Assembly (NCBI GenBank): GCA_002215675.1
Contig: NGFH01000002.1
Coordinates: 533,887-597,886 of the forward strand
Origin: Bacteroidetes bacterium 2013_40CM_41_45
GTDB taxonomy: Bacteria > Bacteroidota > Bacteroidia > AKYH767-A > 2013-40CM-41-45
Direction: 5' to 3'
Length of the DNA: 64,000 nucleotides
Shown here: positions 1 through 64,000 of the stretch, piece after piece
How positions within the stretch are numbered: the stretch's first letter is position 1
How the letters are laid out: the number at the start of each line of letters is the position of its first letter
Program-made: the position numbers and the translations under genes
Notes under the pieces: generated by a model
The model's database searches: none
What the model was told of the DNA's origin: nothing
Seen by the model: the letters and a program-made list of their open reading frames with translations, nothing else

Positions 1-3
1 AAC

Positions 4-17
4 GTATAACAATAACT
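4..17. repeat. Partial heptad array (GTATAAC type)
   Basis: Two consecutive 7-nt units (GTATAAC, AATAACT) lie 6 nt beyond the stop codon of the minus-strand hydrolase. They match the right arm of the inverted heptad elements near 11.3 kb and 39.0 kb. The window edge cuts the rest, so a matching left arm cannot be checked. Confidence 0.45.
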
Positions 18-23
18 AGCTTT

Positions 24-821
24 TTAAGCGGTGGGCTTTTTTTGTGCCTTCAGCTGCAGCGCAAGCCATTCGGCAAGAATCCGGTTAAACTCTTCCGGTT
101 GTTCCATCATGGGAGCGTGTCCGCATTGGTCGATAAAAAATAAATCTGAAACGGGAAGCAGCGAATGAAATTCCTCCGCCACATCAGGAGGAGTAATAAT
201 ATCGTTCTTTCCCCAGATTAGGCAGGTAGGAATTTTTATATCCTTCAGTTCCTCGCTCATATTGTGGCGTATGGCTGATTTGGCCAAAGCAAGAATCCTG
301 ATGAGCTTGTCTCGGTCATTCACAGTTTGAAAACATTCATCAACCAGCTCTTTGGTCGCATGTTTGGGGTCGTAAAATGTAAGCGCCACTTTTTCTTTAA
401 TAAAATTATAATCCTCTCTTCTTGGGAACGTTCCGCCAAAAGAGTTCTCATAAAGACCTGAACTTGCGGTGAGAACCAAATGCCTGATTTTTTCAGGATG
501 CCTGAGGGTATGTAAAAGAGCGATGTGTCCTCCGAGGGAATTTCCTACAAGTGTAAAATCGGTGAAACCGAAGTGCGATATAAATTTAACAATGAATTTT
601 TCAAGCTGGTCCACATTGGTATCCGGCACAGGGTAATCAAAAATCGGTATCAGGGGAATAACAATACGGTACGAAGAAGAAAATCCCTTTACCACATCCA
701 CCCAGTTACTGAGCGCGCCAAATAAGCCATGAAGAAGGATAAGAGTATGTCCTTTCCCTTCGTCAATATAGTTGAAACCGTCTTTCGATTTTACCTGGTA
801 ACTCATAAAAGCATTTTTCAA
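24..821 (-). CDS. Alpha/beta hydrolase
   Basis: A 265-aa cytoplasmic hydrolase of the alpha/beta-fold superfamily. The oxyanion motif HG is at residues 31-32. The nucleophile elbow GNSLGG puts the catalytic Ser at 95. The acid is probably Asp207 (GKND) and the base His235 (CGHAP). The region between strand 6 and the acid forms a helical cap. The family includes esterases, MhpC-like C-C hydrolases and haloperoxidase-like enzymes, and the substrate cannot be read from sequence. There is no signal peptide. Met6 is an alternative start. The gene is divergent from mraZ, and the spacer between them carries the dcw operator. Confidence 0.85.
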   Translation of the reverse strand: MKNAFMSYQVKSKDGFNYIDEGKGHTLILLHGLFGALSNWVDVVKGFSSSYRIVIPLIPIFDYPVPDTNVDQLEKFIVKFISHFGFTDFTLVGNSLGGHIALLHTLRHPEKIRHLVLTASSGLYENSFGGTFPRREDYNFIKEKVALTFYDPKHATKELVDECFQTVNDRDKLIRILALAKSAIRHNMSEELKDIKIPTCLIWGKNDIITPPDVAEEFHSLLPVSDLFFIDQCGHAPMMEQPEEFNRILAEWLALQLKAQKKPTA

Positions 822-923
822 AAATACTCAAAAAGAACAATCCGGTTTTTTTAAGGCGAGTGCATGGAAAATTGCTTCGCAGGAAGGACAAAAAAACTTA
901 CGAAAAAAATATTTATTAACATG

Positions 924-950
924 TGGTAAGAAATGGTAAAATGTGGTAAA
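924..950 (+). promoter_or_regulatory. MraZ operator: three TGGT repeats at 10-bp spacing
   Basis: TGGT occurs at 924, 934 and 944, exactly one helical turn apart, each followed by an A-rich half. This matches the known MraZ site architecture (three short TGG-type repeats on a 10-bp period upstream of mraZ). A TATATTAG sequence just downstream (958-965) could be a -7 element, which would put the operator over the promoter and allow autorepression of the dcw cluster. Confidence 0.75.
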
Positions 951-1011
951 ACGTGTTTATATTAGCCGCCAGAAAAATTTCTGCCGGGGTAATAGGTCTA
1001 CACAAAAATTT

Positions 1012-1476
1012 ATGCAATCACTCTTAGGAGAATTTCCTTGTGCCGTTGATGATAAAGGACGCCTGATGCTGCCGGCTGCATTGTGTAAGCAGTTGCCGGT
1101 TTCGCAACGGAAAAAACTGGTGGTGAACCGCGGGTTTGAAAATCATTTAACCCTTTACACCGTTAATGTTTGGAAAAAGGTAACAGCAGAACTCAACAAG
1201 CTGAACCTTTATGTCAGGAAAAACCGCGATTTCGTGCGCAGGTTTCACAATGGTGCAACGGAACTGGCCGCCGACGGCACCAACCGGATTCTGATTCCGA
1301 AGCCGCTGCTTCAGTATGCAGTCATTTCGAAAGATGCGGTGCTCGTTGCTTTCTCAGACCGCATAGAACTTTGGTCGCAGACGGAATACGATAAACTGAT
1401 GAAAGACCGTGACGTGGACTTTGCAGCGCTTGCCGAAGATGTGATGGGACGCAGCAAAACCGAAGACAGGGAATAA
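1012..1476 (+). CDS. mraZ: Transcriptional regulator and dcw first gene MraZ
   Basis: A 154-aa protein of the usual MraZ length with two SpoVT/AbrB-like domains. Each domain carries the DxxxR-type core: VDDKGRLMLP near residue 13 and ADGTNRILIP near residue 85. MraZ forms ring oligomers that bind TGG-repeat operators upstream of its own gene, and such repeats are present at 924-947. I chose the ATG at 1012 (MQSLLGEF) because the longer GTG-initiated frame would translate through the operator and add a non-homologous N-terminus. The stop overlaps the rsmH start by one base (TAATG), which suggests translational coupling. Confidence 0.93.
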   Translation: MQSLLGEFPCAVDDKGRLMLPAALCKQLPVSQRKKLVVNRGFENHLTLYTVNVWKKVTAELNKLNLYVRKNRDFVRRFHNGATELAADGTNRILIPKPLLQYAVISKDAVLVAFSDRIELWSQTEYDKLMKDRDVDFAALAEDVMGRSKTEDRE

Positions 1477-2375
1477 TGAATTACCATGAGCCGGTTCTGC
1501 TTGCGGAAGCAATAGAAGGAATGAATATTAAAACCGGTGGAATTTATGTAGATGTAACATATGGTGGTGGAGGTCATTCGAAAGCAATAGTTGAGAAACT
1601 GAATAACGGAAAGATGTTTGCTTTCGACCAGGATGAAGATGCAGCAAAAAATGCAATTCAGGATAAAAAATTTACGTTGATAAAAAGCAACTTCAGGTAT
1701 ATAAAAAGGTTCATGAGGCATTACAATGCGCTGCCTGTAGACGGAATTCTTGCCGACCTGGGAATTTCCTCGCACCAGGTTGATACAGCATCGCGCGGGT
1801 TTTCAACCCGGTTTGATTCTCCTCTGGATATGCGAATGAACACGGAGCAGAAACTCAGCGCGCAGGAGGTTATCAATACGTATCCGGAAGAAAAACTGAA
1901 ATATATTTTTTCTGAATACGGTGAGGTAGAAAATGCCGGCAAGGTTGCTTACCAGGTTGCTGCAGCAAGAAAATCGAAAGCGATTGAAACAACCAAACAA
2001 TTGATAGAAGCGATAGACCGCAGCATAGATAAACGCTTTCCGGCAAAGTACCTGTCAAAAATTTTCCAGGCGTTGCGTATTGAAGTGAATGATGAAATAA
2101 ATGCCCTGAAAGAATTCCTGGTTCAGTCGGTAGAAGTTCTATCCAAAGGCGGACGGCTTGTTGTAATTTCTTATCACTCTCTGGAGGACCGGCTCGTAAA
2201 AAATTTCCTGCGCACGGGAAAGCCCGATGGTGAAATTGAAAAGGACATCTATGGCAATATCATGAACGTTCCCTTCAACTCATTGACAAAAAAACCGGTG
2301 ACGCCCTCGGAAGATGAAATTAAAATAAACCCACGGGCAAGAAGCGCGCGAATGAGGATTGCCGAAAAAATCTGA
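1476..2375 (+). CDS. rsmH: 16S rRNA (cytosine(1402)-N4)-methyltransferase RsmH
   Basis: A 299-aa SAM-dependent methyltransferase (MraW/RsmH) that N4-methylates C1402 of 16S rRNA in the ribosomal P site. Visible family marks are the N-terminal HEPVLL (residues 4-9), the SAM-binding DVTYGGGGHS (26-35), FDQDEDA after strand 2, the ADLGISSHQ segment and the C-terminal NPRARSARMR. It is full length. It is the second gene of the dcw cluster, coupled to mraZ by a one-base overlap and followed after 2 nt by the FtsL-like gene. Confidence 0.96.
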   Translation: MNYHEPVLLAEAIEGMNIKTGGIYVDVTYGGGGHSKAIVEKLNNGKMFAFDQDEDAAKNAIQDKKFTLIKSNFRYIKRFMRHYNALPVDGILADLGISSHQVDTASRGFSTRFDSPLDMRMNTEQKLSAQEVINTYPEEKLKYIFSEYGEVENAGKVAYQVAAARKSKAIETTKQLIEAIDRSIDKRFPAKYLSKIFQALRIEVNDEINALKEFLVQSVEVLSKGGRLVVISYHSLEDRLVKNFLRTGKPDGEIEKDIYGNIMNVPFNSLTKKPVTPSEDEIKINPRARSARMRIAEKI

Positions 2376-2377
2376 AC

Positions 2378-2752
2378 ATGGAAGAAGTAAAAAAAGAAGA
2401 CAGCAAACAAAAAAAATCGGTACTGCGTTCTGCAAACAGGATGGCGAAGTCTATAGTGGAAAGCGCCAACATCAGCCTGGAGTCAGTGGTAAAACAGATA
2501 CCATTTATCTTATTCCTTGCTTTTATAGCCATGCTGTATATCTCCAATACCTATTACGCAGAAAAAACAATCCGCGACATAAACAAAATCAAAAACGATC
2601 TCAAAGACCTGAGAGCAGAATATATCTACACAAAATCTGAATTGATGTTCAGCAGCCGGCAATCTGAAGTAGCCGCCATGGTTGCTGACCAGGAAATCAA
2701 AGAGTCAACCGTTCCGCCACAAACCATAATCGTAACAAAAAGCAAAAAGTAA
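2378..2752 (+). CDS. ftsL: FtsL-like cell division membrane protein
   Basis: A 124-aa bitopic membrane protein. A lysine-rich cytoplasmic part (1-40) is followed by one transmembrane helix (about 41-58) and a heptad-like periplasmic segment (about 61-100) that should form a coiled coil. This is the FtsL/DivIC topology. The place between rsmH and ftsI is the standard ftsL position. Sequence conservation in this family is poor, so the assignment rests on topology and synteny. In other bacteria FtsL pairs with FtsB and FtsQ and regulates FtsWI. Confidence 0.8.
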   Translation: MEEVKKEDSKQKKSVLRSANRMAKSIVESANISLESVVKQIPFILFLAFIAMLYISNTYYAEKTIRDINKIKNDLKDLRAEYIYTKSELMFSSRQSEVAAMVADQEIKESTVPPQTIIVTKSKK

Positions 2753-2754
2753 AA

Positions 2755-4866
2755 ATGGCAATGGAACCCCAAAAGCAGGTGATGCTGAGAATTTATCTCG
2801 TCTATGCACTCATGTGTCTTTTCGGGGGTGCTATAATTTTCCAGGTATTCCGGCTTCAGTTTGTAGAGGGTGAGTATTGGAAAAAGAAAGCCGACAGTTT
2901 ATCTACAGCTTACGTAAACATAGAAGCATCGCGCGGCAATATTTTTTCAGAGGATGGCGACCTGCTCGCCACATCGGTTCCGGTCTATGATATTTATATG
3001 GATTTCAGAGCACCCGGTATTACTAAAGAACTTTTTTACCATAGTGTGGATTCACTTGCTCTTTCCTTCTCAGTAATTTTTGGCGACAGAACGCCTCAGG
3101 AATACAGGAAAGAACTGAAAACTGCCTGGATTGAAAAAGACCGCTATCATCTTATCCAGAGAAAAATTTCTTACAAACAACTGAGAGAAGTAAAAAAATT
3201 GCCGCTCATCAGGATGGGAAGAAACGCTGGCGGTTTGATTGTTCAGCAGAATAGCAGACGGCAGTTGCCCTACCGCCTGCTGGCAGCGCGCACCATCGGG
3301 TATAAAATTGGAGAAGTGAAACCGGTGGGAATAGAAGGTTCTTTTAATGAAGAGCTCAGCGGTATCAGCGGGTTGCAGCTGATGCAGAAAATTTCGGGCG
3401 GTGTGTGGATGCCTATTAACGATGATAATGAAGTGGAGCCGCGCAACGGTGATGACATCATTACAACTATTGACGTAAACATACAGGATGTTACAGAGCA
3501 GGCGCTCTACGACCAGCTTGTAAAACACAATGCCGATAAGGGTTGTGCCGTAGTGATGGAAACAGCAACGGGTAAAGTAATTTCCATTGCCAACTTAACG
3601 CGCATGCCTGACGGCAGCTACGGGGAGACTTTCAATTATGCGGTAGGATACAGCAGCGAGCCGGGTTCTACATTTAAGCTTGCTTCACTGATGGCTGCAT
3701 TTGAAGATGGCTTGCTGGAACTGGATGACAGTATAGATACTCGTGGAGGAAAGATGCAATACTTCGGACAGTGGATGCGCGATTCGCACGAAGGCGGTTA
3801 CGGAAAAATATCTCTTGAAAAAGCATTTGCCGTATCATCTAACGTGGGCATCTCGCAACTTATTTACGGTTGCTATGCCAAAAAGCCCGATGCTTTTGTA
3901 GAGCATTTAAGAAAATTTCACCTCCATGAGCCGCTCAAGCTGCAGGTTACAGGCGAGGGGTTGCCTTATATAAAAGACACAAAAAACAAATTATGGTCTT
4001 CCACTTCTTTGCCGTGGATGTCTATCGGCTACGAAGTGCAAATCACTCCGCTGCAGTTGCTTACTTTTTTTAATGCCGTTGCCAATAACGGAAGAATGGT
4101 GAAACCAAAATTTGTTGATGAAATAAGGGAGCATGGGAGAACAGTTAAAAAATTTGATACCGAAATTATTGCGGATACCATTTGCTCTGCATCCACACTG
4201 GCAAAAGCAAAAACAATTCTTGAAACCGTGGTAGAATCAGGAACGGCAAGAAATATAAAGAACAGCTATTACAAAATTGCCGGCAAAACGGGAACAGCAC
4301 AGGTTGGATACAGCAAGCTTAATAAGGATAGAAAGATTTCCTACCAGGCATCTTTTGCCGGATACTTTCCTGCGGAGAATCCAAAATATTCGTGCATCGT
4401 GGTTATTTATTCTCCATCCAACCAGCTCTATTATGGATCCGATGTAGCAGCTCCGGTGTTCAAAGAAATTGCAGATAAGATTTACGCTACACAATTCGAC
4501 CTTCATAAAAACACCGAGCCACTTCTTGCAACAGAAGAAAAAACTTCTGTCCCCGTAAAAACCGGAAAGCAAAAGCAAACGGCTCAGGTGCTTGGCAAGC
4601 TTAATGTTCCCTCGAGTATTAACGGCAGCAGCGGTTGGGTGAGTTCTGTTCCCAATGATGACATAGTTGAGATGAAAGAGAAAGATTTTCCTCACGGAAC
4701 GGTGCCGGATGTAAAAGGCATGGGCTTAAGTGATGCGATTTACCTATTGGAAAATACAGGCATGCACGTCAGCGCATCGGGCAGGGGAGTAGTGAAAAAA
4801 CAATCGGTGAACCCGGGAACAAAAACAGAGCCGGGAAAAATAATTCAACTGGAACTGGGACTGTGA
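2755..4866 (+). CDS. ftsI: Division-specific transpeptidase FtsI (PBP) with C-terminal PASTA domain
   Basis: A 703-aa class B penicillin-binding protein that cross-links septal peptidoglycan as partner of FtsW. One N-terminal membrane helix (about 12-32) is followed by a dimerisation domain and then a transpeptidase domain. That domain has the active-site triad S305-T-F-K308, S361-S-N363 and K511-T-G-T. A single PASTA domain occupies about residues 643-703 (VPDVKGMGLSDA). FtsI with PASTA is usual in Bacteroidota but not in Proteobacteria. The start could also be Met3. The final bases overlap murE by four. Confidence 0.95.
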   Translation: MAMEPQKQVMLRIYLVYALMCLFGGAIIFQVFRLQFVEGEYWKKKADSLSTAYVNIEASRGNIFSEDGDLLATSVPVYDIYMDFRAPGITKELFYHSVDSLALSFSVIFGDRTPQEYRKELKTAWIEKDRYHLIQRKISYKQLREVKKLPLIRMGRNAGGLIVQQNSRRQLPYRLLAARTIGYKIGEVKPVGIEGSFNEELSGISGLQLMQKISGGVWMPINDDNEVEPRNGDDIITTIDVNIQDVTEQALYDQLVKHNADKGCAVVMETATGKVISIANLTRMPDGSYGETFNYAVGYSSEPGSTFKLASLMAAFEDGLLELDDSIDTRGGKMQYFGQWMRDSHEGGYGKISLEKAFAVSSNVGISQLIYGCYAKKPDAFVEHLRKFHLHEPLKLQVTGEGLPYIKDTKNKLWSSTSLPWMSIGYEVQITPLQLLTFFNAVANNGRMVKPKFVDEIREHGRTVKKFDTEIIADTICSASTLAKAKTILETVVESGTARNIKNSYYKIAGKTGTAQVGYSKLNKDRKISYQASFAGYFPAENPKYSCIVVIYSPSNQLYYGSDVAAPVFKEIADKIYATQFDLHKNTEPLLATEEKTSVPVKTGKQKQTAQVLGKLNVPSSINGSSGWVSSVPNDDIVEMKEKDFPHGTVPDVKGMGLSDAIYLLENTGMHVSASGRGVVKKQSVNPGTKTEPGKIIQLELGL

Positions 4867-6326
4867 AAACACTGAAAGACATACTCTATAAGACGGGCAT
4901 CGTAGATGTTTCCGGTTCCACATCGGTTACCATAAAAGACATCTTCGTGGACTCGCGCGAGGTTAAGAGTGAATCCTTATTTGTAGCGGTGAGAGGAACA
5001 AAAACAGACGGTCATGAATTTATTGCAAATGCCATTGATGCAGGTGCAGCAGCCATTGTGTGCGAAGAATTTCCTGACAAGCTCGACAATAAAGTAACGT
5101 ATGTTAAAGTAAGAGATTCTTCTCTTGCTTACGCGCAGATTGCTGCGAACTATTTTGGAAACCCTTCCGGGAAATTAAAAGTAATCGGTATAACCGGAAC
5201 CAACGGCAAGACGACAACAGCCACACTCTTGTTTAATCTTTTCGAAGCGCTTGGTTACAAAGCGGGATTGATTTCAACGGTGCAGAACCAGGTGGGCAGG
5301 CGAATTGTTCCATCCACTCACACTACACCCGATGCTATGCAGCTCAATCGTTTGCTGGCAGATATGGTTGAAGAACAATGTACGCATTGTTTTATGGAAG
5401 TGAGTTCACATTCTATTGTCCAGAAACGGATTGCAGGAATAGAATTTACAGGTGGAGTTTTTACCAACATCACTCACGACCACCTGGATTATCATAAAAC
5501 ATTCAGCGCATACATCAAAGCAAAAAAAGAATTCTTCGATGTGCTTCCTTCTTCGGCATTTGCCTTGGCGAATGCAGATGATAAAAATTCTGAAGTCGTG
5601 CTGCAGAACACGCGTGCCACCCGCAAAACTTTTGCGCTTCACTCGGCAGCCGACTTCAAAGGAAAAGTTATCGAAAATCATTTATCGGGAATGCTGCTTC
5701 AGCTCGATGGCAAAGAAGTGTGGTGCAAGCTCATCGGCAGGTTCAACGGATACAATGTTCTTGCAGCTTATGCAGTGGCCATGCTGCTTGGAGAGAATCG
5801 CGAAAAAATCCTGACGGCACTTAGCCAGTTGTCTCCTGCCGAAGGAAGATTCGATTACATCGAATCACCCAATCATATCACCGGTGTAGTGGATTATGCA
5901 CATACCCCTGATGCTTTGCAGAACATCCTGACCACGCTGCATGAAATCAGTGTCGGGAAAAATAAAATTATTACAGTGGTTGGCTGCGGTGGAGACCGTG
6001 ATAAGGCCAAGCGCCCGCTAATGGCAAAGATTGCCTGCGAACTGAGCAGCAAGGTGATTCTTACTTCGGACAATCCGCGTTCGGAAAATCCTGAAGATAT
6101 TATTCACCAGATGGAAGCGGGAGTGGAAACGATGCACAAAAAGAAAGTGCTCTCCATCGTGGACCGCAAGGAAGCCATCAAGACAGCGTGTGCCATTGCT
6201 GAGCCGGGCGATATCATTCTCGTTGCCGGAAAAGGACACGAGAAATACCAGGAAATCAAAGGAGAAAAAATTCCTTTCGATGACAAAGAATTATTGAAGA
6301 ATATGTTTTCATTAATGTACCACTGA
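4863..6326 (+). CDS. murE: UDP-MurNAc-L-Ala-D-Glu:meso-DAP ligase MurE
   Basis: A 487-aa Mur ligase that adds the third amino acid to the peptidoglycan stem peptide. The ATP P-loop GTNGKTT has Lys116. The specificity motif D403-N-P-R406 identifies meso-diaminopimelate rather than lysine as substrate, in line with dapD elsewhere in the window. The start is GTG inside a GTGA overlap with the ftsI stop. No nearby ATG would keep the family N-terminus, so the GTG is well supported. The stop overlaps the mraY ATG by one base. Confidence 0.95.
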
Positions 6327-7582
6327 TGCTGTACTATTTATTTGATTACTTAGACAAAGCATGGGATGTGCCGGGAGCCGGTGTATTCAGGTACATTTCT
6401 TTCCGCGCGTCAATGGCGATTATTTTCTCGCTGTTGTTTTCATTCCTGGTGGGGAAAAAAATTATTGCAGTGCTGCATAGAAAGCAAGTGGGTGAAACCA
6501 TCCGTGAGCTCGGACTCGAAGGACAATTACAAAAGCAGGGAACACCGACTATGGGAGGACTCATCATTATTGCTGCCATTCTTATTCCTACGCTGCTCTT
6601 TGCCCGCCTCGAGAATGTGTACATCATCCTGATGATTATTACTACGGTATGGCTCGGCTTCATCGGGTTTGTGGACGATTACATAAAAGTATTTAAGAAA
6701 GATAAGCAGGGCTTGCGTGCAAAAACTAAAATCACAGGGCAGGTAATTTTAGGATTGATTGTAGGCGGCATTTTGTATTTCAGTCCTAATGTAGTGGTAA
6801 AGGAAAAAATTGTACAGCAGAATATTCAGCTCCAGAGCCAATCCACGTTGGTTGATGATCTCCAGAAATTCGACAACGTACTGTTCACCGGCAAAAAAGT
6901 AAAGTCAACTAAAACCACCATTCCGTTTTTCAAAAACAACGAGCTGGACTATGCAAAGCTTCTTGCTTTCCTTGGCAGCAATTACCGCAAGTGGGCGTTC
7001 CTGGTTTTCATCCCTATAGTGATTCTCATTATCGCTGCCGTTTCCAACGGAGCTAATATGACCGATGGCATTGACGGCCTCGCTACCGGCATTTGCGCCA
7101 TCATCGGTATGACGCTGGCATTGTTCGCATATGTATCGGGCAATACAGTGTTCGCAAATTTTCTCAACATCATGTACATTCCCAATACAGGTGAGCTCGT
7201 AATATTCATAAGCGCCTTTGTAGGAGCGTGTGTCGGTTTCCTGTGGTTCAATTCATATCCCGCGGAAGTTTTTATGGGTGATACCGGAAGCTTGACGCTG
7301 GGAGGAATCATTGCCGTCATCGCAATTGCCATCCGAAAGGAACTTTTATTGCCACTGCTATGCGGAGTGTTTCTGCTGGAAAATTTATCGGTGATGCTGC
7401 AGGTGAGTTACTTCAAATATACCCGCAGAAAATACGGTATCGGAAAAAGAATTTTCCTGATGTCTCCGCTTCACCATCATTTTCAGAAAGCCGGGCTGCA
7501 CGAATCAAAAATTGTTACGCGCTTCTGGATTATCGGAATTATGCTCGCAGTGCTCACGGTTGTAACTCTTAAGCTAAGGTAG
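6326..7582 (+). CDS. mraY: Phospho-MurNAc-pentapeptide translocase MraY
   Basis: A 418-aa polytopic membrane enzyme that makes lipid I on undecaprenyl phosphate. The Mg/substrate motifs are present: the DD pair at 117-118, NMTDGIDG with Asp247, FMGDTGS with Asp319, and the HHH motif at 383-385. It is about 55-60 residues longer than the E. coli enzyme because of a polar insertion at roughly 152-225 (rich in Gln, Lys and Thr). That enlargement is typical of Bacteroidota MraY. It is coupled to murE by TGATG and followed by murD after 2 nt. Confidence 0.95.
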
Positions 7583-7584
7583 AG

Positions 7585-8931
7585 ATGGAGAAAAAGAAAA
7601 TAGTAATTCTCGGAGCAGGAGAAAGCGGTGCAGGTGCTGCGGTGCTGGCTAAGGCAAAAGGATATGATGTTTTTGTTTCTGACAGCGGTGCTATTAAAGA
7701 TAAATACAAAACTATTTTTTCTGAAAATAAAATCGCATACGAGGAAAAGCAGCACACTATGGAAAAAATCCTTCAGGCGGATGAAGTGATTAAAAGCCCG
7801 GGCATCCCTTCAAAAGCACCTGTGATGAAAAAAATATATGAAAAGAAAATTCCGGTATCAGGAGAAATTGAATTTGCATCGCGCTATACTAAATCAAAAA
7901 TGATTGGTATTACCGGAACCAACGGCAAAACCACTACGACTCTGCTTACACATCACATTCTCACAAAAGCAGGATTGAAAGCAGGGCTTGCGGGGAATGT
8001 GGGTCACAGTTTAGCAATGATGGTTGCACAGGACCCGCGGGATTATTATGTGCTTGAGCTGAGCAGCTTTCAGCTGGATGACATGAAAACATTTAAAGCC
8101 GACATCGCCATACTTCTCAATATTACTCCAGACCATCTCGACAGGTATCCTTCATTCGAAAATTATATTGACTCAAAATTTTCTATTACACGAAATCAAA
8201 CTTCGGCCGATGCATTTATCTATTGCGAAGATGACCTTGTAATCGCAGAAAATCTTTCACAGCATAACATCTCAGCTCAACCTTATCCATTCAGTATTAA
8301 AAAAAAAACTATTCCCGGAGCATACCTCGATAACAACGAAATAATAATTAACCTGAAAAACCACCAAAACCCCACCTTCACTATGTCTATCCACAACCTC
8401 TCCCTGCAAGGCAGGCACAACATTTACAACTCTATGGCTGCAGCGGTAGCCGCTAACATTCTCAACATTCGCAAGGAAGTGATTCGCGACTGCCTTAGTG
8501 ATTTCCGCAATGCCGAGCACCGCCTGGAGCACTTTGCCACCGTGCACGGAGTGGACTATGTTAATGACTCTAAAGCGACCAACGTAAATTCAACATGGTA
8601 TGCGCTTGAAAGTTATCACCGCCCGGTAATTTTAATTTTAGGTGGAGTGGATAAGGGAAACGATTATTCCATCCTCAAAGATTTAGTTTGTGAGAAAGTC
8701 AAAGCGATTGTTTGCCTGGGAAAAGACAATAAAAAAATTCACAAGGCGTTTAAGGATTGTGTGAAAATGATTGTGGATGTTTCATCGGCTGATGAGGCGG
8801 TTGCAACTGCATCAGGGCTTGCGACAAAAGGCGATGTGATTTTGCTTTCCCCTGCCTGCGCAAGTTTTGATTTGTTCGAAAACTACGAAGACCGCGGAAG
8901 ACAATTTAAACGTGCAGTTAAGGCATTATGA
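7585..8931 (+). CDS. murD: UDP-MurNAc-L-Ala:D-Glu ligase MurD
   Basis: A 448-aa Mur ligase that attaches D-glutamate to UDP-MurNAc-L-alanine. An N-terminal Rossmann-like domain (VILGAGESGAG) is followed by the central ATPase domain with P-loop GTNGKTTT (Lys115) and ELSSFQLD, and a C-terminal domain with the NDSKATN motif. Length and motifs are normal. A 7-nt tandem array begins one or two bases after the stop and fills the gap to ftsW. Confidence 0.95.
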   Translation: MEKKKIVILGAGESGAGAAVLAKAKGYDVFVSDSGAIKDKYKTIFSENKIAYEEKQHTMEKILQADEVIKSPGIPSKAPVMKKIYEKKIPVSGEIEFASRYTKSKMIGITGTNGKTTTTLLTHHILTKAGLKAGLAGNVGHSLAMMVAQDPRDYYVLELSSFQLDDMKTFKADIAILLNITPDHLDRYPSFENYIDSKFSITRNQTSADAFIYCEDDLVIAENLSQHNISAQPYPFSIKKKTIPGAYLDNNEIIINLKNHQNPTFTMSIHNLSLQGRHNIYNSMAAAVAANILNIRKEVIRDCLSDFRNAEHRLEHFATVHGVDYVNDSKATNVNSTWYALESYHRPVILILGGVDKGNDYSILKDLVCEKVKAIVCLGKDNKKIHKAFKDCVKMIVDVSSADEAVATASGLATKGDVILLSPACASFDLFENYEDRGRQFKRAVKAL

Positions 8932-8932
8932 A

Positions 8933-8982
8933 ATCACGAATGACCAATGACCAATGACCAATGACCAATGACTAATGACTAA
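8933..8982. repeat. Tandem heptad array (ATGACYA type) between murD and ftsW
   Basis: Seven consecutive 7-nt units lie between murD and ftsW: one degenerate unit (ATCACGA), four ATGACCA and two ATGACTA. The period is exact with no spacers. The array starts 2 nt after the murD stop. The next bases (ATGACCAAC) form the ftsW start codon, so the translation start may derive from the repeat. Similar TGACYAA arrays occur at 14.9 and 53.2 kb. No inverted partner was found here. Confidence 0.85.
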
Positions 8983-8985
8983 CCC

Positions 8986-10161
8986 ATGACCAACACCTGG
9001 CTGCAAAAATATTTCAGAGGCGACCGCTTCATCTGGGTCATTGTTTTTTTTATGGCGCTGATTTCGGTCCTTGCTGTTTACAGTTCTGTAGGAACGCTGG
9101 CGTACAAATACCAGCAGGGCAATACAGGATACTATCTCATCAAGCATCTTATTATTCTTCTTTTTGGAATCGGCTTGATGTACGCGGCTCACCTGGTGCG
9201 GTACACACACTACACCGGCATAGCGCAGCTGGGAATTATTGTTGCAGTGCCGCTCTTGATTTTTACCCTGCTTGCCGGAACCAATATTCATGAAGCAAGC
9301 CGCTGGCTCACGCTGCCTATTATTAATGTCAGTTTCCAGACCTCCGACCTTGCCAAGCTTGTTCTCATCATGTATGTAGCGCGCATGCTCTCTAAAAAAC
9401 AGGAGAACATCAAGGATTTCAAAACGGCATTTCTTCCCATCATGATTCCGGTAATTATTATCTGCGGATTAATTCTGCCCGCCAACTTTTCCACGGCAGC
9501 CGTTCTTTTTGTAACCTGTTTATTCCTGATGTACATAGGAAGAATCAACATGAAACACATCATGATGATGCTTGGAATTGGCGCCGTATTATTTACCATT
9601 TTTGTTTCTATTGCATTGCTGTCGGATACGCCTGGCAGGGTTGCCACATGGAAAGCGCGCGTAGAAAATTTCCTGGACAAAGAAAATGGAGATGCCAATT
9701 ATCAAATTCAGCAGTCGAAGATTGCCATTGCTACGGGCGGGGTTGCCGGCAAAGGCCCTGGCAACAGTACGCAGCGGAATTTTCTTCCTCACCCATATTC
9801 AGATTTTATTTACTCCATTATTGTTGAAGAATACGGATTGATTGGCGGAATTACCGTGGTACTGATTTACCTGGTTTTATTTTTCAGAGTGATACGTTTT
9901 GTGAGGATGAGCCCGCGGGCATTTGCAACGCTGCTCGCCATCGGGTGCAGCTTTTCTCTTGTCTTCCAGGCGATGATAAACATGGCGGTTGCGGTAAATC
10001 TTTTTCCGGTGACGGGACAGCCATTGCCTATGCTCAGCATGGGAGGAACATCCATCTGGTTTACAAGTATTGCTATTGGAATTATTCTCAGTATAAGCAA
10101 AGAAGTAATCAAAGAAAACGATAACGAAACCCGGGAACCGACACTTGCAACGCAAAATTAA
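8986..10161 (+). CDS. ftsW: Septal peptidoglycan glycosyltransferase FtsW (SEDS family)
   Basis: A 391-aa polytopic SEDS protein with about ten hydrophobic helices. It polymerises lipid II at the septum together with FtsI. Family signs are the large periplasmic loop with the segment AIATGGVAGKGPGNS near residues 245-260 and the C-terminal TGQPLPMLSMGGTS stretch. The ATG used follows the heptad array directly. No other good start lies before the first membrane helix. The end overlaps the TTG start of murG by 17 nt. Confidence 0.94.
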   Translation: MTNTWLQKYFRGDRFIWVIVFFMALISVLAVYSSVGTLAYKYQQGNTGYYLIKHLIILLFGIGLMYAAHLVRYTHYTGIAQLGIIVAVPLLIFTLLAGTNIHEASRWLTLPIINVSFQTSDLAKLVLIMYVARMLSKKQENIKDFKTAFLPIMIPVIIICGLILPANFSTAAVLFVTCLFLMYIGRINMKHIMMMLGIGAVLFTIFVSIALLSDTPGRVATWKARVENFLDKENGDANYQIQQSKIAIATGGVAGKGPGNSTQRNFLPHPYSDFIYSIIVEEYGLIGGITVVLIYLVLFFRVIRFVRMSPRAFATLLAIGCSFSLVFQAMINMAVAVNLFPVTGQPLPMLSMGGTSIWFTSIAIGIILSISKEVIKENDNETREPTLATQN

Positions 10162-11251
10162 AGTCATCATCAGCGGTGGCGGCACGGGCGGTCATATTTT
10201 TCCAGCTCTTGCCATCGCCAACGCATTAAAAGAAATGAATACAGACAACCAAATACTTTTTGTGGGAGCGCTCGGAAGAATGGAGATGGAAAAAATTCCG
10301 GCAGCGGGATATAAAATCATCGGGCTTGATATACGTGGGCTGCAGCGAAAAATATCTGTGTCCAACTTTTCATTTCCGTTCAAAGTGATTTCAAGTGTGG
10401 CGAAGTCAAAAAGAATTATCAAAGAATTTAAACCCGATGCAGCAGTGGGTGTGGGCGGCTATGCCAGCGGTCCATTACTGTGGGCTGCGACATCATACAA
10501 AATTCCGAGTGTTATACAGGAGCAGAATTCATTTCCGGGAATAACTAACCGCCTGTTGGCAAAACGTGTGCAGAAAATCTGTGTGGCATACGATGGGATG
10601 GAGAAATTCTTCCCTGCCAAAAATATTATCATGACGGGAAACCCTGTAAGGCAGGATATTGTAAAGACAGCGGGAAAAGAAACCGAGGCGGTGGAATTTT
10701 TTGGTTTGACAAGAAGTAAAAAAACATTGCTGGTAATTGGCGGAAGCCTGGGTGCAAGAACAATTAATGAAAGTATTACAGCAGGGATTGAAAAAATAAA
10801 TGCGTCCGGTATTCAATTGATATGGCAAACAGGCAAAAATTATTTTGAGAAAACGAAATCATTTACATCGGAAAATGTCAAGATTTATGATTTCATCAGC
10901 CGTATGGATTTGGCTTATGCTGCGGCAGATGTGGTGATATCAAGGGCAGGAGCGTTGTCAGTTTCAGAATTATGCCTGGTGGGGAAGCCGGTGATTTTTG
11001 TTCCATCGCCCAATGTAACGGCAGACCATCAAACCAAAAACGCAACAACGCTGACAGAAAAAAATGCCGCTATTCTTGTTCGTGATGTTGAAGCTCAGGA
11101 AAAGCTGATAAATGAAGCGTTGTTATTGATGCAAGATGAAGTGAAATGTAAAACGCTTAGTCAGAATATTTCTGCATTGGCAAAAAGAGAATCGGCACAA
11201 AGAATCGCTCAGATTATTTACGACCTCGTTGAAAAAAATAGTTATAAGTAA
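10145..11251 (+). CDS. murG: UDP-GlcNAc:lipid I GlcNAc transferase MurG
   Basis: A 368-aa GT28 glycosyltransferase that converts lipid I to lipid II on the cytoplasmic membrane face. The N-terminal glycine loop SGGGTGGHIFPA (10-21) and the second GG motif VIGGSLGAR mark the two Rossmann domains. SRAGALSVSEL and the later PVIFVP segment form the UDP-GlcNAc site. The only start that retains the glycine loop is a TTG lying 17 nt inside ftsW, since the next ATG would remove the loop. Its last codons and stop are embedded in a heptad repeat element, so the C-terminal residues may be repeat-derived. Confidence 0.93.
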   Translation: MQRKIKVIISGGGTGGHIFPALAIANALKEMNTDNQILFVGALGRMEMEKIPAAGYKIIGLDIRGLQRKISVSNFSFPFKVISSVAKSKRIIKEFKPDAAVGVGGYASGPLLWAATSYKIPSVIQEQNSFPGITNRLLAKRVQKICVAYDGMEKFFPAKNIIMTGNPVRQDIVKTAGKETEAVEFFGLTRSKKTLLVIGGSLGARTINESITAGIEKINASGIQLIWQTGKNYFEKTKSFTSENVKIYDFISRMDLAYAAADVVISRAGALSVSELCLVGKPVIFVPSPNVTADHQTKNATTLTEKNAAILVRDVEAQEKLINEALLLMQDEVKCKTLSQNISALAKRESAQRIAQIIYDLVEKNSYK

Positions 11252-11334
11252 TAAGTTATATGTTATACGGATTAGCGATAAACAATTTCTGCACAACAAG
11301 CCTGTCGTATAACTAATAACATATAACGTATAAC
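11241..11334. repeat. Inverted heptad element A (29-nt arms) at murG-murC junction
   Basis: The left arm (11241-11269) is four units of the GTTATNN type plus G. The right arm (11306-11334) is C plus four units ending TAAC. The two arms are reverse complements at about 24 of 29 positions and enclose a 36-nt core. The element overlaps the murG stop codon and ends 11 nt before murC. The architecture is the same as in the elements at 38958 and 59133. It could fold as a long hairpin in the transcript. Confidence 0.8.
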
Positions 11335-11345
11335 TTGTTTAGTAA

Positions 11346-12755
11346 ATGTCACAAACCGAATTCAAAGAGACCGACCTTAATAAGATTCGCAAAATGTACT
11401 TCATAGGGATAGGAGGAATAGGGATGAGCGCGCTGGCAAGATATTTCAACAGCAAAGGCGTAGAGATTTACGGCTACGATAAGACTTCGACTACACTTAC
11501 GGATGAACTTGTGCAGGAAGGAATGAAAATACATTTTACGGAGGGTGGAAAAAATATTCCGGAAGAAATTAAAAAATCCAAAGAAGAAACGCTTGTTGTT
11601 TATACCCCGGCAGTTCCTTCCTCGCATGCGGAGCTGAAATATTTTTCTGAAAATAAATTCAGCATGATAAAGCGTGCCAGGCTGCTTGGCATACTTACAC
11701 AAAATAATTTTACGATTGCCGTTGCCGGAACTCACGGTAAGACAACAACATCTTGCCTGCTTGCTCATATGCTGACGGAAACCGGAAAAAACTGTTCGGC
11801 ATTTTTGGGTGGCATTGCGAAAAATTTTCATTCCAATCTTGTTCTTCCAAAAAATAATTCGGGAAGCCAGGTTATGGTTGTCGAGGCGGATGAATACGAC
11901 CGTTCATTCCTGAACCTGTATCCCGATGCAGCCATTGTCACTTCCATTGACCCCGACCATCTTGATATTTATGGCAGCCATGAAAAAATGAGTGCTTCCT
12001 ACAGGGAGTTTGTTGCTCAGATAAAGACTAACGGTGTTTTAATCAGCAGAAAAAATCTCGGGTTAAAGACGGATAAAAAGCATATTGAATATTCAATGGC
12101 AGGCAATGCTGATTACAGAGCTGAAAATATCCGGGTTATTGACCATGAAAATATTTTTGATATACAATGGCAAGGCGGCATTATTAAAGATGTTTCATCC
12201 CGGATGGCCGGAAAACATAATGTAGAGAATACAATAGCAGCTTTTGCCTGCGTTCATTTTTTAGGAATAGAGCCGGAATCTATAAGAAATGCAATAAAGA
12301 AATTTACAGGAGTAGAGCGGAGGTTTGATTTGCGCTTTAAAAGCGACCAGGTAGTTTATATTGATGACTACGCGCATCACCCCGAAGAACTCAGGGCTTG
12401 CATTCAATCGGTAAAAGAATTGTATGCAGGAAAAAAGATTACCGGAATTTTTCAGCCGCATTTGTTTTCGCGCACCCGTGATTTTGTTGATGGTTTCGGT
12501 GAAGTGCTGTCACTGCTCGATACTTTAATTCTCCTGGACATTTATCCTGCGCGCGAAGAACCTATTCCGGGAGTCACTTCAGAAATAATTTTCAAAAAAG
12601 TGAAGAATGCGGATAAAATTATGGCGAAGAAAGAAGAAATCGTTCCGCTTCTCGAAAAAAATCAACCTGAACTAATTCTCACTCTTGGTGCCGGTGATAT
12701 AGACCGGCTTGTTGAACCGATTACAAAATTCCTGCAGCAAAAATATGGCAACTAA
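11346..12755 (+). CDS. murC: UDP-MurNAc:L-alanine ligase MurC
   Basis: A 469-aa Mur ligase catalysing the first amino acid addition to UDP-MurNAc. It has the N-terminal dinucleotide-like loop GIGGIGMSALA (residues 21-31), P-loop GTHGKTTT with Lys132, VEADEYDRS, DPDHLDIYG and the C-terminal DDYAHHPEE motif, all typical of MurC. Length is normal. It is separated from murG by the inverted repeat element. It overlaps ftsQ by 11 nt. No ddl gene lies between them, unlike in Proteobacteria. Confidence 0.95.
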   Translation: MSQTEFKETDLNKIRKMYFIGIGGIGMSALARYFNSKGVEIYGYDKTSTTLTDELVQEGMKIHFTEGGKNIPEEIKKSKEETLVVYTPAVPSSHAELKYFSENKFSMIKRARLLGILTQNNFTIAVAGTHGKTTTSCLLAHMLTETGKNCSAFLGGIAKNFHSNLVLPKNNSGSQVMVVEADEYDRSFLNLYPDAAIVTSIDPDHLDIYGSHEKMSASYREFVAQIKTNGVLISRKNLGLKTDKKHIEYSMAGNADYRAENIRVIDHENIFDIQWQGGIIKDVSSRMAGKHNVENTIAAFACVHFLGIEPESIRNAIKKFTGVERRFDLRFKSDQVVYIDDYAHHPEELRACIQSVKELYAGKKITGIFQPHLFSRTRDFVDGFGEVLSLLDTLILLDIYPAREEPIPGVTSEIIFKKVKNADKIMAKKEEIVPLLEKNQPELILTLGAGDIDRLVEPITKFLQQKYGN

Positions 12756-13554
12756 AATCGATACAAAAAAAGTTCTCCGCTTATCGTTGATTATTCTGCT
12801 TGTAGCCGCGTTCGTTTTGTCGGCAGGATTAGTGAGAAGCCGGCAGAAGGACGTTCATTGCAAGTCGGTGAATATTACCATCGATGAGTCGGAAGGAAAT
12901 TTTTTCGTGGAGCAAAATGACATCATGAATATGATACACGATAAGTGGGGCGCTCTTGTTGGAAAACGTATGGATGCTATTAACATGAACGTGTTGGAAA
13001 CTATGATTCAAAATAATCCCTTCATTTTAAGAGCCGAGGTATTTTCAACCATTGACGGGGAAGTCAATATTGACGTGAAGCAGCGGGAGCCGGTATTAAG
13101 AATTATTAACTCGGAAAATCAAAGTTTTTACATAGACAAAAAGGGAATGTTCATGCCGGTGTCAGACAAGTTCGCTTCGTATGTTCCGGTGGCATCCGGC
13201 AATATTCCTGACCGCTACGTGGATGGAAGCGTTGTAAAAAACCGGAACGAAATACAAAGTAATACGTATAACAAAACTTTATTAGAGCAACTTTTTGAGG
13301 TAGCTATGTTTACGGGGAACGATGGGTTATGGAGCGCGCAGTTTGTTCAGTATTATGTAAACGAGGCAGGGGATATAGAATTGATTCCGCGTGTAGGCAA
13401 TCAGCGGATTATACTTGGCGATACTCAAAACATGAAAGAAAAATTCGATAAGCTGCTTCTCTTTTATCAGAAGGGAATGAAGGCATCGGACTGGAATAAA
13501 TACAACACGATAAACTTAAAGTTTGCAGACCAGGTGGTTTGCACAAAAAACTAA
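12745..13554 (+). CDS. ftsQ: Cell division protein FtsQ/DivIB
   Basis: A 269-aa bitopic protein with a short basic cytoplasmic tail, one membrane helix (about 9-29) and a periplasmic part with a POTRA-like segment (VFSTIDGEVNIDVKQREPVLRI) followed by the beta domain. I chose the ATG at 12745 (MATKIDTKK), 11 nt inside murC. The longer frame adds 12 residues and starts at a non-ATG codon. FtsQ bridges early and late divisome proteins through FtsL/FtsB. The place before ftsA is standard. Confidence 0.9.
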   Translation: MATKIDTKKVLRLSLIILLVAAFVLSAGLVRSRQKDVHCKSVNITIDESEGNFFVEQNDIMNMIHDKWGALVGKRMDAINMNVLETMIQNNPFILRAEVFSTIDGEVNIDVKQREPVLRIINSENQSFYIDKKGMFMPVSDKFASYVPVASGNIPDRYVDGSVVKNRNEIQSNTYNKTLLEQLFEVAMFTGNDGLWSAQFVQYYVNEAGDIELIPRVGNQRIILGDTQNMKEKFDKLLLFYQKGMKASDWNKYNTINLKFADQVVCTKN

Positions 13555-13563
13555 ATAACCCGC

Positions 13564-14847
13564 ATGGAAAAAAGCAATTATATAGTAGGCCTTGATATCG
13601 GAACAACAAAAATCTGCGCCATCGTGGGGCGCAGAAATGAATACGGTAAAATTGAAATTACCGGCATGGGAAAATCCGAATCGCTTGGTGTGATGCGCGG
13701 CATGGTGACCAATATTCTTCAAACCATTAATTCAATTAAAGCTGCCGTATCTGAAACCGAAAGCAAGGCAAGTGTGGGCATCCATAACGTTTATGTGGGC
13801 ATTGCAGGGCAGCACATCAAAAGCCTTCAGCACCGCGGAATGAAAATGCGCGATGTACATGATAAGGAAATAAGCCAGGACGATATCGATTCCATCGTGG
13901 AAGAAATGTATCGCCTTGCCATGCCTCCCGGAGAAGAAATCATACACGTTATTCCCCAGGAATATATTGTAGATGCCGAACCGGGAATCAAAGACCCGGT
14001 GGGTATGCTGGGAGTGCGGCTGGAGGCCAACTGCCACGTGATTACCGGGCAGATAACGGCAGTAAAGAATATTAATAAATGCGTAGAGAAATCGGGGCTT
14101 AATGCCGTTGACCTTTTCCTTGAACCTCTTGCTTCTGCTGATGCAGTGCTTACCGACGAAGAGAAAGAAGCGGGAGTGGTTTTGGTAGATATAGGTGGCG
14201 GCACAACGGACGTTGCCATTTTCCAGGATGGCATTATCCGTCATACTGCCGTTATTCCCTTTGGAGGAAACGTAATTACAGATGATATAAAATCGGGCTG
14301 CAGTATTATCCGTCCGCAGGCAGAGCAGCTTAAAGTGAATTTCGGTTCAGCGCTGGCAAGCGTTACCCCCGATAATGAAGTGGTAACTATTCCCGGGCTA
14401 AAGGGAAGAGAGTCCAAAGAAATATCGATAAAAAATCTGGCGCATATCATACAGGCGCGCATGGAGGAAATTATCAATATGGTGCATCACCAGATTATTA
14501 TTTCGGGCATGGAAAAGAAAATTATTGCAGGTATTGTAATTACCGGTGGCGGTGCGCAGCTGAGCAACGTTCAACAATTGTTCGAGTTGGTTACCGGGCT
14601 GGATACACGCATCGGATATCCGGACGAACATCTTGCCAAAGGCCCTGAAGATGTGAGAGGCCCTATGTATGCAACCGGTGTAGGACTGGTGATGAAGGGA
14701 TTCCAGGAATACGATAAAATGAAATCCGGTAAGCCTCTTGAGGTAACGGAGAAGCCGTTGGTTAAGCAGGGCGAGAAAAAAAGAGGCGGATTCTTTGATG
14801 CCATCCGCGACTTTATCCGCAGCGACCATGATGACAGAGAACTCTGA
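13564..14847 (+). CDS. ftsA: Cell division protein FtsA
   Basis: A 427-aa actin-like ATPase that tethers FtsZ to the membrane. Phosphate 1 is GLDIGTTKICAIVG (9-22), phosphate 2 is VDIGGGTTDVAIF, and the adenosine motif region is VITGGGAQLS. The SHS2-type 1C domain follows phosphate 1. The C-terminus is a linker and then FFDAIRDFIRS, a plausible amphipathic membrane-targeting helix, followed by an acidic tail. It starts 9 nt after ftsQ. A TGACTAA heptad array separates it from ftsZ. Confidence 0.95.
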   Translation: MEKSNYIVGLDIGTTKICAIVGRRNEYGKIEITGMGKSESLGVMRGMVTNILQTINSIKAAVSETESKASVGIHNVYVGIAGQHIKSLQHRGMKMRDVHDKEISQDDIDSIVEEMYRLAMPPGEEIIHVIPQEYIVDAEPGIKDPVGMLGVRLEANCHVITGQITAVKNINKCVEKSGLNAVDLFLEPLASADAVLTDEEKEAGVVLVDIGGGTTDVAIFQDGIIRHTAVIPFGGNVITDDIKSGCSIIRPQAEQLKVNFGSALASVTPDNEVVTIPGLKGRESKEISIKNLAHIIQARMEEIINMVHHQIIISGMEKKIIAGIVITGGGAQLSNVQQLFELVTGLDTRIGYPDEHLAKGPEDVRGPMYATGVGLVMKGFQEYDKMKSGKPLEVTEKPLVKQGEKKRGGFFDAIRDFIRSDHDDREL

Positions 14848-14860
14848 GCAAAAAAGCCAA

Positions 14861-14888
14861 TGACTAATGACTAATGACTAATGACCAA
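14861..14888. repeat. Tandem heptad array (TGACYAA) between ftsA and ftsZ
   Basis: Three TGACTAA units and one TGACCAA run with an exact 7-nt period, starting 13 nt after the ftsA stop. A decayed fifth unit (TGGCTGA) follows. It is the same heptamer family as at 8933-8982 and 53211-53231. No inverted arm is visible before ftsZ. Confidence 0.8.
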
Positions 14889-14967
14889 TGGCTGACAGCA
14901 GGTCACAAATGAAAATAATTTGAGCAACAAGAAAAATTTAAATACACATATCAAAACAACAGACACT

Positions 14968-16497
14968 ATGCTACAATTTGAACTTCCTAAAGACAGAACT
15001 TCCATTATTAAAGTAGTAGGCGTTGGGGGAGGCGGCAGTAATGCAGTCAACCATATGTTCAGGCAAGGAATAAAAGGCGTTGAGTTTATCGTATGCAACA
15101 CCGATGCGCAGGCGCTTGATATCAGTCCGGTTCCTCACAAAATACAGCTTGGAACAAGCTTAACCGATGGAAGAGGTGCGGGCTCTATAGCAGAAACCGG
15201 GCGTAACGCAGCCATAGAAAGCATTGAAGATGTGCGCAAGGTTCTTTCTCATAACACCAAAATGGTTTTCATTACAGCAGGCATGGGAGGTGGCACAGGT
15301 ACAGGTGCAGCGCCCGTAATTGCCCAGGCGGCGCGCGAGATGGGAATACTCACTGTTGGAATCGTAACCATTCCCTTCAACTTTGAGGGCCCGAAAAGAA
15401 TAAAGCAGGCAGAAGAGGGAATCGAAAACCTGAAGCGAAATGTTGACACGCTGCTGGTGATTTGTAATGAAAAACTGCGCGAGATGTATGGCAACCAGAC
15501 CATTTCGCAGGCATTTACACAGGCAGATGATGTGCTCACAATGGCTGCCAAAGGAATCGCTGAAATCATCACGGTAACGGGTTACATTAATGTCGATTTT
15601 GAAGATGTGAGAACAGTAATGACCAACAGCGGTGTCGCTATTATGGGTTCAGCAATAGCATCGGGCGAAGACAGAGCTATCAGGGCAGTAGAGATGGCAT
15701 TGAATTCACCGCTGCTCAACGATAACCATATCCGCGGAGCTAAATATATCCTGATGAACATTGCATCATCAGCACATGAAGTAACGATGGATGAAATCAG
15801 TGAAATCACAGACTACATCCAGAAAGAATCGGGCATGACGGCAGATATTATCTGGGGTAATTGCACGGATGAAAACCTTGGAGATAATTTAAGCATAACG
15901 CTTATCGCCACTGGTTTTAAAACTAAGCATGAATTAGAAGAAGAACAACAACGCACCAAAGTGTATTTGCCTTTCGATAAAAACACACAGCAGGCAAAAG
16001 AAGCTCCAAAGAAAGAAGCACCGGTAGCTGAAAAACCCAAACCGCAAATTGCCAGGGAAGAAGAGCAGCCAACGGCTCCATTGAGCAGCGAAGGAAGTGA
16101 GACATTGAGCTTTGTATTTGACATGAAGAGCGAAAGTGAACCACCACCTCCGCCGCCTGCGCCCAGGCAGGAAGAAAGGCCTCCATTGCCACCCATGATA
16201 AAACGCAGCGTTTACCCTGATATAAAAGCCGCTCAGCCCAACCCTGAAGCCGATGAGGAACAACAGCGTAAAGCACGAGAGAGGGTAGAAAAGCTCAAAG
16301 AAGTGAGCATAAAGTTTCCGGGTACTAATATGTATGAAATGGAAAGCACACCGGCTTTTATCCGCAAGAACGTTCAGCTTAACCCTGTTCCGCACTCAAG
16401 CGAACATAATGTATCGCGCTATACGCTGGGAACCGATGAGCAGAATAAACCCGAAATTAAGCCAACTAATTCATTCCTCCATGATAATGTAGATTAA
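14968..16497 (+). CDS. ftsZ: Cell division GTPase FtsZ
   Basis: A 509-aa tubulin homologue forming the Z-ring. The nucleotide loop VGVGGGGSNAVNHM lies near the N-terminus, the tubulin signature GGGTGTG is at 107-113, and the T7-loop region follows. Residues after about 325 form a long proline/glutamate-rich linker (includes PPPPPP). The C-terminal peptide ends NSFLHDNVD, which should bind FtsA. I chose the ATG at 14968 (MLQFELPKDRTS), which matches the Bacteroidota N-terminus. A TTG 48 nt upstream would add 16 unrelated residues. This is the last gene of the dcw cluster. Confidence 0.96.
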   Translation: MLQFELPKDRTSIIKVVGVGGGGSNAVNHMFRQGIKGVEFIVCNTDAQALDISPVPHKIQLGTSLTDGRGAGSIAETGRNAAIESIEDVRKVLSHNTKMVFITAGMGGGTGTGAAPVIAQAAREMGILTVGIVTIPFNFEGPKRIKQAEEGIENLKRNVDTLLVICNEKLREMYGNQTISQAFTQADDVLTMAAKGIAEIITVTGYINVDFEDVRTVMTNSGVAIMGSAIASGEDRAIRAVEMALNSPLLNDNHIRGAKYILMNIASSAHEVTMDEISEITDYIQKESGMTADIIWGNCTDENLGDNLSITLIATGFKTKHELEEEQQRTKVYLPFDKNTQQAKEAPKKEAPVAEKPKPQIAREEEQPTAPLSSEGSETLSFVFDMKSESEPPPPPPAPRQEERPPLPPMIKRSVYPDIKAAQPNPEADEEQQRKARERVEKLKEVSIKFPGTNMYEMESTPAFIRKNVQLNPVPHSSEHNVSRYTLGTDEQNKPEIKPTNSFLHDNVD

Positions 16498-16512
16498 GTG
16501 CCCCCGTCCCAA

Positions 16513-16560
16513 CTGCCTGCGGCCTTGCTCCGCTGAAGCTACGCGAAGGCGAGCAGGCAG
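16513..16560. repeat. Palindromic REP-like repeat after ftsZ
   Basis: CTGCCTGC at the left end and GCAGGCAG at the right end are exact reverse complements around a GC-rich inner stretch containing CGCTGAAGC. The block is more GC-rich than its surroundings and lies just after the ftsZ stop. Such CTGCCTGC/GCAGGCAG palindromes look like dispersed intergenic repeats. It may add to termination. Confidence 0.6.
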
Positions 16561-16570
16561 GATTTTTTAC

Positions 16571-16601
16571 AAACGTCCCGTATCTCCAGCGGGACGTTTT
16601 T
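16571..16601 (+). terminator. Rho-independent terminator of the dcw cluster
   Basis: A perfect inverted repeat AAACGTCCCG / CGGGACGTTT with a 9-nt loop is followed by a T run. It lies about 75 nt after ftsZ and before the next promoter, so it should end dcw transcription. Confidence 0.85.
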
Positions 16602-16654
16602 CGTAAAATAACTCCGAAATAACCCTTCTAAGTATTTAATATCCAAGACAAAAA

Positions 16655-16683
16655 TTGTTATCTCAAATTAAGTTGTATCTTTG
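16655..16683 (+). promoter_or_regulatory. Bacteroidota-type promoter for the DEAD-box helicase
   Basis: A -33 TTG (16655-16657) and a -7 TATCTTTG (16676-16683) are separated by 18 nt. This fits the Bacteroidota primary sigma consensus TTTG / TAnnTTTG. Transcription from here would give a leader of roughly 155 nt before the helicase ATG, which is long for this window and could hold regulatory structure. Confidence 0.7.
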
Positions 16684-16789
16684 GGCACTTCCTTTTCGAA
16701 GTTCGTATATTCATCCAACCTGTAACATCCCTCCCTTTTACATCCCGATAAAACTTACGTTTTCCGAAAATAGTCGGAATTAAACAGCA

Positions 16790-16805
16790 TCCGTCAGCTG
16801 ACGGA
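16790..16805. repeat. 16-bp perfect palindrome in helicase leader
   Basis: TCCGTCAGCTGACGGA is a perfect 16-bp palindrome about 40 nt before the helicase start codon, inside the predicted 5' leader. It may be a dispersed palindromic repeat or an operator. Either way it would form a stable hairpin in the mRNA. Confidence 0.6.
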
Positions 16806-16846
16806 CTGTATTAATTCTGAAACAATTATATAATATAAATTAAAAA

Positions 16847-17977
16847 ATGACTTTTAAAGATTTAAACCTTACTACATCACTGCTCCAGGCACTGCATAAA
16901 AAAGGGTACCTGGAACCTACGCCCATCCAGGAACAGTGCATTCCGCATGTGCTGGAAGGCCGCGACCTCTTTGGAGGCGCACAAACCGGAACAGGAAAGA
17001 CGGCAGCATTTGCTCTTCCGCTTATCCAAATTATTGCAGCAAAGAAATCTGCACAAACACATTCTTCAATTAAGGCATTAATCCTTGCTCCAACCCGCGA
17101 GCTTGCCCTGCAAATAAACGATTGCATCAAAGCATACGGGCATGGCAGCGGAATAAAGCACACCGTTATTTTCGGAGGCGTCAGCCAGTTTCACCAGGTA
17201 AAGGATTTGAGAAGAGGAATGGATATTCTTGTAGCAACTCCCGGACGTTTGCTGGACCTCGTTCAGCAGGGTTACATAAAACTGAATGCTGTAGAACATC
17301 TTGTTTTGGATGAAGCCGACCGCATGCTTGACATGGGCTTTATTCATGACATCAAAAAGATTATCGCGAAGCTGCCTGCTAAAAAGCAAACACTTTTCTT
17401 CTCGGCAACTCTTACTCCCGAGATTAAAAAACTTTCTCATACGCTGCTGCACGATCCGGTGCTGGTGAGCGTTGCGCCTGTTTCTTCATCGCCTGATCTG
17501 ATAGACCAATCGATCTATTATGTGAAGAAGGAAAATAAAAAATTGCTGCTCAGGCATCTGCTTAAAGGTACTGACATAGAGCATGTGCTGGTTTTTACCC
17601 GCACCAAGCATGGTGCCGATAAGGTGGCCAAAGACCTTAACAGCAACGGGATAAATGCCGATGCTATTCACGGCAATAAATCACAGGGCGCGCGCGAAAA
17701 AGCTATGAGGGGATTCAAAAACAAAACCATCCGTGTGCTGGTGGCTACCGATATAGCATCGCGCGGTATTGATGTGCGCGAATTGAGCCACGTGATTAAT
17801 TACGAGATACCGGAGCAGGCCGAAACCTATGTTCACCGCATTGGCAGGACAGGCAGAGCGGGCTCGCAGGGAAAGGCGTTTTCGTTTTGCGCATCGGAAG
17901 AGCGTTCGTATATGAAAAGCATAAGTAAATTAATCAATAAAAAAATAAATGTAGTTGAGAAACATCCCTTTGCTTAA
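16847..17977 (+). CDS. DEAD-box RNA helicase (RhlE-like)
   Basis: A 376-aa ATP-dependent RNA helicase. Motifs in order: the Q motif (TPIQEQCIP), Walker A AQTGTGKT (Lys51), PTREL, DEAD at 155-158, SAT, and the C-terminal HRIGRTGRAG. It is a core enzyme without the basic C-terminal tail seen in many relatives, closest in style to RhlE. Such enzymes remodel rRNA and mRNA, often in the cold. The csp gene directly downstream and the long 5' leader suggest cold-responsive expression, which is inference. Confidence 0.93.
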   Translation: MTFKDLNLTTSLLQALHKKGYLEPTPIQEQCIPHVLEGRDLFGGAQTGTGKTAAFALPLIQIIAAKKSAQTHSSIKALILAPTRELALQINDCIKAYGHGSGIKHTVIFGGVSQFHQVKDLRRGMDILVATPGRLLDLVQQGYIKLNAVEHLVLDEADRMLDMGFIHDIKKIIAKLPAKKQTLFFSATLTPEIKKLSHTLLHDPVLVSVAPVSSSPDLIDQSIYYVKKENKKLLLRHLLKGTDIEHVLVFTRTKHGADKVAKDLNSNGINADAIHGNKSQGAREKAMRGFKNKTIRVLVATDIASRGIDVRELSHVINYEIPEQAETYVHRIGRTGRAGSQGKAFSFCASEERSYMKSISKLINKKINVVEKHPFA

Positions 17978-18028
17978 CTGCATTTAACAAGCAACAAAAA
18001 AGGGAATCACCAATAATTAACCATCACC

Positions 18029-18220
18029 ATGGAAAAAGGTACAGTAAAATTCTTCAATCACCAGAAGGGCTTCGGCTTTATTAAAGTTGACAGCACAGGT
18101 AAAGAAGTTTTTGTTCACGCCACCGGCCTGAAAGACAAAATTCGCGACAACGATGTTGTGGAATTTGAACTTCAGGAAGGACAAAAAGGATTGAATGCCG
18201 TTAACGTACGGCTCGCTTAA
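18029..18220 (+). CDS. Cold-shock protein (CspA family)
   Basis: A 63-aa single cold-shock domain (OB fold) that binds single-stranded RNA and DNA. RNP1 is KGFGFIKV (about 13-20) and RNP2 is VFVHATGL (about 28-35). Length is normal. It lies 51 nt after the DEAD-box helicase and may be co-transcribed with it. A strong terminator follows. Confidence 0.93.
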   Translation: MEKGTVKFFNHQKGFGFIKVDSTGKEVFVHATGLKDKIRDNDVVEFELQEGQKGLNAVNVRLA

Positions 18221-18245
18221 ATAGCAATCTCAACTCCGGCTTACC

Positions 18246-18286
18246 AGCCGTGTTTCAACGAATTCTGTTGTGACACGGCTTTTATT
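18246..18286 (+). terminator. Terminator after csp
   Basis: AGCCGTGT and ACACGGCT pair around a 19-nt loop that itself holds a CAAC/GTTG stem, followed by a T-rich run. It sits between the csp gene and the convergent T9SS protein gene and may act in both directions. Confidence 0.8.
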
Positions 18287-18290
18287 TTGT

Positions 18291-19979
18291 CTAATAAATT
18301 ACAGCTTTCCCTCTGCCAATACTTTTTTCTTTCTCCCTCACTTCAAAAACATAAACACCGCATGGCAGATTGCCGCGGTTAAACTGGAAACTTTCTCCAT
18401 TAATACCTTTTGTTTCTGCTACTTTTTCTCCAAGTAAATTGTAGAGAGAAAAAGCTGCGTTGTGAACTTCTTTACTGAAACGGATTGTGGTTTGTGTGGT
18501 GAAGGGGATAGGAAAAATTAATAAATGTTCTTTCCCGGTATTAAAAACTTCCGTGCTTCCGGTCTGAAAATTTCCCGAGCAAGCAGTATCAAGCAAAACC
18601 GGTGAAGAAAGGATAGGAGAGTAATAAACAACAGAGTAATTTGCATTGTCAAAAAAATCATAAATCATAGAGTCAATATGCTGAGTGCTGGTGGAATTCC
18701 AGTAATTGCTGTCTGCATGCATGCTTGGTCCGTTGAAAGAAGATGCGTTCTCTATGACATACTGAACACTGTCAGACAAAAAATTATTGTTCGAGATGTT
18801 TACAAACTGGAGATTGGGATTGATTGCACTCGCATATAAATAAATCTCTGAGCCCAACAAGCCATTATTAAATTCATTGCCGGTAACAAAAAATTGCGTG
18901 ATATCATTACCGGAATCCCATCCGCGCAGAAATAATAATTTTCCGTTAGGTGACGAATTATTTAAAAAGTAATTATCTGAAATTACCTTTTTACCGCAAC
19001 AAAAGACAAAAATTTCGATTAGAGACCCGAATTGTGTACAGACATTATCTTCAAACCGGTTTTTGCGAATGGTATCATTCTGGTCACCCGCTAATTGTAT
19101 TGCACTTATGGATGTGGACTGATTATTAAGAAACAGGTTACACTCAATTATGGAATTTCCACCTACCCTGCTAATGGCAGCACCATCGCTGGATGATGAA
19201 GAATTATTCAGAAATTTATTTTCCCGTATAAGAATATTTTCTTTTGTGACGTTAAACAAAGCGCTTGAGCCTGAGTTAAATCCGAAATAACAATTAGTTA
19301 CATGAACCCAACGATTTGTACAGTTAGGGAAATTAACAGTTCCAACAATTCCGCCATTCGCATTATATTCAAGCGTATCGTAAGTAATTGTATAGGGGCA
19401 GTAGGGCGAGGACATACCTGAAATTGACATACCAGAACCTACGCAGTTCCTGACAGAAGTGGAATCTGTCTTAACAAATCCGGAAGAGCTGATTCCATTG
19501 GCACCACTGTAATTGATACTGCAACAGGAAATGTATAAAGAGGAATTGACAAAAATTGCACCATAGCCAAGCCCGCCTCCATAAGCCACAGCACAATATT
19601 TCATGATAGATCCTGAAAGATAATTACCGCCTGCATCAAAGACAGCGCCGGTACTTAAAGAGCTAAACTGAATCTTTCCCCAGTTACCGGCAGCAAGAAC
19701 AGCCTGGTTAGAAGTAAATATAATCCTTTGTGTAGATGTGCCCACTGCATGCAACTCACCGTCTATCTGCAAAGACTTAGCTGAATCAAATTTCACTTCC
19801 ACCCCAGGATCAACAGTAAGTGTATAACCGTTTGAAAGAATTGTATTCCCCACAACAATATAAGGAGAGCCGGAAAGATTCCATGTAGTGTTGGCATTAA
19901 TAAAACCGCTTACATTGGTTTGGGCTGTGCAATTCAGAATTAAAAATGCAAAATTAAAAACGAAGGATATTTTTTTCAT
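18291..19979 (-). CDS. Secreted right-handed beta-helix protein with T9SS sorting domain
   Basis: A 562-aa exported protein. The signal peptide is MKKISFVFNFAFLILNCTAQ, so I chose the ATG at 19979; the longer frame begins at TTG and adds three residues. The body is rich in Asn, Ser and Gly with short repeating turns (CYFGFNSGSSALFN, NNFLSDSV), as expected for a parallel beta-helix with right-handed repeats. The last 75 residues contain LLIFPIPFTTQTTIRF and a terminal beta-sandwich typical of the type A C-terminal sorting domain used by the type IX system. The ligand is unknown. Confidence 0.85.
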   Translation of the reverse strand: MKKISFVFNFAFLILNCTAQTNVSGFINANTTWNLSGSPYIVVGNTILSNGYTLTVDPGVEVKFDSAKSLQIDGELHAVGTSTQRIIFTSNQAVLAAGNWGKIQFSSLSTGAVFDAGGNYLSGSIMKYCAVAYGGGLGYGAIFVNSSLYISCCSINYSGANGISSSGFVKTDSTSVRNCVGSGMSISGMSSPYCPYTITYDTLEYNANGGIVGTVNFPNCTNRWVHVTNCYFGFNSGSSALFNVTKENILIRENKFLNNSSSSSDGAAISRVGGNSIIECNLFLNNQSTSISAIQLAGDQNDTIRKNRFEDNVCTQFGSLIEIFVFCCGKKVISDNYFLNNSSPNGKLLFLRGWDSGNDITQFFVTGNEFNNGLLGSEIYLYASAINPNLQFVNISNNNFLSDSVQYVIENASSFNGPSMHADSNYWNSTSTQHIDSMIYDFFDNANYSVVYYSPILSSPVLLDTACSGNFQTGSTEVFNTGKEHLLIFPIPFTTQTTIRFSKEVHNAAFSLYNLLGEKVAETKGINGESFQFNRGNLPCGVYVFEVREKEKSIGRGKAVIY

Positions 19980-20138
19980 GTGCGTCAAGTTTCTCCTCTC
20001 GGGAATCTCAAAACAAAATTAGCAAATAATTTATGCTGTTAATGACCTGAGGTATTTGAGGGAAACCTCGTTCAATAGGGATTATTGGACGTTATTTGCT
20101 GCGGTAAAAATTATCATTCTTTTTTCAGGGGAACGGAG

Positions 20139-20146
20139 TATATTTG
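20139..20146 (+). promoter_or_regulatory. -7 element TATATTTG upstream of cupredoxin gene
   Basis: TATATTTG matches the Bacteroidota -7 consensus TAnnTTTG and lies 30 nt before the cupredoxin ATG. The upstream -33 element is weak (a T-run, no clear TTTG). Confidence 0.5.
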
Positions 20147-20175
20147 TTTAATATGAATTGTTAAACCATCTGCAA

Positions 20176-20550
20176 ATGAAATCAGGAAAAAAATACCCGG
20201 GCAAGTTTCTTTTGGTGATGCTTGCCTTGAGTTTGGTTACCATTATGAATGGTTGTAAAAAAACCGAATATAATGCCCCATCTTCTTCTTCGGGCACCCC
20301 TCCGGCAAATGAAGTCTGGATGCAGAATAATACTTTTAATCCCAGCACAATTACGGTGAGTGCGAACACAACAATTACATGGAGAAATAAAGATTCTGTA
20401 ACACATACTGTAACGAGCGACAATGGTGCGTTCGATAGCGGCAACGTTGGAGGAGGCGGAACTTTCCCCCATCAGTTTACAACTGCTGGAACATTTTCCT
20501 ACCACTGCACTATCCACTCCGGAATGACAGGGCAGGTTACTGTGCATTAA
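20176..20550 (+). CDS. Cupredoxin/plastocyanin-like copper lipoprotein
   Basis: A 124-aa lipoprotein. The signal sequence ends in a lipobox with Cys27 (TIMNGC), followed by a Ser/Pro-rich linker and one cupredoxin domain. The type 1 copper ligands are all visible: His77 (VTHTV), Cys111, His114 and Met117 (HCTIHSGM). It should carry electrons or copper at the cell envelope. The ATG at 20176 is chosen over an in-frame TTG 18 nt upstream, because it gives a normal lipoprotein signal. Confidence 0.9.
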   Translation: MKSGKKYPGKFLLVMLALSLVTIMNGCKKTEYNAPSSSSGTPPANEVWMQNNTFNPSTITVSANTTITWRNKDSVTHTVTSDNGAFDSGNVGGGGTFPHQFTTAGTFSYHCTIHSGMTGQVTVH

Positions 20551-20852
20551 ATTGATTGTTTCTTTTCCGTATTTTTTTATTTGCACTTTTCATTAATATG
20601 AAACTGCGCGCTGCAGTTATGCGTAGACACCGTCCCCTTTAATTATTCACTGATTGAAAAAGTAGTGCTTTTTACAGGCAATGGAGTCACTTTGTCTTGT
20701 GCAAAACGCTACGCAGCCGAGGATAAATTTCTACAGGGAACAAACAGTTTCTTGAATAATTAATTGCCATAGTAACATTTTTACATCCTGTTCAGCTATG
20801 GAATTTTTTTTGCTCAGAATATCTAACGCTTTAATAATTTAAAACCAAAAAA
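20551..20852. other. 302-nt intergenic region
   Basis: No convincing gene is present here. A weak AAAAAG / CTTTTT hairpin (20657-20673) might terminate the cupredoxin transcript. I see no clear TAnnTTTG promoter for the downstream outer-membrane protein and no heptad array. Confidence 0.5.
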
Positions 20853-21473
20853 ATGAAAAGAATACTACTTATAACAGTATTGATGGCTGCAGGTTTGCTG
20901 CAATCCACGGCGCAAAAAACAAGTTATGGAATTACGGGTGGCATCTCCAAAGGTTCGGTACGCATTTCGGGTTTTGATAACCGTTTTACCGGTATAGTGC
21001 AAGGAGATAATATTTTTGGAATAGAGGGAGGTTTTTTTGCCAAGATAAAAGTCAATCCTTTTTATGTTAAGCCCGCTGCTATGATTCTTTATAAGAACGG
21101 CACAGTAGACGTGTTCAACACAGAAGGTGAAGCTCACAGCCAGTCTAATTTTAAAATGAGCAAACTGGAAGTTCCATTGCTATTCGGAATAAATGTCATA
21201 GGCCCTGTCGATGCGGAGATTGGCCCCGTATATGATTATGTTTTAGGTGTTACTAACGAGTTTAATGGTTACACAACCGATGTTCCAAGAAACGGTTTAG
21301 GATATCGTGCCGGAGTCAACGTAGAGTTAGGGAGGCTGGCGCTGGGCATAAGCTACCAGGCAATTACCAACAGGTCCGGCTCGCAGGGAACATTTGATTC
21401 GCCCGATGAGTTGATTTTAGGAGCCGCCTTTACTTTTGCCTCTAAGCCGGGCATGGCGCCTTACGGAAGATAA
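20853..21473 (+). CDS. Outer-membrane beta-barrel protein
   Basis: A 206-aa protein with a clean signal peptide (cleaved near STAQ, residue 21) and a body of alternating polar/hydrophobic strands with frequent Gly and aromatic residues (GLGYRAGVNVELGRLALGIS). This is typical of the small PorT/OmpA-like beta-barrels common in Bacteroidota. There is no specific motif and the function is unknown. Confidence 0.75.
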   Translation: MKRILLITVLMAAGLLQSTAQKTSYGITGGISKGSVRISGFDNRFTGIVQGDNIFGIEGGFFAKIKVNPFYVKPAAMILYKNGTVDVFNTEGEAHSQSNFKMSKLEVPLLFGINVIGPVDAEIGPVYDYVLGVTNEFNGYTTDVPRNGLGYRAGVNVELGRLALGISYQAITNRSGSQGTFDSPDELILGAAFTFASKPGMAPYGR

Positions 21474-21506
21474 CTGCCGAAAAAATATTTTTTTCTTTTC
21501 TGATAA

Positions 21507-22415
21507 TTACTCTACTGCAAATTTCCCTGCCGCGATTTGTTTTTCTCCATCACGAATGGAATAAAAATAAATTCCCGGCGATAGATTGCCGCGTTCAAGT
21601 TTTGTGGTTGGTGCGGTAAGGGTTAGATTACGGATTTCTCTGCCTGCTATATCGTAAATAAACAACTGTGCATTGCGCAATTTAGATTGCGCAATGACTG
21701 TAAGTGTCGCAGATATACTGAAAGGATTGGGAAAAATTGTCAACGGAAAATTATCCATGGATGGTTCGGTAATCCCTGTTGTGAGTGAATCGCAATCATA
21801 AATATTAGTCAGGCTGCGCCAGATTGCTGTGTCGTTTTCCGACTGGCAGATAAACATATCATAACCACCTTCAAAGTCGGCCTGCGCAAAAAAACCTCTG
21901 TCAATATCCCCGATTCCCTCTATCCAGCGGTAAACGGTATTTAAGTTAAAGCTTCCTATACCATGAAGTCTCAGGTATGTTCGCTGCTGCCCGTTGAGCA
22001 TGGTGGCCTGGTAAACACTGTCAACCTGCGCCAAGCCACCTGCAAGGCTTTGCGGGTAAATGGTCATTGTGTCGCCAACATTTAATCCCCAGTCATAAAT
22101 GACGAATTCGTAGGGAAGGTTTGCGCAGCTTACCTGGAGAAAATACATTTTCATCCCGCTCATCCTGCTGAAAACTCCATAGATTCCTGTACCGCAACTA
22201 TAATTACCGCCAACACTTATGTAACAGTATTTTGAATACACGGTAGCGCACATATTCGTATCGCCAGAGTATGCAATGGAACGATTGCCGGGCGGATTAA
22301 ATATATTACCGCTGTAACGAATACCCTGCACCATTCCTGTGCGGGGATATTGATAAAATTGTCCGAACAGGGACAAGGTCATCAGAGTAAAGACAAGAGT
22401 GCAGATTTTTTTCAT
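21507..22415 (-). CDS. Secreted protein with T9SS type A sorting domain
   Basis: A 302-aa exported protein. The signal peptide begins MKKICTLVFTLMTLSLFGQ. I chose the ATG at 22415, since the longer frame starts at TTG and adds eight residues. The middle domain has several Cys, Tyr and Gly and no recognisable catalytic motif. The C-terminal 80 residues (FPLTIFPNPFSISATL, then a beta-sandwich with GREIRNLTL and a final GIYFYSIRDGEKQIAAGKFAVE-like end) are a type IX secretion sorting domain. Function unknown. It has the same terminal domain as the beta-helix protein at 18.3 kb. Confidence 0.8.
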   Translation of the reverse strand: MKKICTLVFTLMTLSLFGQFYQYPRTGMVQGIRYSGNIFNPPGNRSIAYSGDTNMCATVYSKYCYISVGGNYSCGTGIYGVFSRMSGMKMYFLQVSCANLPYEFVIYDWGLNVGDTMTIYPQSLAGGLAQVDSVYQATMLNGQQRTYLRLHGIGSFNLNTVYRWIEGIGDIDRGFFAQADFEGGYDMFICQSENDTAIWRSLTNIYDCDSLTTGITEPSMDNFPLTIFPNPFSISATLTVIAQSKLRNAQLFIYDIAGREIRNLTLTAPTTKLERGNLSPGIYFYSIRDGEKQIAAGKFAVE

Positions 22416-22544
22416 AGGGATAATTTTAGCGGCAATCAAACAAAAACTAAATCGACCAAAGATAAGACAGCCTTAGTCGGCAAGGCGCTGCCCCGGCTTA
22501 GAATAATCCAACCTGCTTCAACAAATTTTATTTTAATAAATCGT

Positions 22545-22552
22545 TACATTTG
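22545..22552 (+). promoter_or_regulatory. -7 element TACATTTG upstream of lamin-tail protein
   Basis: TACATTTG fits TAnnTTTG and lies 16 nt before the chosen ATG. The -33 region is A/T-rich without a clear TTTG. If used, the mRNA leader would be only about 10 nt. Confidence 0.45.
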
Positions 22553-22567
22553 AGAAAAATAATTCAT

Positions 22568-23377
22568 ATGAAAAAAAATTACTTTAAATGGTTTGCTGTT
22601 GTTTTTTTCTTTTCAGCTACCGCTTCAGCACAATCTCCGGGTGATGTTGTTGTAACTGAATTTATGGCCGACCCTGCTGCCGTTGCCGATGCATCGGGCG
22701 AATGGTTTGAAATTCTCAACGTATCCTCCAATGCGATTGATATCAACGGATGGCATATAAAAGACAGCGGAAGCAATAACCATACGATAAATAATTCCGG
22801 CTCGCTTATGATGGTACCGGGGGCAATTCTTGTGCTGGGTAATAACGGCAACATCTCCACCAACGGTGGTGTTACAGTTGACTATACCTATAGTTCATTT
22901 ACACTTACAAACACAAGTGACGAAATTATAGTTACTGATTTAGGAGGAAACGTAATTGACTCTGTGGCTTATAACGGCACCACCTCAGGAAAGAGCTGGA
23001 ATCTTGACCCCACGCACTTCAATGCAACAGATAATGACAACTTCGCGTACTGGTGTCATGCCACAACTCCTTACGGCAGCGGGGATTTGGGAACTCCCGG
23101 CTCGAATAATATAAGTTGCATTAGCGCCATTCCTTCTTTCACGAATGATAATAGTTTCAGTATCCGCGTAACTGAAAATGAATTACTTGTTCACTCGAAT
23201 GCAGCCGCAGGAAAACAAAGTTGGGACGTTATAGATATTTCAGGCAGAATAATTTCATCCGGTGCTGTTTCAGAAAAGACTGATAACTTTTCTGTTCCGC
23301 TGCAAGGACTTGCTGCCGGAATTTACTCCTTCAGAGTGAAAGGCAACGGCAGGGCAATAAAATTTATTGTTGATTAA
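22568..23377 (+). CDS. Secreted lamin-tail domain protein with T9SS sorting domain
   Basis: A 269-aa exported protein. The signal peptide is MKKNYFKWFAVVFFFSATASAQ. A lamin-tail (LTD) domain follows at about 25-150, recognisable by VVTEFMADPAAV, EWFEILNVSSNAIDINGW and LGNNGN. The C-terminal part (about 195-269) is a T9SS-type beta-sandwich ending GLAAGIYSFRVKGNGRAIKFIVD. LTD domains occur in secreted surface proteins and nucleases, but no nuclease motif is present here. The ATG at 22568 is preferred to an upstream TTG that overlaps the predicted -7 element. Confidence 0.85.
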   Translation: MKKNYFKWFAVVFFFSATASAQSPGDVVVTEFMADPAAVADASGEWFEILNVSSNAIDINGWHIKDSGSNNHTINNSGSLMMVPGAILVLGNNGNISTNGGVTVDYTYSSFTLTNTSDEIIVTDLGGNVIDSVAYNGTTSGKSWNLDPTHFNATDNDNFAYWCHATTPYGSGDLGTPGSNNISCISAIPSFTNDNSFSIRVTENELLVHSNAAAGKQSWDVIDISGRIISSGAVSEKTDNFSVPLQGLAAGIYSFRVKGNGRAIKFIVD

Positions 23378-23410
23378 ACAAAGCTGATTTGGCTTCGTTA
23401 GTAAAGCGCT

Positions 23411-23806
23411 TTATATTTTCTTTTCAATCAACCAATGGTGCCCAAACGGGTCTTTTATTTCTCCCTGGCGGTATCCATAATCATAATCCTTTGCCGGTGA
23501 AATTTCTGTTGCACCCGCTGCGATTGCTTTTTTCATAGCTGCATCTACATCCGGAACAAATAGCCCGATAATTGCAGTGCTTTCATTGCGTTTCAGAGGA
23601 GAATACAAGCCCTTATCCCCAGATTCCTGGTGGAGATGAAACAGCGCTCCGTTTATGGATAGTTCTGCAACATGTACGCTGCCGTCATCATTAAGCCAGC
23701 GCCTTAGCACGCTTGCTCCAAATGCTTTTTCATAAAAGCTGATATCGCTCACACCGCTTTGTATATAAAGCTGCGGAGCAAAAAAAGTGTTGTGGGTTTC
23801 ATTCAT
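23411..23806 (-). CDS. VOC-family (glyoxalase/PhnB-like) protein
   Basis: A 131-aa protein of the vicinal oxygen chelate fold with two beta-alpha-beta-beta-beta halves. Typical text includes FYEKAFGASVLRRW in the first half and KAIAAGATEISPAKDYDYGYRQGEIKDPFGHHWLIEK in the second. PhnB-like members share the ending DPFGHxW. The reaction is unknown; members include isomerases and resistance proteins. It is convergent with the lamin-tail gene. Confidence 0.85.
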   Translation of the reverse strand: MNETHNTFFAPQLYIQSGVSDISFYEKAFGASVLRRWLNDDGSVHVAELSINGALFHLHQESGDKGLYSPLKRNESTAIIGLFVPDVDAAMKKAIAAGATEISPAKDYDYGYRQGEIKDPFGHHWLIEKKI

Positions 23807-23915
23807 AAGCGGTTTCGAAACTAATAATTATTGTTGCGTAGCATTATGGGCTAATATCATGTTTTCTACATTTTTTTTCCGTAACTTTAGTATCAAATTG
23901 AAAGGAGCGTAAATC

Positions 23916-24785
23916 ATGAAAAAAATATTAGTCCCTACCGATTTTTCAGAAGGCGCCGAAAGGGCGCTTGAGTTTGCTGCTTTTCTTGCCAGGAAAATTT
24001 CCGGAGAAATTTATTTGATTCATGTTGTTAGTGATGAAGATGAATACTCGGGAATAAGTACTTCCGGTGAGTGGCACAGCGTTGTCCAGGCAACAACGGC
24101 TCCTGAAGTTCCTTATATGATTGGCTTGCTGAAGGAAACAAAAATTATCATGGAGGAAATAAAAAAGAAACCGTTTTTGGAAGGCATCCCCGTCTACGAT
24201 AACGTTGAAGTGGGGCATGCATGGATAATGATTAATGAAGCGGCAGAAAAATATAATGCCGATATGATTATCATGGGAACACACGGAGCCAAAGGGCTTA
24301 CTGAATTTCTTATCGGCAGCACGGCAGAAAAAGTTGTGCAGCATGCCGTTCGCCCTGTCTTGTCTATCAAAGAAAAGTTTACTGCGGAACCTTCGCAAAT
24401 AGTTTTTGCGAGCGATTTCAGCAATGAAGCAAACGAAGTGTTCGGATTTGTAAAAAAATTTGCGGCTATCTACAATGCCAAATTACATCTTCTTGACGTT
24501 GACACTACCGGCAGAGATGAAAGCACAGGTGAAATAAAAAACCTTATAAGCAATTTCATGAATTATGAAGGTGTTGACTATCCTGTAGTTGTTTATAAGG
24601 ACGCCACTGAAGAAGCCGGAATACTGCACTACGCAAAAGAAATTAATGCCGACCTTATTGCCATTGGAACACATGGGAGGCATGGCTTGTCACGTTTCTT
24701 TAATCCAAGTGTTTCAGAAGACCTGGTCAGTCACTCTTTCTGCCCCGTGCTGACAGTGAATTTTACTAAAAGCGGAGTACTTTGA
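23916..24785 (+). CDS. Universal stress protein with two tandem UspA domains
   Basis: A 289-aa cytoplasmic protein with two UspA folds (about 1-150 and 151-289). The first has the ATP-type loop GTHGAKGLTEFLIGSTAE (GxxGx9GS). The second has GTHGRHGLSRFFNPSVSE, in which the final GS pair is altered, so nucleotide binding by the second half is doubtful. Length and arrangement are typical of tandem Usp proteins. It stands alone between divergent and convergent neighbours. Its UspA half resembles the tail of the Nramp fusion at 54.7 kb. Confidence 0.9.
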   Translation: MKKILVPTDFSEGAERALEFAAFLARKISGEIYLIHVVSDEDEYSGISTSGEWHSVVQATTAPEVPYMIGLLKETKIIMEEIKKKPFLEGIPVYDNVEVGHAWIMINEAAEKYNADMIIMGTHGAKGLTEFLIGSTAEKVVQHAVRPVLSIKEKFTAEPSQIVFASDFSNEANEVFGFVKKFAAIYNAKLHLLDVDTTGRDESTGEIKNLISNFMNYEGVDYPVVVYKDATEEAGILHYAKEINADLIAIGTHGRHGLSRFFNPSVSEDLVSHSFCPVLTVNFTKSGVL

Positions 24786-24808
24786 TTTTACGTGTGAAGT
24801 TGATGAAC

Positions 24809-25546
24809 TTAGCAACCACCGCTTCCCACATTAAATATAAATTCCTGCTTAACTTTTATACCTTTTGAATTTTCAGCAGGTTTCCATTTGGGCATTTTGT
24901 TAATTGCCTCAACTAATAATTTATCTGTATTTTGATTTCCGGATGTCTTGGATACTTGAGCATTGGCTATTTCACCTTGCTCGTTAACCGTGAATCTCAC
25001 GGCTGCTCGCAACTTTTCGTAATCTGTTTCAGAAATTTTATTGATAGCGGTTTCTTTTAAATATTTTTTCATTTGCTCATATCCACCGAGGTATTCAGCT
25101 TCGATTTCCGGAATTACCGTATACGAAATATGCATTTTGCGAATGTCAAGATTATCGGTTATCGCATTAACCTGTTTGTAGGTAACGTCTATAACGACAT
25201 CGGTCCCCAGGTCAGCCATTTTTAAAATGTTTTTTTGTTCTTCGCTGAGAATATCGTTTGCGCTCACAGCTTTCATTATCTTGCCGTTGCCGGTTGCCAA
25301 AACCTCTGCAGAGATATATTGCGTTATCCACGAAGATGATGGATAACCGGGATTAATATCCCTCATAGTTTTGACTGCACTTAGTTTTTCTTTTGTAACC
25401 GTATTGGAACCTGTTCCACTAACTTCATAATACAAATTCCCGGCAAACCCATTGGAATTTTTTCCGGGAACATCATAATTGAAATCTTGCGTAAATCCGG
25501 TTATAGAAACCAGGAACAATAGCAGAGTAATTGTGCTGTTTTTCAT
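24809..25546 (-). CDS. Periplasmic protein with TonB C-terminal-like domain
   Basis: A 245-aa exported protein. The signal peptide is cleaved near FTQ (residue 20). The C-terminal 80 residues (RAAVRFTVNEQGEIANAQVSKTSGNQNTDKLLVEAINKMPKWKPA, then KQEFIF) match the TonB C-terminal domain as found in many Bacteroidota proteins. It lacks the N-terminal membrane anchor and Pro-rich spacer of true TonB, so energy transduction is unlikely for this protein alone. The central region has no motif I recognise. Confidence 0.75.
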   Translation of the reverse strand: MKNSTITLLLFLVSITGFTQDFNYDVPGKNSNGFAGNLYYEVSGTGSNTVTKEKLSAVKTMRDINPGYPSSSWITQYISAEVLATGNGKIMKAVSANDILSEEQKNILKMADLGTDVVIDVTYKQVNAITDNLDIRKMHISYTVIPEIEAEYLGGYEQMKKYLKETAINKISETDYEKLRAAVRFTVNEQGEIANAQVSKTSGNQNTDKLLVEAINKMPKWKPAENSKGIKVKQEFIFNVGSGGC

Positions 25547-25701
25547 ATTATTTTTTTTAGTGAAGATTTAAATACTTATCAAACCTACCAAAAACATTAT
25601 GAAAATATGGTGTTTATCACGCCAGGCGTATTTTCCAGATGTTTTAACAGGAGAAATTGTCTGACGCTAAAGCAAATGCTCCCAACTTCTCTCAACTGCG
25701 G

Positions 25702-26658
25702 TCAGAAGCTTTCTTTCATAATTACCCTGCGCCATAGATTATAATAAAATCTCAGTCCGATGTAATGTTGTAAGTGGGGCGCTGTGTTTTCCGCAAGAGG
25801 AATAATTTCGAAAGAAGGATTGTAGACAAATTGCAAAGTTGTTTTCGCGTTGGCAGAAGTCGTCAGGCCCAAGCCTCCCCATGCGCCAAAGCCGATGCCG
25901 GAAAGATGATGCAGGCGGAAATCGTTATAGAGCGGTTGGGTGTAGTAGCCCGCCAAATCAATAGTCAGGTTGTTGATGGCAATCTGGTTTTTCAAAAACT
26001 TAGCGAGTGTGCCAACGGCCCCTCCCTCTGCAAAAAAATTAAACCCGTTGTCCTCACCAAAAATATGCTGGTAGCCCACCTGAAAAATAAATCGTTGCTC
26101 CGAGCCGGTTATAGCAAATGTTTTATAGTTTATGTAGCCGGGTTGCTGAGGAACTTGCGAAGTAGTAAGAAGAGTGATGGTGAATTCACCGCCCACTGCA
26201 AGCTTACTTGCGGTGAAGTTGAGCACGATTGCATTGTTGCTGTTGATGCTGTACCTGGTGTGCAGTCCCAGCGCAAAGGCCACATCATATTTAAGGCTCG
26301 CGGGCATGTCGGTTTCGTCAAAACTCCATTCACCGTGGTTTACACCCAGCGCAGCGGCAATCTGGTCGGTCTGCGAATTACCGCCACCATAATAATAATT
26401 GATGTTCCTGTTCATTAAGCTGTTGCTGAAATCATTTTTTTGTCCGTTCACATCATAGCCGTAACCATCGTAAAGCCATGCAGTATTGTTATCGGAAAAA
26501 AGTGTGCCGACATATAAACCAACACTCAATTTGCTCCTGCGGACGTTTGACGGAGGGCTCTCATCATCATCCTGCGAAAAGCAGGTTGCACTCATGAAAA
26601 TAAGTAAGATGAAAACGACTAACCGTTCTGAACCTGAAAAAATATTTTGAACCTTCAT
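25702..26658 (-). CDS. Putative outer-membrane protein of unknown function
   Basis: A 318-aa exported protein with signal peptide (FMSATCFSQ). The body has many amphipathic beta strands with aromatic ends (RFIFQVGYQHIFG, GIGFGAWGGLGLTTS, HYIGLRFYYNLW), suggesting an outer-membrane barrel. A Tyr/Gly/Asn-rich region occurs near residues 60-95. I recognise no family. Confidence 0.65.
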   Translation of the reverse strand: MKVQNIFSGSERLVVFILLIFMSATCFSQDDDESPPSNVRRSKLSVGLYVGTLFSDNNTAWLYDGYGYDVNGQKNDFSNSLMNRNINYYYGGGNSQTDQIAAALGVNHGEWSFDETDMPASLKYDVAFALGLHTRYSINSNNAIVLNFTASKLAVGGEFTITLLTTSQVPQQPGYINYKTFAITGSEQRFIFQVGYQHIFGEDNGFNFFAEGGAVGTLAKFLKNQIAINNLTIDLAGYYTQPLYNDFRLHHLSGIGFGAWGGLGLTTSANAKTTLQFVYNPSFEIIPLAENTAPHLQHYIGLRFYYNLWRRVIMKESF

Positions 26659-26723
26659 CCTTATCTACAAATTGTTTTACAAAATTAAAATTATTTTATG
26701 TTAATGAATTTTGCCAACCAGAA

Positions 26724-26763
26724 CGAAGTGGACTCTCACTAAAAGCGAGAGTGTGAAACTTCG
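26724..26763. repeat. Two-tier hairpin upstream of the protease gene
   Basis: Outer arms CGAAGT / ACTTCG and inner arms ACTCTC / GAGAGT are nested around a 9-nt loop. It lies in the 260-nt spacer between divergent genes. There is no T run, so it is not a standard terminator. Confidence 0.5.
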
Positions 26764-26919
26764 CCCAACTGAAGAAAGTTATTAGTCAAATTGACAGATA
26801 TTATGAAGCCAACAATATCTCCTCAAGTCATTATTTCTGAATTCGTTGTATGGCACCATGATTGACACCTCTCCACTTTTCGATGTTTATTTTACTAACA
26901 TTTTAAACTCAAGTCTTAT

Positions 26920-27759
26920 ATGAGAAACATTCCAGAAGACAATCTTGCTTATCCAGTATTAATAAATATTAGTACTGGTTCAGGTTCGGGATTTGTATTA
27001 CGAGCTAACGAATCTCTTTATTTAATTACTGCTAAGCATGTTTTGTTTGACAATGATAAATTGAGAAGCGATAAGATTCAGATAACATGTCAGACGCAAT
27101 CTATAAATGATAATAGTGTCAGAAAGATTTTTATTGACTTTAATGTAGTCGCAGTATCGTCTCATAGAGATGCAGATATTGCTGCAGTTAAGTTGGCAAC
27201 AACAGCCCCAAACCCTGCGGGCGGTTATCTAATACATTATATTAACGGAGTACAAGTTATTCAGGATGGTAAGTCACCTACAATTCAAGTTGAGACGACT
27301 AATGGTACTAAATTGATAAGCGAAGTTCTTGTATCAAATGATGTTTTTTTATACGGATACCCAACATCCTTAGGGTTGAAAGACCTGCCTCAATTTGATT
27401 ACTCCAAGCCACTTTTAAGAAAAGGAATTATCGCAAATGTTTATCCAGAAAAAGGAACAATAATTTTAGATTGTCCTGCGTACTTCGGAAACAGTGGAGG
27501 TCCGGTCGTAGAAGTAGACCTCATTGAAGGCAATTATCACCATAAAGTTATTGGTGTTGTTTCTCAATTTATTCCATTTGTTCAGGAATGGGTAAATCCA
27601 CCTACAGGAATAAAAAATGTTGAGTTTGTAAATTCCGGGTATTCAGTCGCAACTTCAATGGATAAAGTATTCGAATTAATTGGTTATAATCAACCAGTTT
27701 CCAATTCAGGTGCGAGTGCAAGTCCTGTTGGTGCTAAATCGCAATCAAAAGAGGGTTAA
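26920..27759 (+). CDS. Trypsin-like serine protease, orphan
   Basis: A 279-aa protein with the S1-type serine peptidase core. His40 (ITAKH), Asp86 (RDADIAAV) and Ser192 (YFGNSGGPV) form the expected triad, and SGSGFVL near residue 20-26 is the usual leading strand. There is no signal peptide or membrane segment and no PDZ domain, so it is unlike DegP. It may act in the cytoplasm. Codon choice is visibly more A/T-rich than in neighbouring genes, and the flanks hold no operon partner, which hints at horizontal acquisition. Substrate unknown. Confidence 0.8.
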   Translation: MRNIPEDNLAYPVLINISTGSGSGFVLRANESLYLITAKHVLFDNDKLRSDKIQITCQTQSINDNSVRKIFIDFNVVAVSSHRDADIAAVKLATTAPNPAGGYLIHYINGVQVIQDGKSPTIQVETTNGTKLISEVLVSNDVFLYGYPTSLGLKDLPQFDYSKPLLRKGIIANVYPEKGTIILDCPAYFGNSGGPVVEVDLIEGNYHHKVIGVVSQFIPFVQEWVNPPTGIKNVEFVNSGYSVATSMDKVFELIGYNQPVSNSGASASPVGAKSQSKEG

Positions 27760-27783
27760 AAAAATAGGATTAGGATAGATTTT

Positions 27784-30700
27784 TTACACCTGTCCCTTGC
27801 CGTGGCAGTTCTTATACTTCTTGCCGCTGCCGCAGGGGCACGGGTCGTTGCGGCCAATTTTTTGTTCCACGCGTACAGGCTGCACTCTTTGTTCCTGTTG
27901 TTGCTGAGGTGGGGGAGGAGCGCCATTTCCCTGTCCGGGAACGCGTGTGTCTCTTCCTGTCGAGAGCCGTGAGTTGTCTGTACGCTGCGGGCGCTGCGCT
28001 TGCCGTACCTGCCCGGGTTCCTGCAGAGGAATAGTTCCCTTCATCAGGAATGAAATGATGTCTTTGTTCACGCGGTCAAGCATCTGCCTGAACAGGTCGA
28101 ATGATTCAAACTTATAAATGATAAGCGGGTCTTTCTGCTCGTACACTGCGTTCTGCACACTTTGTTTTAAATCGTCCAGCTCGCGCAGGTGCTCTTTCCA
28201 CACATCGTCAATAAGCGCAAGCGAAATGCCCCGCTCGAATGCCGTGTTCACTTCCCTGCCGTTAGTCTCATATGCTTTTTTAAGATTAGCCGCCACCTGT
28301 ATGCCGCGTATACCATCACTGAACGGCACGGCAATATTTTCAATCGTTGCACCCTGCTCCTCATATACTTGTTTTATTATCGGGTATGCTTTGGCTGCAA
28401 GCGTCTGCGACTTATGCCTGTAATGCTCCAGCGCTACTTCAAAAACTTTCTGCGCAACCTCTTCGGGCTTGGCAGAGAAAAAATCCTGCTCGTTTACGGG
28501 CGATTCAATAGAGAGAAAACGAATCAGGTCAAGCTTGAAACCTTCATAGCTGCGTTGCTCCTGGAATTCGCGGACAAGCGATTCGCTCACGTCAAAAAGC
28601 ATGTTGTTGATGTCGATGGACATCCGGTCGCCAAAGAGCGCATGCCTGCGCTTGGTGTAAATAACTTCGCGCTGTGAATTCATCACGTCATCGTACTCGA
28701 GCAGCCGTTTCCGTATCCCGAAATTATTCTCTTCTACTTTTTTCTGCGCGCGCTCAATAGATTTCGTAATCATAGAATGCTGAATCACTTCGCCTTCCTC
28801 GATTCCCATCCTGTCCATGAGACTGGAAATGCGCTCCGAACCGAACATGCGCATCAAATCATCTTCGAGCGAAACAAAAAACTGCGATGAGCCCGGGTCG
28901 CCTTGCCTGCCCGCGCGTCCGCGCAACTGGCGGTCAACTCTTCGCGACTCATGACGTTCTGTTCCTATAATAGCAAGCCCGCCTGCTTCGCGCACCCCGG
29001 AGCCCAGCTTAATATCCGTTCCGCGGCCTGCCATATTGGTGGCGATGGTTACCGTTCCTGCCTGTCCTGCTTCGGCAACAATTTCCGCTTCGCGCTGGTG
29101 CTGCTTTGCATTGAGGACATTATGTTTTAGCCCGCGCAGCTTCAGCATGCGGCTGAGCAGCTCTGAAATTTCTACCGATGTTGTTCCCACCAGCGATGGC
29201 CTGCCTGCCTTGCTCAAGCGCTCAATCTCATCAATAACTTTATTGTATTTCTCGCGCTTGGTTTTATAAACCAAATCTTCCTCGTCTTTCCTCACAACCG
29301 GTTTGTTGGTTGGAATCACTACCACATCCAGCTTATAAATCTGCCAGAACTCACCGGCCTCAGTTTCAGCAGTTCCGGTCATGCCCGCCAGCTTGTGAAA
29401 CATGCGGAAATAATTTTGCAGCGTAATGGTCGCGTAGGTCTGTGTAGCTGCTTCCACCGTTACGTTTTCTTTCGCTTCAATGGCCTGGTGCAGCCCGTCA
29501 GAATACCTGCGCCCTTCCAGCACGCGGCCGGTTTGCTCGTCAACGATTTTTATTTTTCCGTCGGCAATGATATACTCCACGTCTAAATCAAAAAGCGTGT
29601 ATGCTTTCAGCAGCTGGTTAACCGTATGAATGCGCTCCGACTTAATAGAGAAGTCGCGCATCAGCTCATCTTTTTTCTGAAGTTTTTCTTCTGCAGTCAG
29701 AGAAGATTTTTCAAGGTCGGCTGTAACGGAACCCACATCGGGCAGAATAAAAAAGTTATGGTCTTCGCCCGATTGCGTAATCAGGTCAATACCTTTTTCT
29801 GTTAGCTCAATGGTATTATTTTTTTCGTCTATCACGAAGTAAAGCTCTGCATCTACCTTGTGCATTTCGCGCTGGTTATCCTGCAGGTGATAGTTCTCTG
29901 TCTTCCGCATCAATGATGCCGCGCCTTGTTCTCCCAATAGCTTAATGAGTGCTTTATTCTTGGGCAACCCGCGATGCGCGCGAAGCAAAGCCATACCTGC
30001 TTCGTCATCTTTTCCTTCTGTAATTAATTTACGCGCATCCGAAATTCTTGTGTTGATGTAATTGCGTTGTGTACTTACCAGCTTTTCAATGCGCGGTTTA
30101 AGCTGGTGAAACTCGTGGTTTTCTCCCTTGGGTGTGGGGCCTGAAATAATAAGCGGAGTACGCGCATCATCAATCAGCACAGAGTCTACTTCGTCAACAA
30201 TAGCGTAATGATGCCCGCGTTGAACCAGTTCATCTGCACCGCGCGCCATGTTATCGCGCAGGTAGTCGAAACCGAATTCGTTGTTGGTGCCGTAGGTGAT
30301 GTCAGCGAGATATGCTTTTCTTCTCTCGGTAGAATTGGGCTGATGTTTGTCGATGCAATCAACGGTGAGGCCAAGAAATTCAAAGATGGGCCCGTTCCAT
30401 TCAGAGTCACGTCTTGCGAGGTAATCATTCACCGTAACAACATGCACGCCTCTTCCCGCAAGAGCGTTAAGGTATAGCGGTAACGTTGCCACCAATGTTT
30501 TTCCTTCGCCTGTTCCCATCTCGGCAATTTTTCCCTGGTGAAGAACCACGCCGCCAATCAACTGCACATCGTAGTGCAGCATATCCCAGATAATTTCTCC
30601 TCCTGCCGCAAGCCATTTATTTTCCCATACTGCCGTATCTCCGTTAATTTTTACATTGGTTTTTTGGGCTGAAAGATTTCTGTCATGCTCGGTGGCGGTT

Positions 30701-31098
30701 ACTTCAAGCGATTTATTTTCCTTAAACCTGCGGGCGGTTTCCTTTACAACGGCAAATGCTTCAGGAAGAATTTCGAGCAGTATTTCTTCGGTCTTTGCGT
30801 TGCGTTCTTTTCTTAGCTTATCAACCTGTAAAAAAATGTTTTCCTTTTCCTGCATCTCCATTTCCAGCTCTTCTTCAATTCTTTTTTCAAGAGCAGATAA
30901 TTCCTCGTCTATCCCCTGGAGATAGTCGTTGATTTTTTTTCTGAACTCAAATGTTTTGCCCCGAAGCTCATCATTGCTTAAGCTATTAAACTCCGAAAAA
31001 AAGGCATTTATCTTCCCGACATTAGGATTCAGTTCTTTCAAATCCTTTTCCGTCTTGCTGCCGAAAAGGCCAGATAGTGCTTTATTAATGAATGACAT
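27784..31098 (-). CDS. secA: Preprotein translocase ATPase SecA
   Basis: A 1104-aa motor of Sec-dependent export. It has an extended N-terminal region, Walker A MGTGEGKT (Lys200), [28 protein letters not shown], the second-domain [13 protein letters not shown] and [10 protein letters not shown] motifs, and a C-terminal zinc-binding SEC-C motif ([17 protein letters not shown]). A Gln/Pro-rich linker precedes the zinc motif. The enlarged length compared with E. coli SecA (about 900 aa) is normal for Bacteroidota. A heptad repeat hairpin lies just upstream of the start codon. Confidence 0.97.
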
Positions 31099-31113
31099 TG
31101 TAGGTGTCTGTGA

Positions 31114-31171
31114 TTTGTAGTTTGTTGTTTGTCGCTGTTGTTAACCCCAACGTCAAACGTCTGACATCAAA
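31114..31171. repeat. Heptad array, weakly inverted, upstream of secA
   Basis: Left units TTTGTAG, TTTGTTG, TTTGTCG (31114-31134) and right units CGTCAAA, CGTCTGA, CATCAAA (31151-31171) keep an exact 7-nt period. The arms are reverse complements at about 14 of 21 positions. The element lies 15 nt upstream of the secA start codon, inside its expected leader or promoter region, unlike most arrays here, which follow stop codons. Confidence 0.65.
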
Positions 31172-31338
31172 CGATTTTGCGCGAAGTTAATGTAATGATG
31201 AAATCAGGATAATGAACCTGTTTTAAGATAGATTATAACAGCAAAACATTTGCCGCAATGCATTATCGGACAAATAGGCAGGTACTTAAGGTTAAGGGGT
31301 GGTAAAAGCGAAGGTTCCTTTAGCAGCAGGAACTATTT

Positions 31339-31560
31339 TCAATACTCGTCTTCATTAAAAAAGAAATCATCCTTGGTAGGATAATCGGGCCAGATTTCTT
31401 CTATGTTTTCATAGGGTTCGCCTTCGTCTTCCAATTCCTGCAGGTTTTCCACCACCTCTATGGGCGCGCCGGAGCGTATGGCATAATCAATAAGCTCGTC
31501 TTTGGTGGCAGGCCAGGGGGCATCTTCAAGATGCTGTGCCAGTTCAAGAGTCCAATACAT
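31339..31560 (-). CDS. DUF2795 domain small acidic protein
   Basis: A 73-aa, strongly acidic protein beginning MYWTLELAQHLEDAPWPATKDEL and ending in an Asp/Glu/Phe-rich tail. This is the highly conserved DUF2795-type protein found across Bacteroidota. Its function is not known. Length and start agree with the family as I remember it. Confidence 0.85.
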   Translation of the reverse strand: MYWTLELAQHLEDAPWPATKDELIDYAIRSGAPIEVVENLQELEDEGEPYENIEEIWPDYPTKDDFFFNEDEY

Positions 31561-31897
31561 TTAAAATTGTCAGTTATCAGTTATGCGTTTTCGCAACGCG
31601 AAGAAATAATTTTTTTAAAAAGGCACGCAAAAGTATAAAAATCTTATTCACAACCTAATTCCAAAAAAGTTATACTTGCCTGCCGTTCAAAAGGCATTCA
31701 TTCGGTAGTAGTCAAGTGTTATTGTTATATGCAGTCTTTATCAAAAACCTTACCATTTCAAAGCCGGAACCCGTTTCGGGGACATTCCTGCCTGCATGCC
31801 GTGCGCTTGAAATCTTTTCTTTGGCAGGGGGATTTTTCTATCTTCGCCCGCTCTTAATAATTTTCAATTTGTAACTCTTAGTTTTAATTTATAATAC
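31561..31897. other. 337-nt intergenic region before the PpiD-like gene
   Basis: This spacer lies between divergent genes. It holds two TCAGTTA heptads (31570-31583), a TATACTTG sequence (31671-31678), and TATCTTCG at 31839-31846 with a TTTG 15 nt further upstream. The last could be the promoter for the plus-strand gene, although the spacing is short. No gene is evident. Confidence 0.45.
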
Positions 31898-33991
31898 ATG
31901 GCAATTATCAGTCAAATTCGAAAACGCGGCACCCTTATTATAGGTTTTGTGGGTTTAAGTATGCTGCTTTTTATTCTTGGTGATTTGGTTACTTCCAATA
32001 CCGGCTTGTTTCACAAAAACAGCGATGTAATTGGAATTATAAATGGCGAAAAAATTCACTACCGCGAATACGAATCGCGTGTGGATAAAATGATTGAGAA
32101 TTATAAAATTAATACCAAGCAGGAGAGCGTTGACCAGAATACTGCCGACCAGATTCGCGACCAGCTCTGGAGTGTTATTGTAGATGAAAATACCCTGGGC
32201 AAGGAGTACGAAAAACTTGGACTAAGCTGCGATAAGGATGAATTATACGATATGGCAACGGGCAAAAATGTAGACCCCAAAATAAAACAAGCGTTCACCG
32301 ATTCCACCGGAAATTTTAATCCGCAAAATGTAGTGCGCTTTCTTAACGACCTTCCGAACCGGGATGAAAAATTGCAGCAGCAATGGAGCGAGTTTGAAAA
32401 GTCACTGCAGTCAGAACGCATTGCCGATAAGTACAAGCAGCTTATAAAAGGTTCTCTTTATGTAACCACCGCCGAGGCCAAAGCCGCATTCAACGACCAG
32501 AACCGCTCGGCATCTGTACAATATGTGGCGCAATATTATCGCAGCATTCCTGACAGCGCTGCTAAAGTTACTGAAGAGGATATACAAAAATATTATGATA
32601 AGCATAAGAATGAGCACAAGCAGGACCAGTCTGTGAGGAAAATTGAGTATGTAGCATTTGAGGTCAATCCTTCTGCGGAAGACCAGCAAAAGGCAAAGGA
32701 GAAGGTTGTTAATTTCAAGCAGGATTTCCAGTCAACAAAAGATGTAGCATCGTTTCTTACCCAAAATTCTGACACCCCCCTTGATAGCACGTATCATGCG
32801 CAAAGCTCGCTGCCGCCGGCGCTTACCAATATTATTTCCCTTCCTATCGATACGGTGATAGGCCCTTATGTAGAAAACGGCTCAGTAAAACTTGCAAGAA
32901 TTACAGCGGAGCGTTTTCAACCTGATTCCGTCAAGGCAAGGCATATTCTTCTCAGATTTGAAGGAGATACAGCCGCTGTATTTGCACGCGCTGACAGCAT
33001 GAAATCGGCTGCAAAAAAATCGAAGAACGCTTTTGAAGAAATGGCAAAGAAGTTTTCTACCGATTTCGGTTCGGGAGCTAAAGGCGGAGACTTGGGATGG
33101 TTTAAACCGGGAATGATGGTTCCTGAATTTAATGATGCGTGCTTTAAAGGAAAGAAGGGAGACATGCCTGTTATTAAAACACAATTCGGAGTGCACCTGA
33201 TAGAAATTACTGACCAGGCAAAGGCATCAAGGCAAATACAGGTGGCTGTGCTTGAACATAAAATGGAGCCGAGCCAGAAAACGTATGATGGCTTTTACCA
33301 GCAGGCCAATGAGTTTGCGGGGAAAAATACAACGGGTGAGCTTTTTGATAAGGGAGCTACAGAGAAAGGCCTCAATAAGCGTGTTGCTGATAACCTGAAA
33401 GAAAGCGACAAGAATATTACCGGCCTGGAGCAACCGCGCGAGCTTATCCGCTGGGTGTTTACAGCAAACAAAGGTGAAGTTTCCAAAGTATTTACATTAG
33501 GAAATACATACGTGGTGGCGCATCTTACAGACATAAAGGATAAAGGCATACTTCCGCTGGATGCAATTCGCGAGCAGATGACTGCCGGTGCAAGAACCGA
33601 TAAGAAAGCAGAAATGCTGATAGAAAAATTCAACACGGCATTAAAAGATGCTAAAACACTGGATGAACTTGCCGCAAAATTAAATGCCCAGGTAAAGAAC
33701 CATGAGCCGCTTCTGTTTGCCAATCCCAACTTTCCGGAAATAGGACGGGAATTAAGCATTACCGGTACATTATTTTCTATGGAAGCCGGAAAAATGAGCC
33801 CTCCCCTGAAAGGGCAGGCCGTGGCGATGGTAGCAGTGGTTACAAAGTTTACCGAACCTCCGAAAGATGCTGATGTAAGTGCAATACGAACACAAAAGCT
33901 TGCAACGTTGAAACAACGAAGCGAATTCGAAGTGCAGAATGCCCTTAAAGAAAAGGCGGACATCGAAGACTACAGAGGAAAATTTTATTGA
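31898..33991 (+). CDS. Membrane-anchored peptidyl-prolyl isomerase (PpiD-like, SurA_N domain)
   Basis: A 697-aa periplasmic folding factor anchored by one N-terminal helix (about 13-31). A SurA_N-like chaperone domain (begins VIGIINGEKIHYREYE) is followed by a parvulin domain at about 345-440 (KARHILLRF, FGSGAKGGDLGWFKPGMMVPEFNDACF, QFGVHLIEITD). A second parvulin-like segment with fewer conserved residues is followed by a long C-terminal helical part. It assists proteins emerging from the Sec pathway, fitting secA nearby. Length agrees with Bacteroidota PpiD homologues. Confidence 0.9.
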   Translation: MAIISQIRKRGTLIIGFVGLSMLLFILGDLVTSNTGLFHKNSDVIGIINGEKIHYREYESRVDKMIENYKINTKQESVDQNTADQIRDQLWSVIVDENTLGKEYEKLGLSCDKDELYDMATGKNVDPKIKQAFTDSTGNFNPQNVVRFLNDLPNRDEKLQQQWSEFEKSLQSERIADKYKQLIKGSLYVTTAEAKAAFNDQNRSASVQYVAQYYRSIPDSAAKVTEEDIQKYYDKHKNEHKQDQSVRKIEYVAFEVNPSAEDQQKAKEKVVNFKQDFQSTKDVASFLTQNSDTPLDSTYHAQSSLPPALTNIISLPIDTVIGPYVENGSVKLARITAERFQPDSVKARHILLRFEGDTAAVFARADSMKSAAKKSKNAFEEMAKKFSTDFGSGAKGGDLGWFKPGMMVPEFNDACFKGKKGDMPVIKTQFGVHLIEITDQAKASRQIQVAVLEHKMEPSQKTYDGFYQQANEFAGKNTTGELFDKGATEKGLNKRVADNLKESDKNITGLEQPRELIRWVFTANKGEVSKVFTLGNTYVVAHLTDIKDKGILPLDAIREQMTAGARTDKKAEMLIEKFNTALKDAKTLDELAAKLNAQVKNHEPLLFANPNFPEIGRELSITGTLFSMEAGKMSPPLKGQAVAMVAVVTKFTEPPKDADVSAIRTQKLATLKQRSEFEVQNALKEKADIEDYRGKFY

Positions 33992-34010
33992 TTGAAATTT
34001 TCCGGCATAA

Positions 34011-34044
34011 AAAAAGTCTCCGACAATTCTGCGGGAGACTTTTT
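34011..34044. terminator. Bidirectional terminator between ppiD-like gene and rpoD
   Basis: AAAAAGTCTCC and GGAGACTTTTT are perfect reverse complements around a 12-nt loop, with A and T runs at the two ends. The element is symmetric and lies between convergent genes, so it can end both transcripts. Confidence 0.88.
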
Positions 34045-34064
34045 ATTTTCAGATGAGGCTATAA

Positions 34065-34928
34065 TTAGCCGAGATATGATTTCAGAATTTTACTTCTTGA
34101 AGTATGCTTGAGTCTTCTGATTGCTTTTTCTTTTATCTGGCGAACACGTTCGCGGGTTAAGTCAAAATACTGACCTATTTCTTCGAGCGTCATTGCCTGT
34201 TCAACAGTAAGCCCGAAGTAGAGGCGCAGTATGTCTGCTTCGCGCTGAGTAAGCGTTTGCAGCGCGCGTTCAATTTCCCTGCGAAGCGATTCGCTGAGTA
34301 AATTAGAGTCGGGCATGGGAGTGTCTTCCGATTCAAGTACATCCATCAGCGTGCTTTCTTCTCCGTTGGGCAGCGGTGCATCCATTGAAATATGCCTGCC
34401 TGAGCTGCGCATAGTATCTTTAATATCGGTTATAGATAAATCAACCACTTTTGAAATTTCTTCGTGGGTAGGTTCACGCTCAAAGTCCTGCTCCAGTTTT
34501 GAAAATGCTTTATTGATTTTATTGAGTGAACCGATTTTATTCAGCGGCAGTCTTACAATCCTGCTTTGCTCTGCAAGAGCTTGCAGTATGCTTTGACGAA
34601 TCCACCATACTGCGTAAGAGATGAATTTGAATCCGCGCGTTTCATCAAACCGTTCGGCAGCTTTTATCAATCCCAGGTTGCCTTCGTTAATCAGGTCGCC
34701 CAACGTCAGTCCCTGGTTCTGGTATTGCTTTGCAACGGAAACTACAAACCTTAGGTTGGCTTTGGTAAGTTTTTCGAGCGCCTTCTTATCGCCCTGTTTT
34801 ATTTTGCGTGCAAGTTCACATTCTTCTTCGGCAGTGATGAGTGAAACTTTGCCTATTTCCTGTAGATATTTTTCGAGCGATTGTGTTTCCCGGTTGGTAA
34901 CCTGTTTGGTAATTTTTAGCTGGCGCAT
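34065..34928 (-). CDS. rpoD: Primary RNA polymerase sigma factor (sigma-70 family)
   Basis: A 287-aa sigma factor with region 1.2 ([16 protein letters not shown]), region 2 ([50 protein letters not shown]), region 3, and region 4 ([14 protein letters not shown]-type, then [27 protein letters not shown]). It lacks region 1.1 and the large non-conserved domain, as in the Bacteroidota housekeeping sigma that recognises TTTG / TAnnTTTG promoters. Such promoters are seen in this window. Confidence 0.95.
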
Positions 34929-35048
34929 TCAGAGTGTCTGTTTCTGTTTTTCCTCCGGATTATTCCGGTCGGTTAGCTGAAACGGGCATGCGCTTTTTAT
35001 GTTACAAAACCGTTTTCAGATGTAAGATAATATATAAAATCGTCATCT

Positions 35049-35066
35049 CACGGAATTAATTCCGTG
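35049..35066. repeat. 18-bp perfect palindrome upstream of rpoD
   Basis: CACGGAATTAATTCCGTG is a perfect 18-bp palindrome in the 210-nt spacer between rpoD and the DUF3467 gene, about 120 nt before the rpoD start. It may be a dispersed palindromic repeat or a protein-binding site. Confidence 0.6.
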
Positions 35067-35138
35067 CTAAATGGGGCTATCAAAAAAAATAAAAAGAAAA
35101 ACTCCTGCTGCAGATTTTAGGAGTATTAATAAAGCGGG

Positions 35139-35450
35139 TTATGCCTGTGCAGCCGGTCCGCCAAAATTCATGGGTATGCCCAACCCTTCGGTTTGCTTTA
35201 TGGTTCCATGAACGGCTTCGTATTTCGAAATATTATCCTGCAGGGCAGCCATCAGCCGCTTGGCATGTTGGGGGGTAAGTAATATCCGCGCTTTGACTTT
35301 TGCTTTAGGAACTCCCGGCATCACCTTTACAAAGTCTATTACAAATTCCGATGCGCTATGTGTTATGATGGCAAGATTAGAATAAATGCCATCGGCAACT
35401 TCTTCGCTTAATTCTATGTTAAGTTGGTTCTGATTCGGATTCTCTTCCAT
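35139..35450 (-). CDS. DUF3467 domain protein
   Basis: A 103-aa cytoplasmic protein starting MEENPNQNQLNIELSEEVADG. It contains SNLAIITHSASEFVIDFV and LTPQHAKRLMAALQDN, typical of DUF3467, a family of unknown role widespread in bacteria. The ATG at 35450 is chosen because the longer frame to 35534 would translate a heptad repeat array and add 28 unrelated residues. Confidence 0.85.
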   Translation of the reverse strand: MEENPNQNQLNIELSEEVADGIYSNLAIITHSASEFVIDFVKVMPGVPKAKVKARILLTPQHAKRLMAALQDNISKYEAVHGTIKQTEGLGIPMNFGGPAAQA

Positions 35451-35480
35451 GATGATTATTTTTTGTAAAGATACCTTTTT

Positions 35481-35515
35481 AAGTGACAAGAGACAAAGGT
35501 CAAGTGGCAAGGTAT
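35481..35515. repeat. Tandem heptad array (AAGNGNC type)
   Basis: Five units run with an exact 7-nt period: AAGTGAC, AAGAGAC, AAAGGTC, AAGTGGC, AAGGTAT. The array lies between divergent genes, just before a TATCTTCG -7-like element (35520-35527). It carries an open frame in phase with DUF3467 that gives a false upstream start. Confidence 0.7.
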
Positions 35516-35543
35516 TGGTTATCTTCGCTTTCAATATTTAGTT

Positions 35544-35981
35544 ATGAAACAATTATTTACGTTAGTACTTACTGCCTTTGTTTTTCTTTCATCAACCTGC
35601 AAAAAAGAAATACAGCTACCCGACCCGGAACTGAAAAAGATTTTTGGAAAATGGGAATGGGTCAGCACTTCGGGTGGCTTTGCGGGTAAAACCACAACCC
35701 CATCAAGTGCCGGATATACTGTAAGGGTTGAATTCAGCAGCAATGGAATATACCAGAAGTACCAAAACAACGCATTGACGGATCGAAAAAACTTTTCCTT
35801 TTCACAGGAAACGTCCATTCATAATCACCAGCAGGTGTGGGTTATTTCTTTTACAGAAGCTGTTCCTCATTTCAATGAAAGCCCACAGACAATGTCTGTT
35901 TCATTTTCCGGACAGGATACTTTGATGCTGGATGAGCAGGCGTATGATGGCTTTGGATATACTTACGCCAGGATAAAATAA
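35544..35981 (+). CDS. Putative lipoprotein, lipocalin-like
   Basis: A 145-aa lipoprotein with a signal sequence ending FLSSTC (lipid Cys about 19) followed by KK. The mature part has KIFGKWEWVSTSGGF, a YTVRVEFSSNGIYQ strand pair and a final DEQAYDGFGYTYARIK, a pattern seen in small Bacteroidota lipocalin-like lipoproteins. Function unknown. Confidence 0.75.
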   Translation: MKQLFTLVLTAFVFLSSTCKKEIQLPDPELKKIFGKWEWVSTSGGFAGKTTTPSSAGYTVRVEFSSNGIYQKYQNNALTDRKNFSFSQETSIHNHQQVWVISFTEAVPHFNESPQTMSVSFSGQDTLMLDEQAYDGFGYTYARIK

Positions 35982-36010
35982 ACAGAAGAGCGTTTAAAAT
36001 TTTATCTGCG

Positions 36011-36059
36011 ACCCTTAAATCCCCTGAAGGGGACTTTCCTTCGCGCAGGGCTAAAGGGT
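36011..36059. repeat. REP-like palindrome (CCCCTGAAGGGG core)
   Basis: An inner hairpin TCCCCTGAAGGGGA and outer arms ACCCTTA / TAAAGGGT form a two-level inverted repeat between convergent genes. The CCCCTnAAGGGG core looks like a dispersed intergenic repeat of Bacteroidota. It could also serve as a terminator for either neighbour. Confidence 0.55.
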
Positions 36060-36078
36060 GAGCGTTGGGTTAAAATTT

Positions 36079-37050
36079 CTAAAAATTTATTTGCTTTATC
36101 GCGTTCAGCGTATTTTTCTCAATACGTGAAAGTAAATTTTCTGAAGGGGCCTTAACAAATTTCTCTCCTGTCAGATTTTCATAAAGTTCTATATACCGGT
36201 TCGAAATTTCTTCCACTTTTTCATCTGTAATTTCCGGCATGGTTTGGCCTTCGAGTCCGCGGAAATTATTTTCCATCAGCCATTCCCTCACGAACTCCTT
36301 GGAGAGTTGTTTCTGTGGTTCGCCTTTTTTCTGGCGTTCTGCATAACCATCTGCATAAAAATATCGCGATGAATCGGGCGTGTGAATTTCGTCTATCAAA
36401 AATATTTTGTCGTTGTTCTTACCAAACTCATATTTCGTGTCAACCAATATTAATCCTCTTTCGGCAGCAAGCTTTGTTCCGCGCTCAAAAAGTTTGCGGG
36501 TATAATCTGCAAGCATGTCGTAATCTTTTTCTGAAACAAGTCCGTGTCTGATAATTTCTTCGCGTGTAATGTCTTCATCATGCCCCACTTCTGCTTTGGT
36601 TGACGGAGTGATGATGGGTTCAGGAAATTTATCATTCTCTTTCATGCCATCGGGCATCGGTGAACCGCACAACATTCTTTTGCCTGCCTTATACTGCCTC
36701 CAGGCATGACCGGACAGATAGCCGCGTATCACCATTTCCACTTTAAACGGTTCGCACGCATGACCGATGGTAACATTCGGGTCAGGCACACTATGTATCC
36801 AGTTTGGAACAATGTCCTTGGTGGCGTCCATCATGCGTGATGCAATCTGGTTAAGTACCTGCCCTTTATAAGGAATTGGACGAGGAAGAATAATATCAAA
36901 GGCAGAAATCCTGTCCGTGCAAATCATGACAAGAATTTTTTCGTCAATGGTATAAACATCCCTAACTTTTCCATGATAGACATTGGTCTGTCGCGGGAAA
37001 TTAAAATCGGTTTTTGAAATAGCGTTTAATGCTTGTATCATGGTTTCCAT
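36079..37050 (-). CDS. purC: Phosphoribosylaminoimidazole-succinocarboxamide synthase PurC
   Basis: A 323-aa SAICAR synthetase, step 7 of de novo purine synthesis (CAIR + Asp + ATP). Motifs include [53 protein letters not shown] and [11 protein letters not shown]. Length is that of the long PurC type (about 300-320 aa), larger than the 237-aa E. coli form. Start alternatives are Met1 and Met4. It lies 21 nt downstream of phoH on the same strand and may be co-transcribed with it. Confidence 0.95.
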
Positions 37051-37071
37051 GAGTGAAGTATTGAAGGGTAT

Positions 37072-38016
37072 CTATTTTTTCGCGTAAGCATCAATAATAT
37101 CCCGTACCAACTTATGACGGACAACATCTTGGGCATCGAGATAAACGAAGTCAATGCCCTTAACCCCTTTCAGGATATGGATTGCTTCTACCAGTCCCGA
37201 TGGCTGATGAGTGGGTAAATCAATCTGGGTTATATCACCGGTAACAATAAATTTAGCAGAAGGGCCCATACGGGTAAGAAACATTTTCAACTGGCTGTGG
37301 GTGGCATTCTGCGCTTCATCAAGAATTACAAAGGCGTTATCCAATGTGCGTCCTCGCATAAAGGCAAGCGGAGCAATTTCAATAATACCGCTTTCTATAT
37401 AGGTCTTTACTTTTTCGAACTGCAGCATATCATAAAGCGCATCGTATAACGGGCGCAGGTATGGGTCTATTTTTTCGCGCATATCACCGGGAAGGAACCC
37501 CAGGTTTTCTCCCGCCTCCACGGCAGGGCGCGTAAGGATAATTCTGCGGATTTCCCTGTCTTTGAGGGCACGCACGGCAAGAGCGACAGCCGTATAGGTC
37601 TTACCGGTTCCGGCAGGACCAATGGCAAACACAACATCATTCTCTTCACTGCTGGTAACCATTCGTTTTTGGTTTACCGTCCGTGCTTTTACGGTTAAGC
37701 CGTTTGGTCCAAAAACAAGCACATCGCCCGAAGCGGGCACAACAGGTTCATATTCCGGCTTCTTTTTATCAGAAAAGAAATGTTCTACATTGTCGGGGGT
37801 CAGGCTGCCCACCTTTTGGTAATGCTCGATGAGACGGGCAATTTTTTCGCTGAAACGGTGGATGTTTTTATCATCACCGATTACTTTTATTTCGCTTCCG
37901 CGCGAAATAAGCTTCAACTCCGGAAATTTTTTGCGGATAACATCAAGGTTGGTATCGTTGACACCGAAGAATTCAACGGGATTCAGCGTATCGATGGCTA
38001 TTACTACTTCACTCAA
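37072..38016 (-). CDS. phoH: PhoH family ATPase
   Basis: A 314-aa cytoplasmic protein with a small N-terminal domain ([20 protein letters not shown], a KH-like fold) and a P-loop ATPase core. Walker A is [12 protein letters not shown], Walker B is VILDEAQNA, and the sensor region is [13 protein letters not shown]. PhoH-like proteins are linked to RNA metabolism and helicase or ribonuclease activity (compare YbeZ). Length is normal. Confidence 0.92.
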
Positions 38017-38163
38017 GACCTTATAATTTTATGAACTAAATTCTCTGAAAAATTCCGTAACGCTGCTGAAGAATATGCGTTTAATTCCACCCAACTATAT
38101 TTAATATTGCACCGCAAATAAACAAATTATTTCCTTTACTTTTTCTCCTGAACGCCCGATTTC

Positions 38164-38952
38164 ATGCAAGTTATAACTCTTACTACCGATTGGGGGACCA
38201 GCGACCATTTTGCCGCTGCTTTTAAAGGGAAGATTCTTTGCGCCCTGCCGTCGGCAACCATCATAGATGTTTCTCATTCTGTTGAGCCATTTAATACCAT
38301 CAAGGCTTCGTATGTGCTCAAAAACTCGTACCCGAATTTCCCTGAAGGAACCATACATTTTGTGGGTGTGATGCGTTATGACAACATCCGTTCCCATGAA
38401 CCCAGGGAGATGAGGCGACTTGGCATTCGTTGCAATAATCATTTTTTTATAGGAAGCGATTCTGGAATTTTTTCTTTGGTATTGGGCGAAGCTCCGAAAG
38501 AAATTGTGATGCTTCCGCCTGTGGATTTCAGGAACGAAGCGGCACAGTATGTTGATGCCATTTCTCACATAGCTGCCGGAAAACCGATTGCGGAGTTGGG
38601 TTCTGTAAGCGAAAACATATCACAGAGCTATATGTTGAAGCCTGTTGTAGACAGCGCCATGGTGCGCTGCAATATTATTTACATCGATTCTTTCGGCAAT
38701 GCCGTTACCAATCTCTCTTCCGACCAGTTTGAAGAGGCGCGCAGGGCAAGAAAGTTTACGCTCTGGTTCCCGGATAACTCTCATTACCTCACTAATATCA
38801 GCAGTCACTACACCGATGTAGTTTCGGGTGAAGCGGTGGCTTTATTTAACAGTGCCGGATTGCTTGAAGTGGCGCAAAACTCCGGCAATGCAAATAAACT
38901 TATGGGCCTTAAGCTGATGGATACGGTGAGGATAGAGTTTTACGAGAAATAA
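38164..38952 (+). CDS. SAM hydroxide adenosyltransferase-like protein (DUF62)
   Basis: A 262-aa protein of the DUF62 / SAM-dependent chlorinase-fluorinase superfamily. The N-terminal domain starts VITLTTDWGTSDHFAAAFKG and later has HFFIGSDSGIFSL. The C-terminal beta domain has IIYIDSFGNAVTNLS. Most family members hydrolyse SAM to adenosine and methionine. The usual DPGVG segment after the first conserved strand is replaced (HFVGVMRYDNIRSHEP), so catalysis should be checked. A halogenase role is unlikely. It is followed after 5 nt by inverted heptad element B. Confidence 0.85.
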   Translation: MQVITLTTDWGTSDHFAAAFKGKILCALPSATIIDVSHSVEPFNTIKASYVLKNSYPNFPEGTIHFVGVMRYDNIRSHEPREMRRLGIRCNNHFFIGSDSGIFSLVLGEAPKEIVMLPPVDFRNEAAQYVDAISHIAAGKPIAELGSVSENISQSYMLKPVVDSAMVRCNIIYIDSFGNAVTNLSSDQFEEARRARKFTLWFPDNSHYLTNISSHYTDVVSGEAVALFNSAGLLEVAQNSGNANKLMGLKLMDTVRIEFYEK

Positions 38953-38957
38953 TAGAA

Positions 38958-39034
38958 GTTATACGTTATTAGTTATTTGTTATACGGGTTGTGCAATTAA
39001 TTTTGCGTGTAACTTTTAACGTATAACATATAAC
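38958..39034. repeat. Inverted heptad element B (29-nt arms)
   Basis: The left arm (38958-38986) is four GTTATNN units plus G. The right arm (39006-39034) is C plus four NNNTAAC units. The arms pair well across a 19-nt core. The element fills the gap from 5 nt after the DUF62 stop to 5 nt before the DinB start. Unit family and arm length are the same as element A at 11241-11334. Confidence 0.8.
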
Positions 39035-39039
39035 ACGAA

Positions 39040-39558
39040 ATGAAAATTTCGAAACCCTCTCTATTCGACTTATCAGAATATTATCAGACCTATCTTCATT
39101 ACGTGCCTGAAGATGATTTATTGCAGGCGCTGAAGGAACAAAAAACACTCATTGAAAATTTTGTAAACGGAATCCCACCTGCCAGAGAAACATTTCGTTA
39201 TGCAGAAGGGAAATGGATGGTGAAAGAAGTTGTGGGGCATCTGTGCGATACGGAAAGAATTCTTTCATATCGGGCGTTACGTATTGCGCGTAATGACAAA
39301 ACACCTATGGCAGGCTTTGACGAAAACCATTACACCCCTAATTCAAATTATAAAGACAGGACTCTTAAAAATATATCGGAGGAATTTCTTGCGGTACGCA
39401 CCGCAACCATTTTGCTTTTTGAAAATATGAGTGAAGAAATGTTTGACCGGAAAGGAATTGCCAATGACATCGAAATAACCGTAAGAGCAATTTTATTTTT
39501 CGCGGTTGCTCATGTGCGGCACCACATGAATGTTATAAAAGAAAGATATTTAAAATAA
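39040..39558 (+). CDS. DinB family four-helix protein
   Basis: A 172-aa DinB/YfiT-like protein, a four-helix bundle that usually binds a divalent metal through three histidines. Candidate ligands are His in VVGHLCDTERIL (about residue 67) and two in VRHHMNVIKERY near the C-terminus. Members include thiol-dependent transferases and nickel-inducible proteins. The substrate cannot be deduced. The start lies 5 nt after the inverted heptad element. Confidence 0.88.
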   Translation: MKISKPSLFDLSEYYQTYLHYVPEDDLLQALKEQKTLIENFVNGIPPARETFRYAEGKWMVKEVVGHLCDTERILSYRALRIARNDKTPMAGFDENHYTPNSNYKDRTLKNISEEFLAVRTATILLFENMSEEMFDRKGIANDIEITVRAILFFAVAHVRHHMNVIKERYLK

Positions 39559-39575
39559 AAAGTTGGATAAGAAGT

Positions 39576-39642
39576 TTTTACCACAGAGGCACGGAGACAC
39601 TGGGAAAAGCATTCTCTGTGCCGCTGTGTCTCTGTGGTAAAA
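39576..39642. repeat. Octad-period hairpin (CCACAGAG type)
   Basis: The 31-nt arms (39576-39606 and 39612-39642) are reverse complements at 25 of 31 positions around a 5-nt loop. Each arm holds three 8-nt units of the CCACAGAG type plus TTTTA ends. It lies between the convergent DinB and TonB-receptor genes, starting 17 nt after the DinB stop. It resembles the heptad elements in design but has an 8-nt period. Confidence 0.8.
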
Positions 39643-39659
39643 CTATTTGCATAGCAATT

Positions 39660-42056
39660 TCAGAAATCAACTTTGTAATAGAACAGCGGCAAAAAACCAA
39701 GCTGGTAAATTTCTTTTATCGGTTCTTCCTGCGGATGACTGGGGTCGTAAAAATAGGTCAGCTTTAAAATATTTTTCGTGTTGAGCAGGTTCACTAAATC
39801 AAAAGCAATCTCGTGCGTAACTTTCTTGGCATTAATCTTTATTCCGATTTTAAAATCGAGGCGAAAATAATCACGGAATCGTTCTGTATTTCGTAAGGAA
39901 TCAATTTCAATAATTTCTCCTGCTACGTTGCTCGCTGCCGTATCGACAGGCGTGTAGCGCAAGCCGCCGGCATAGGTGAGTTTTAGCCCTGTTGAAAGAA
40001 CAGTATTCTTACTCTTGCCCATTGTAAATTCTTTTCCACCAAGCAAATTAGCTGCGTAGTTTCCGTCAAAGCTTGTGTTGCGTTCAATTCCATCGCTGCC
40101 TTTATATTTTGAATCATATAATGAAGAGGTAAACAAAAGAAAATAGGTCTTGCTGAAAAATTTTTCGTAGGTAAATTCTACTCCGTAATTTTTTCCTGTC
40201 CCATCATTCACCAACTTTGGAGGAAAGAAACGGCTGAACACCGCGCCTTCGTTAAGTACTGTGTACGATGATTTACTTTCTGACACCGGCACATCGTACA
40301 GATGCATATAATATGTTTCAATTTTTATTCGTGAATTCTTTTTGAAGGAATAATCATACCCAAGAACATAATGAATGCTACGTGTGAAATCGAGCGATTT
40401 ATTATGCATATAAGGAGGATCAAAACCATCTGTGACCTGGTGGAAATAAATATAGTATGGCTGTATTTGGCTATGTAACCCTGCGGCAATATTCAGCGAC
40501 TGGTTATCTTTTAAATTCCACCTTAGTCCCACGCGCGGTTCAATGGCAGCGCTGTTATTGAGAGTCAAAAGTTGTCCATGCAACCCGGCATTCAAAATAA
40601 AACGCTCAGAGAATTTATGCTTGTACTGTAAATAGGGTTGAAGCAGGTAAGTATCTCCTTTAAAATCCAGCCGCCTTTTGTAAGCATATTCCGCCCTGTT
40701 GTACGTGCTGTCCTGCAGGTCAAAATCCATTCGTACCACACTCACCCCGGTTTTTATACTTGAAGCAGCGTTGTATTTTTTGTTGAATGAAAAATCTCCC
40801 GATAACCTTCCCGTCAAAAAATTATACCTGATATCGGGCACGATAGAATCAATAAGGAATTGTGAATTGCGATAAACGTAATCATCATTAGCAAAGGCCT
40901 TGCTCTTCTGGTAGCCGAATGTAAATTTCCAATACGCATTGTTCTTCATTATAATCATTTTTGACACGCCTATCATTCCCAGTGAAGTGCGGAAATCCTG
41001 GTCCTGGTTATTCTCCCCGTAAATTTCCTTGACCGGCCCGGTGTATTTACTTACAAGGATGTTAATGCGGCTCGTTCCACCGATTCCGAAAACAGAAAAA
41101 TTATTTTTCGGAAAATTTATTTTGAACGACAAGTCCTGGTAATCGGGCACCGCCTGCGTTCCGATTTTTATTTTAAACGATTCAAATAACTGCAATGTTG
41201 AATAACGGTAGGCAAACTGGAAAGAAGATTTTTTTTCTTTCGATAGCGGACCTTCCGCAGACAATTCAGTTCCAAGAAATCCTAGTTGTGCTGAGTATTC
41301 CTGCTTTTCATCATTACCATTCCTGAATTTCAGGTCAAAGACAGCAGCAACAGAATTGCCGAACTCCGCGGGAAACGCTCCGGTCAGGAAATCGGAATTG
41401 TCAATCGACTTGCTGTTAATCATGCTTACACCACCGCCTGTTGTGCCCGGTACTGCAAAGTGATTGGGATTCGGCACATCGATACCATTGATTCTCCACA
41501 GCACTCCCAGCGGTGAATTGCCGCGCACCACAATATCGTTTCTCGAATCATCGCTGCCCTGCACACCGGCAAAATTTCTTGCCATGCGCCCGGGGTCTGA
41601 ACGGCTCCCCGCATAGCGGTTGGTCTCATCAACAGAAAACATTCTTGCACTTCCCATAGCCATATCATTAAGCGCTTCGTTTTTAACCACCCCGCTTATT
41701 TCAACCGCTTTTAATTCGGTCAGACTTTCTTCCAACGCCACGTTAACAATCGTTTCCTTTCCCGAATTCACAATAACATCGCTCACCCAGACGGGCGTAT
41801 ATCCAAGCAACAACGCCTTAAGAAAATATCTTCCAAGTGAAACGCGTTCAATTCTGAAATAGCCATTTGTATCGCTCAAGGCGCCCTCCTTCATCACAGA
41901 TGAGTCGGCAAACAATGCAACGGTCGCAAATGGCAGAGGCATTCCACTTTCCTTATCCATAATTCTTCCGCGAACGGTTTGCGTTCTTTCTTGTGCAGTT
42001 CCTTCCAAAATGTTGAAAAGAAAAAGGAAAATGAAAATAACTTTTTGTGGATGCAT
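39660..42056 (-). CDS. TonB-dependent outer-membrane receptor with N-terminal CarboxypepD_reg domain
   Basis: A 798-aa receptor. After a signal peptide (MHPQKVIFIFLFLFNILEGTAQ) comes a carboxypeptidase regulatory-like beta domain (about 25-110: VRGRIMDKESGMPLPFATVAL), then a plug domain (SDDSRNDIVVRGNSPLGVLWRINGIDVPNPNHF) and a beta-barrel ending in an aromatic residue (FYYKVDF). A longer frame begins at 42116. I prefer the start at 42056 because it gives a standard signal peptide. No SusD partner follows. It is last in a three-gene minus-strand operon with a CsgG-like protein. Substrate unknown. Confidence 0.9.
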   Translation of the reverse strand: MHPQKVIFIFLFLFNILEGTAQERTQTVRGRIMDKESGMPLPFATVALFADSSVMKEGALSDTNGYFRIERVSLGRYFLKALLLGYTPVWVSDVIVNSGKETIVNVALEESLTELKAVEISGVVKNEALNDMAMGSARMFSVDETNRYAGSRSDPGRMARNFAGVQGSDDSRNDIVVRGNSPLGVLWRINGIDVPNPNHFAVPGTTGGGVSMINSKSIDNSDFLTGAFPAEFGNSVAAVFDLKFRNGNDEKQEYSAQLGFLGTELSAEGPLSKEKKSSFQFAYRYSTLQLFESFKIKIGTQAVPDYQDLSFKINFPKNNFSVFGIGGTSRINILVSKYTGPVKEIYGENNQDQDFRTSLGMIGVSKMIIMKNNAYWKFTFGYQKSKAFANDDYVYRNSQFLIDSIVPDIRYNFLTGRLSGDFSFNKKYNAASSIKTGVSVVRMDFDLQDSTYNRAEYAYKRRLDFKGDTYLLQPYLQYKHKFSERFILNAGLHGQLLTLNNSAAIEPRVGLRWNLKDNQSLNIAAGLHSQIQPYYIYFHQVTDGFDPPYMHNKSLDFTRSIHYVLGYDYSFKKNSRIKIETYYMHLYDVPVSESKSSYTVLNEGAVFSRFFPPKLVNDGTGKNYGVEFTYEKFFSKTYFLLFTSSLYDSKYKGSDGIERNTSFDGNYAANLLGGKEFTMGKSKNTVLSTGLKLTYAGGLRYTPVDTAASNVAGEIIEIDSLRNTERFRDYFRLDFKIGIKINAKKVTHEIAFDLVNLLNTKNILKLTYFYDPSHPQEEPIKEIYQLGFLPLFYYKVDF

Positions 42057-42118
42057 CAGGTATTCAGCTTGCCTGCAAAATAAAAGGAATATTCCTATCC
42101 ATAGCGTACCGGCCATTG

Positions 42119-42790
42119 CTATAACAACAATAGTAAAAGAATAGTAAGTCCCGCAGAAAATCCACCAAAAACATTACCAAGTTTTTTATTGGTTGCTTTC
42201 TTTTTATAACCGGCATAATAATCTTTATCCTGGAGTTTCATCACGTTCGGATTGTCTGAATTATACATCTGCGGCTTGGTGGCGCCAATGATGGGCAAAG
42301 TAACCATCCATCCTAACCCGGGTACCATGCCGCTTACAAAGCCACCAATAGCAGCACCGGTGCCATTATAATATTTTTCTGCATCGCGATAGCCCTGCAC
42401 ATATTGGCCTTTCATTTTAACCTTCGCGGGTATCCGAATGGCTGCTCGCTCTTCAGTTGTTATGGAATCTGTCGTGCCGGAAATTTCAGCGCTTGCTTTT
42501 TCAAGCGAGTCATTTGCATTGAAGAAATAGTCAGCATCAGGCGTATGTATTTTTTCTACATCAGCAATCAAAGCATCGTGCAGGTTTCCGTTCAGCTCGT
42601 ATTCCAGGATGTTGGAATGGAGTTGCCATAATTGAGCATCTTCAACCTGCTTTCCATCTTTCATAATAATAACCACTTTTTCCTGGAAGCATTCTATACT
42701 CTGCGAAAATGCTTCAACGCATGTGAACAGCAAGGGAATAAGCAGCATTATGCTCAGGATTTTATTTCGCATATCCGGATTATTTTTCAT
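42119..42790 (-). CDS. Exported protein of unknown function
   Basis: A 223-aa protein with a signal peptide (likely from Met7: MRNKILSIMLLIPLLFTCVEAFSQ). The first domain (KVVIIMKDGKQVEDAQLWQL, IADVEKIHTPDADYFF) resembles small beta domains of envelope proteins. A Gly-rich hydrophobic stretch near 145-170 and a hydrophobic C-terminus (GGFSAGLTILLLLLL) suggest membrane insertion. I do not recognise a family. It lies between the CsgG-like and TonB-receptor genes with gaps of about 20 and 60 nt. Confidence 0.65.
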   Translation of the reverse strand: MKNNPDMRNKILSIMLLIPLLFTCVEAFSQSIECFQEKVVIIMKDGKQVEDAQLWQLHSNILEYELNGNLHDALIADVEKIHTPDADYFFNANDSLEKASAEISGTTDSITTEERAAIRIPAKVKMKGQYVQGYRDAEKYYNGTGAAIGGFVSGMVPGLGWMVTLPIIGATKPQMYNSDNPNVMKLQDKDYYAGYKKKATNKKLGNVFGGFSAGLTILLLLLL

Positions 42791-42811
42791 GGCTTTAATT
42801 TTTAATTCAAG

Positions 42812-43957
42812 TTACTTTGACGAGGGTTTGTAGATATTGAACCCGAAGGATAACCCGTAAACCGAGCCTTCTTTTCTGGGTATCATATAAACATTCACCG
42901 GCAGGTTCAGGTATCCTGATTTGAAAGTTTTGCCGACAGCAATTACCAGCCCTGCAGATAAAGATGCAATGCCCCTGTCATCTATATTACTTACAATGGG
43001 AAAAGGATTGGGTCCGTTACTATAATTCCATTCATGTACAAGATGCCAGTCCTTTACAGGGTCATAGGTAAGATTCCCGTCGGCATCCTTGTGCATTTGA
43101 TAATAGCCGTCGGCCTTCTTTATAAAACGCAACGTGGGCCCAAAAGCAATTTCCCATCCCTGGCGGTTAAGGCGAAAGCCATTCAAAAAAGTGAAGGCGG
43201 GAATAAACCTTCCGGACTCCAGGCCAGAAGCAGTGAAAATAAATTCTACAAGCCCCGAAAAATTTCCTGACGAGAGGTACTGCATTTCCTGCTGCCAGCC
43301 GATAAGAGAAGAAATGGTGTACATTCCCAATCCTCCATAAGGTACTTTATCTGCTCTCATCCGCTCACCTGCAATGCCATCGGTATAATAAATTCCTGCC
43401 CGCGGGCCGCTCAGGTTTAGTTTTGTCAAGGGACTTTCAATGGGCTGGTTATATGAAACAAGCACACTCTCTGCATTCAAATCCGGTTCAATGCCTGCAA
43501 GTTTCCCTACTGAAATCTCAATCATTTTCTGAATTTCTTTCTGAAGATTCAAATACTCCGTGGTATTTGTTTTTTCTATCTCACCCGTTTTCACATCCAG
43601 CACTTTCATGGTCACGGCAATTTTTTCTCCGAAACGTTCTATGCTTCCCAGCATCATTTTATCAGCATGCAAAAGTTTTCCTGCTTCCAGCACACATGAT
43701 TTTCCGAGGCAATTGCTCATGTCGACATTGTTCTTCTTTAAAATGTCTTTGACATCAAATACATCAAGCACCTCATATACTTTGGCCTTTTCCATTTCAA
43801 GGCGAACCATATTACCTATGGCTTCCGCATCGGGAATAACACCTTTGCTTTCAATGTTCAATACAGCAAGTGTTGCTTTGCTTTGTGCAACTGCAACGAA
43901 ATTTGTTGCTATCATAATCCCTATAATAGCATAGATGGTTTTGTAAATTGTTTTCAT
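42812..43957 (-). CDS. CsgG/LpoB-like exported protein
   Basis: A 381-aa exported protein. After the signal peptide (VAVAQ) comes a CsgG-like domain: ATLAVLNIESKGVIPDAEAIGNMVRLEMEK, SNCLGKSCVLEAGKLLHADKMMLGSIERFGEKIAVTMKVLDVKTGEIE. The paired Cys in CLGKSC are a recurring mark of this group in Bacteroidota. The C-terminal half (about 190-381) looks like beta strands of an outer-membrane protein. It heads an operon with an unknown exported protein and a TonB-dependent receptor. Function is inferred only as envelope-related. Confidence 0.75.
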   Translation of the reverse strand: MKTIYKTIYAIIGIMIATNFVAVAQSKATLAVLNIESKGVIPDAEAIGNMVRLEMEKAKVYEVLDVFDVKDILKKNNVDMSNCLGKSCVLEAGKLLHADKMMLGSIERFGEKIAVTMKVLDVKTGEIEKTNTTEYLNLQKEIQKMIEISVGKLAGIEPDLNAESVLVSYNQPIESPLTKLNLSGPRAGIYYTDGIAGERMRADKVPYGGLGMYTISSLIGWQQEMQYLSSGNFSGLVEFIFTASGLESGRFIPAFTFLNGFRLNRQGWEIAFGPTLRFIKKADGYYQMHKDADGNLTYDPVKDWHLVHEWNYSNGPNPFPIVSNIDDRGIASLSAGLVIAVGKTFKSGYLNLPVNVYMIPRKEGSVYGLSFGFNIYKPSSK

Positions 43958-44210
43958 TTTGTTTTTAGTTTTAAGGGTTTAATTATTTTAAAAAACTTAT
44001 AGGGTCGAAAGTATCTGCGCCAATACCCTTACACTAATTGATTTCTGCGTGCCTATCTTCAATGTTGAGGGGAAATGCATATTGTGCCTATAAAAAGCAT
44101 TTGCTTATGTTTGCTTTTGCAAAAAGCAAGACGAGAGAAAATCGAATTCGCAGAATCTGCAAAAAACAGTTTCGCGATAAGCAGTAAATACTAAACAATA
44201 ATCCGGCTAA

Positions 44211-45218
44211 ATGGAATCATCGGTGCTTCAGCAGATGTTATTCGAACAGATTAAAAAAAATCTGGCTCCGCATATTTCATTGGTCGATGAAATTGCAGAG
44301 GTTCTCTCCATCAGCAATGACAGCGCATACCGCAGGATACGAGGCGAAAAGCACCTGGCATTTGAGGAACTGCAGAAGCTCGCACATCATTATCGTCTTT
44401 CATTAGATGCAATGCTGAACCTGCAAACAGACAGTGCCGTTTTTCACGGCAGCTACATTACGCGCCAGAATTTTGACTTTGCTACGTACTTAAAAGACAT
44501 GCTGCGCCAGATTCAGCATGTGAACAGCTTTGAGAAAAAAGATTTTTTTTATGAAGCGAAGGACGTTCCCCCGTTTTATTATTTCCAGTTTCCCGAGCTT
44601 GCTGCATTCAAATATTTTTTTTGGATGAAGACCATTCTTCAATATCCCGAATACAGCAAAAGTTTTTATGAACCCGAAACGGTTTCAAAAGATATTATTG
44701 AAACAGGAAAAAAAATCATTGAAACCTATTGCGCTGTTCCATCTGTTGAGTTCTGGAGTGTGGAGACGGTAAATATTACGCTGCGCCAGATTGACTTTTA
44801 TAAGGAGTCGGGTGTATTCAGGAAAAAGGAGCACGTACAACTTCTGTATGACCAGTTCCTGGCTCTTATTGAACACGTAGAAAAACAAGCCGAAACGGGG
44901 GCAAAATTTCTTGCCGATAAAACCCCCGAAAGTTCCGCGACTCCGTTCAAATTATTTTACAACGAGGTAATGCTGGGGCATAACATCATTCTTGCCATTA
45001 CGGGTGAATCAAAAATTGTGTTCCTCATTCACGGTACGCTTAATTATTTAATCACTACCGATGCGCGATTCTGCAATTACACCTACGAAACCATGCAAAA
45101 TCTTATGCGCAAATCAGTCCTCATCAGTGGAACAGGAGAAAAAGAAAGAAGCAAATTTTTCAATATTCTTAAAAATAAAATCATGGAAAAGAGAGAGTCA
45201 ATTTCTGTAGCTCTCTGA
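44211..45218 (+). CDS. Helix-turn-helix transcriptional regulator
   Basis: A 335-aa protein with an N-terminal HTH (about 24-60: LVDEIAEVLSISNDSAYRRIRGEKHLAFEELQKLAHHYRLSLD), an XRE-like arrangement, followed by a long helical domain with no enzymatic motif. Bacteroidota encode many such regulators, and their ligands are mostly unknown. It lies 122 nt upstream of a fatty acid desaturase on the same strand and may control it or sense membrane state, which is inference from position. Confidence 0.75.
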   Translation: MESSVLQQMLFEQIKKNLAPHISLVDEIAEVLSISNDSAYRRIRGEKHLAFEELQKLAHHYRLSLDAMLNLQTDSAVFHGSYITRQNFDFATYLKDMLRQIQHVNSFEKKDFFYEAKDVPPFYYFQFPELAAFKYFFWMKTILQYPEYSKSFYEPETVSKDIIETGKKIIETYCAVPSVEFWSVETVNITLRQIDFYKESGVFRKKEHVQLLYDQFLALIEHVEKQAETGAKFLADKTPESSATPFKLFYNEVMLGHNIILAITGESKIVFLIHGTLNYLITTDARFCNYTYETMQNLMRKSVLISGTGEKERSKFFNILKNKIMEKRESISVAL

Positions 45219-45340
45219 ATTAAGCGTATTTCTGTCTTTATTTTTCATCAATTGCTTGTTACTGAAACTAATTCATGTTCACTAACGAATAAAGAAACTA
45301 TCTTCGGCATCTCAACGAATAATAAACAGAATTTAGAATT

Positions 45341-46405
45341 ATGTCGCAGTTAAAATTTAGCGGTAATCAGTCAGCATTTTACTCTGACCTTAAGGAAAGG
45401 GTGAACCAGTATTTCGCTAAAAGAAATAAAAGACAATATGGCGACCACCGGATTTATCTAAAGGCGGGCGTTTTACTGACTACGTTTTTCACCACATTTA
45501 TTATACTGGTATTCTTTACTCCGCCTGTTTGGCTAAGTATTTTACTTTGCGTTGTTCTTGGGCTTGCAACTGCCGGCATAGGGTTCAACGTAATGCATGA
45601 CGGAAGCCATGGAAGTTTTTCTTCCAGCCGTTTCGTAAACCGGCTTGCTACTCTTACGCTTAATTTTCTGGGTGCAAGCTCTTATTTCTGGAATATAAAA
45701 CATGTAGTTGTGCACCACACCTTCACTAATATTGACGGGCACGATGATGATATTCATAATGAACCGTTCCTGCGTATGTGCAACTCGCAGAAGAAATTAT
45801 GGATTCACCGCTTTCAGCATATCCACTGGATAGTTATGTACGGGTTAACCTACACCTCGTGGGTATTTTACCTGGATCTTAAAAAATATTTTTCCAGGAA
45901 GATTGCCGCCAAAGAAAATATCCAGATGAGTTTGGCAGCTCATTTTGGTTTCTGGATTACGAAAGCGGTACACATATTTATCTTCTTTGTGCTTCCGCTG
46001 ATGTTTATGCCTTTATCGTATTTCATTGTAGGTTACATTATTTTTTCATTCACCACAGGATTTGTAACCAGCGTTATATTTCAACTGGCGCATGCCGTTG
46101 AGCACACAGAATTTATGGAAGTAAAGAGCGAACAAAAAGTTCTTGAGAACGATTGGGCGATTCACCAGGTAAAAACAACATCGAACTTTGCAACGAGAAG
46201 TAAGCTCATCACTTTTTTTGCCGGTGGGTTGAATTTTCAGATAGAGCACCATTTGTTTCCAAAAGTTTCTCACATCTTTTATCCCGAGCTAAGCATTATC
46301 GTCAGGAATGTTTGTGCTGAGTATGGAATCGTTTATGGTGAGCACCGTACTCTTGCCCTCGCCATTGCTTCGCACGTGCGGTTTTTGAAAAAGATGGGCA
46401 GATAA
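45341..46405 (+). CDS. Membrane fatty acid (acyl-CoA/lipid) desaturase
   Basis: A 354-aa integral membrane di-iron desaturase. The three histidine boxes are present: HDGSHG (86-91), HVVVHH (121-126) and QIEHH (300-304). The QxxHH third box is characteristic of front-end and linoleoyl-CoA desaturase-like enzymes. Hydrophobic helices flank the boxes. It introduces double bonds in acyl chains and should adjust membrane fluidity. The upstream HTH regulator is a plausible partner. A TCAATAA heptad array follows 8 nt after the stop. Confidence 0.92.
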   Translation: MSQLKFSGNQSAFYSDLKERVNQYFAKRNKRQYGDHRIYLKAGVLLTTFFTTFIILVFFTPPVWLSILLCVVLGLATAGIGFNVMHDGSHGSFSSSRFVNRLATLTLNFLGASSYFWNIKHVVVHHTFTNIDGHDDDIHNEPFLRMCNSQKKLWIHRFQHIHWIVMYGLTYTSWVFYLDLKKYFSRKIAAKENIQMSLAAHFGFWITKAVHIFIFFVLPLMFMPLSYFIVGYIIFSFTTGFVTSVIFQLAHAVEHTEFMEVKSEQKVLENDWAIHQVKTTSNFATRSKLITFFAGGLNFQIEHHLFPKVSHIFYPELSIIVRNVCAEYGIVYGEHRTLALAIASHVRFLKKMGR

Positions 46406-46413
46406 TCTGGTTA

Positions 46414-46448
46414 TCAATAATCAATAATCAATAATCAATAATCAGTGA
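46414..46448. repeat. Tandem heptad array (TCAATAA)
   Basis: Four identical TCAATAA units and one TCAGTGA run with an exact 7-nt period between the convergent desaturase and homogentisate dioxygenase genes, ending 1 nt before the latter's stop. No inverted partner is seen. Confidence 0.85.
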
Positions 46449-46449
46449 C

Positions 46450-47610
46450 TTAACCTTCCATCCAGGAAAGATGGTAGTTGTCGTTCATTATTTTTATAGC
46501 ATCCTCTGTAAGCCATAGCGGACGGAATGTATCAACCATAACAGCAAGCTCCTTTGTCTCTTTAGCGCCTAAGCTTTTTTCTACCGTGCCGGGATGAGGT
46601 CCATGAGGAATTCCGCCCGGGTGCAGCGTTATCATTCCTTTGGTAACATGCTTGCGGCTCATAAAGTCACCATCAACATAATACAATACTTCATCGCTGT
46701 CTACGTTGCTGTGATTATAAGGAACAGGGATTGAAAGCGGATGATAGTCGAACATTCTCGGAACAAAAGAGCAAATAACAAAGTTGTTTGCTTCAAATGT
46801 CTGATGAATAGGAGGAGGCATGTGCACCCTGCCGGTGATAGGTTCAAAATCGTGGATGGAAAATATAAACGGGTAATGATAGCCGTCCCAGCCAATGGCA
46901 TCGAACGGATGTGTGGCGTAAACGTAATCGTACAACATTCCCTGCTTCTTAATCAGGATTCTGAAATCACCTTTTTCATCATAGGTTTTTAAGTCAGCGG
47001 GTTTTTTAATATCACGGTCGCAGTACGGAGAATGCTCAAGAAGCTGCCCGTATTCATTTCGGTAGCGCTTGCATGTTTCAACAGCACTGAATGATTCCAT
47101 TATAAGCAGGCGATTTTCAGGGGAATTAAAATGAATTTTATAAATCGTTCCGCGGGGAATTACAACATAATCGCCATACGAAAAAGGAAGCGAACCGTAA
47201 ATGGTATCAACTCTTCCGCTGCCGACATGAACAAAAATAACTTCATCGGCATCGGCATTTTTGTAAAAATAATCTTCCGTTGATTTTTTAGGGGCGGCAA
47301 GTGAAAGATGCACATCATTGTTTACTAAAACCGGTTTCCGGCTTTCGAGATAATCATCAACAGGCGCAATATTGAATCCTTCAAAGCTTTCGTGCTTCAT
47401 GTGCCGCTGGTATGCAATCTTTGGCTCTACGGATTTGCCCTTGCCGGCTTTTTTTATCAGGGTTGGAGGATAAGAATGGTAGATAAGAGAATAAACGCTT
47501 GAAAAACCATGAGTAGATACAAGCTCTTCAGCATAAAGCGAACCATCGGGCTTGCGGAACTGTGTGTGGCGCTTGGGAGGAATTTTACCGAGAGAAAAAT
47601 AATGTGGCAT
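46450..47610 (-). CDS. hmgA: Homogentisate 1,2-dioxygenase
   Basis: A 386-aa iron dioxygenase that opens the ring of homogentisate in tyrosine/phenylalanine degradation. Marks include the start MPHYFSLGKIPPKRHTQFRKPDG, VIPRGTIYKI in the cupin core, and the C-terminal ITLHPGGIPHGPHPG with iron/substrate His residues. I chose the ATG at 47610 because it matches the family N-terminus; the longer frame adds 29 residues of non-homologous sequence. It stands alone here without the other tyrosine catabolic genes. Confidence 0.93.
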   Translation of the reverse strand: MPHYFSLGKIPPKRHTQFRKPDGSLYAEELVSTHGFSSVYSLIYHSYPPTLIKKAGKGKSVEPKIAYQRHMKHESFEGFNIAPVDDYLESRKPVLVNNDVHLSLAAPKKSTEDYFYKNADADEVIFVHVGSGRVDTIYGSLPFSYGDYVVIPRGTIYKIHFNSPENRLLIMESFSAVETCKRYRNEYGQLLEHSPYCDRDIKKPADLKTYDEKGDFRILIKKQGMLYDYVYATHPFDAIGWDGYHYPFIFSIHDFEPITGRVHMPPPIHQTFEANNFVICSFVPRMFDYHPLSIPVPYNHSNVDSDEVLYYVDGDFMSRKHVTKGMITLHPGGIPHGPHPGTVEKSLGAKETKELAVMVDTFRPLWLTEDAIKIMNDNYHLSWMEG

Positions 47611-47684
47611 CGTTACTAATTTAAATGTCAAAGTTAAATAATAATTCGGGAGGATTTCATTAATGCTTTGGCATGAGGACATAA

Positions 47685-47715
47685 AAAAAGAGTCCACCTT
47701 AAGCGGACTCTTTTT
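47685..47715 (-). terminator. Terminator of the T9SS protein at 47.7 kb
   Basis: AAAAAGAGTCC and GGACTCTTTTT pair perfectly around a 9-nt loop, with A and T runs at the ends. It lies 18 nt beyond the stop of the minus-strand T9SS gene and before the homogentisate dioxygenase gene. Confidence 0.87.
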
Positions 47716-47732
47716 ATCAGGAGAAAAAATAT

Positions 47733-48704
47733 TTATTTGGTAACTGACATCCGCCTTGTGAGCGAAACGCCATTGGAAGTAAGGGAATAGAAATATATTC
47801 CCGAATTCAATGAGCCGGAACCAAGAATAAAATTGTAGTTGCCTGCAGTTTTGAAGCCAAGTTCTTTGGTTATTACCTTTCTGCCTGTAATGTCAACAAC
47901 ATCAATAGAAACATTTCCCGCTTTTTTAATCGAATATGAAATGCTTGTCTGGTTATTGAAAGGATTCGGGAAATTCTGGGATAAAGAAAAGTTTTCGGTT
48001 GAATATTGCAGGTCATTAATTCCAACGCCAAAGGTCATCGTTGGGAAAATTCCGAGTGCCACATCAAGCCGCCACGTGTTGGCAGTGCCGTCATTAAAGG
48101 AATGAAACGTGTTATCGTTCCATTGCTCAAATGTGTAGTTAACAGCATCGGGAAAGTCGCCTGATATACCCGGAGCATCTGCCGTCGGGTCATGGGTAGT
48201 AATCATTCCAACCGTATCGCCTGCTGCATAGGTGAATGAAAAGCCTGCCCAGAATTTTCCGCTAGCCGGTATGGCAACGGAAGAGGGAAGCACAGCGTTT
48301 ACATTGTAATAGACCGTATCCAGGGCTGTTGTAATCTGGTTATATCCTGATGCCGTAGTATCCATGCTCGAATACAATACCGGCACCGAGCCCAGAATTG
48401 CTCCCGGCGCTCCTGCATTGTCAGCCCAAATAGTAGCTGTTATAAAACTTGCGGAATCTCCCTCTACCCACGGCATCCACATTAAAATGCCGGTTATAAT
48501 TCCGGGGCCGGTAACTCCGTAATTAGCATCAAACAATTGCAATTTAGCTTTGTCGCCATATTCATTCTGGCCTGCAACAAATCCCTGCCCGCTGCTATAA
48601 AAGGTCGGGATTCCCTGGAAATGTATGGTCAGCGTATCATTAACCTGGGCACGTAGCGCGAAAGAAATAATGACCAATAAAATTGTTGTATAAATTTTTT
48701 TCAT
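47733..48704 (-). CDS. Secreted protein with T9SS type A sorting domain
   Basis: A 323-aa exported protein. The signal peptide ends near ALRAQ (residue 20). A beta-rich domain (about 22-225, with VNDTLTIHFQGIPTFYSSGQGF) contains no catalytic motif I recognise. The end carries a classical sorting domain: NFSLSQNFPNPFNNQTSISYSIKKAG, VVDITGRKV, and GIYFYSLTSNGVSLTRRMSVTK at the C-terminus. It will be attached to the surface or released by the type IX system. Function unknown. Confidence 0.85.
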   Translation of the reverse strand: MKKIYTTILLVIISFALRAQVNDTLTIHFQGIPTFYSSGQGFVAGQNEYGDKAKLQLFDANYGVTGPGIITGILMWMPWVEGDSASFITATIWADNAGAPGAILGSVPVLYSSMDTTASGYNQITTALDTVYYNVNAVLPSSVAIPASGKFWAGFSFTYAAGDTVGMITTHDPTADAPGISGDFPDAVNYTFEQWNDNTFHSFNDGTANTWRLDVALGIFPTMTFGVGINDLQYSTENFSLSQNFPNPFNNQTSISYSIKKAGNVSIDVVDITGRKVITKELGFKTAGNYNFILGSGSLNSGIYFYSLTSNGVSLTRRMSVTK

Positions 48705-48776
48705 AGTAAATAAGTTTTAAGAGTGTAAAATTAAAAAAAATCTGATGAAAATTAAACCAATTAAATTCTATACAAT

Positions 48777-51170
48777 TTATTCTTTAACAAAATAGTTGTT
48801 AATACTTTTATTTCCGGCTGTAATTCTGCAGAAATATAATCCGCGGGCTAAATTTTTCAACTCAATATTTTCCCGGCCGGAAGAAGATATGGTTTGCTTT
48901 TCAAAAACTTTTTTTCCAAGCACATTATATATTTCTATCGTAGCGGGCGAATGTGAAGTCAGAGTATAGCGAATGCTGAATTCTCCATTATTAGGATTCG
49001 GATAGATTACGAATTCCAAAGACGAAGCAATAGAAGGAACATCTGTGAATACAAGCGAATCAATAACCTGGAATTTATCAAAACCCGCTTCTACCAGGTG
49101 ACCGGGCAAAGCATCTGCTGCACGCACTATTAATTGCATGGTGGAAGAGGGAGTTATGTAATCAGCAATATGGAAAAACCTTTCTATCCAGGAAGAATTA
49201 CCCGGAGAGTTTGCCAAAACGGTTTCGAGCGTTACCGTTTGGGTTCCATTGGTTAAATAAATGTTGAGTGAATCATTGGGACTACCCGCACCCCCATCAT
49301 TAAAAAACCAGCGCGAATAAAAAAGATATGGCGAAGAAACAGAAGCGGCATTAAAAACCGGCGAAGTGAGAAGGGTTGCTCCGCCATCAACATCATCAGC
49401 AGAAACATTTGTGCTGGAGTTACCGGTAACAAATGCTTCGGTAGAACAATCGCCCGTAACATCCGCACCCGGGTTCGCCGGTGTGGTGTTATACAATGTT
49501 CCAAGCGGAACTGCTCTTACCCAATTGCCGGTGGTAGCATTTCCGCTTTCGGTCCATCCCCAGTCCCACGTAAAGTCGTCATAAATTCCGGCATCAAGAG
49601 AAATTACTATAGGCGAACTTGCCTGGGTAAGATAGAAATTATTCATGCAACTCGTTACCCATCCCCATTTTCCGGCAATCACTTCATAGCTGCCGGCAAA
49701 TATTCCGGGAATGGTAAAGTTGCCGTTGCTATCGGCAATAGTATCGAGTGTGAAATCAACATCGCTGAATCGTACGTTGGCAAATGGAATTCCCTGGCTG
49801 GTAGCCGCATCAATTACATGGCCTGTATAAACAAACGGAGTAAGAGGAACCAACTGAACATTCAATGTATCGGTATTGCCGGGAGTGAATGAAATATTAT
49901 TGATGACTTTAGTGATATACCCTGGACGTGAAAACTGCGCGCTGTAGGTTCCGGGAACGCCTATCCCTGTCTGGTAAAAGCCCGCGAGGTTTGCCGTTTC
50001 ATTTATCTGTGTAGTAAGAATGCTTACTGCTGCATTCGCAATGGGAGCGGTGGTAATAGAATCAGTAACATTACCCAGAATATAGCATGCTGCCACGTAG
50101 GTAGGAGTTAAAACATAAAGGCCATTGTCGATATCTGAAGCAACGATGGTTCCTGACGGAAGAAAAGGATATACACCCCAACATCCGTTAAATCCGCCTC
50201 CGCTTCCCTGCGGATAGGTATCGTACCATCCCACATTAACCATGTTAGCCGGGTTGGTAACATCGGTAATAACTATCCCGTCTTTGTACCATGATGTAAC
50301 AGCATAATCCCTCCCGTTTTTGTTTATGATATGTGTGTTGTGCACAATAGAACCCGAGCCCGGATTCTGCGATTGTACCTGGTCGAGCAGAGTAACGTTT
50401 GAAAGATTGGTTATATCATAGGCGGCGAGCCAGGAGTTATTCACTTCATCGGTAGTAAAGCAATAGCTGTCCGAAGCGGTATTAAGCCATGTGTTATGTG
50501 TAAACGCTCCGGGTGTTTGCCACGATTGCAATACGGTGGGAGTTGCCGGGTTTGTCACATCAATCACGGAACATTCCCCGGTATAAATTCTTCCCGCATA
50601 CACCCGGTTGTTCCTTACGTAACCGTCATGTACATAATCGGCATTGTAACGGCCCAGGTAAACAGGGCTCGTGGGGGATGAAATATCTGCAATAACAATT
50701 CCTCCCACGCCAATATTGCTTCCATATAAATAAGCCTTGCCTGCATCAATATGCAATGCATGAATGGTATTAAGCTGGGTGCCGTTAATGACGGGCTGCC
50801 AGTTAGTCACGGGGAGATTAGTGCCGGGAAGATTTCTCAAATCAATTATCTGCAAGCCGCCACCGCCTTCAGAAGTAACATAAGCATAGCGTCCCCATGT
50901 TTTTATTTCCTTCCATTCATTTTGCGGGCCGGGAACCAGGATTACCTGGAAAGGAGAATTGGGATTGGTAACATTAACGATTGACATTCCGCTTGCAGCG
51001 CCTACCAAGGCATATTCATTTCCTACAGTGTCTACAAATCCGCAAATGTTAGCAAGCGTCTGACCCGGGTAAGGCAGCGTTGCCCCAAGAGTAATGTTAT
51101 AATTTTGCGCTGATGCAATGCCTGTGTACACGACAAGCAAAGCAGCCATAGAGAGTATTTTTTTAATCAT
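48777..51170 (-). CDS. Choice-of-anchor B family surface protein with T9SS sorting domain
   Basis: A 797-aa exported protein. After the signal peptide (GIASAQ) comes a choice-of-anchor B / LVIVD-type beta-propeller (about 23-365). Repeating units such as SIVNVTNPNSP, LQIIDLRNLP and SVIDVTNPATP are visible. Two carboxypeptidase regulatory-like modules follow (about 368-530), then a jelly-roll-like domain. The C-terminus is a T9SS sorting domain (VIYPNPNNGEFSIRY ... GLYFCRITAGNKSINNYFVKE). Similar proteins are large surface adhesins or scaffolds of unknown target. Confidence 0.88.
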   Translation of the reverse strand: MIKKILSMAALLVVYTGIASAQNYNITLGATLPYPGQTLANICGFVDTVGNEYALVGAASGMSIVNVTNPNSPFQVILVPGPQNEWKEIKTWGRYAYVTSEGGGGLQIIDLRNLPGTNLPVTNWQPVINGTQLNTIHALHIDAGKAYLYGSNIGVGGIVIADISSPTSPVYLGRYNADYVHDGYVRNNRVYAGRIYTGECSVIDVTNPATPTVLQSWQTPGAFTHNTWLNTASDSYCFTTDEVNNSWLAAYDITNLSNVTLLDQVQSQNPGSGSIVHNTHIINKNGRDYAVTSWYKDGIVITDVTNPANMVNVGWYDTYPQGSGGGFNGCWGVYPFLPSGTIVASDIDNGLYVLTPTYVAACYILGNVTDSITTAPIANAAVSILTTQINETANLAGFYQTGIGVPGTYSAQFSRPGYITKVINNISFTPGNTDTLNVQLVPLTPFVYTGHVIDAATSQGIPFANVRFSDVDFTLDTIADSNGNFTIPGIFAGSYEVIAGKWGWVTSCMNNFYLTQASSPIVISLDAGIYDDFTWDWGWTESGNATTGNWVRAVPLGTLYNTTPANPGADVTGDCSTEAFVTGNSSTNVSADDVDGGATLLTSPVFNAASVSSPYLFYSRWFFNDGGAGSPNDSLNIYLTNGTQTVTLETVLANSPGNSSWIERFFHIADYITPSSTMQLIVRAADALPGHLVEAGFDKFQVIDSLVFTDVPSIASSLEFVIYPNPNNGEFSIRYTLTSHSPATIEIYNVLGKKVFEKQTISSSGRENIELKNLARGLYFCRITAGNKSINNYFVKE

Positions 51171-51299
51171 AAGATGGAGTTATCAGGATGAAGGATAATT
51201 TTTGTGAGCAACAAATTACGTAAATTTTATTACTTGAAATTCAGGGAGTAGCAAAATCATGCTACAATCCGATATTTTAGCGCAGAAATCAAAATTAGC

Positions 51300-51824
51300 A
51301 TGCCTTCCTGGACAGACCTCGTTATTGTATGCATACTCATCTTTTCCCTCTGGCGCGGCTGGCGCAACGGATTCATTTATGAGCTTGCCGTGCTTTGCGC
51401 CTTCTTCACCGGGCTTTACGCCGCGTTTAAGTTTGCGTGGTTTGCCAGGGAAAAAATAAGCGATTGGTTTAATATGAGTCACCAGGGCGCAGCAGAAATT
51501 TCTTTCTTTGTTATGTTTGTGCTTGTGTTTGTTGCTACTATCCTTCTTGGACGACTGTTCAGCTCTCTGGTGAACGTTACACCCTTTGGCATTTTCAACC
51601 GGATACTCGGTGCACTCTTTGCTTTTATGCGCTATGCATTGGTACTTTCTCTTTTATTTTGGTTTATGGCGGATACAAAAGGAAAATATAAACTGATTCC
51701 CCAGGCAGAATCAGAAAAATCAAAACTAATTTCACCGCTTGCTAAAATTGCTCCTGCTGTTCTGCCAACTCTTAATAAGATTCAGAAAGAAGTAAAAGAA
51801 AATATCTCCAACTCTAAACTTTAA
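51300..51824 (+). CDS. CvpA family membrane protein
   Basis: A 174-aa inner-membrane protein with about four helices. The start PSWTDLVIVCILIFSLWRGWRNGFIYEL is the CvpA signature. Named after colicin V production, the family's true function is uncertain (envelope homeostasis). The last codons and stop lie inside a heptad array, so the extreme C-terminus (NSKL) may be repeat-derived. Confidence 0.87.
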   Translation: MPSWTDLVIVCILIFSLWRGWRNGFIYELAVLCAFFTGLYAAFKFAWFAREKISDWFNMSHQGAAEISFFVMFVLVFVATILLGRLFSSLVNVTPFGIFNRILGALFAFMRYALVLSLLFWFMADTKGKYKLIPQAESEKSKLISPLAKIAPAVLPTLNKIQKEVKENISNSKL

Positions 51825-51847
51825 ACCCTAACCCGAAACCTCAAACC
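51813..51847. repeat. Tandem heptad array overlapping the cvpA stop
   Basis: Five units run with an exact 7-nt period: TCTAAAC, TTTAAAC, CCTAACC, CGAAACC, TCAAACC. The array begins in the last codons of the CvpA gene, contains its stop, and ends 4 nt before the start codon of the next gene. Confidence 0.75.
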
Positions 51848-51851
51848 ATTC

Positions 51852-52385
51852 ATGACCAACCTTGGCATCGGCTCGCGCGTCCGTCATCCCGAACATGGAG
51901 ACGGAGTTATTATCCAGGTAAAACCGGAAACTTATTACATCACATTCATTACTTCAGGCATGAGGGAAATCTCCCGCTCTTTCGATAAGATTGAAATCAT
52001 TGATGCGGCTGAACCCGATACCGACCTTGTTAGTTTGGCTGAAGTGGAACAATTGTTCACCAAGCTTCTGCGAAAATTTTCAGACATCCAGGAAACCGTT
52101 GAACTTGCACCAAAATGGAAAGGCGGAATGGTGATTTTAAAACCCGGAGATACCGGTTTGAAACCGAAAGAAATTCCATTAGATAATTTTTTCGGGAAAG
52201 TTATTATGCTTCGCGACCGGCTGCGCGTGCTGGAGCAGCATATCAATGCTAATAAAAATTTAAGTGATGAAGAAAAAATAAATCTGCAGCAGTACATTAC
52301 ACGTTGTTATGGCTCGCTTACAACTTTCAACGTACTCTTTAAATATACTACCGATTATTTTGTAGGGGAGAAGGGAAAAGAATAA
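51852..52385 (+). CDS. Conserved hypothetical protein with N-terminal Tudor-like segment
   Basis: A 177-aa cytoplasmic protein. The first 50 residues (GIGSRVRHPEHGDGVIIQVKPETYYITFI, then EISRSFDKIEII) resemble the small beta-barrel seen at the C-terminus of UvrD/PcrA helicases, where GxRVxHxxFGxGxV is typical. The rest is helical (LAEVEQLFTKLLRKFSD, LRDRLRVLEQHINANKNLSDEEK). It ends 3 nt before dapD, so the two are probably co-transcribed. Function unknown. Confidence 0.7.
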   Translation: MTNLGIGSRVRHPEHGDGVIIQVKPETYYITFITSGMREISRSFDKIEIIDAAEPDTDLVSLAEVEQLFTKLLRKFSDIQETVELAPKWKGGMVILKPGDTGLKPKEIPLDNFFGKVIMLRDRLRVLEQHINANKNLSDEEKINLQQYITRCYGSLTTFNVLFKYTTDYFVGEKGKE

Positions 52386-52388
52386 CGT

Positions 52389-53198
52389 ATGGAATCCCTG
52401 AGACAAAAAATAACTTCTGCCTGGACTGATTCTTCTCTCGTTGAAGCAGCGCGGAAAGAAATTCTTCAAACCATTGAACTCCTTGACAAGGGCGAGCTTC
52501 GAGTTGCAGAACGGGTGAATGACGAATGGAAAGTTAACGAGTGGGTGAAACAGGCGGTGCTGCTGTACTTCCGCATCATGAAAATGCAGACGATGGAATA
52601 TGGCCCGCTGGAATTTCATGATAAGATTCCGTTGAAGAAAAATTATGCTTCACTTAATGTCCGGGTTGTCCCACATGCTGTTGCGCGTTACGGTTCTTAC
52701 CTCGCGCCCGGGGTAATTATGATGCCTTCGTATGTTAACATCGGTGCGTATGTGGATGAACAAACAATGGTTGACACATGGGCGACCGTGGGCTCGTGCG
52801 CGCAAATCGGCAAGCGTGTACATCTGAGCGGTGGTGTAGGAATCGGTGGTGTTCTGGAGCCGGTGCAGGCATCACCTGTCATTGTTGAAGATGATTGTTT
52901 CATTGGTTCACGTTGCATTATTGTTGAAGGCGTTCGCGTTTGTGAACAAGCCGTGCTTGGGGCAGGAGTGGTGCTGACTTCTTCCACAAAAATTATTGAT
53001 GTAAGCGGCAGCCAACCTGTAGAAACGAAGGGAAAAATTCCTCCCCGGTCTGTGGTTATTCCGGGAAGTATTCCAAAAAAATTTCCCGCAGGAGAATATC
53101 AGGTTCCATGCGCGTTGATTATTGGAGAAAGGAAAGAAAGCACGGATAAAAAAACTTCGCTCAATGATGCGCTTAGGGATTTTGCTGTTTCTATTTAA
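52389..53198 (+). CDS. dapD: Tetrahydrodipicolinate N-succinyltransferase DapD
   Basis: A 269-aa enzyme of the succinylase route to meso-diaminopimelate and lysine. The N-terminal helical domain is followed by a left-handed beta-helix of hexapeptide repeats (VIMMPSYVNIGAYVDEQTMVDTWATVGSCAQIGKRVHLSGGVGIGG) and a C-terminal part with EDDCFIGSRCIIVEGV. Family length is about 270. It supplies the amino acid that the MurE in this window is predicted to use. Confidence 0.95.
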   Translation: MESLRQKITSAWTDSSLVEAARKEILQTIELLDKGELRVAERVNDEWKVNEWVKQAVLLYFRIMKMQTMEYGPLEFHDKIPLKKNYASLNVRVVPHAVARYGSYLAPGVIMMPSYVNIGAYVDEQTMVDTWATVGSCAQIGKRVHLSGGVGIGGVLEPVQASPVIVEDDCFIGSRCIIVEGVRVCEQAVLGAGVVLTSSTKIIDVSGSQPVETKGKIPPRSVVIPGSIPKKFPAGEYQVPCALIIGERKESTDKKTSLNDALRDFAVSI

Positions 53199-53210
53199 AG
53201 GGCGAATAAA

Positions 53211-53231
53211 TGACTAATGACCAATGCCCAA
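53211..53231. repeat. Tandem heptad array (TGACYAA) that provides a start codon
   Basis: Three units (TGACTAA, TGACCAA, TGCCCAA) lie 12 nt after the dapD stop. The ATG used for the following glycosyltransferase begins at 53224, within the array. It is the same heptamer family as the arrays at 8.9 and 14.9 kb. Confidence 0.7.
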
Positions 53232-54249
53232 TGACTTTTCCGGCTTGAAATTTCTCGTCATACAAACTGCTTTTATAGGTGATGTCATACTGGCGACAGC
53301 GCTGGTTGAAAAACTTCATTCCACTTTTCCCGGTTCACAAATTGATATGTTGGTGCGGAGCGGTAATGAATCATTGCTTCAAAATAATCCTCATATAAGG
53401 CAAATCATTACCTGGAATAAAAAACAAAATAAAGTCAGTAATCTTTTCAAGATCATAGTATCTGTAAAGAGAGAAAAATACGATGCAGTAATTAATACTC
53501 ATCGGTTCTTTTCCAGCGGGTTGATAACTACGTTTTCAAGCGCTAAAGAAAAAATCGGTTTCAAAAAAAATCCATTATCAATTTTTTTTTCCAAGAGGAC
53601 AGAGCATTCTTTAAAGGGCATACATGAAATTGAACGCAATCAAAAACTCATCGCACACCTGACGGATGAAAAGCCCTCTATGCCGCGAATGTATCCTTCT
53701 GCCGCGGATGATGAGGCCACACTAAAATTCAAAACCGATGCACAGGGAAACAGAATCAAATATATCTGCATGGCTCCCGCATCCGTTTGGTTTACCAAAC
53801 AGTTTCCAAAAGAAAAATGGATTGAGTTTATTAAATTAATTCCGGAAGACATTACCGTTTACCTGCTTGGCGCTGCATCCGATTTTGATTTATGTGAGCG
53901 CGTCAAACAACAAACGATACACAACAAGAGGCAAACAACAAATCTTGCCGGAAAATTATCCCTCCTTCAAACCGCTTCTCTTATGCGCGATGCACAGATG
54001 AATTACAGCAACGATTCAGCGCCATTGCACATAGCATCTGCCATGAATGCACCTGTGACAGCAATTTTTTGTTCAACAGTTCCGCAATTTGGCTTCGGGC
54101 CTTTGTCAGAAAAATCTTTTGTGACGGAAATAAAATATAAACTCTACTGCCGCCCCTGCGGGCTGCATGGATATCGTGAATGCCCCGAAGGTCATTTCAA
54201 ATGCGCATTGGAAATTGATGTAAATGATTTACCGAGAACGCTTGCTTGA
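53224..54249 (+). CDS. Glycosyltransferase family 9 (heptosyltransferase-like)
   Basis: A 341-aa GT9 enzyme, likely transferring heptose or a related sugar to LPS or lipooligosaccharide core on the cytoplasmic face. Marks are LVIQTAFIGDVILATALVEKLHSTFP at the start, CMAPASVWFTKQFPKEKW in the middle, and NYSNDSAPLHIASAMNAPVTAIF near the C-terminus. The ATG lies in a heptad array. A TTG at 53245 (giving LKFLVIQT) would match the usual family start better. A second heptad array lies inside the gene, coding an Asn/Gln/Thr/Lys-rich loop near residues 227-240. Confidence 0.88.
   Translation: MPNDFSGLKFLVIQTAFIGDVILATALVEKLHSTFPGSQIDMLVRSGNESLLQNNPHIRQIITWNKKQNKVSNLFKIIVSVKREKYDAVINTHRFFSSGLITTFSSAKEKIGFKKNPLSIFFSKRTEHSLKGIHEIERNQKLIAHLTDEKPSMPRMYPSAADDEATLKFKTDAQGNRIKYICMAPASVWFTKQFPKEKWIEFIKLIPEDITVYLLGAASDFDLCERVKQQTIHNKRQTTNLAGKLSLLQTASLMRDAQMNYSNDSAPLHIASAMNAPVTAIFCSTVPQFGFGPLSEKSFVTEIKYKLYCRPCGLHGYRECPEGHFKCALEIDVNDLPRTLA
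53904..53945. repeat. Heptad array inside the GT9 coding sequence
   Basis: Six units of the CAAACAA type (CAAACAA, CAAACGA, TACACAA, CAAGAGG, CAAACAA, CAAATCT) run with an exact 7-nt period. Six heptads equal 42 nt, so the frame is kept. They code a polar loop (QQTIHNKRQTT) just before LAGKLSLL, a place where GT9 proteins vary. Confidence 0.65.
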
Positions 54250-54254
54250 ATCAA

Positions 54255-54701
54255 TTAACGTTTGTGTTCACGCATTTCCCGTCTCGCATCTTTCAGCTTT
54301 AAATCCTCGCGTTTATCGTGGAATTTTTTTCCCCGTGCTAATGCAATTTCAAGCTTGGCATAGCCGCGTTCATTGATAAAAAGTTTTACGGGGATAATAG
54401 TTAACCCTTTCACTTTCACTTTCTGGTTCAGCTTGTATAATTCTTTTTTCGTAAGCAAAAGTTTTCGCTGGCGTTTCGGCTCATGGTTATTGTAGCTGCC
54501 TTCCTTGTATTCTGATACATGCATATTTTTTACCCACAATTCTCCGTTCTCAAAAATGCAGTATGCATCGGACAGGTTTGCTTTTGCATCGCGGATGGAT
54601 TTTATTTCGGTTCCCGTAAGCTGAATCCCTGCAACATAATTTTCGAGCAGGTGAAATTCAAAACCGGCTTTTTTATTTTTAATAGCTTGAACTTCTTTCA
54701 T
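54255..54701 (-). CDS. smpB: SsrA-binding protein SmpB
   Basis: A 148-aa trans-translation factor that brings tmRNA to stalled ribosomes. The OB-fold core includes [40 protein letters not shown], and the C-terminal tail is basic ([25 protein letters not shown]). Its ATG overlaps the stop of the Nramp-UspA gene by four bases (ATGA), so it may be translated from the metal-homeostasis transcript. No ssrA gene is visible in the window. Confidence 0.95.
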
Positions 54702-56578
54702 CGTACAATCAGTACAGGAATATTAACGCGGTGCCGCACTGCATTTACTGTTGTTCCGAAAATCAAATCTTTTAACCCGCGGTGCCCGTGAGCGCCCAGC
54801 ACCAGCAAATCAGCGTGGTATGCATTTGCAATCTCGGGGATAACTTTTTTCGGGTTTCCGTAACCAAGTTTTATTTCTGAATGGAATCCTTTTTGTTCCA
54901 GCTCGGCGGCATATTTTTTCAAGCCCGCATCATCGCTTTCCGTTTCCATGTCGTCAATTTCGCTGTCCATCATTATCGCCCCGGCCGATTCCACAACGTG
55001 AATGAGAAGATACTGCGCATGGGTTCCGCCTTGCGCCAGTGCATGGCTTATGGTTTTTTCATCCATCGAGGAGAAGTCGACACATACGGCAATTTTCTTG
55101 TGCGTGAACGGAGTAAGCGTTGTGAAGTCTGTCATAGGTGGATGAATTCGTTTCGTTTTTGACAGGATGCGTTTGTCAATAAACGGTTTAAAGATAATGT
55201 AGAGCAGAAGAATACCCGTGCCGCACGTAACAGGTACAACGGTAAGCCACAGCACAAGCGGGTTCGCAGAGGTTTTGAGCCACCCGGAAATGGTTTCAAA
55301 CACCAGCTTTACATTCAGCAAGACAATGGTGAGGGCAGAAATCCATGCAAGTACTTTGACATAATTTTTAATCGTAAACTCTTTCATCTTCGCTTTATCA
55401 CTGCAAAAATGAATGAGTGGTATAATGGCAAAGCCAAGCTGCAAACTAAGAACAACCTGGCTCAGCACAAGCAGTTCACCCGTTGCGTCTTCTCCGAAAT
55501 AAATAATGGTGATGAGTGCAGGAATGATGGCGATAAGCCGTGTGATTAACCTGCGAAGCCACGGAGCAATACGCAGGTTCAGATAACCTTCCATTATAAT
55601 TTGACCCGCCAATGTTCCGGTAAGCGTTGAACTCTGCCCCGATGCGATAAGCGCTACTGCAAAAAAGAGCGGTGCAAGTGTGGTTCCAAGAAGCGGCGCA
55701 AGAAATTTATGTGCGTCCTGGATTTCCGATACATCAAACATTCCGTTTTTGAAAAATGCCGATGCGGCAAGAACCAGGATAGCTGCGTTGACGAAGAATG
55801 CAAGGTTTAAGGCAATGGCAGAATCTATTATGTTGAACCGGATTGCTTTTTTTGTTTCAGCTATGGTACGTTCAAATTTTCTTGTCTGTACTAATGCCGA
55901 ATGCAAATAGAGATTGTGCGGCATAACGGTTGCTCCTATAATGCCAATAGCAATGTAAAGCGCCTGATAGTTGGGTAGTGATGGAATAAACCCTGTTACA
56001 ATTTCACCGATGGCTGGTTTAGCAAAAATCATTTCAGCCACAAAGGATAAGCCGATAATTATGATAAGAGAAATAATGAATGCCTCCATTTTTCTCATTC
56101 CAAAGTTGATAAGAAATAAAAGAAGAAACGTGTCAAGAACCGTGAAGCAAACGCCCCAGATAAGAGGCAACCCGAACAAAAGCTGCAGCCCTATTGCCAT
56201 ACCAAGCACTTCGGCAAGGTCGCAGGCAGCAATAGCGATTTCTGCCAGCACATATAGAAAAAGGTTTACGGCCCTCGGATAATTTTCGCGTGATGCCTGC
56301 GCTAAATCTCTTCCCCTTACAATTCCGAGCCGGGCGCTCAGACTCTGTAGCAGCAATGCCATCAGGTTCGACATGAGCAAAACCCAAATCAGCTTATATC
56401 CAAACTGGCTTCCGCCGGCAATGTCGGTCGCCCAGTTGCCGGGGTCCATGTACCCGACACTTACCAGGTATGCAGGCCCGAGAAATGCAAAAAGTTTTTT
56501 CCACAGACCCGACTGCTGTTTTACTTCAACCGAAGAATGTACCTCTGCGAGAGAGACCGATGCTTTTTCTATTTTCAT
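54698..56578 (-). CDS. Nramp family divalent metal transporter fused to a UspA domain
   Basis: A 626-aa fusion. Residues about 25-470 are an Nramp/MntH transporter with the metal-binding DPGNW in helix 1 ([14 protein letters not shown]) and MPH in helix 6 ([16 protein letters not shown]), expected to import Mn2+ or Fe2+ with protons. Residues about 490-626 are a cytoplasmic UspA domain with the nucleotide motif [16 protein letters not shown]. The fusion links transport to a nucleotide or stress sensor. It overlaps the upstream DtxR-type regulator by ATGA and the downstream smpB by ATGA. Confidence 0.93.
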
Positions 56579-57237
56579 TTTTTAATAACCAAAAGATTTT
56601 TTGCAATGTCGTTGCTGATATGCGTTGCAGATTTTTTACTTCCGCAGGTAATGTTCATAGAACGGTCGTATTCAGCAATGTCCTCGACTTTTAAAACCGT
56701 GCCTACATTCAACCCAATAGCCTCAAGATGTTTCAGGAATGAAGGATGGTGGTCGACAACTCCGGAGATAATCGCTTTGTCTCCTTCGCCAAGTGACGAT
56801 AGAAGCACAGAGCGCTGAGCCGGAACTTTTCCGTTCGAATCGGGAATAGGGTCTCCGTGAGGGTCGGCAGAAGGGTAACCGAGAAACTCATCAAGCCGCT
56901 CAATCAGTTTGTCTGAACTTATATGTTCAAGCTGCTCGGCAACGGCATGCACTTCATCCCAACCGAATTTTAATTTCTCTGCAAGAAACATTTCCCACAG
57001 GCGGTGCTTGCGTATGATATTGAGCGCTGCTTTTTTGCCTTGCTCGGTAAGCTTTACGCCCTGGTATTTTTTGTAGATGATAAATTTTTTTCTTCCGAGT
57101 TTTTGGAGCATGTCTGTAACGGATGCGGAAGATGTGCCCATTTTTCCGGCTAGGTCTGACGTATAAACCTGCGATTTGTTTTCATCGGAAAGTTTGTAAA
57201 CGGCTTTCAGGTAATTTTCTTCGGAGAGTGTGTTCAT
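56575..57237 (-). CDS. DtxR/MntR family metal-dependent repressor
   Basis: A 220-aa regulator. The winged HTH is at 1-65 (SEENYLKAVYKLSDENKSQVYTSDLAGKMGTSSASVTDMLQKL), the dimerisation and metal-binding domain at about 66-145 (includes EQLEHISSDKLIERLDEFLG), and a C-terminal FeoA/SH3-like domain at about 150-220. It should repress metal uptake when Mn2+ or Fe2+ is high. It is in an operon with the Nramp transporter. A matching palindrome lies upstream of the operon at 58041-58056. Confidence 0.92.
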   Translation of the reverse strand: MNTLSEENYLKAVYKLSDENKSQVYTSDLAGKMGTSSASVTDMLQKLGRKKFIIYKKYQGVKLTEQGKKAALNIIRKHRLWEMFLAEKLKFGWDEVHAVAEQLEHISSDKLIERLDEFLGYPSADPHGDPIPDSNGKVPAQRSVLLSSLGEGDKAIISGVVDHHPSFLKHLEAIGLNVGTVLKVEDIAEYDRSMNITCGSKKSATHISNDIAKNLLVIKK

Positions 57238-58025
57238 TTTGTTTTTGTAAAAGGATGTTCAAAGGATAAGTAAAAAATAAATCCGGCTTTGCTGGCGCCC
57301 TCAGAGATTTCGACTGGCACAGACAAGCCCGGAACAATCTGAAGCCCTGACTTAAAATTGATAACAGTCCGGAACCCGGGATTCCAGGTAAGCGATGATG
57401 TTCCGGAGGATGAATTTTCTTGTGAAATTTTTTGGACGGAATACAGAAATTCACTCAGTAAATTAAAGTTGTTTGAAGGCATATAAATAATGCTCAGGCC
57501 CGAAAGGGAAGTGTTTATTTCCGACTTCAAACCGGTGGCCTCAGATTTTTCCGAGGTAAAATTTCCGCCTGCGTTGATATGCATAATCCAGAATTTATTC
57601 AGCGGTATGCTAAGCGGCAAAAAAATCTCTATGCCCGATTTATAGGTTGGGATACCTTTACTGTGAACGGGAAGAATAGCCGTGATACGGGGAGCAAAAA
57701 ATAATTTTTCGTTGCCCACCGCCTGGTAGCGGTAATTAAGAATTATGTTTTCAAGATACATTCCTGTGAATCCTGATTCAATTCCCACTAGAGGCAACGA
57801 ATAAGAGAACTGGTGACGGCCGGAAAAGACCGGCCACTCCTGTGTAAAAGAAAATGATTCAGGGGTGAAAGAACCGTTCATTCGCAGGAGGCAGATATGC
57901 TGCACAACTCCCTTTTCCTGGTTGAATGCTTCCTCTATAAGAAAGGAATTGTCACGGATAGGCTGTGATTCCTGGGCTGAAGCCATGGAACATAATGAAA
58001 TAAAAAACAATATAAAATATTTCAT
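57234..58025 (-). CDS. Outer-membrane protein of the metal operon (Phenol_MetA_deg-like)
   Basis: A 263-aa exported protein. The signal peptide begins MKYFILFFISLCSMASAQ, so I chose the ATG at 58025; the longer frame adds 24 residues without function. The opening of the mature part (RDNSFLIEEAFNQEKGVVQHI) resembles the MetA-pathway/transporter-like outer-membrane family. The remainder is beta strands ending in FIFYLSFEHPF. It overlaps the DtxR gene by ATGA. Its place suggests a role in metal passage across the outer membrane, which is inference. Confidence 0.75.
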   Translation of the reverse strand: MKYFILFFISLCSMASAQESQPIRDNSFLIEEAFNQEKGVVQHICLLRMNGSFTPESFSFTQEWPVFSGRHQFSYSLPLVGIESGFTGMYLENIILNYRYQAVGNEKLFFAPRITAILPVHSKGIPTYKSGIEIFLPLSIPLNKFWIMHINAGGNFTSEKSEATGLKSEINTSLSGLSIIYMPSNNFNLLSEFLYSVQKISQENSSSGTSSLTWNPGFRTVINFKSGLQIVPGLSVPVEISEGASKAGFIFYLSFEHPFTKTK

Positions 58026-58040
58026 TACCAGAAAATAAAT

Positions 58041-58056
58041 TTTAGGTAAACCTAAA
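58041..58056. promoter_or_regulatory. DtxR/MntR-type operator palindrome
   Basis: TTTAGGT-AA-ACCTAAA is a perfect 7-2-7 inverted repeat, 15 nt upstream of the first gene of the metal operon. TTTAGG/CCTAAA half-sites are typical for DtxR-family repressors. On the minus strand an ATATTTTG sequence that fits the -7 element loosely lies about 20 nt upstream, so a bound repressor would sit at the transcription start. Confidence 0.72.
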
Positions 58057-58101
58057 GTATTATTTCGACATGGCAAAATATATTTAAAATGGTTCAATTG
58101 C

Positions 58102-58109
58102 TATCTTTG
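58102..58109 (+). promoter_or_regulatory. -7 element TATCTTTG, nearly leaderless pyrD promoter
   Basis: TATCTTTG is a full match to TAnnTTTG and ends 7 nt before the pyrD ATG, so transcription should begin within a few bases of the start codon. The -33 region has no clear TTTG. Confidence 0.6.
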
Positions 58110-58116
58110 GCAACAT

Positions 58117-59148
58117 ATGTATAAGCTGCTTTTCAGACCGCTTCTTTTTCTTCTTCCGGCTGAGGCCGCCCATGCTGTTACCATGGGAATTTTTAATGTA
58201 ATTACACGGATTCCCTTCCTGAAATTGCTCATTAAAAATTCTTATTCCGGGGAAGACAAAAATCAAAGCGTAAATATCGCAGGTTTGAATTTTAAAAACA
58301 GGGTAGGGCTTGCAGCGGGCTTTGATAAGAACGGAAAGTATATTAATGCACTTGCCTGTCTCGGGTTCGGGCATATTGAAGTGGGAACTGTGACACCTCT
58401 TTCGCAACCGGGAAATCCAAAGCCAAGATTATTCCGCCTCAAAAAAGATGAAGCCCTCATTAACCGGATGGGATTTAACAATGACGGAGCAAAGGCAGTT
58501 GCCGGAAGATTAAAGAAGAAAAAGCAGAATATTATTGTAGGAGTGAACATTGGTAAGAACAAAGACACCCCGAACGAACAAGCCGTTGATGACTATGAAA
58601 AATGTTTCAGGGAACTATACGATGTGGCAGATTATTTTGTTGTGAACGTCAGCTCACCAAATACACCCGGGCTCAGAGAACTGCAGGAGAAAGAGGCATT
58701 GAGAAAAATATTATTTCGCTTGCAGGAAATTAATTCAGAGGAGAGACGCAAACCGATTTTCCTGAAAATCTCACCTGACCTCACCCTTTCCCAACTGGAC
58801 GACATTGTTGAAGTAGTTCTTGAGACAAAAATTGCAGGGGTTATCGGATCTAATACAACCATTGCACGTGAGCACCTCCGAACTCCAAAGCCCCAACTCC
58901 TCACTATAGGCAACGGAGGATTGAGTGGACGACCTCTGGCTAAGTCCAGCACAGAAATGATACGGTATTTATCGCTTAAAGCGCAGGGAAAATTTTCAAT
59001 CATCGGCTGCGGAGGAATTTTTTCAGGAAACGATGCACTAGAAAAAATTAATGCCGGCGCAGATTTGGTACAACTATATACCGGATTTATTTACGAGGGG
59101 CCATCGCTGGTAAAAAAAATATGTAAAAAATTGTCAGACGTCAGATGA
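58117..59148 (+). CDS. pyrD: Dihydroorotate dehydrogenase (quinone), class 2
   Basis: A 343-aa membrane-associated flavoenzyme oxidising dihydroorotate to orotate with quinone in pyrimidine synthesis. The N-terminal hydrophobic helices (MYKLLFRPLLFLLPAEAAHA) are the class 2 mark. FMN and substrate motifs include GLAAGFDKNGKYINAL, EVGTVTPLSQPGNPKPRLFRL, NVSSPNTPGLRELQ (catalytic Ser) and GCGGIFSGNDALEKI. The last residues (SDVR) and the stop lie in the left arm of inverted heptad element C. Confidence 0.95.
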   Translation: MYKLLFRPLLFLLPAEAAHAVTMGIFNVITRIPFLKLLIKNSYSGEDKNQSVNIAGLNFKNRVGLAAGFDKNGKYINALACLGFGHIEVGTVTPLSQPGNPKPRLFRLKKDEALINRMGFNNDGAKAVAGRLKKKKQNIIVGVNIGKNKDTPNEQAVDDYEKCFRELYDVADYFVVNVSSPNTPGLRELQEKEALRKILFRLQEINSEERRKPIFLKISPDLTLSQLDDIVEVVLETKIAGVIGSNTTIAREHLRTPKPQLLTIGNGGLSGRPLAKSSTEMIRYLSLKAQGKFSIIGCGGIFSGNDALEKINAGADLVQLYTGFIYEGPSLVKKICKKLSDVR

Positions 59149-59299
59149 CGGATGTCCGGTGTAAAAAATGGGACAACAATATAAATTTGAAAAGCTTGAA
59201 GTGTGGCAATTAGCTGTTGAACTTTTCGCTAAAATTACAAGCACTCATTAATTCGCTTAACAAATGAAAACATCCGACATCAGTCATCCGTCATCGGAC
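59133..59299. mobile_element. Inverted heptad element C enclosing a four-helix-bundle remnant
   Basis: The left arm (59133-59161) is four units of the GTCAGAY/GACGGAT type plus G. The right arm (59271-59299) is C plus four units of the ATCCGAC type. The arms are reverse complements at about 22 of 29 positions. The core between them (109 nt) holds a short frame resembling S23 / 23S rRNA intervening-sequence proteins. The left arm overlaps the pyrD stop. The right arm codes the N-terminus of the HMG-CoA lyase. Arm design is identical to elements A and B. Called mobile by inference only. Confidence 0.6.
59168..59251 (+). pseudogene. Remnant of an S23-like four-helix-bundle protein gene
   Basis: A 27-codon frame begins MGQQYKFEKLEVWQLAVEL and stops after KITSTH. 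The pattern FEKLEVWQLAVEL matches the N-terminus of the four-helix-bundle family (S23 ribosomal / 23S rRNA intervening-sequence proteins, about 115-130 aa), in which FxxLEVWQKAxEL is typical. The rest of the gene is missing. A second frame just after (SLIRLTN) could be the family C-terminus after an internal deletion with frameshift, which is tentative. The assignment rests on my memory of the family pattern, since a short match cannot be proven without a search. Confidence 0.6.
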
Positions 59300-60184
59300 A
59301 TTATCATTACCGAGTGTCCCAGAGACGCTATGCAGGGTATTCACGATTATATTCCCGCAAATATTAAAGCAGCGTACATCAATAAACTTCTGCGTGTTGG
59401 ATTTGATGTGATTGATTTCGGAAGCTTTGTCTCTCCAAAAGCAATTCCCCAAATGAAAGATACAGCCGAAGTATTAAGTAAATTGGATAGAGAATATATT
59501 TCAATACCTGGTCAATCATCAATGACCAATAACCAATCACCAACCAAGCTGCTCGCTATCATAGCCAATGAGAGGGGCGCAAAGGATGCCGCTGCATTCG
59601 ATGAAATAACTTTTCTCGGTTACCCTTTTTCTGTTTCAGAAGAATTTCAGAAAAGAAATACCAACCATACTATTGCAGAATCGCTGCCTGTTGTGGAGGC
59701 GATTCAGGGTCTCTGCCTTAAAAAAAATAAGCAGCTTGTTATTTATATCTCCATGGGTTTCGGAAACCCCTATGGCGAAGAATGGAATGCCGATATCGTT
59801 ATTAAATGGGTAACACATCTTGCAGGCATGGGCATAAAAATTATCCCGCTTGCCGATACCGTTGGTGTTTCCAATCCTGAAAACATCACCCGCCTCTTTT
59901 CAAACCTTATTCCCGAATTTCCCGGTGTGGAATTCGGGGCGCATCTTCATACCCGTCCCGACCAATGGAAAGAAAAGATTGAAGCGGCTTATGGCAGCGG
60001 GTGCCGCAGGTTCGATTCAACCATAAAAGGCATAGGCGGCTGCCCTATGGCAAAAGATGAATTGGTGGGAAATCTGGCAACAGAAAACATGGTTGGTTTT
60101 TGCAGGGAAAAAAATATCCCCATATCGCTAAACGAACAGGCGTTACGGGAAGCCATTTTTTCCTCTTCAAAAGTTTTTTTCTGA
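59264..60184 (+). CDS. Hydroxymethylglutaryl-CoA lyase
   Basis: A 306-aa TIM-barrel lyase splitting HMG-CoA to acetoacetate and acetyl-CoA (leucine and ketone-body metabolism). It has ECPRDAMQG (Arg-Asp pair), DFGSFVSPKAIPQM, SMGFGNPYG, ADTVGVSNPE, GAHLHTRPD and the Cys loop GIGGCPMAKDELVGNLATE. Two stretches look foreign. The first about ten residues (KTSDISHPSSD) come from the right arm of element C. A polar stretch near residues 84-94 (GQSSMTNNQSP) comes from an internal heptad array where relatives, as I recall them, have a much shorter loop. The core is intact. Confidence 0.9.
   Translation: MKTSDISHPSSDIIITECPRDAMQGIHDYIPANIKAAYINKLLRVGFDVIDFGSFVSPKAIPQMKDTAEVLSKLDREYISIPGQSSMTNNQSPTKLLAIIANERGAKDAAAFDEITFLGYPFSVSEEFQKRNTNHTIAESLPVVEAIQGLCLKKNKQLVIYISMGFGNPYGEEWNADIVIKWVTHLAGMGIKIIPLADTVGVSNPENITRLFSNLIPEFPGVEFGAHLHTRPDQWKEKIEAAYGSGCRRFDSTIKGIGGCPMAKDELVGNLATENMVGFCREKNIPISLNEQALREAIFSSSKVFF
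59512..59546. repeat. Heptad array inside HMG-CoA lyase gene
   Basis: Five units (TCAATCA, TCAATGA, CCAATAA, CCAATCA, CCAACCA) run with an exact 7-nt period and are translated without a stop as QSSMTNNQSPT. They fall in a loop after a helix (VLSKLD) and before the strand TKLLAIIAN. The units are close to the TGACYAA and TCAATAA arrays elsewhere. Confidence 0.72.
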
Positions 60185-60240
60185 TTCATAAAAAGAATCT
60201 TTTCCTTTGCTTATACTTGCACAAATTGAAATCAAAAATC

Positions 60241-62679
60241 ATGAATAAAAGATTTTCTGTAATTATTTCAGCATCAGTAATATTATTATTTGCGCTGCAG
60301 GTGCAGGCACAACATCCGCGCACCGTTGCTGCCGATAATGCTTTCAACAAAGGCGATTACTATGATGCTATTGACCTCTATAAACAGGCATATACCAAGG
60401 AGAAGAACAAGAATGTTAAATCGGAAATCATTTTCAAAACCGCGGAGTGTTACCGTATGGTAAATGATGCCAAAAACCAAGAAGTATGGTATGATAAAGC
60501 CATAAAAGCCGGTTATAAGGATAATGTAGCGCTGCTTCGCATTGCCGATGCTATAAAATTCCAGGGCAGATATGACGAGGCAATAGCCAAGTATAATGAA
60601 TATCTTGCCGCGGCTCCGGGCGATGAGAAGGGAACAATGGGAGTAAAATCCTGCGAACAGGCCCAGAAATGGAAAGACAGCCCCACCCGCCACAAAATTG
60701 AAAATGTATCTCCTCTTAATACCCGTTATGCTGACTTTTGTGCATCGTATGCCACACGTGATAAACGCACTCTGTTTTTCTGTTCTTCGAGGCAAGAAGC
60801 GACAGGAAAAATAAATGACGGAGGCACGGGAGAAAAATTCCAGGATTTATTTGAAGCACATGTTGATAAAAAAGGAAAATGGAGTACACCTGTTCCGGTA
60901 ACTGAGCCGGTAAACGGACCCGCCAACGAAGGAGCCGCTACGCTCGACCGCAAAGCGCAGGAAATGTATTTCACCCGTTGTTCGTTTGATAAGAACAGGG
61001 TAGGAAGCTGCGCTATATTTTATACCAAACGCAAGGGGCCATCATGGGAAATTCCGATTGATATGAAACTTTGTCCTGATTCTTTTACAGCAGGACATCC
61101 TACACTTTCTGCCGATGAACAGACGCTTTATTTTTCATCTGATATGCCGGGTAGCATCGGCGGAAAAGATATATGGATGTCGAAATACGATAAGAAGAAA
61201 AAAGAGTGGGGAACACCCGAAAACCTTGGTCCTGTAGTCAACACCGAAGAGGATGAAATGTTCCCGTTTTCTGCCGATGACGGAGTGCTGTATTTTGCTT
61301 CCAAAGGTCATGGCGGCATGGGCGGGCTTGATATTTACAAGACAAAATTCGATGGCAACCAGTGGTCGGACCCGGTAAACTTGCGTTACCCGATTAATAC
61401 ATCGGCTGATGATTTTGCTTATATTGTAAATGAAACCAATGACAGGGGCTACCTCACCTCTAACCGCGATGGCGGAAAAGGAGGCGATGATATTTACCAG
61501 TGGATTTTGCCCCCGCTTGTGTTTACTGTTTCGGGAAAAGTTTTTGATGCAGACACAAAAGCAATGCTTGAAGGAGCCGATATTGTTCTCACCGGCACTT
61601 CAGACGGAACCACCGTTCCGTTTAAGACAGATAAGTCTGGTGTATATAAATTCGACCTGAAGCCGGAGACCGATTACAGGGTGTCTGCAACAAAAAAAGA
61701 TTACCTGAATAAATATGTAGACCTCACCACCAAAGGACTTGAACATTCCAAGGATTTCATTGGTGATTTTGACTTTGCATTGCAGTCAACGATCAAGCCC
61801 ATCGTGCTGCCCAATATTCTTTATGACCTTGACAAGTACAATCTTCGCCCCGAATCAAAAATTGCTTTGGACAGCCTGGTTATGACTCTGAATGATAACC
61901 CTACGGTTGTTATTGAAATTGGCTCCCACACAGATACCCGTGCAGACGACCAGTATAACCTGGTGCTTTCAAACAACAGGGCAAAATCAGTTGTGGATTA
62001 CCTTATTGAAAAAGGAATTAATAAAGAGCGGCTCGAATACAAGGGATATGGAGAAACCGTTCCGCGCGTGCTTGCTTCAGATATCGGACACTTTAAAGGA
62101 GGAGACGTTATCACTGATGCATTCATTTCAAAGTTGAAAGGTAAAGCCCTCCAAGAGGAAGCGCACCAGCTAAACCGCAGAACGGAATTTAAAGTGCTGC
62201 GCAATGATTATGTAAAGCCGGGAACTGAAAATACTCCACCCAAGCAGCCGGAGCGTGTGGCTACGGAAGAAAATAATGTTCCCACCAAGGTTGAGCTTGA
62301 GGATAAATCTGATACTACAGCAAAGGTGGAACAAGCTCCTGCGCCTGAACAGCCTAAAGAGCCGGGTAAGATTCACGTTGTTGAAAAAGGAGACACGTAT
62401 CAAAAAGTTGCAAAACGCTATGGCATTACCCAGCAGGATATAAAGAAGCTCAATAACCTGAAAGCCGAACCTATCTATGAAGGCATGGAATTAAAAGTGG
62501 AAAAGGACGGGAACTACACAGAGTACGACATGAAGTTTTATGAATTGCAAAAAGACGATAAGTCATGGTCTGCCGTTGCCAAGAAACTCAAAATGAAAGG
62601 GGGGGATTTGAAAAAACTTAATCCGAAAATTGATGACAATACATTCCGCGAGGGAATGAGAATAAGAAAAGAGAAGTAG
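60241..62679 (+). CDS. PorE-like OmpA family protein with TPR, PD40, CRD and LysM domains
   Basis: An 812-aa envelope protein. Signal peptide (ALQVQAQ), TPR-like helices (about 28-150), WD40/PD40 beta-propeller repeats (about 160-415: GGKDIWMSKYD, GGLDIYKTKFD), a carboxypeptidase regulatory-like module (about 425-505), an OmpA peptidoglycan-binding domain (about 518-660: ILYDLDKYNLRPES, GSHTDTRADDQYNLVLSNNRA), and LysM modules at about 710-755 and 765-812. TPR-PD40-CRD-OmpA is the layout of PorE, a type IX secretion component. The LysM tail is extra. The ATG at 60241 gives the signal peptide. The longer frame runs back inside the lyase gene. Confidence 0.88.
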   Translation: MNKRFSVIISASVILLFALQVQAQHPRTVAADNAFNKGDYYDAIDLYKQAYTKEKNKNVKSEIIFKTAECYRMVNDAKNQEVWYDKAIKAGYKDNVALLRIADAIKFQGRYDEAIAKYNEYLAAAPGDEKGTMGVKSCEQAQKWKDSPTRHKIENVSPLNTRYADFCASYATRDKRTLFFCSSRQEATGKINDGGTGEKFQDLFEAHVDKKGKWSTPVPVTEPVNGPANEGAATLDRKAQEMYFTRCSFDKNRVGSCAIFYTKRKGPSWEIPIDMKLCPDSFTAGHPTLSADEQTLYFSSDMPGSIGGKDIWMSKYDKKKKEWGTPENLGPVVNTEEDEMFPFSADDGVLYFASKGHGGMGGLDIYKTKFDGNQWSDPVNLRYPINTSADDFAYIVNETNDRGYLTSNRDGGKGGDDIYQWILPPLVFTVSGKVFDADTKAMLEGADIVLTGTSDGTTVPFKTDKSGVYKFDLKPETDYRVSATKKDYLNKYVDLTTKGLEHSKDFIGDFDFALQSTIKPIVLPNILYDLDKYNLRPESKIALDSLVMTLNDNPTVVIEIGSHTDTRADDQYNLVLSNNRAKSVVDYLIEKGINKERLEYKGYGETVPRVLASDIGHFKGGDVITDAFISKLKGKALQEEAHQLNRRTEFKVLRNDYVKPGTENTPPKQPERVATEENNVPTKVELEDKSDTTAKVEQAPAPEQPKEPGKIHVVEKGDTYQKVAKRYGITQQDIKKLNNLKAEPIYEGMELKVEKDGNYTEYDMKFYELQKDDKSWSAVAKKLKMKGGDLKKLNPKIDDNTFREGMRIRKEK

Positions 62680-62696
62680 ATGCAGAAAAAGATTTC

Positions 62697-62736
62697 AAAG
62701 CGTTCCGGTTGTGCAGCATCCGGGGCGCTTTTTTAT
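62697..62736 (+). terminator. Terminator after the PorE-like gene
   Basis: AAAGCG-TT-CCGG pairs with CCGG-GG-CGCTTT around an 11-nt loop, followed by six or more T. It separates the PorE-like gene from purM. Confidence 0.82.
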
Positions 62737-62744
62737 TTTCACAA

Positions 62745-63944
62745 ATGAAGGACACAACAAAGTATGGACTAAGGGGAGTTTCTTCTGCTAAAGAAGAGGT
62801 GCATCATGCTATCCGCAATTCCGGCAAAGGAATTTTTCCAAAAGCCTTCTGTAAGGTGCTGCCTGATATTTCGGGAGGTGACGATGCCTTCTGTAACATC
62901 ATGCACAGCGATGGTGCGGGAACAAAATCATCGCTTGCGTATGCATACTGGAAAGAAACCGGTGACGTTTCGATTTGGAAAAACATTGCTATAGATGCCG
63001 TGGTGATGAATACCGATGACCTGCTGTGTGTTGGCGCTGATAACGATATTGTCCTTTCATCTACCATAGGCAGAAATAAAAACGTAATTCCGGGAGAAGT
63101 TATTGAAGCTATCATCAAAGGAACGGAAGAATTTCTCGAAATGCTTCGCTCGTATAATGTAAACATTCAGCTTGCAGGAGGAGAAACGGCAGACGTAGGC
63201 GATTTGGTGAGAACTGTTATTGTTGACTCGACGGTTTTCTGCCGCATGAAACGCAGCGATGTCATCACCAATGAAAAAATCCGTGCCGGTGATATAATTG
63301 TTGGCTTGTCATCTTCTGGAAAAACAAATTATGAAAAGGAATACAACAGCGGCATTGGCAGCAACGGGCTCACCTCTGCCAGGCATGATATGTTTAATAA
63401 AACAGTCGCAGAAAAATATCCTGAAACGTTTGATAATAAGATGGATGCCTCGCTTTCATATAGCGGAAAACACAGTTTGAGAGACAGAGTGGACATTGAA
63501 TATTTACAGAATGGAAAAAAGGTTTCTGAAAAAATTGAAGCCGCAAAGCTCGTCTTGTCGCCAACCAGGACGTACATACCGGTAATGAAGAAAATATTTT
63601 CTGAAATGAAAGATGATATTCATGGAATGATTCACTGCACCGGAGGAGGGCAAACCAAAGCGCTGAAGTTCGTGGAAGGAATTCATATTATAAAAGACAA
63701 CATGTTTGAAACTCAGCCGCTGTTTCGTCTTATACAGGAATCATCCAAAACATCCTGGGAAGAAATGTACCGCGTCTTCAACATGGGTCACCGTATGGAA
63801 ATTTATCTTGACAAAAAGAACGCAAAAAAAATAATTGATATTTCTCATGAGTTCGAACTTGAAGCAAAGATTGTCGGTCGCTGCGAAGCTGCAGAAAAAA
63901 CCTCCATGACCATTTCAACAAATCAAGGAATATTTGAATACTAA
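62745..63944 (+). CDS. purM: Phosphoribosylformylglycinamidine cyclo-ligase PurM
   Basis: A 399-aa AIR synthetase, step 5 of purine synthesis. Marks are KYGLRGVSSAKEEV at the start, the conserved HSDGAGTKSSLAYAYW (phosphate and metal region), MNTDDLLCVGA, GGETADVGDLVRTV and GLSSSGKTNYEKEYNSGIGSNGLTSARHD. It is longer than E. coli PurM (345 aa), as in other Bacteroidota. I chose the ATG at 62745 because the upstream frame would translate the terminator. Confidence 0.92.
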   Translation: MKDTTKYGLRGVSSAKEEVHHAIRNSGKGIFPKAFCKVLPDISGGDDAFCNIMHSDGAGTKSSLAYAYWKETGDVSIWKNIAIDAVVMNTDDLLCVGADNDIVLSSTIGRNKNVIPGEVIEAIIKGTEEFLEMLRSYNVNIQLAGGETADVGDLVRTVIVDSTVFCRMKRSDVITNEKIRAGDIIVGLSSSGKTNYEKEYNSGIGSNGLTSARHDMFNKTVAEKYPETFDNKMDASLSYSGKHSLRDRVDIEYLQNGKKVSEKIEAAKLVLSPTRTYIPVMKKIFSEMKDDIHGMIHCTGGGQTKALKFVEGIHIIKDNMFETQPLFRLIQESSKTSWEEMYRVFNMGHRMEIYLDKKNAKKIIDISHEFELEAKIVGRCEAAEKTSMTISTNQGIFEY

Positions 63945-63957
63945 TTATTAGAGTTTA

Positions 63958-64000
63958 ATGTTAGTCGAAAAATTACAAGCCATAAAACAACGCTGGCAGG
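63958..64000 (+). CDS. prfA: Peptide chain release factor 1, 5' end only
   Basis: Only the first 14 codons are in the window (MLVEKLQAIKQRWQ). This fits the RF1 N-terminus (M-LEKLxAIKxRxEE). RF1 reads UAA and UAG stop codons. The window edge cuts the gene. It starts 13 nt after the purM stop, so co-transcription is likely. Confidence 0.65.
   Translation, partial: MLVEKLQAIKQRWQ

Follow-up and report, generated by a model that had tools for sequence, protein, structure and literature searches.

Two in-frame heptad arrays in enzyme genes about 5.6 kb apart

The window, by which we mean the whole 64,000-nt stretch of DNA analysed, comes from an uncultured bacterium and carries on its forward strand a 341-aa ORF (53224..54249) for a GT9 glycosyltransferase of the heptosyltransferase family. 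Its membership was supported by the profile match to Pfam PF01075 (E = 1.5e-34) and by a heptosyltransferase fold: the best solved relative by sequence was 1psw, E. coli heptosyltransferase II, and Foldseek on the predicted model returned 1psw and 3tov as top matches. Residues 227-241 of this protein are coded by a degenerate, in-frame CAAACAA (AAACAAC) heptad array (53901..53945, + strand). Positions 53904-53945 read CAAACAA CAAACGA TACACAA CAAGAGG CAAACAA CAAATCT and code for V227-N240 (VKQQTIHNKRQTTN), directly ahead of the sequence LAGKLSLL, as the original prediction had placed them. The six heptads matched CAAACAA at 7, 6, 5, 3, 7 and 4 of 7 bases, respectively (total 32/42), so that the array is well preserved at its ends and worn between them. 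The predicted array is real, whereas its count of six units was generous, with four of the six recognisable by eye. In the AlphaFold2 model (mean pLDDT 91.2; 41 sequences), the array region spans the end of helix 218-229 (residues 227-229), a loop (230-237) and a strand (238-240). The array would thus sit at a helix-loop-strand corner of a confident predicted structure, which supports the loop position suggested for it.

The second array lies in an ORF of 306 aa for an HMG-CoA-lyase-like protein (59264..60184, + strand; Pfam PF00682 HMGL-like, E = 7e-17), so that the proposed pair of intragenic arrays about 5.6 kb apart was borne out. This AATGACC/AATAACC-type array (59505..59546, + strand; lag-7 match 25/35) is in frame and forms part of a 13-residue insertion present in 1/30 homologues. 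The repeat lengthens its host protein here, and on the alignment it is the clear case of insertion. Two arrays whose units are mutual reverse complements lie nearby: one of TGTCGGA type (window 59132-59173) where a dihydroorotate dehydrogenase ORF ends, and one of ACATCCG type (59260-59311) where the HMG-CoA-lyase-like ORF begins.

A further array, of AATGACC type, contains the listed ATG of the GT9 gene (53224) and extends over 53209..53235 on the + strand (TRF, 3.9 copies, score 40; match to the heptad vocabulary described below, 29/42). Residue 8 of the GT9 protein, coded by TTG in this genome, was reached by 36/110 aligned homologues, 25 of which had TTG, GTG or ATG at that place. This pattern suggests that GT9 translation may start past the AATGACC array, just 3' of it.

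Period-7 arrays across the genome sample

Heptad arrays were counted in a genome sample of 864 kb, consisting of the window and 40 stretches of 20 kb. ORFs were mechanical calls of at least 100 aa and made up 90% of the sample; a strong cluster was defined by a lag match of at least 22/35. Lag 7 yielded 96 clusters (30 in ORFs and 66 elsewhere), compared with 2-14 for the control lags 5, 8, 10, 11 and 13 (1-6 in ORFs and 0-8 elsewhere). The tandem 7-nt period therefore stood well above the control periods and was mainly intergenic, although the GT9 array itself was weak (19/35). The absence of other coding arrays, which would have counted against the original prediction, was not what this sample showed. 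The same units recurred at many places: AATGACC pairs were found 53 times versus once for the reversed control, and the coding units AAACCTC and AAGAATT occurred in four clusters each. One pair of TCAGTTA, the reverse complement of TAACTGA, lay at window 31570. Outside ORFs, the commonest unit was AACGTAT, a rotation of CGTATAA; close pairs of intergenic-looking arrays were seen at window 11240-11334 (AGTTATA/TATAACA) and 38957-39035 (AGTTATT/CGTATAA).

The 30 ORF clusters fell in 22 ORFs, all of which were scanned against Pfam; 21 had a match, and it is these matches that show the ORFs to be genes. Two of the 30 clusters, L073:6927 (L073 being without a Pfam match) and L079:10040, are probably due to chance or a false ORF. 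Fourteen clusters lay within T9SS sorting domain (PF18962) matches of 10 proteins. At signal peptides or N-termini, clusters were found in a SurA-like chaperone, LptE, a GWxTD lipoprotein, methylmalonyl-CoA mutase and a glyoxalase-like protein; internal clusters occurred in valyl-tRNA synthetase (ValRS; 2), IspG/GcpE (3), MnmE, the HMG-CoA-lyase-like protein and a carboxyltransferase that we take to be propionyl-CoA carboxylase beta. The PF18962 clusters (L063, L071, L074, L077, L079, L080, L085 and L092) code for stretches such as NLKPQTSNLKPQT and ELRIQNAELRI. Signal-peptide-like N-termini written in heptads, of which LVIGHWSLVIGCWL is an example, were seen in LptE (L097 4828-5376, - strand), the SurA-like protein (L088 10571-11956, + strand) and the GWxTD lipoprotein (L074 3630-4895, + strand). 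Nine of 10 SurA-like orthologues had no lag-7 peak of at least 20 at that place, and the other, L295, had a peak of 23 that starts upstream.

The reading strand of the coding arrays was biased. Of 30 consensus units, 17 contained a stop on one strand only, 8 contained none and 5 contained stops on both strands. All but one of the 17 one-strand-stop units (16/17) were read on the stop-free strand, a bias that is partly built in because ORF calling itself favours stop-free reading. Real copies of the units with stops on both strands escape through mixed units.

The GT9 array resembles the genome's heptad vocabulary

By period-7 scoring alone, the GT9 array was weak. TRF at a minimum score of 30 did not report it, and its best 42-nt frame (53901-53942) scored a lag-7 match of 19/35, which was equalled by 49/5000 codon shuffles and 44/5000 dinucleotide shuffles of the loop (about 1%). 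The number of coding lag-7 peaks in the 18-21 band was within the range of the control lags, without excess. These results agree with an explanation by chance, in which a Lys/Gln/Asn-rich loop in A/C-rich codons merely looks periodic.

We compared the array with periodic versions of the genome's heptad vocabulary, a set of 48 consensus units from arrays scoring at least 23 in the 864-kb sample, from which the GT9 array was left out as too weak. The GT9 array matched this vocabulary at 33/42, a score reached by 0/5000 codon shuffles and 0/5000 dinucleotide shuffles. Among 752,466 coding (ORF) 42-mers, matches of at least 30/42 formed 33 clusters, 5 of which had a lag-7 match below 22; the GT9 array was the best of those 5. 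In three heptad-poor relatives (G007, G009 and G016), 7 of 598,770 42-mers reached 30/42 and none reached 31. Libraries of shuffled units still gave the GT9 array 30/42 in 3/3 trials, so composition accounts for part of the vocabulary score. When CAAACAA was searched for as a pair pattern, 15 matches were obtained against 18 for the reversed control; because reversing this repeat only rotates it, the control was uninformative and the comparison was set aside. The unit AAACAAC was also present in L077. Since the full score of 33/42 was absent from all shuffles and all heptad-poor windows, and three further species have strong arrays in this GT9 loop (below), we consider chance unlikely. The GT9 array is real but worn.

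The same protein loops carry different heptads in different species

The comparison of the GT9 loop covered 110 sequences, of which 30 were loci from 41 whole genomes and 80 came from named contigs. The identical sequences L003 and L228 were both counted, L007 and L008 are 98% identical, and the set of relatives included no same-genus genome. The segment before LAGK was 27 residues long in 91/110 homologues, with other sequences, and 29 residues here. Judged by this alignment, the array is not a 14-residue insertion, its segment being only 2 residues longer than in most homologues, and it does not lengthen its host in the manner of a Rickettsia palindromic element. The original prediction had named as evidence against it a loop of equal length but unrelated sequence in GT9 homologues, and the lengths came close to that; near-equal length is nevertheless no refutation, because comparable arrays elsewhere also barely change loop length.

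Strong arrays were found in the same GT9 loop of three other Bacteroidota metagenome-assembled genomes: an ATCCYAA-like array in L158 (CANIQT010000006.1; 27/35), a CCCGCGT-like array in L190 (JAHEYK010000064.1; 24/35) and an AAGTTCA-like array in L156 (CAIRRW010000550.1; 22/35). The four array-bearing proteins were 56-72% identical. Whatever the rotation, their units differed from one another by 3-4 bases and were no more alike than shuffled units. Arrays also occupied a second GT9 loop, around residue 169, in L157, L159 and L190. The L157 and L159 proteins are 74% identical and their units there differ by 2 bases, so these two may have inherited one array. Further GT9 clusters near residues 131 (L153, L156) and 71 (L155) were counted, although they may represent conserved coding sequence or runs of A.

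Similar coincidences were observed in other enzymes, where one ValRS site and two IspG sites were occupied in more than one species. Near ValRS residue 455, the unit was TCAAACC here and AAATTCG in L119 (G005) and L122 (G006; 34/35). The L119 and L122 units had 0 mismatches after rotation in proteins 67% identical, and an earlier count of three different units at this site was rejected: the three species share two vocabularies. In IspG, the units were GTACAAA here and TCTTCAA in L102 near residue 457, and AACRTCC here and GAGGGAC in L109 near residue 320. Control lags 5, 8, 10 and 11 gave 0-1 clusters per family. Uniform random placement equalled the coincidence of sites in 14 (GT9), 8 (ValRS) and 180 (IspG) of 20,000 trials, and in 64/20,000 for GT9 when the clusters near residues 131 and 71 were included; loops violate the uniform placement that these tests assume. 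What the coincidence demonstrates is that species share tolerant sites, not that arrays are actively targeted to them. In our view, the GT9 loop is tolerated and has no function of its own. Beside the heptad arrays of G008, in L109 (IspG) and at L237 1589-2017, an AFAEASAD / AFAKASAG-type peptide was seen, which is possibly another dispersed coding repeat.

These sites also bear on whether the arrays are old, with ancestral heptads at the loops, units turned over in each lineage and the trace lost in heptad-poor species. The unit shared by G005 and G006 at the ValRS site and the similar L157 and L159 units in GT9 make inheritance of an old array possible there, and nearly constant loop lengths would fit it more generally. 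The carboxyltransferase argues the other way: about 4.7 copies of CAAACCT stand here in place of the orthologues' loop pattern, whereas none of the other 13 orthologues has an array of at least 22 and most share the loop pattern that is missing only here. ValRS L118, which is 78% identical to L119, likewise has no array of at least 22. Old inheritance as a general explanation is quite improbable.

Selection on the protein for a useful heptapeptide or amphipathic strand might also create a period in the DNA. The array-coded residues of ValRS and MnmE do keep part of the orthologues' pattern. The DNA period, however, is 7 nt and not 21, different peptides are found at the same site (LKLQTSN versus KFEIRNS), and 66/96 clusters lie where no ORF was called. 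We disfavour this explanation and regard it as very improbable.

Arrays mostly leave segment length unchanged

Segment length was compared for 20 arrays of at least 22 in five families, which span 26-44 nt. Fourteen of them changed the segment by at most 3 residues, and the remaining six by -9, +6, +6, +6, +8 and +13 residues; without the GT9 clusters near residues 131 and 71, the count was 11/17. MnmE also has arrays (24/35 and 22/35), with length equal in 13/13 orthologues, but they carry little weight because some of their residues recur in relatives lacking an array at 22. The carboxyltransferase segment was 47 residues long in 11/13 other orthologues and 48 here, and the cleanest arrays (34/35, 30/35, 29/35 and 29/35) lay in segments whose length differed from the median by no more than 1.5 residues. 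From these comparisons, the commoner outcome of the arrival of an array looks like replacement, not insertion. Selection on length acting on insertions could also yield constant lengths; the near-median segments of the cleanest arrays favour replacement in one or few steps.

The heptad trait varies within one family

In samples of 200 kb, two genomes of the same family (G007 and G009) and one of the same order (G016) had 0-1 clusters in ORFs and 0-1 elsewhere, and G008, also of the same family, had 10 in ORFs and 22 elsewhere. The ORF clusters of G008 were dropped as evidence of coding arrays, because 9/10 lay in short ORFs (103-192 aa) that probably do not represent genes. The trait thus varies within a single family.

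Discussion

The existence of the arrays was established directly, as were their period, vocabulary, frame and strand bias, the sites they share and their uneven occurrence among lineages. On this basis, we consider it probable that the GT9 loop is the decayed copy of a dispersed, lineage-specific heptad repeat that was written into or over tolerant loops and survived in frame and free of stops. Heptanucleotide repeats, with a vocabulary differing by lineage, would enter short stretches of DNA or overwrite them, and arrays would spread by copying from other arrays, perhaps through template switching seeded by short matches; ValRS and MnmE orthologues that are array-free or have weaker arrays do contain partial matches. 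Copies in surface loops, signal peptides or T9SS sorting tails would survive if they were in frame and stop-free; purifying selection would keep them in tolerant places, and selection would presumably fix loop length. Point mutations would then wear the arrays down, as in GT9. With a few loops being tolerant in many species, orthologous loops could come to be coded by unrelated heptads.

A broader reading, which we put forward tentatively as a possibility, is that a largely sequence-independent process in some Bacteroidota overwrites DNA with a 7-nt period, little change in length and a lineage-specific vocabulary. Repeat 'dialects' would in this way replace the loops, signal peptides and sorting tails of ordinary proteins again and again, at the same tolerant sites. 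Taken together, the results suggest that protein loops in this bacterial group are repeatedly rewritten by scattered repeat DNA. If heptads recurrently rewrite loops, they would supply new protein sequence, including signal peptides and secretion tails, and would reveal, as a natural experiment, which core-enzyme loops tolerate arbitrary sequence. Because one family includes both heptad-rich and heptad-poor genomes, comparative genomics can test how the 7-nt period arose.

Heptamer repeats between genes are already known, and it is mostly there that they have been described so far. Recurrent, mostly length-conserving heptad arrays in orthologous loops were not found in the literature searched, which comprised titles and abstract openings with few subscription journals covered. 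Rickettsia palindromic elements are dispersed repeat DNA that lies in frame inside unrelated proteins. The arrays described here share with them the in-frame reading of a dispersed repeat inside unrelated proteins, and differ in being short 7-nt arrays that are mostly length-neutral, whereas the Rickettsia elements are longer and palindromic. The G-rich heptameric repeats of Xanthomonas and Nostoc are also dispersed heptanucleotide arrays; in the passages available from their description they are of GGGNATC type and under-represented in coding regions (PMC4692102), whereas the units here are mostly A/T/C-rich.

Closest in kind are the TAACTGA heptamer direct repeats which, in the available parts of the source, are described from Beggiatoaceae, Cyanobacteria and five Bacteroidetes, mostly just upstream of start codons, with some sets within ORFs, where they lie chiefly at the ends of proteins or in hypothetical ones (MacGregor 2015, PMC4679880). 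The GT9 unit, CAAACAA, is not TAACTGA, and the GT9 array is not a TAACTGA repeat proper. As far as those parts describe them, the TAACTGA repeats resemble the present arrays in their 7-nt tandem units, their dispersal, their patchy occurrence among related lineages and the avoidance of the stop-rich orientation in ORFs (PMC4679880). In that account (PMC4679880) they consist mostly of one unit, whereas here many units occur, inside core enzymes, in loops that hold arrays in other species too and that are mostly not lengthened by them.
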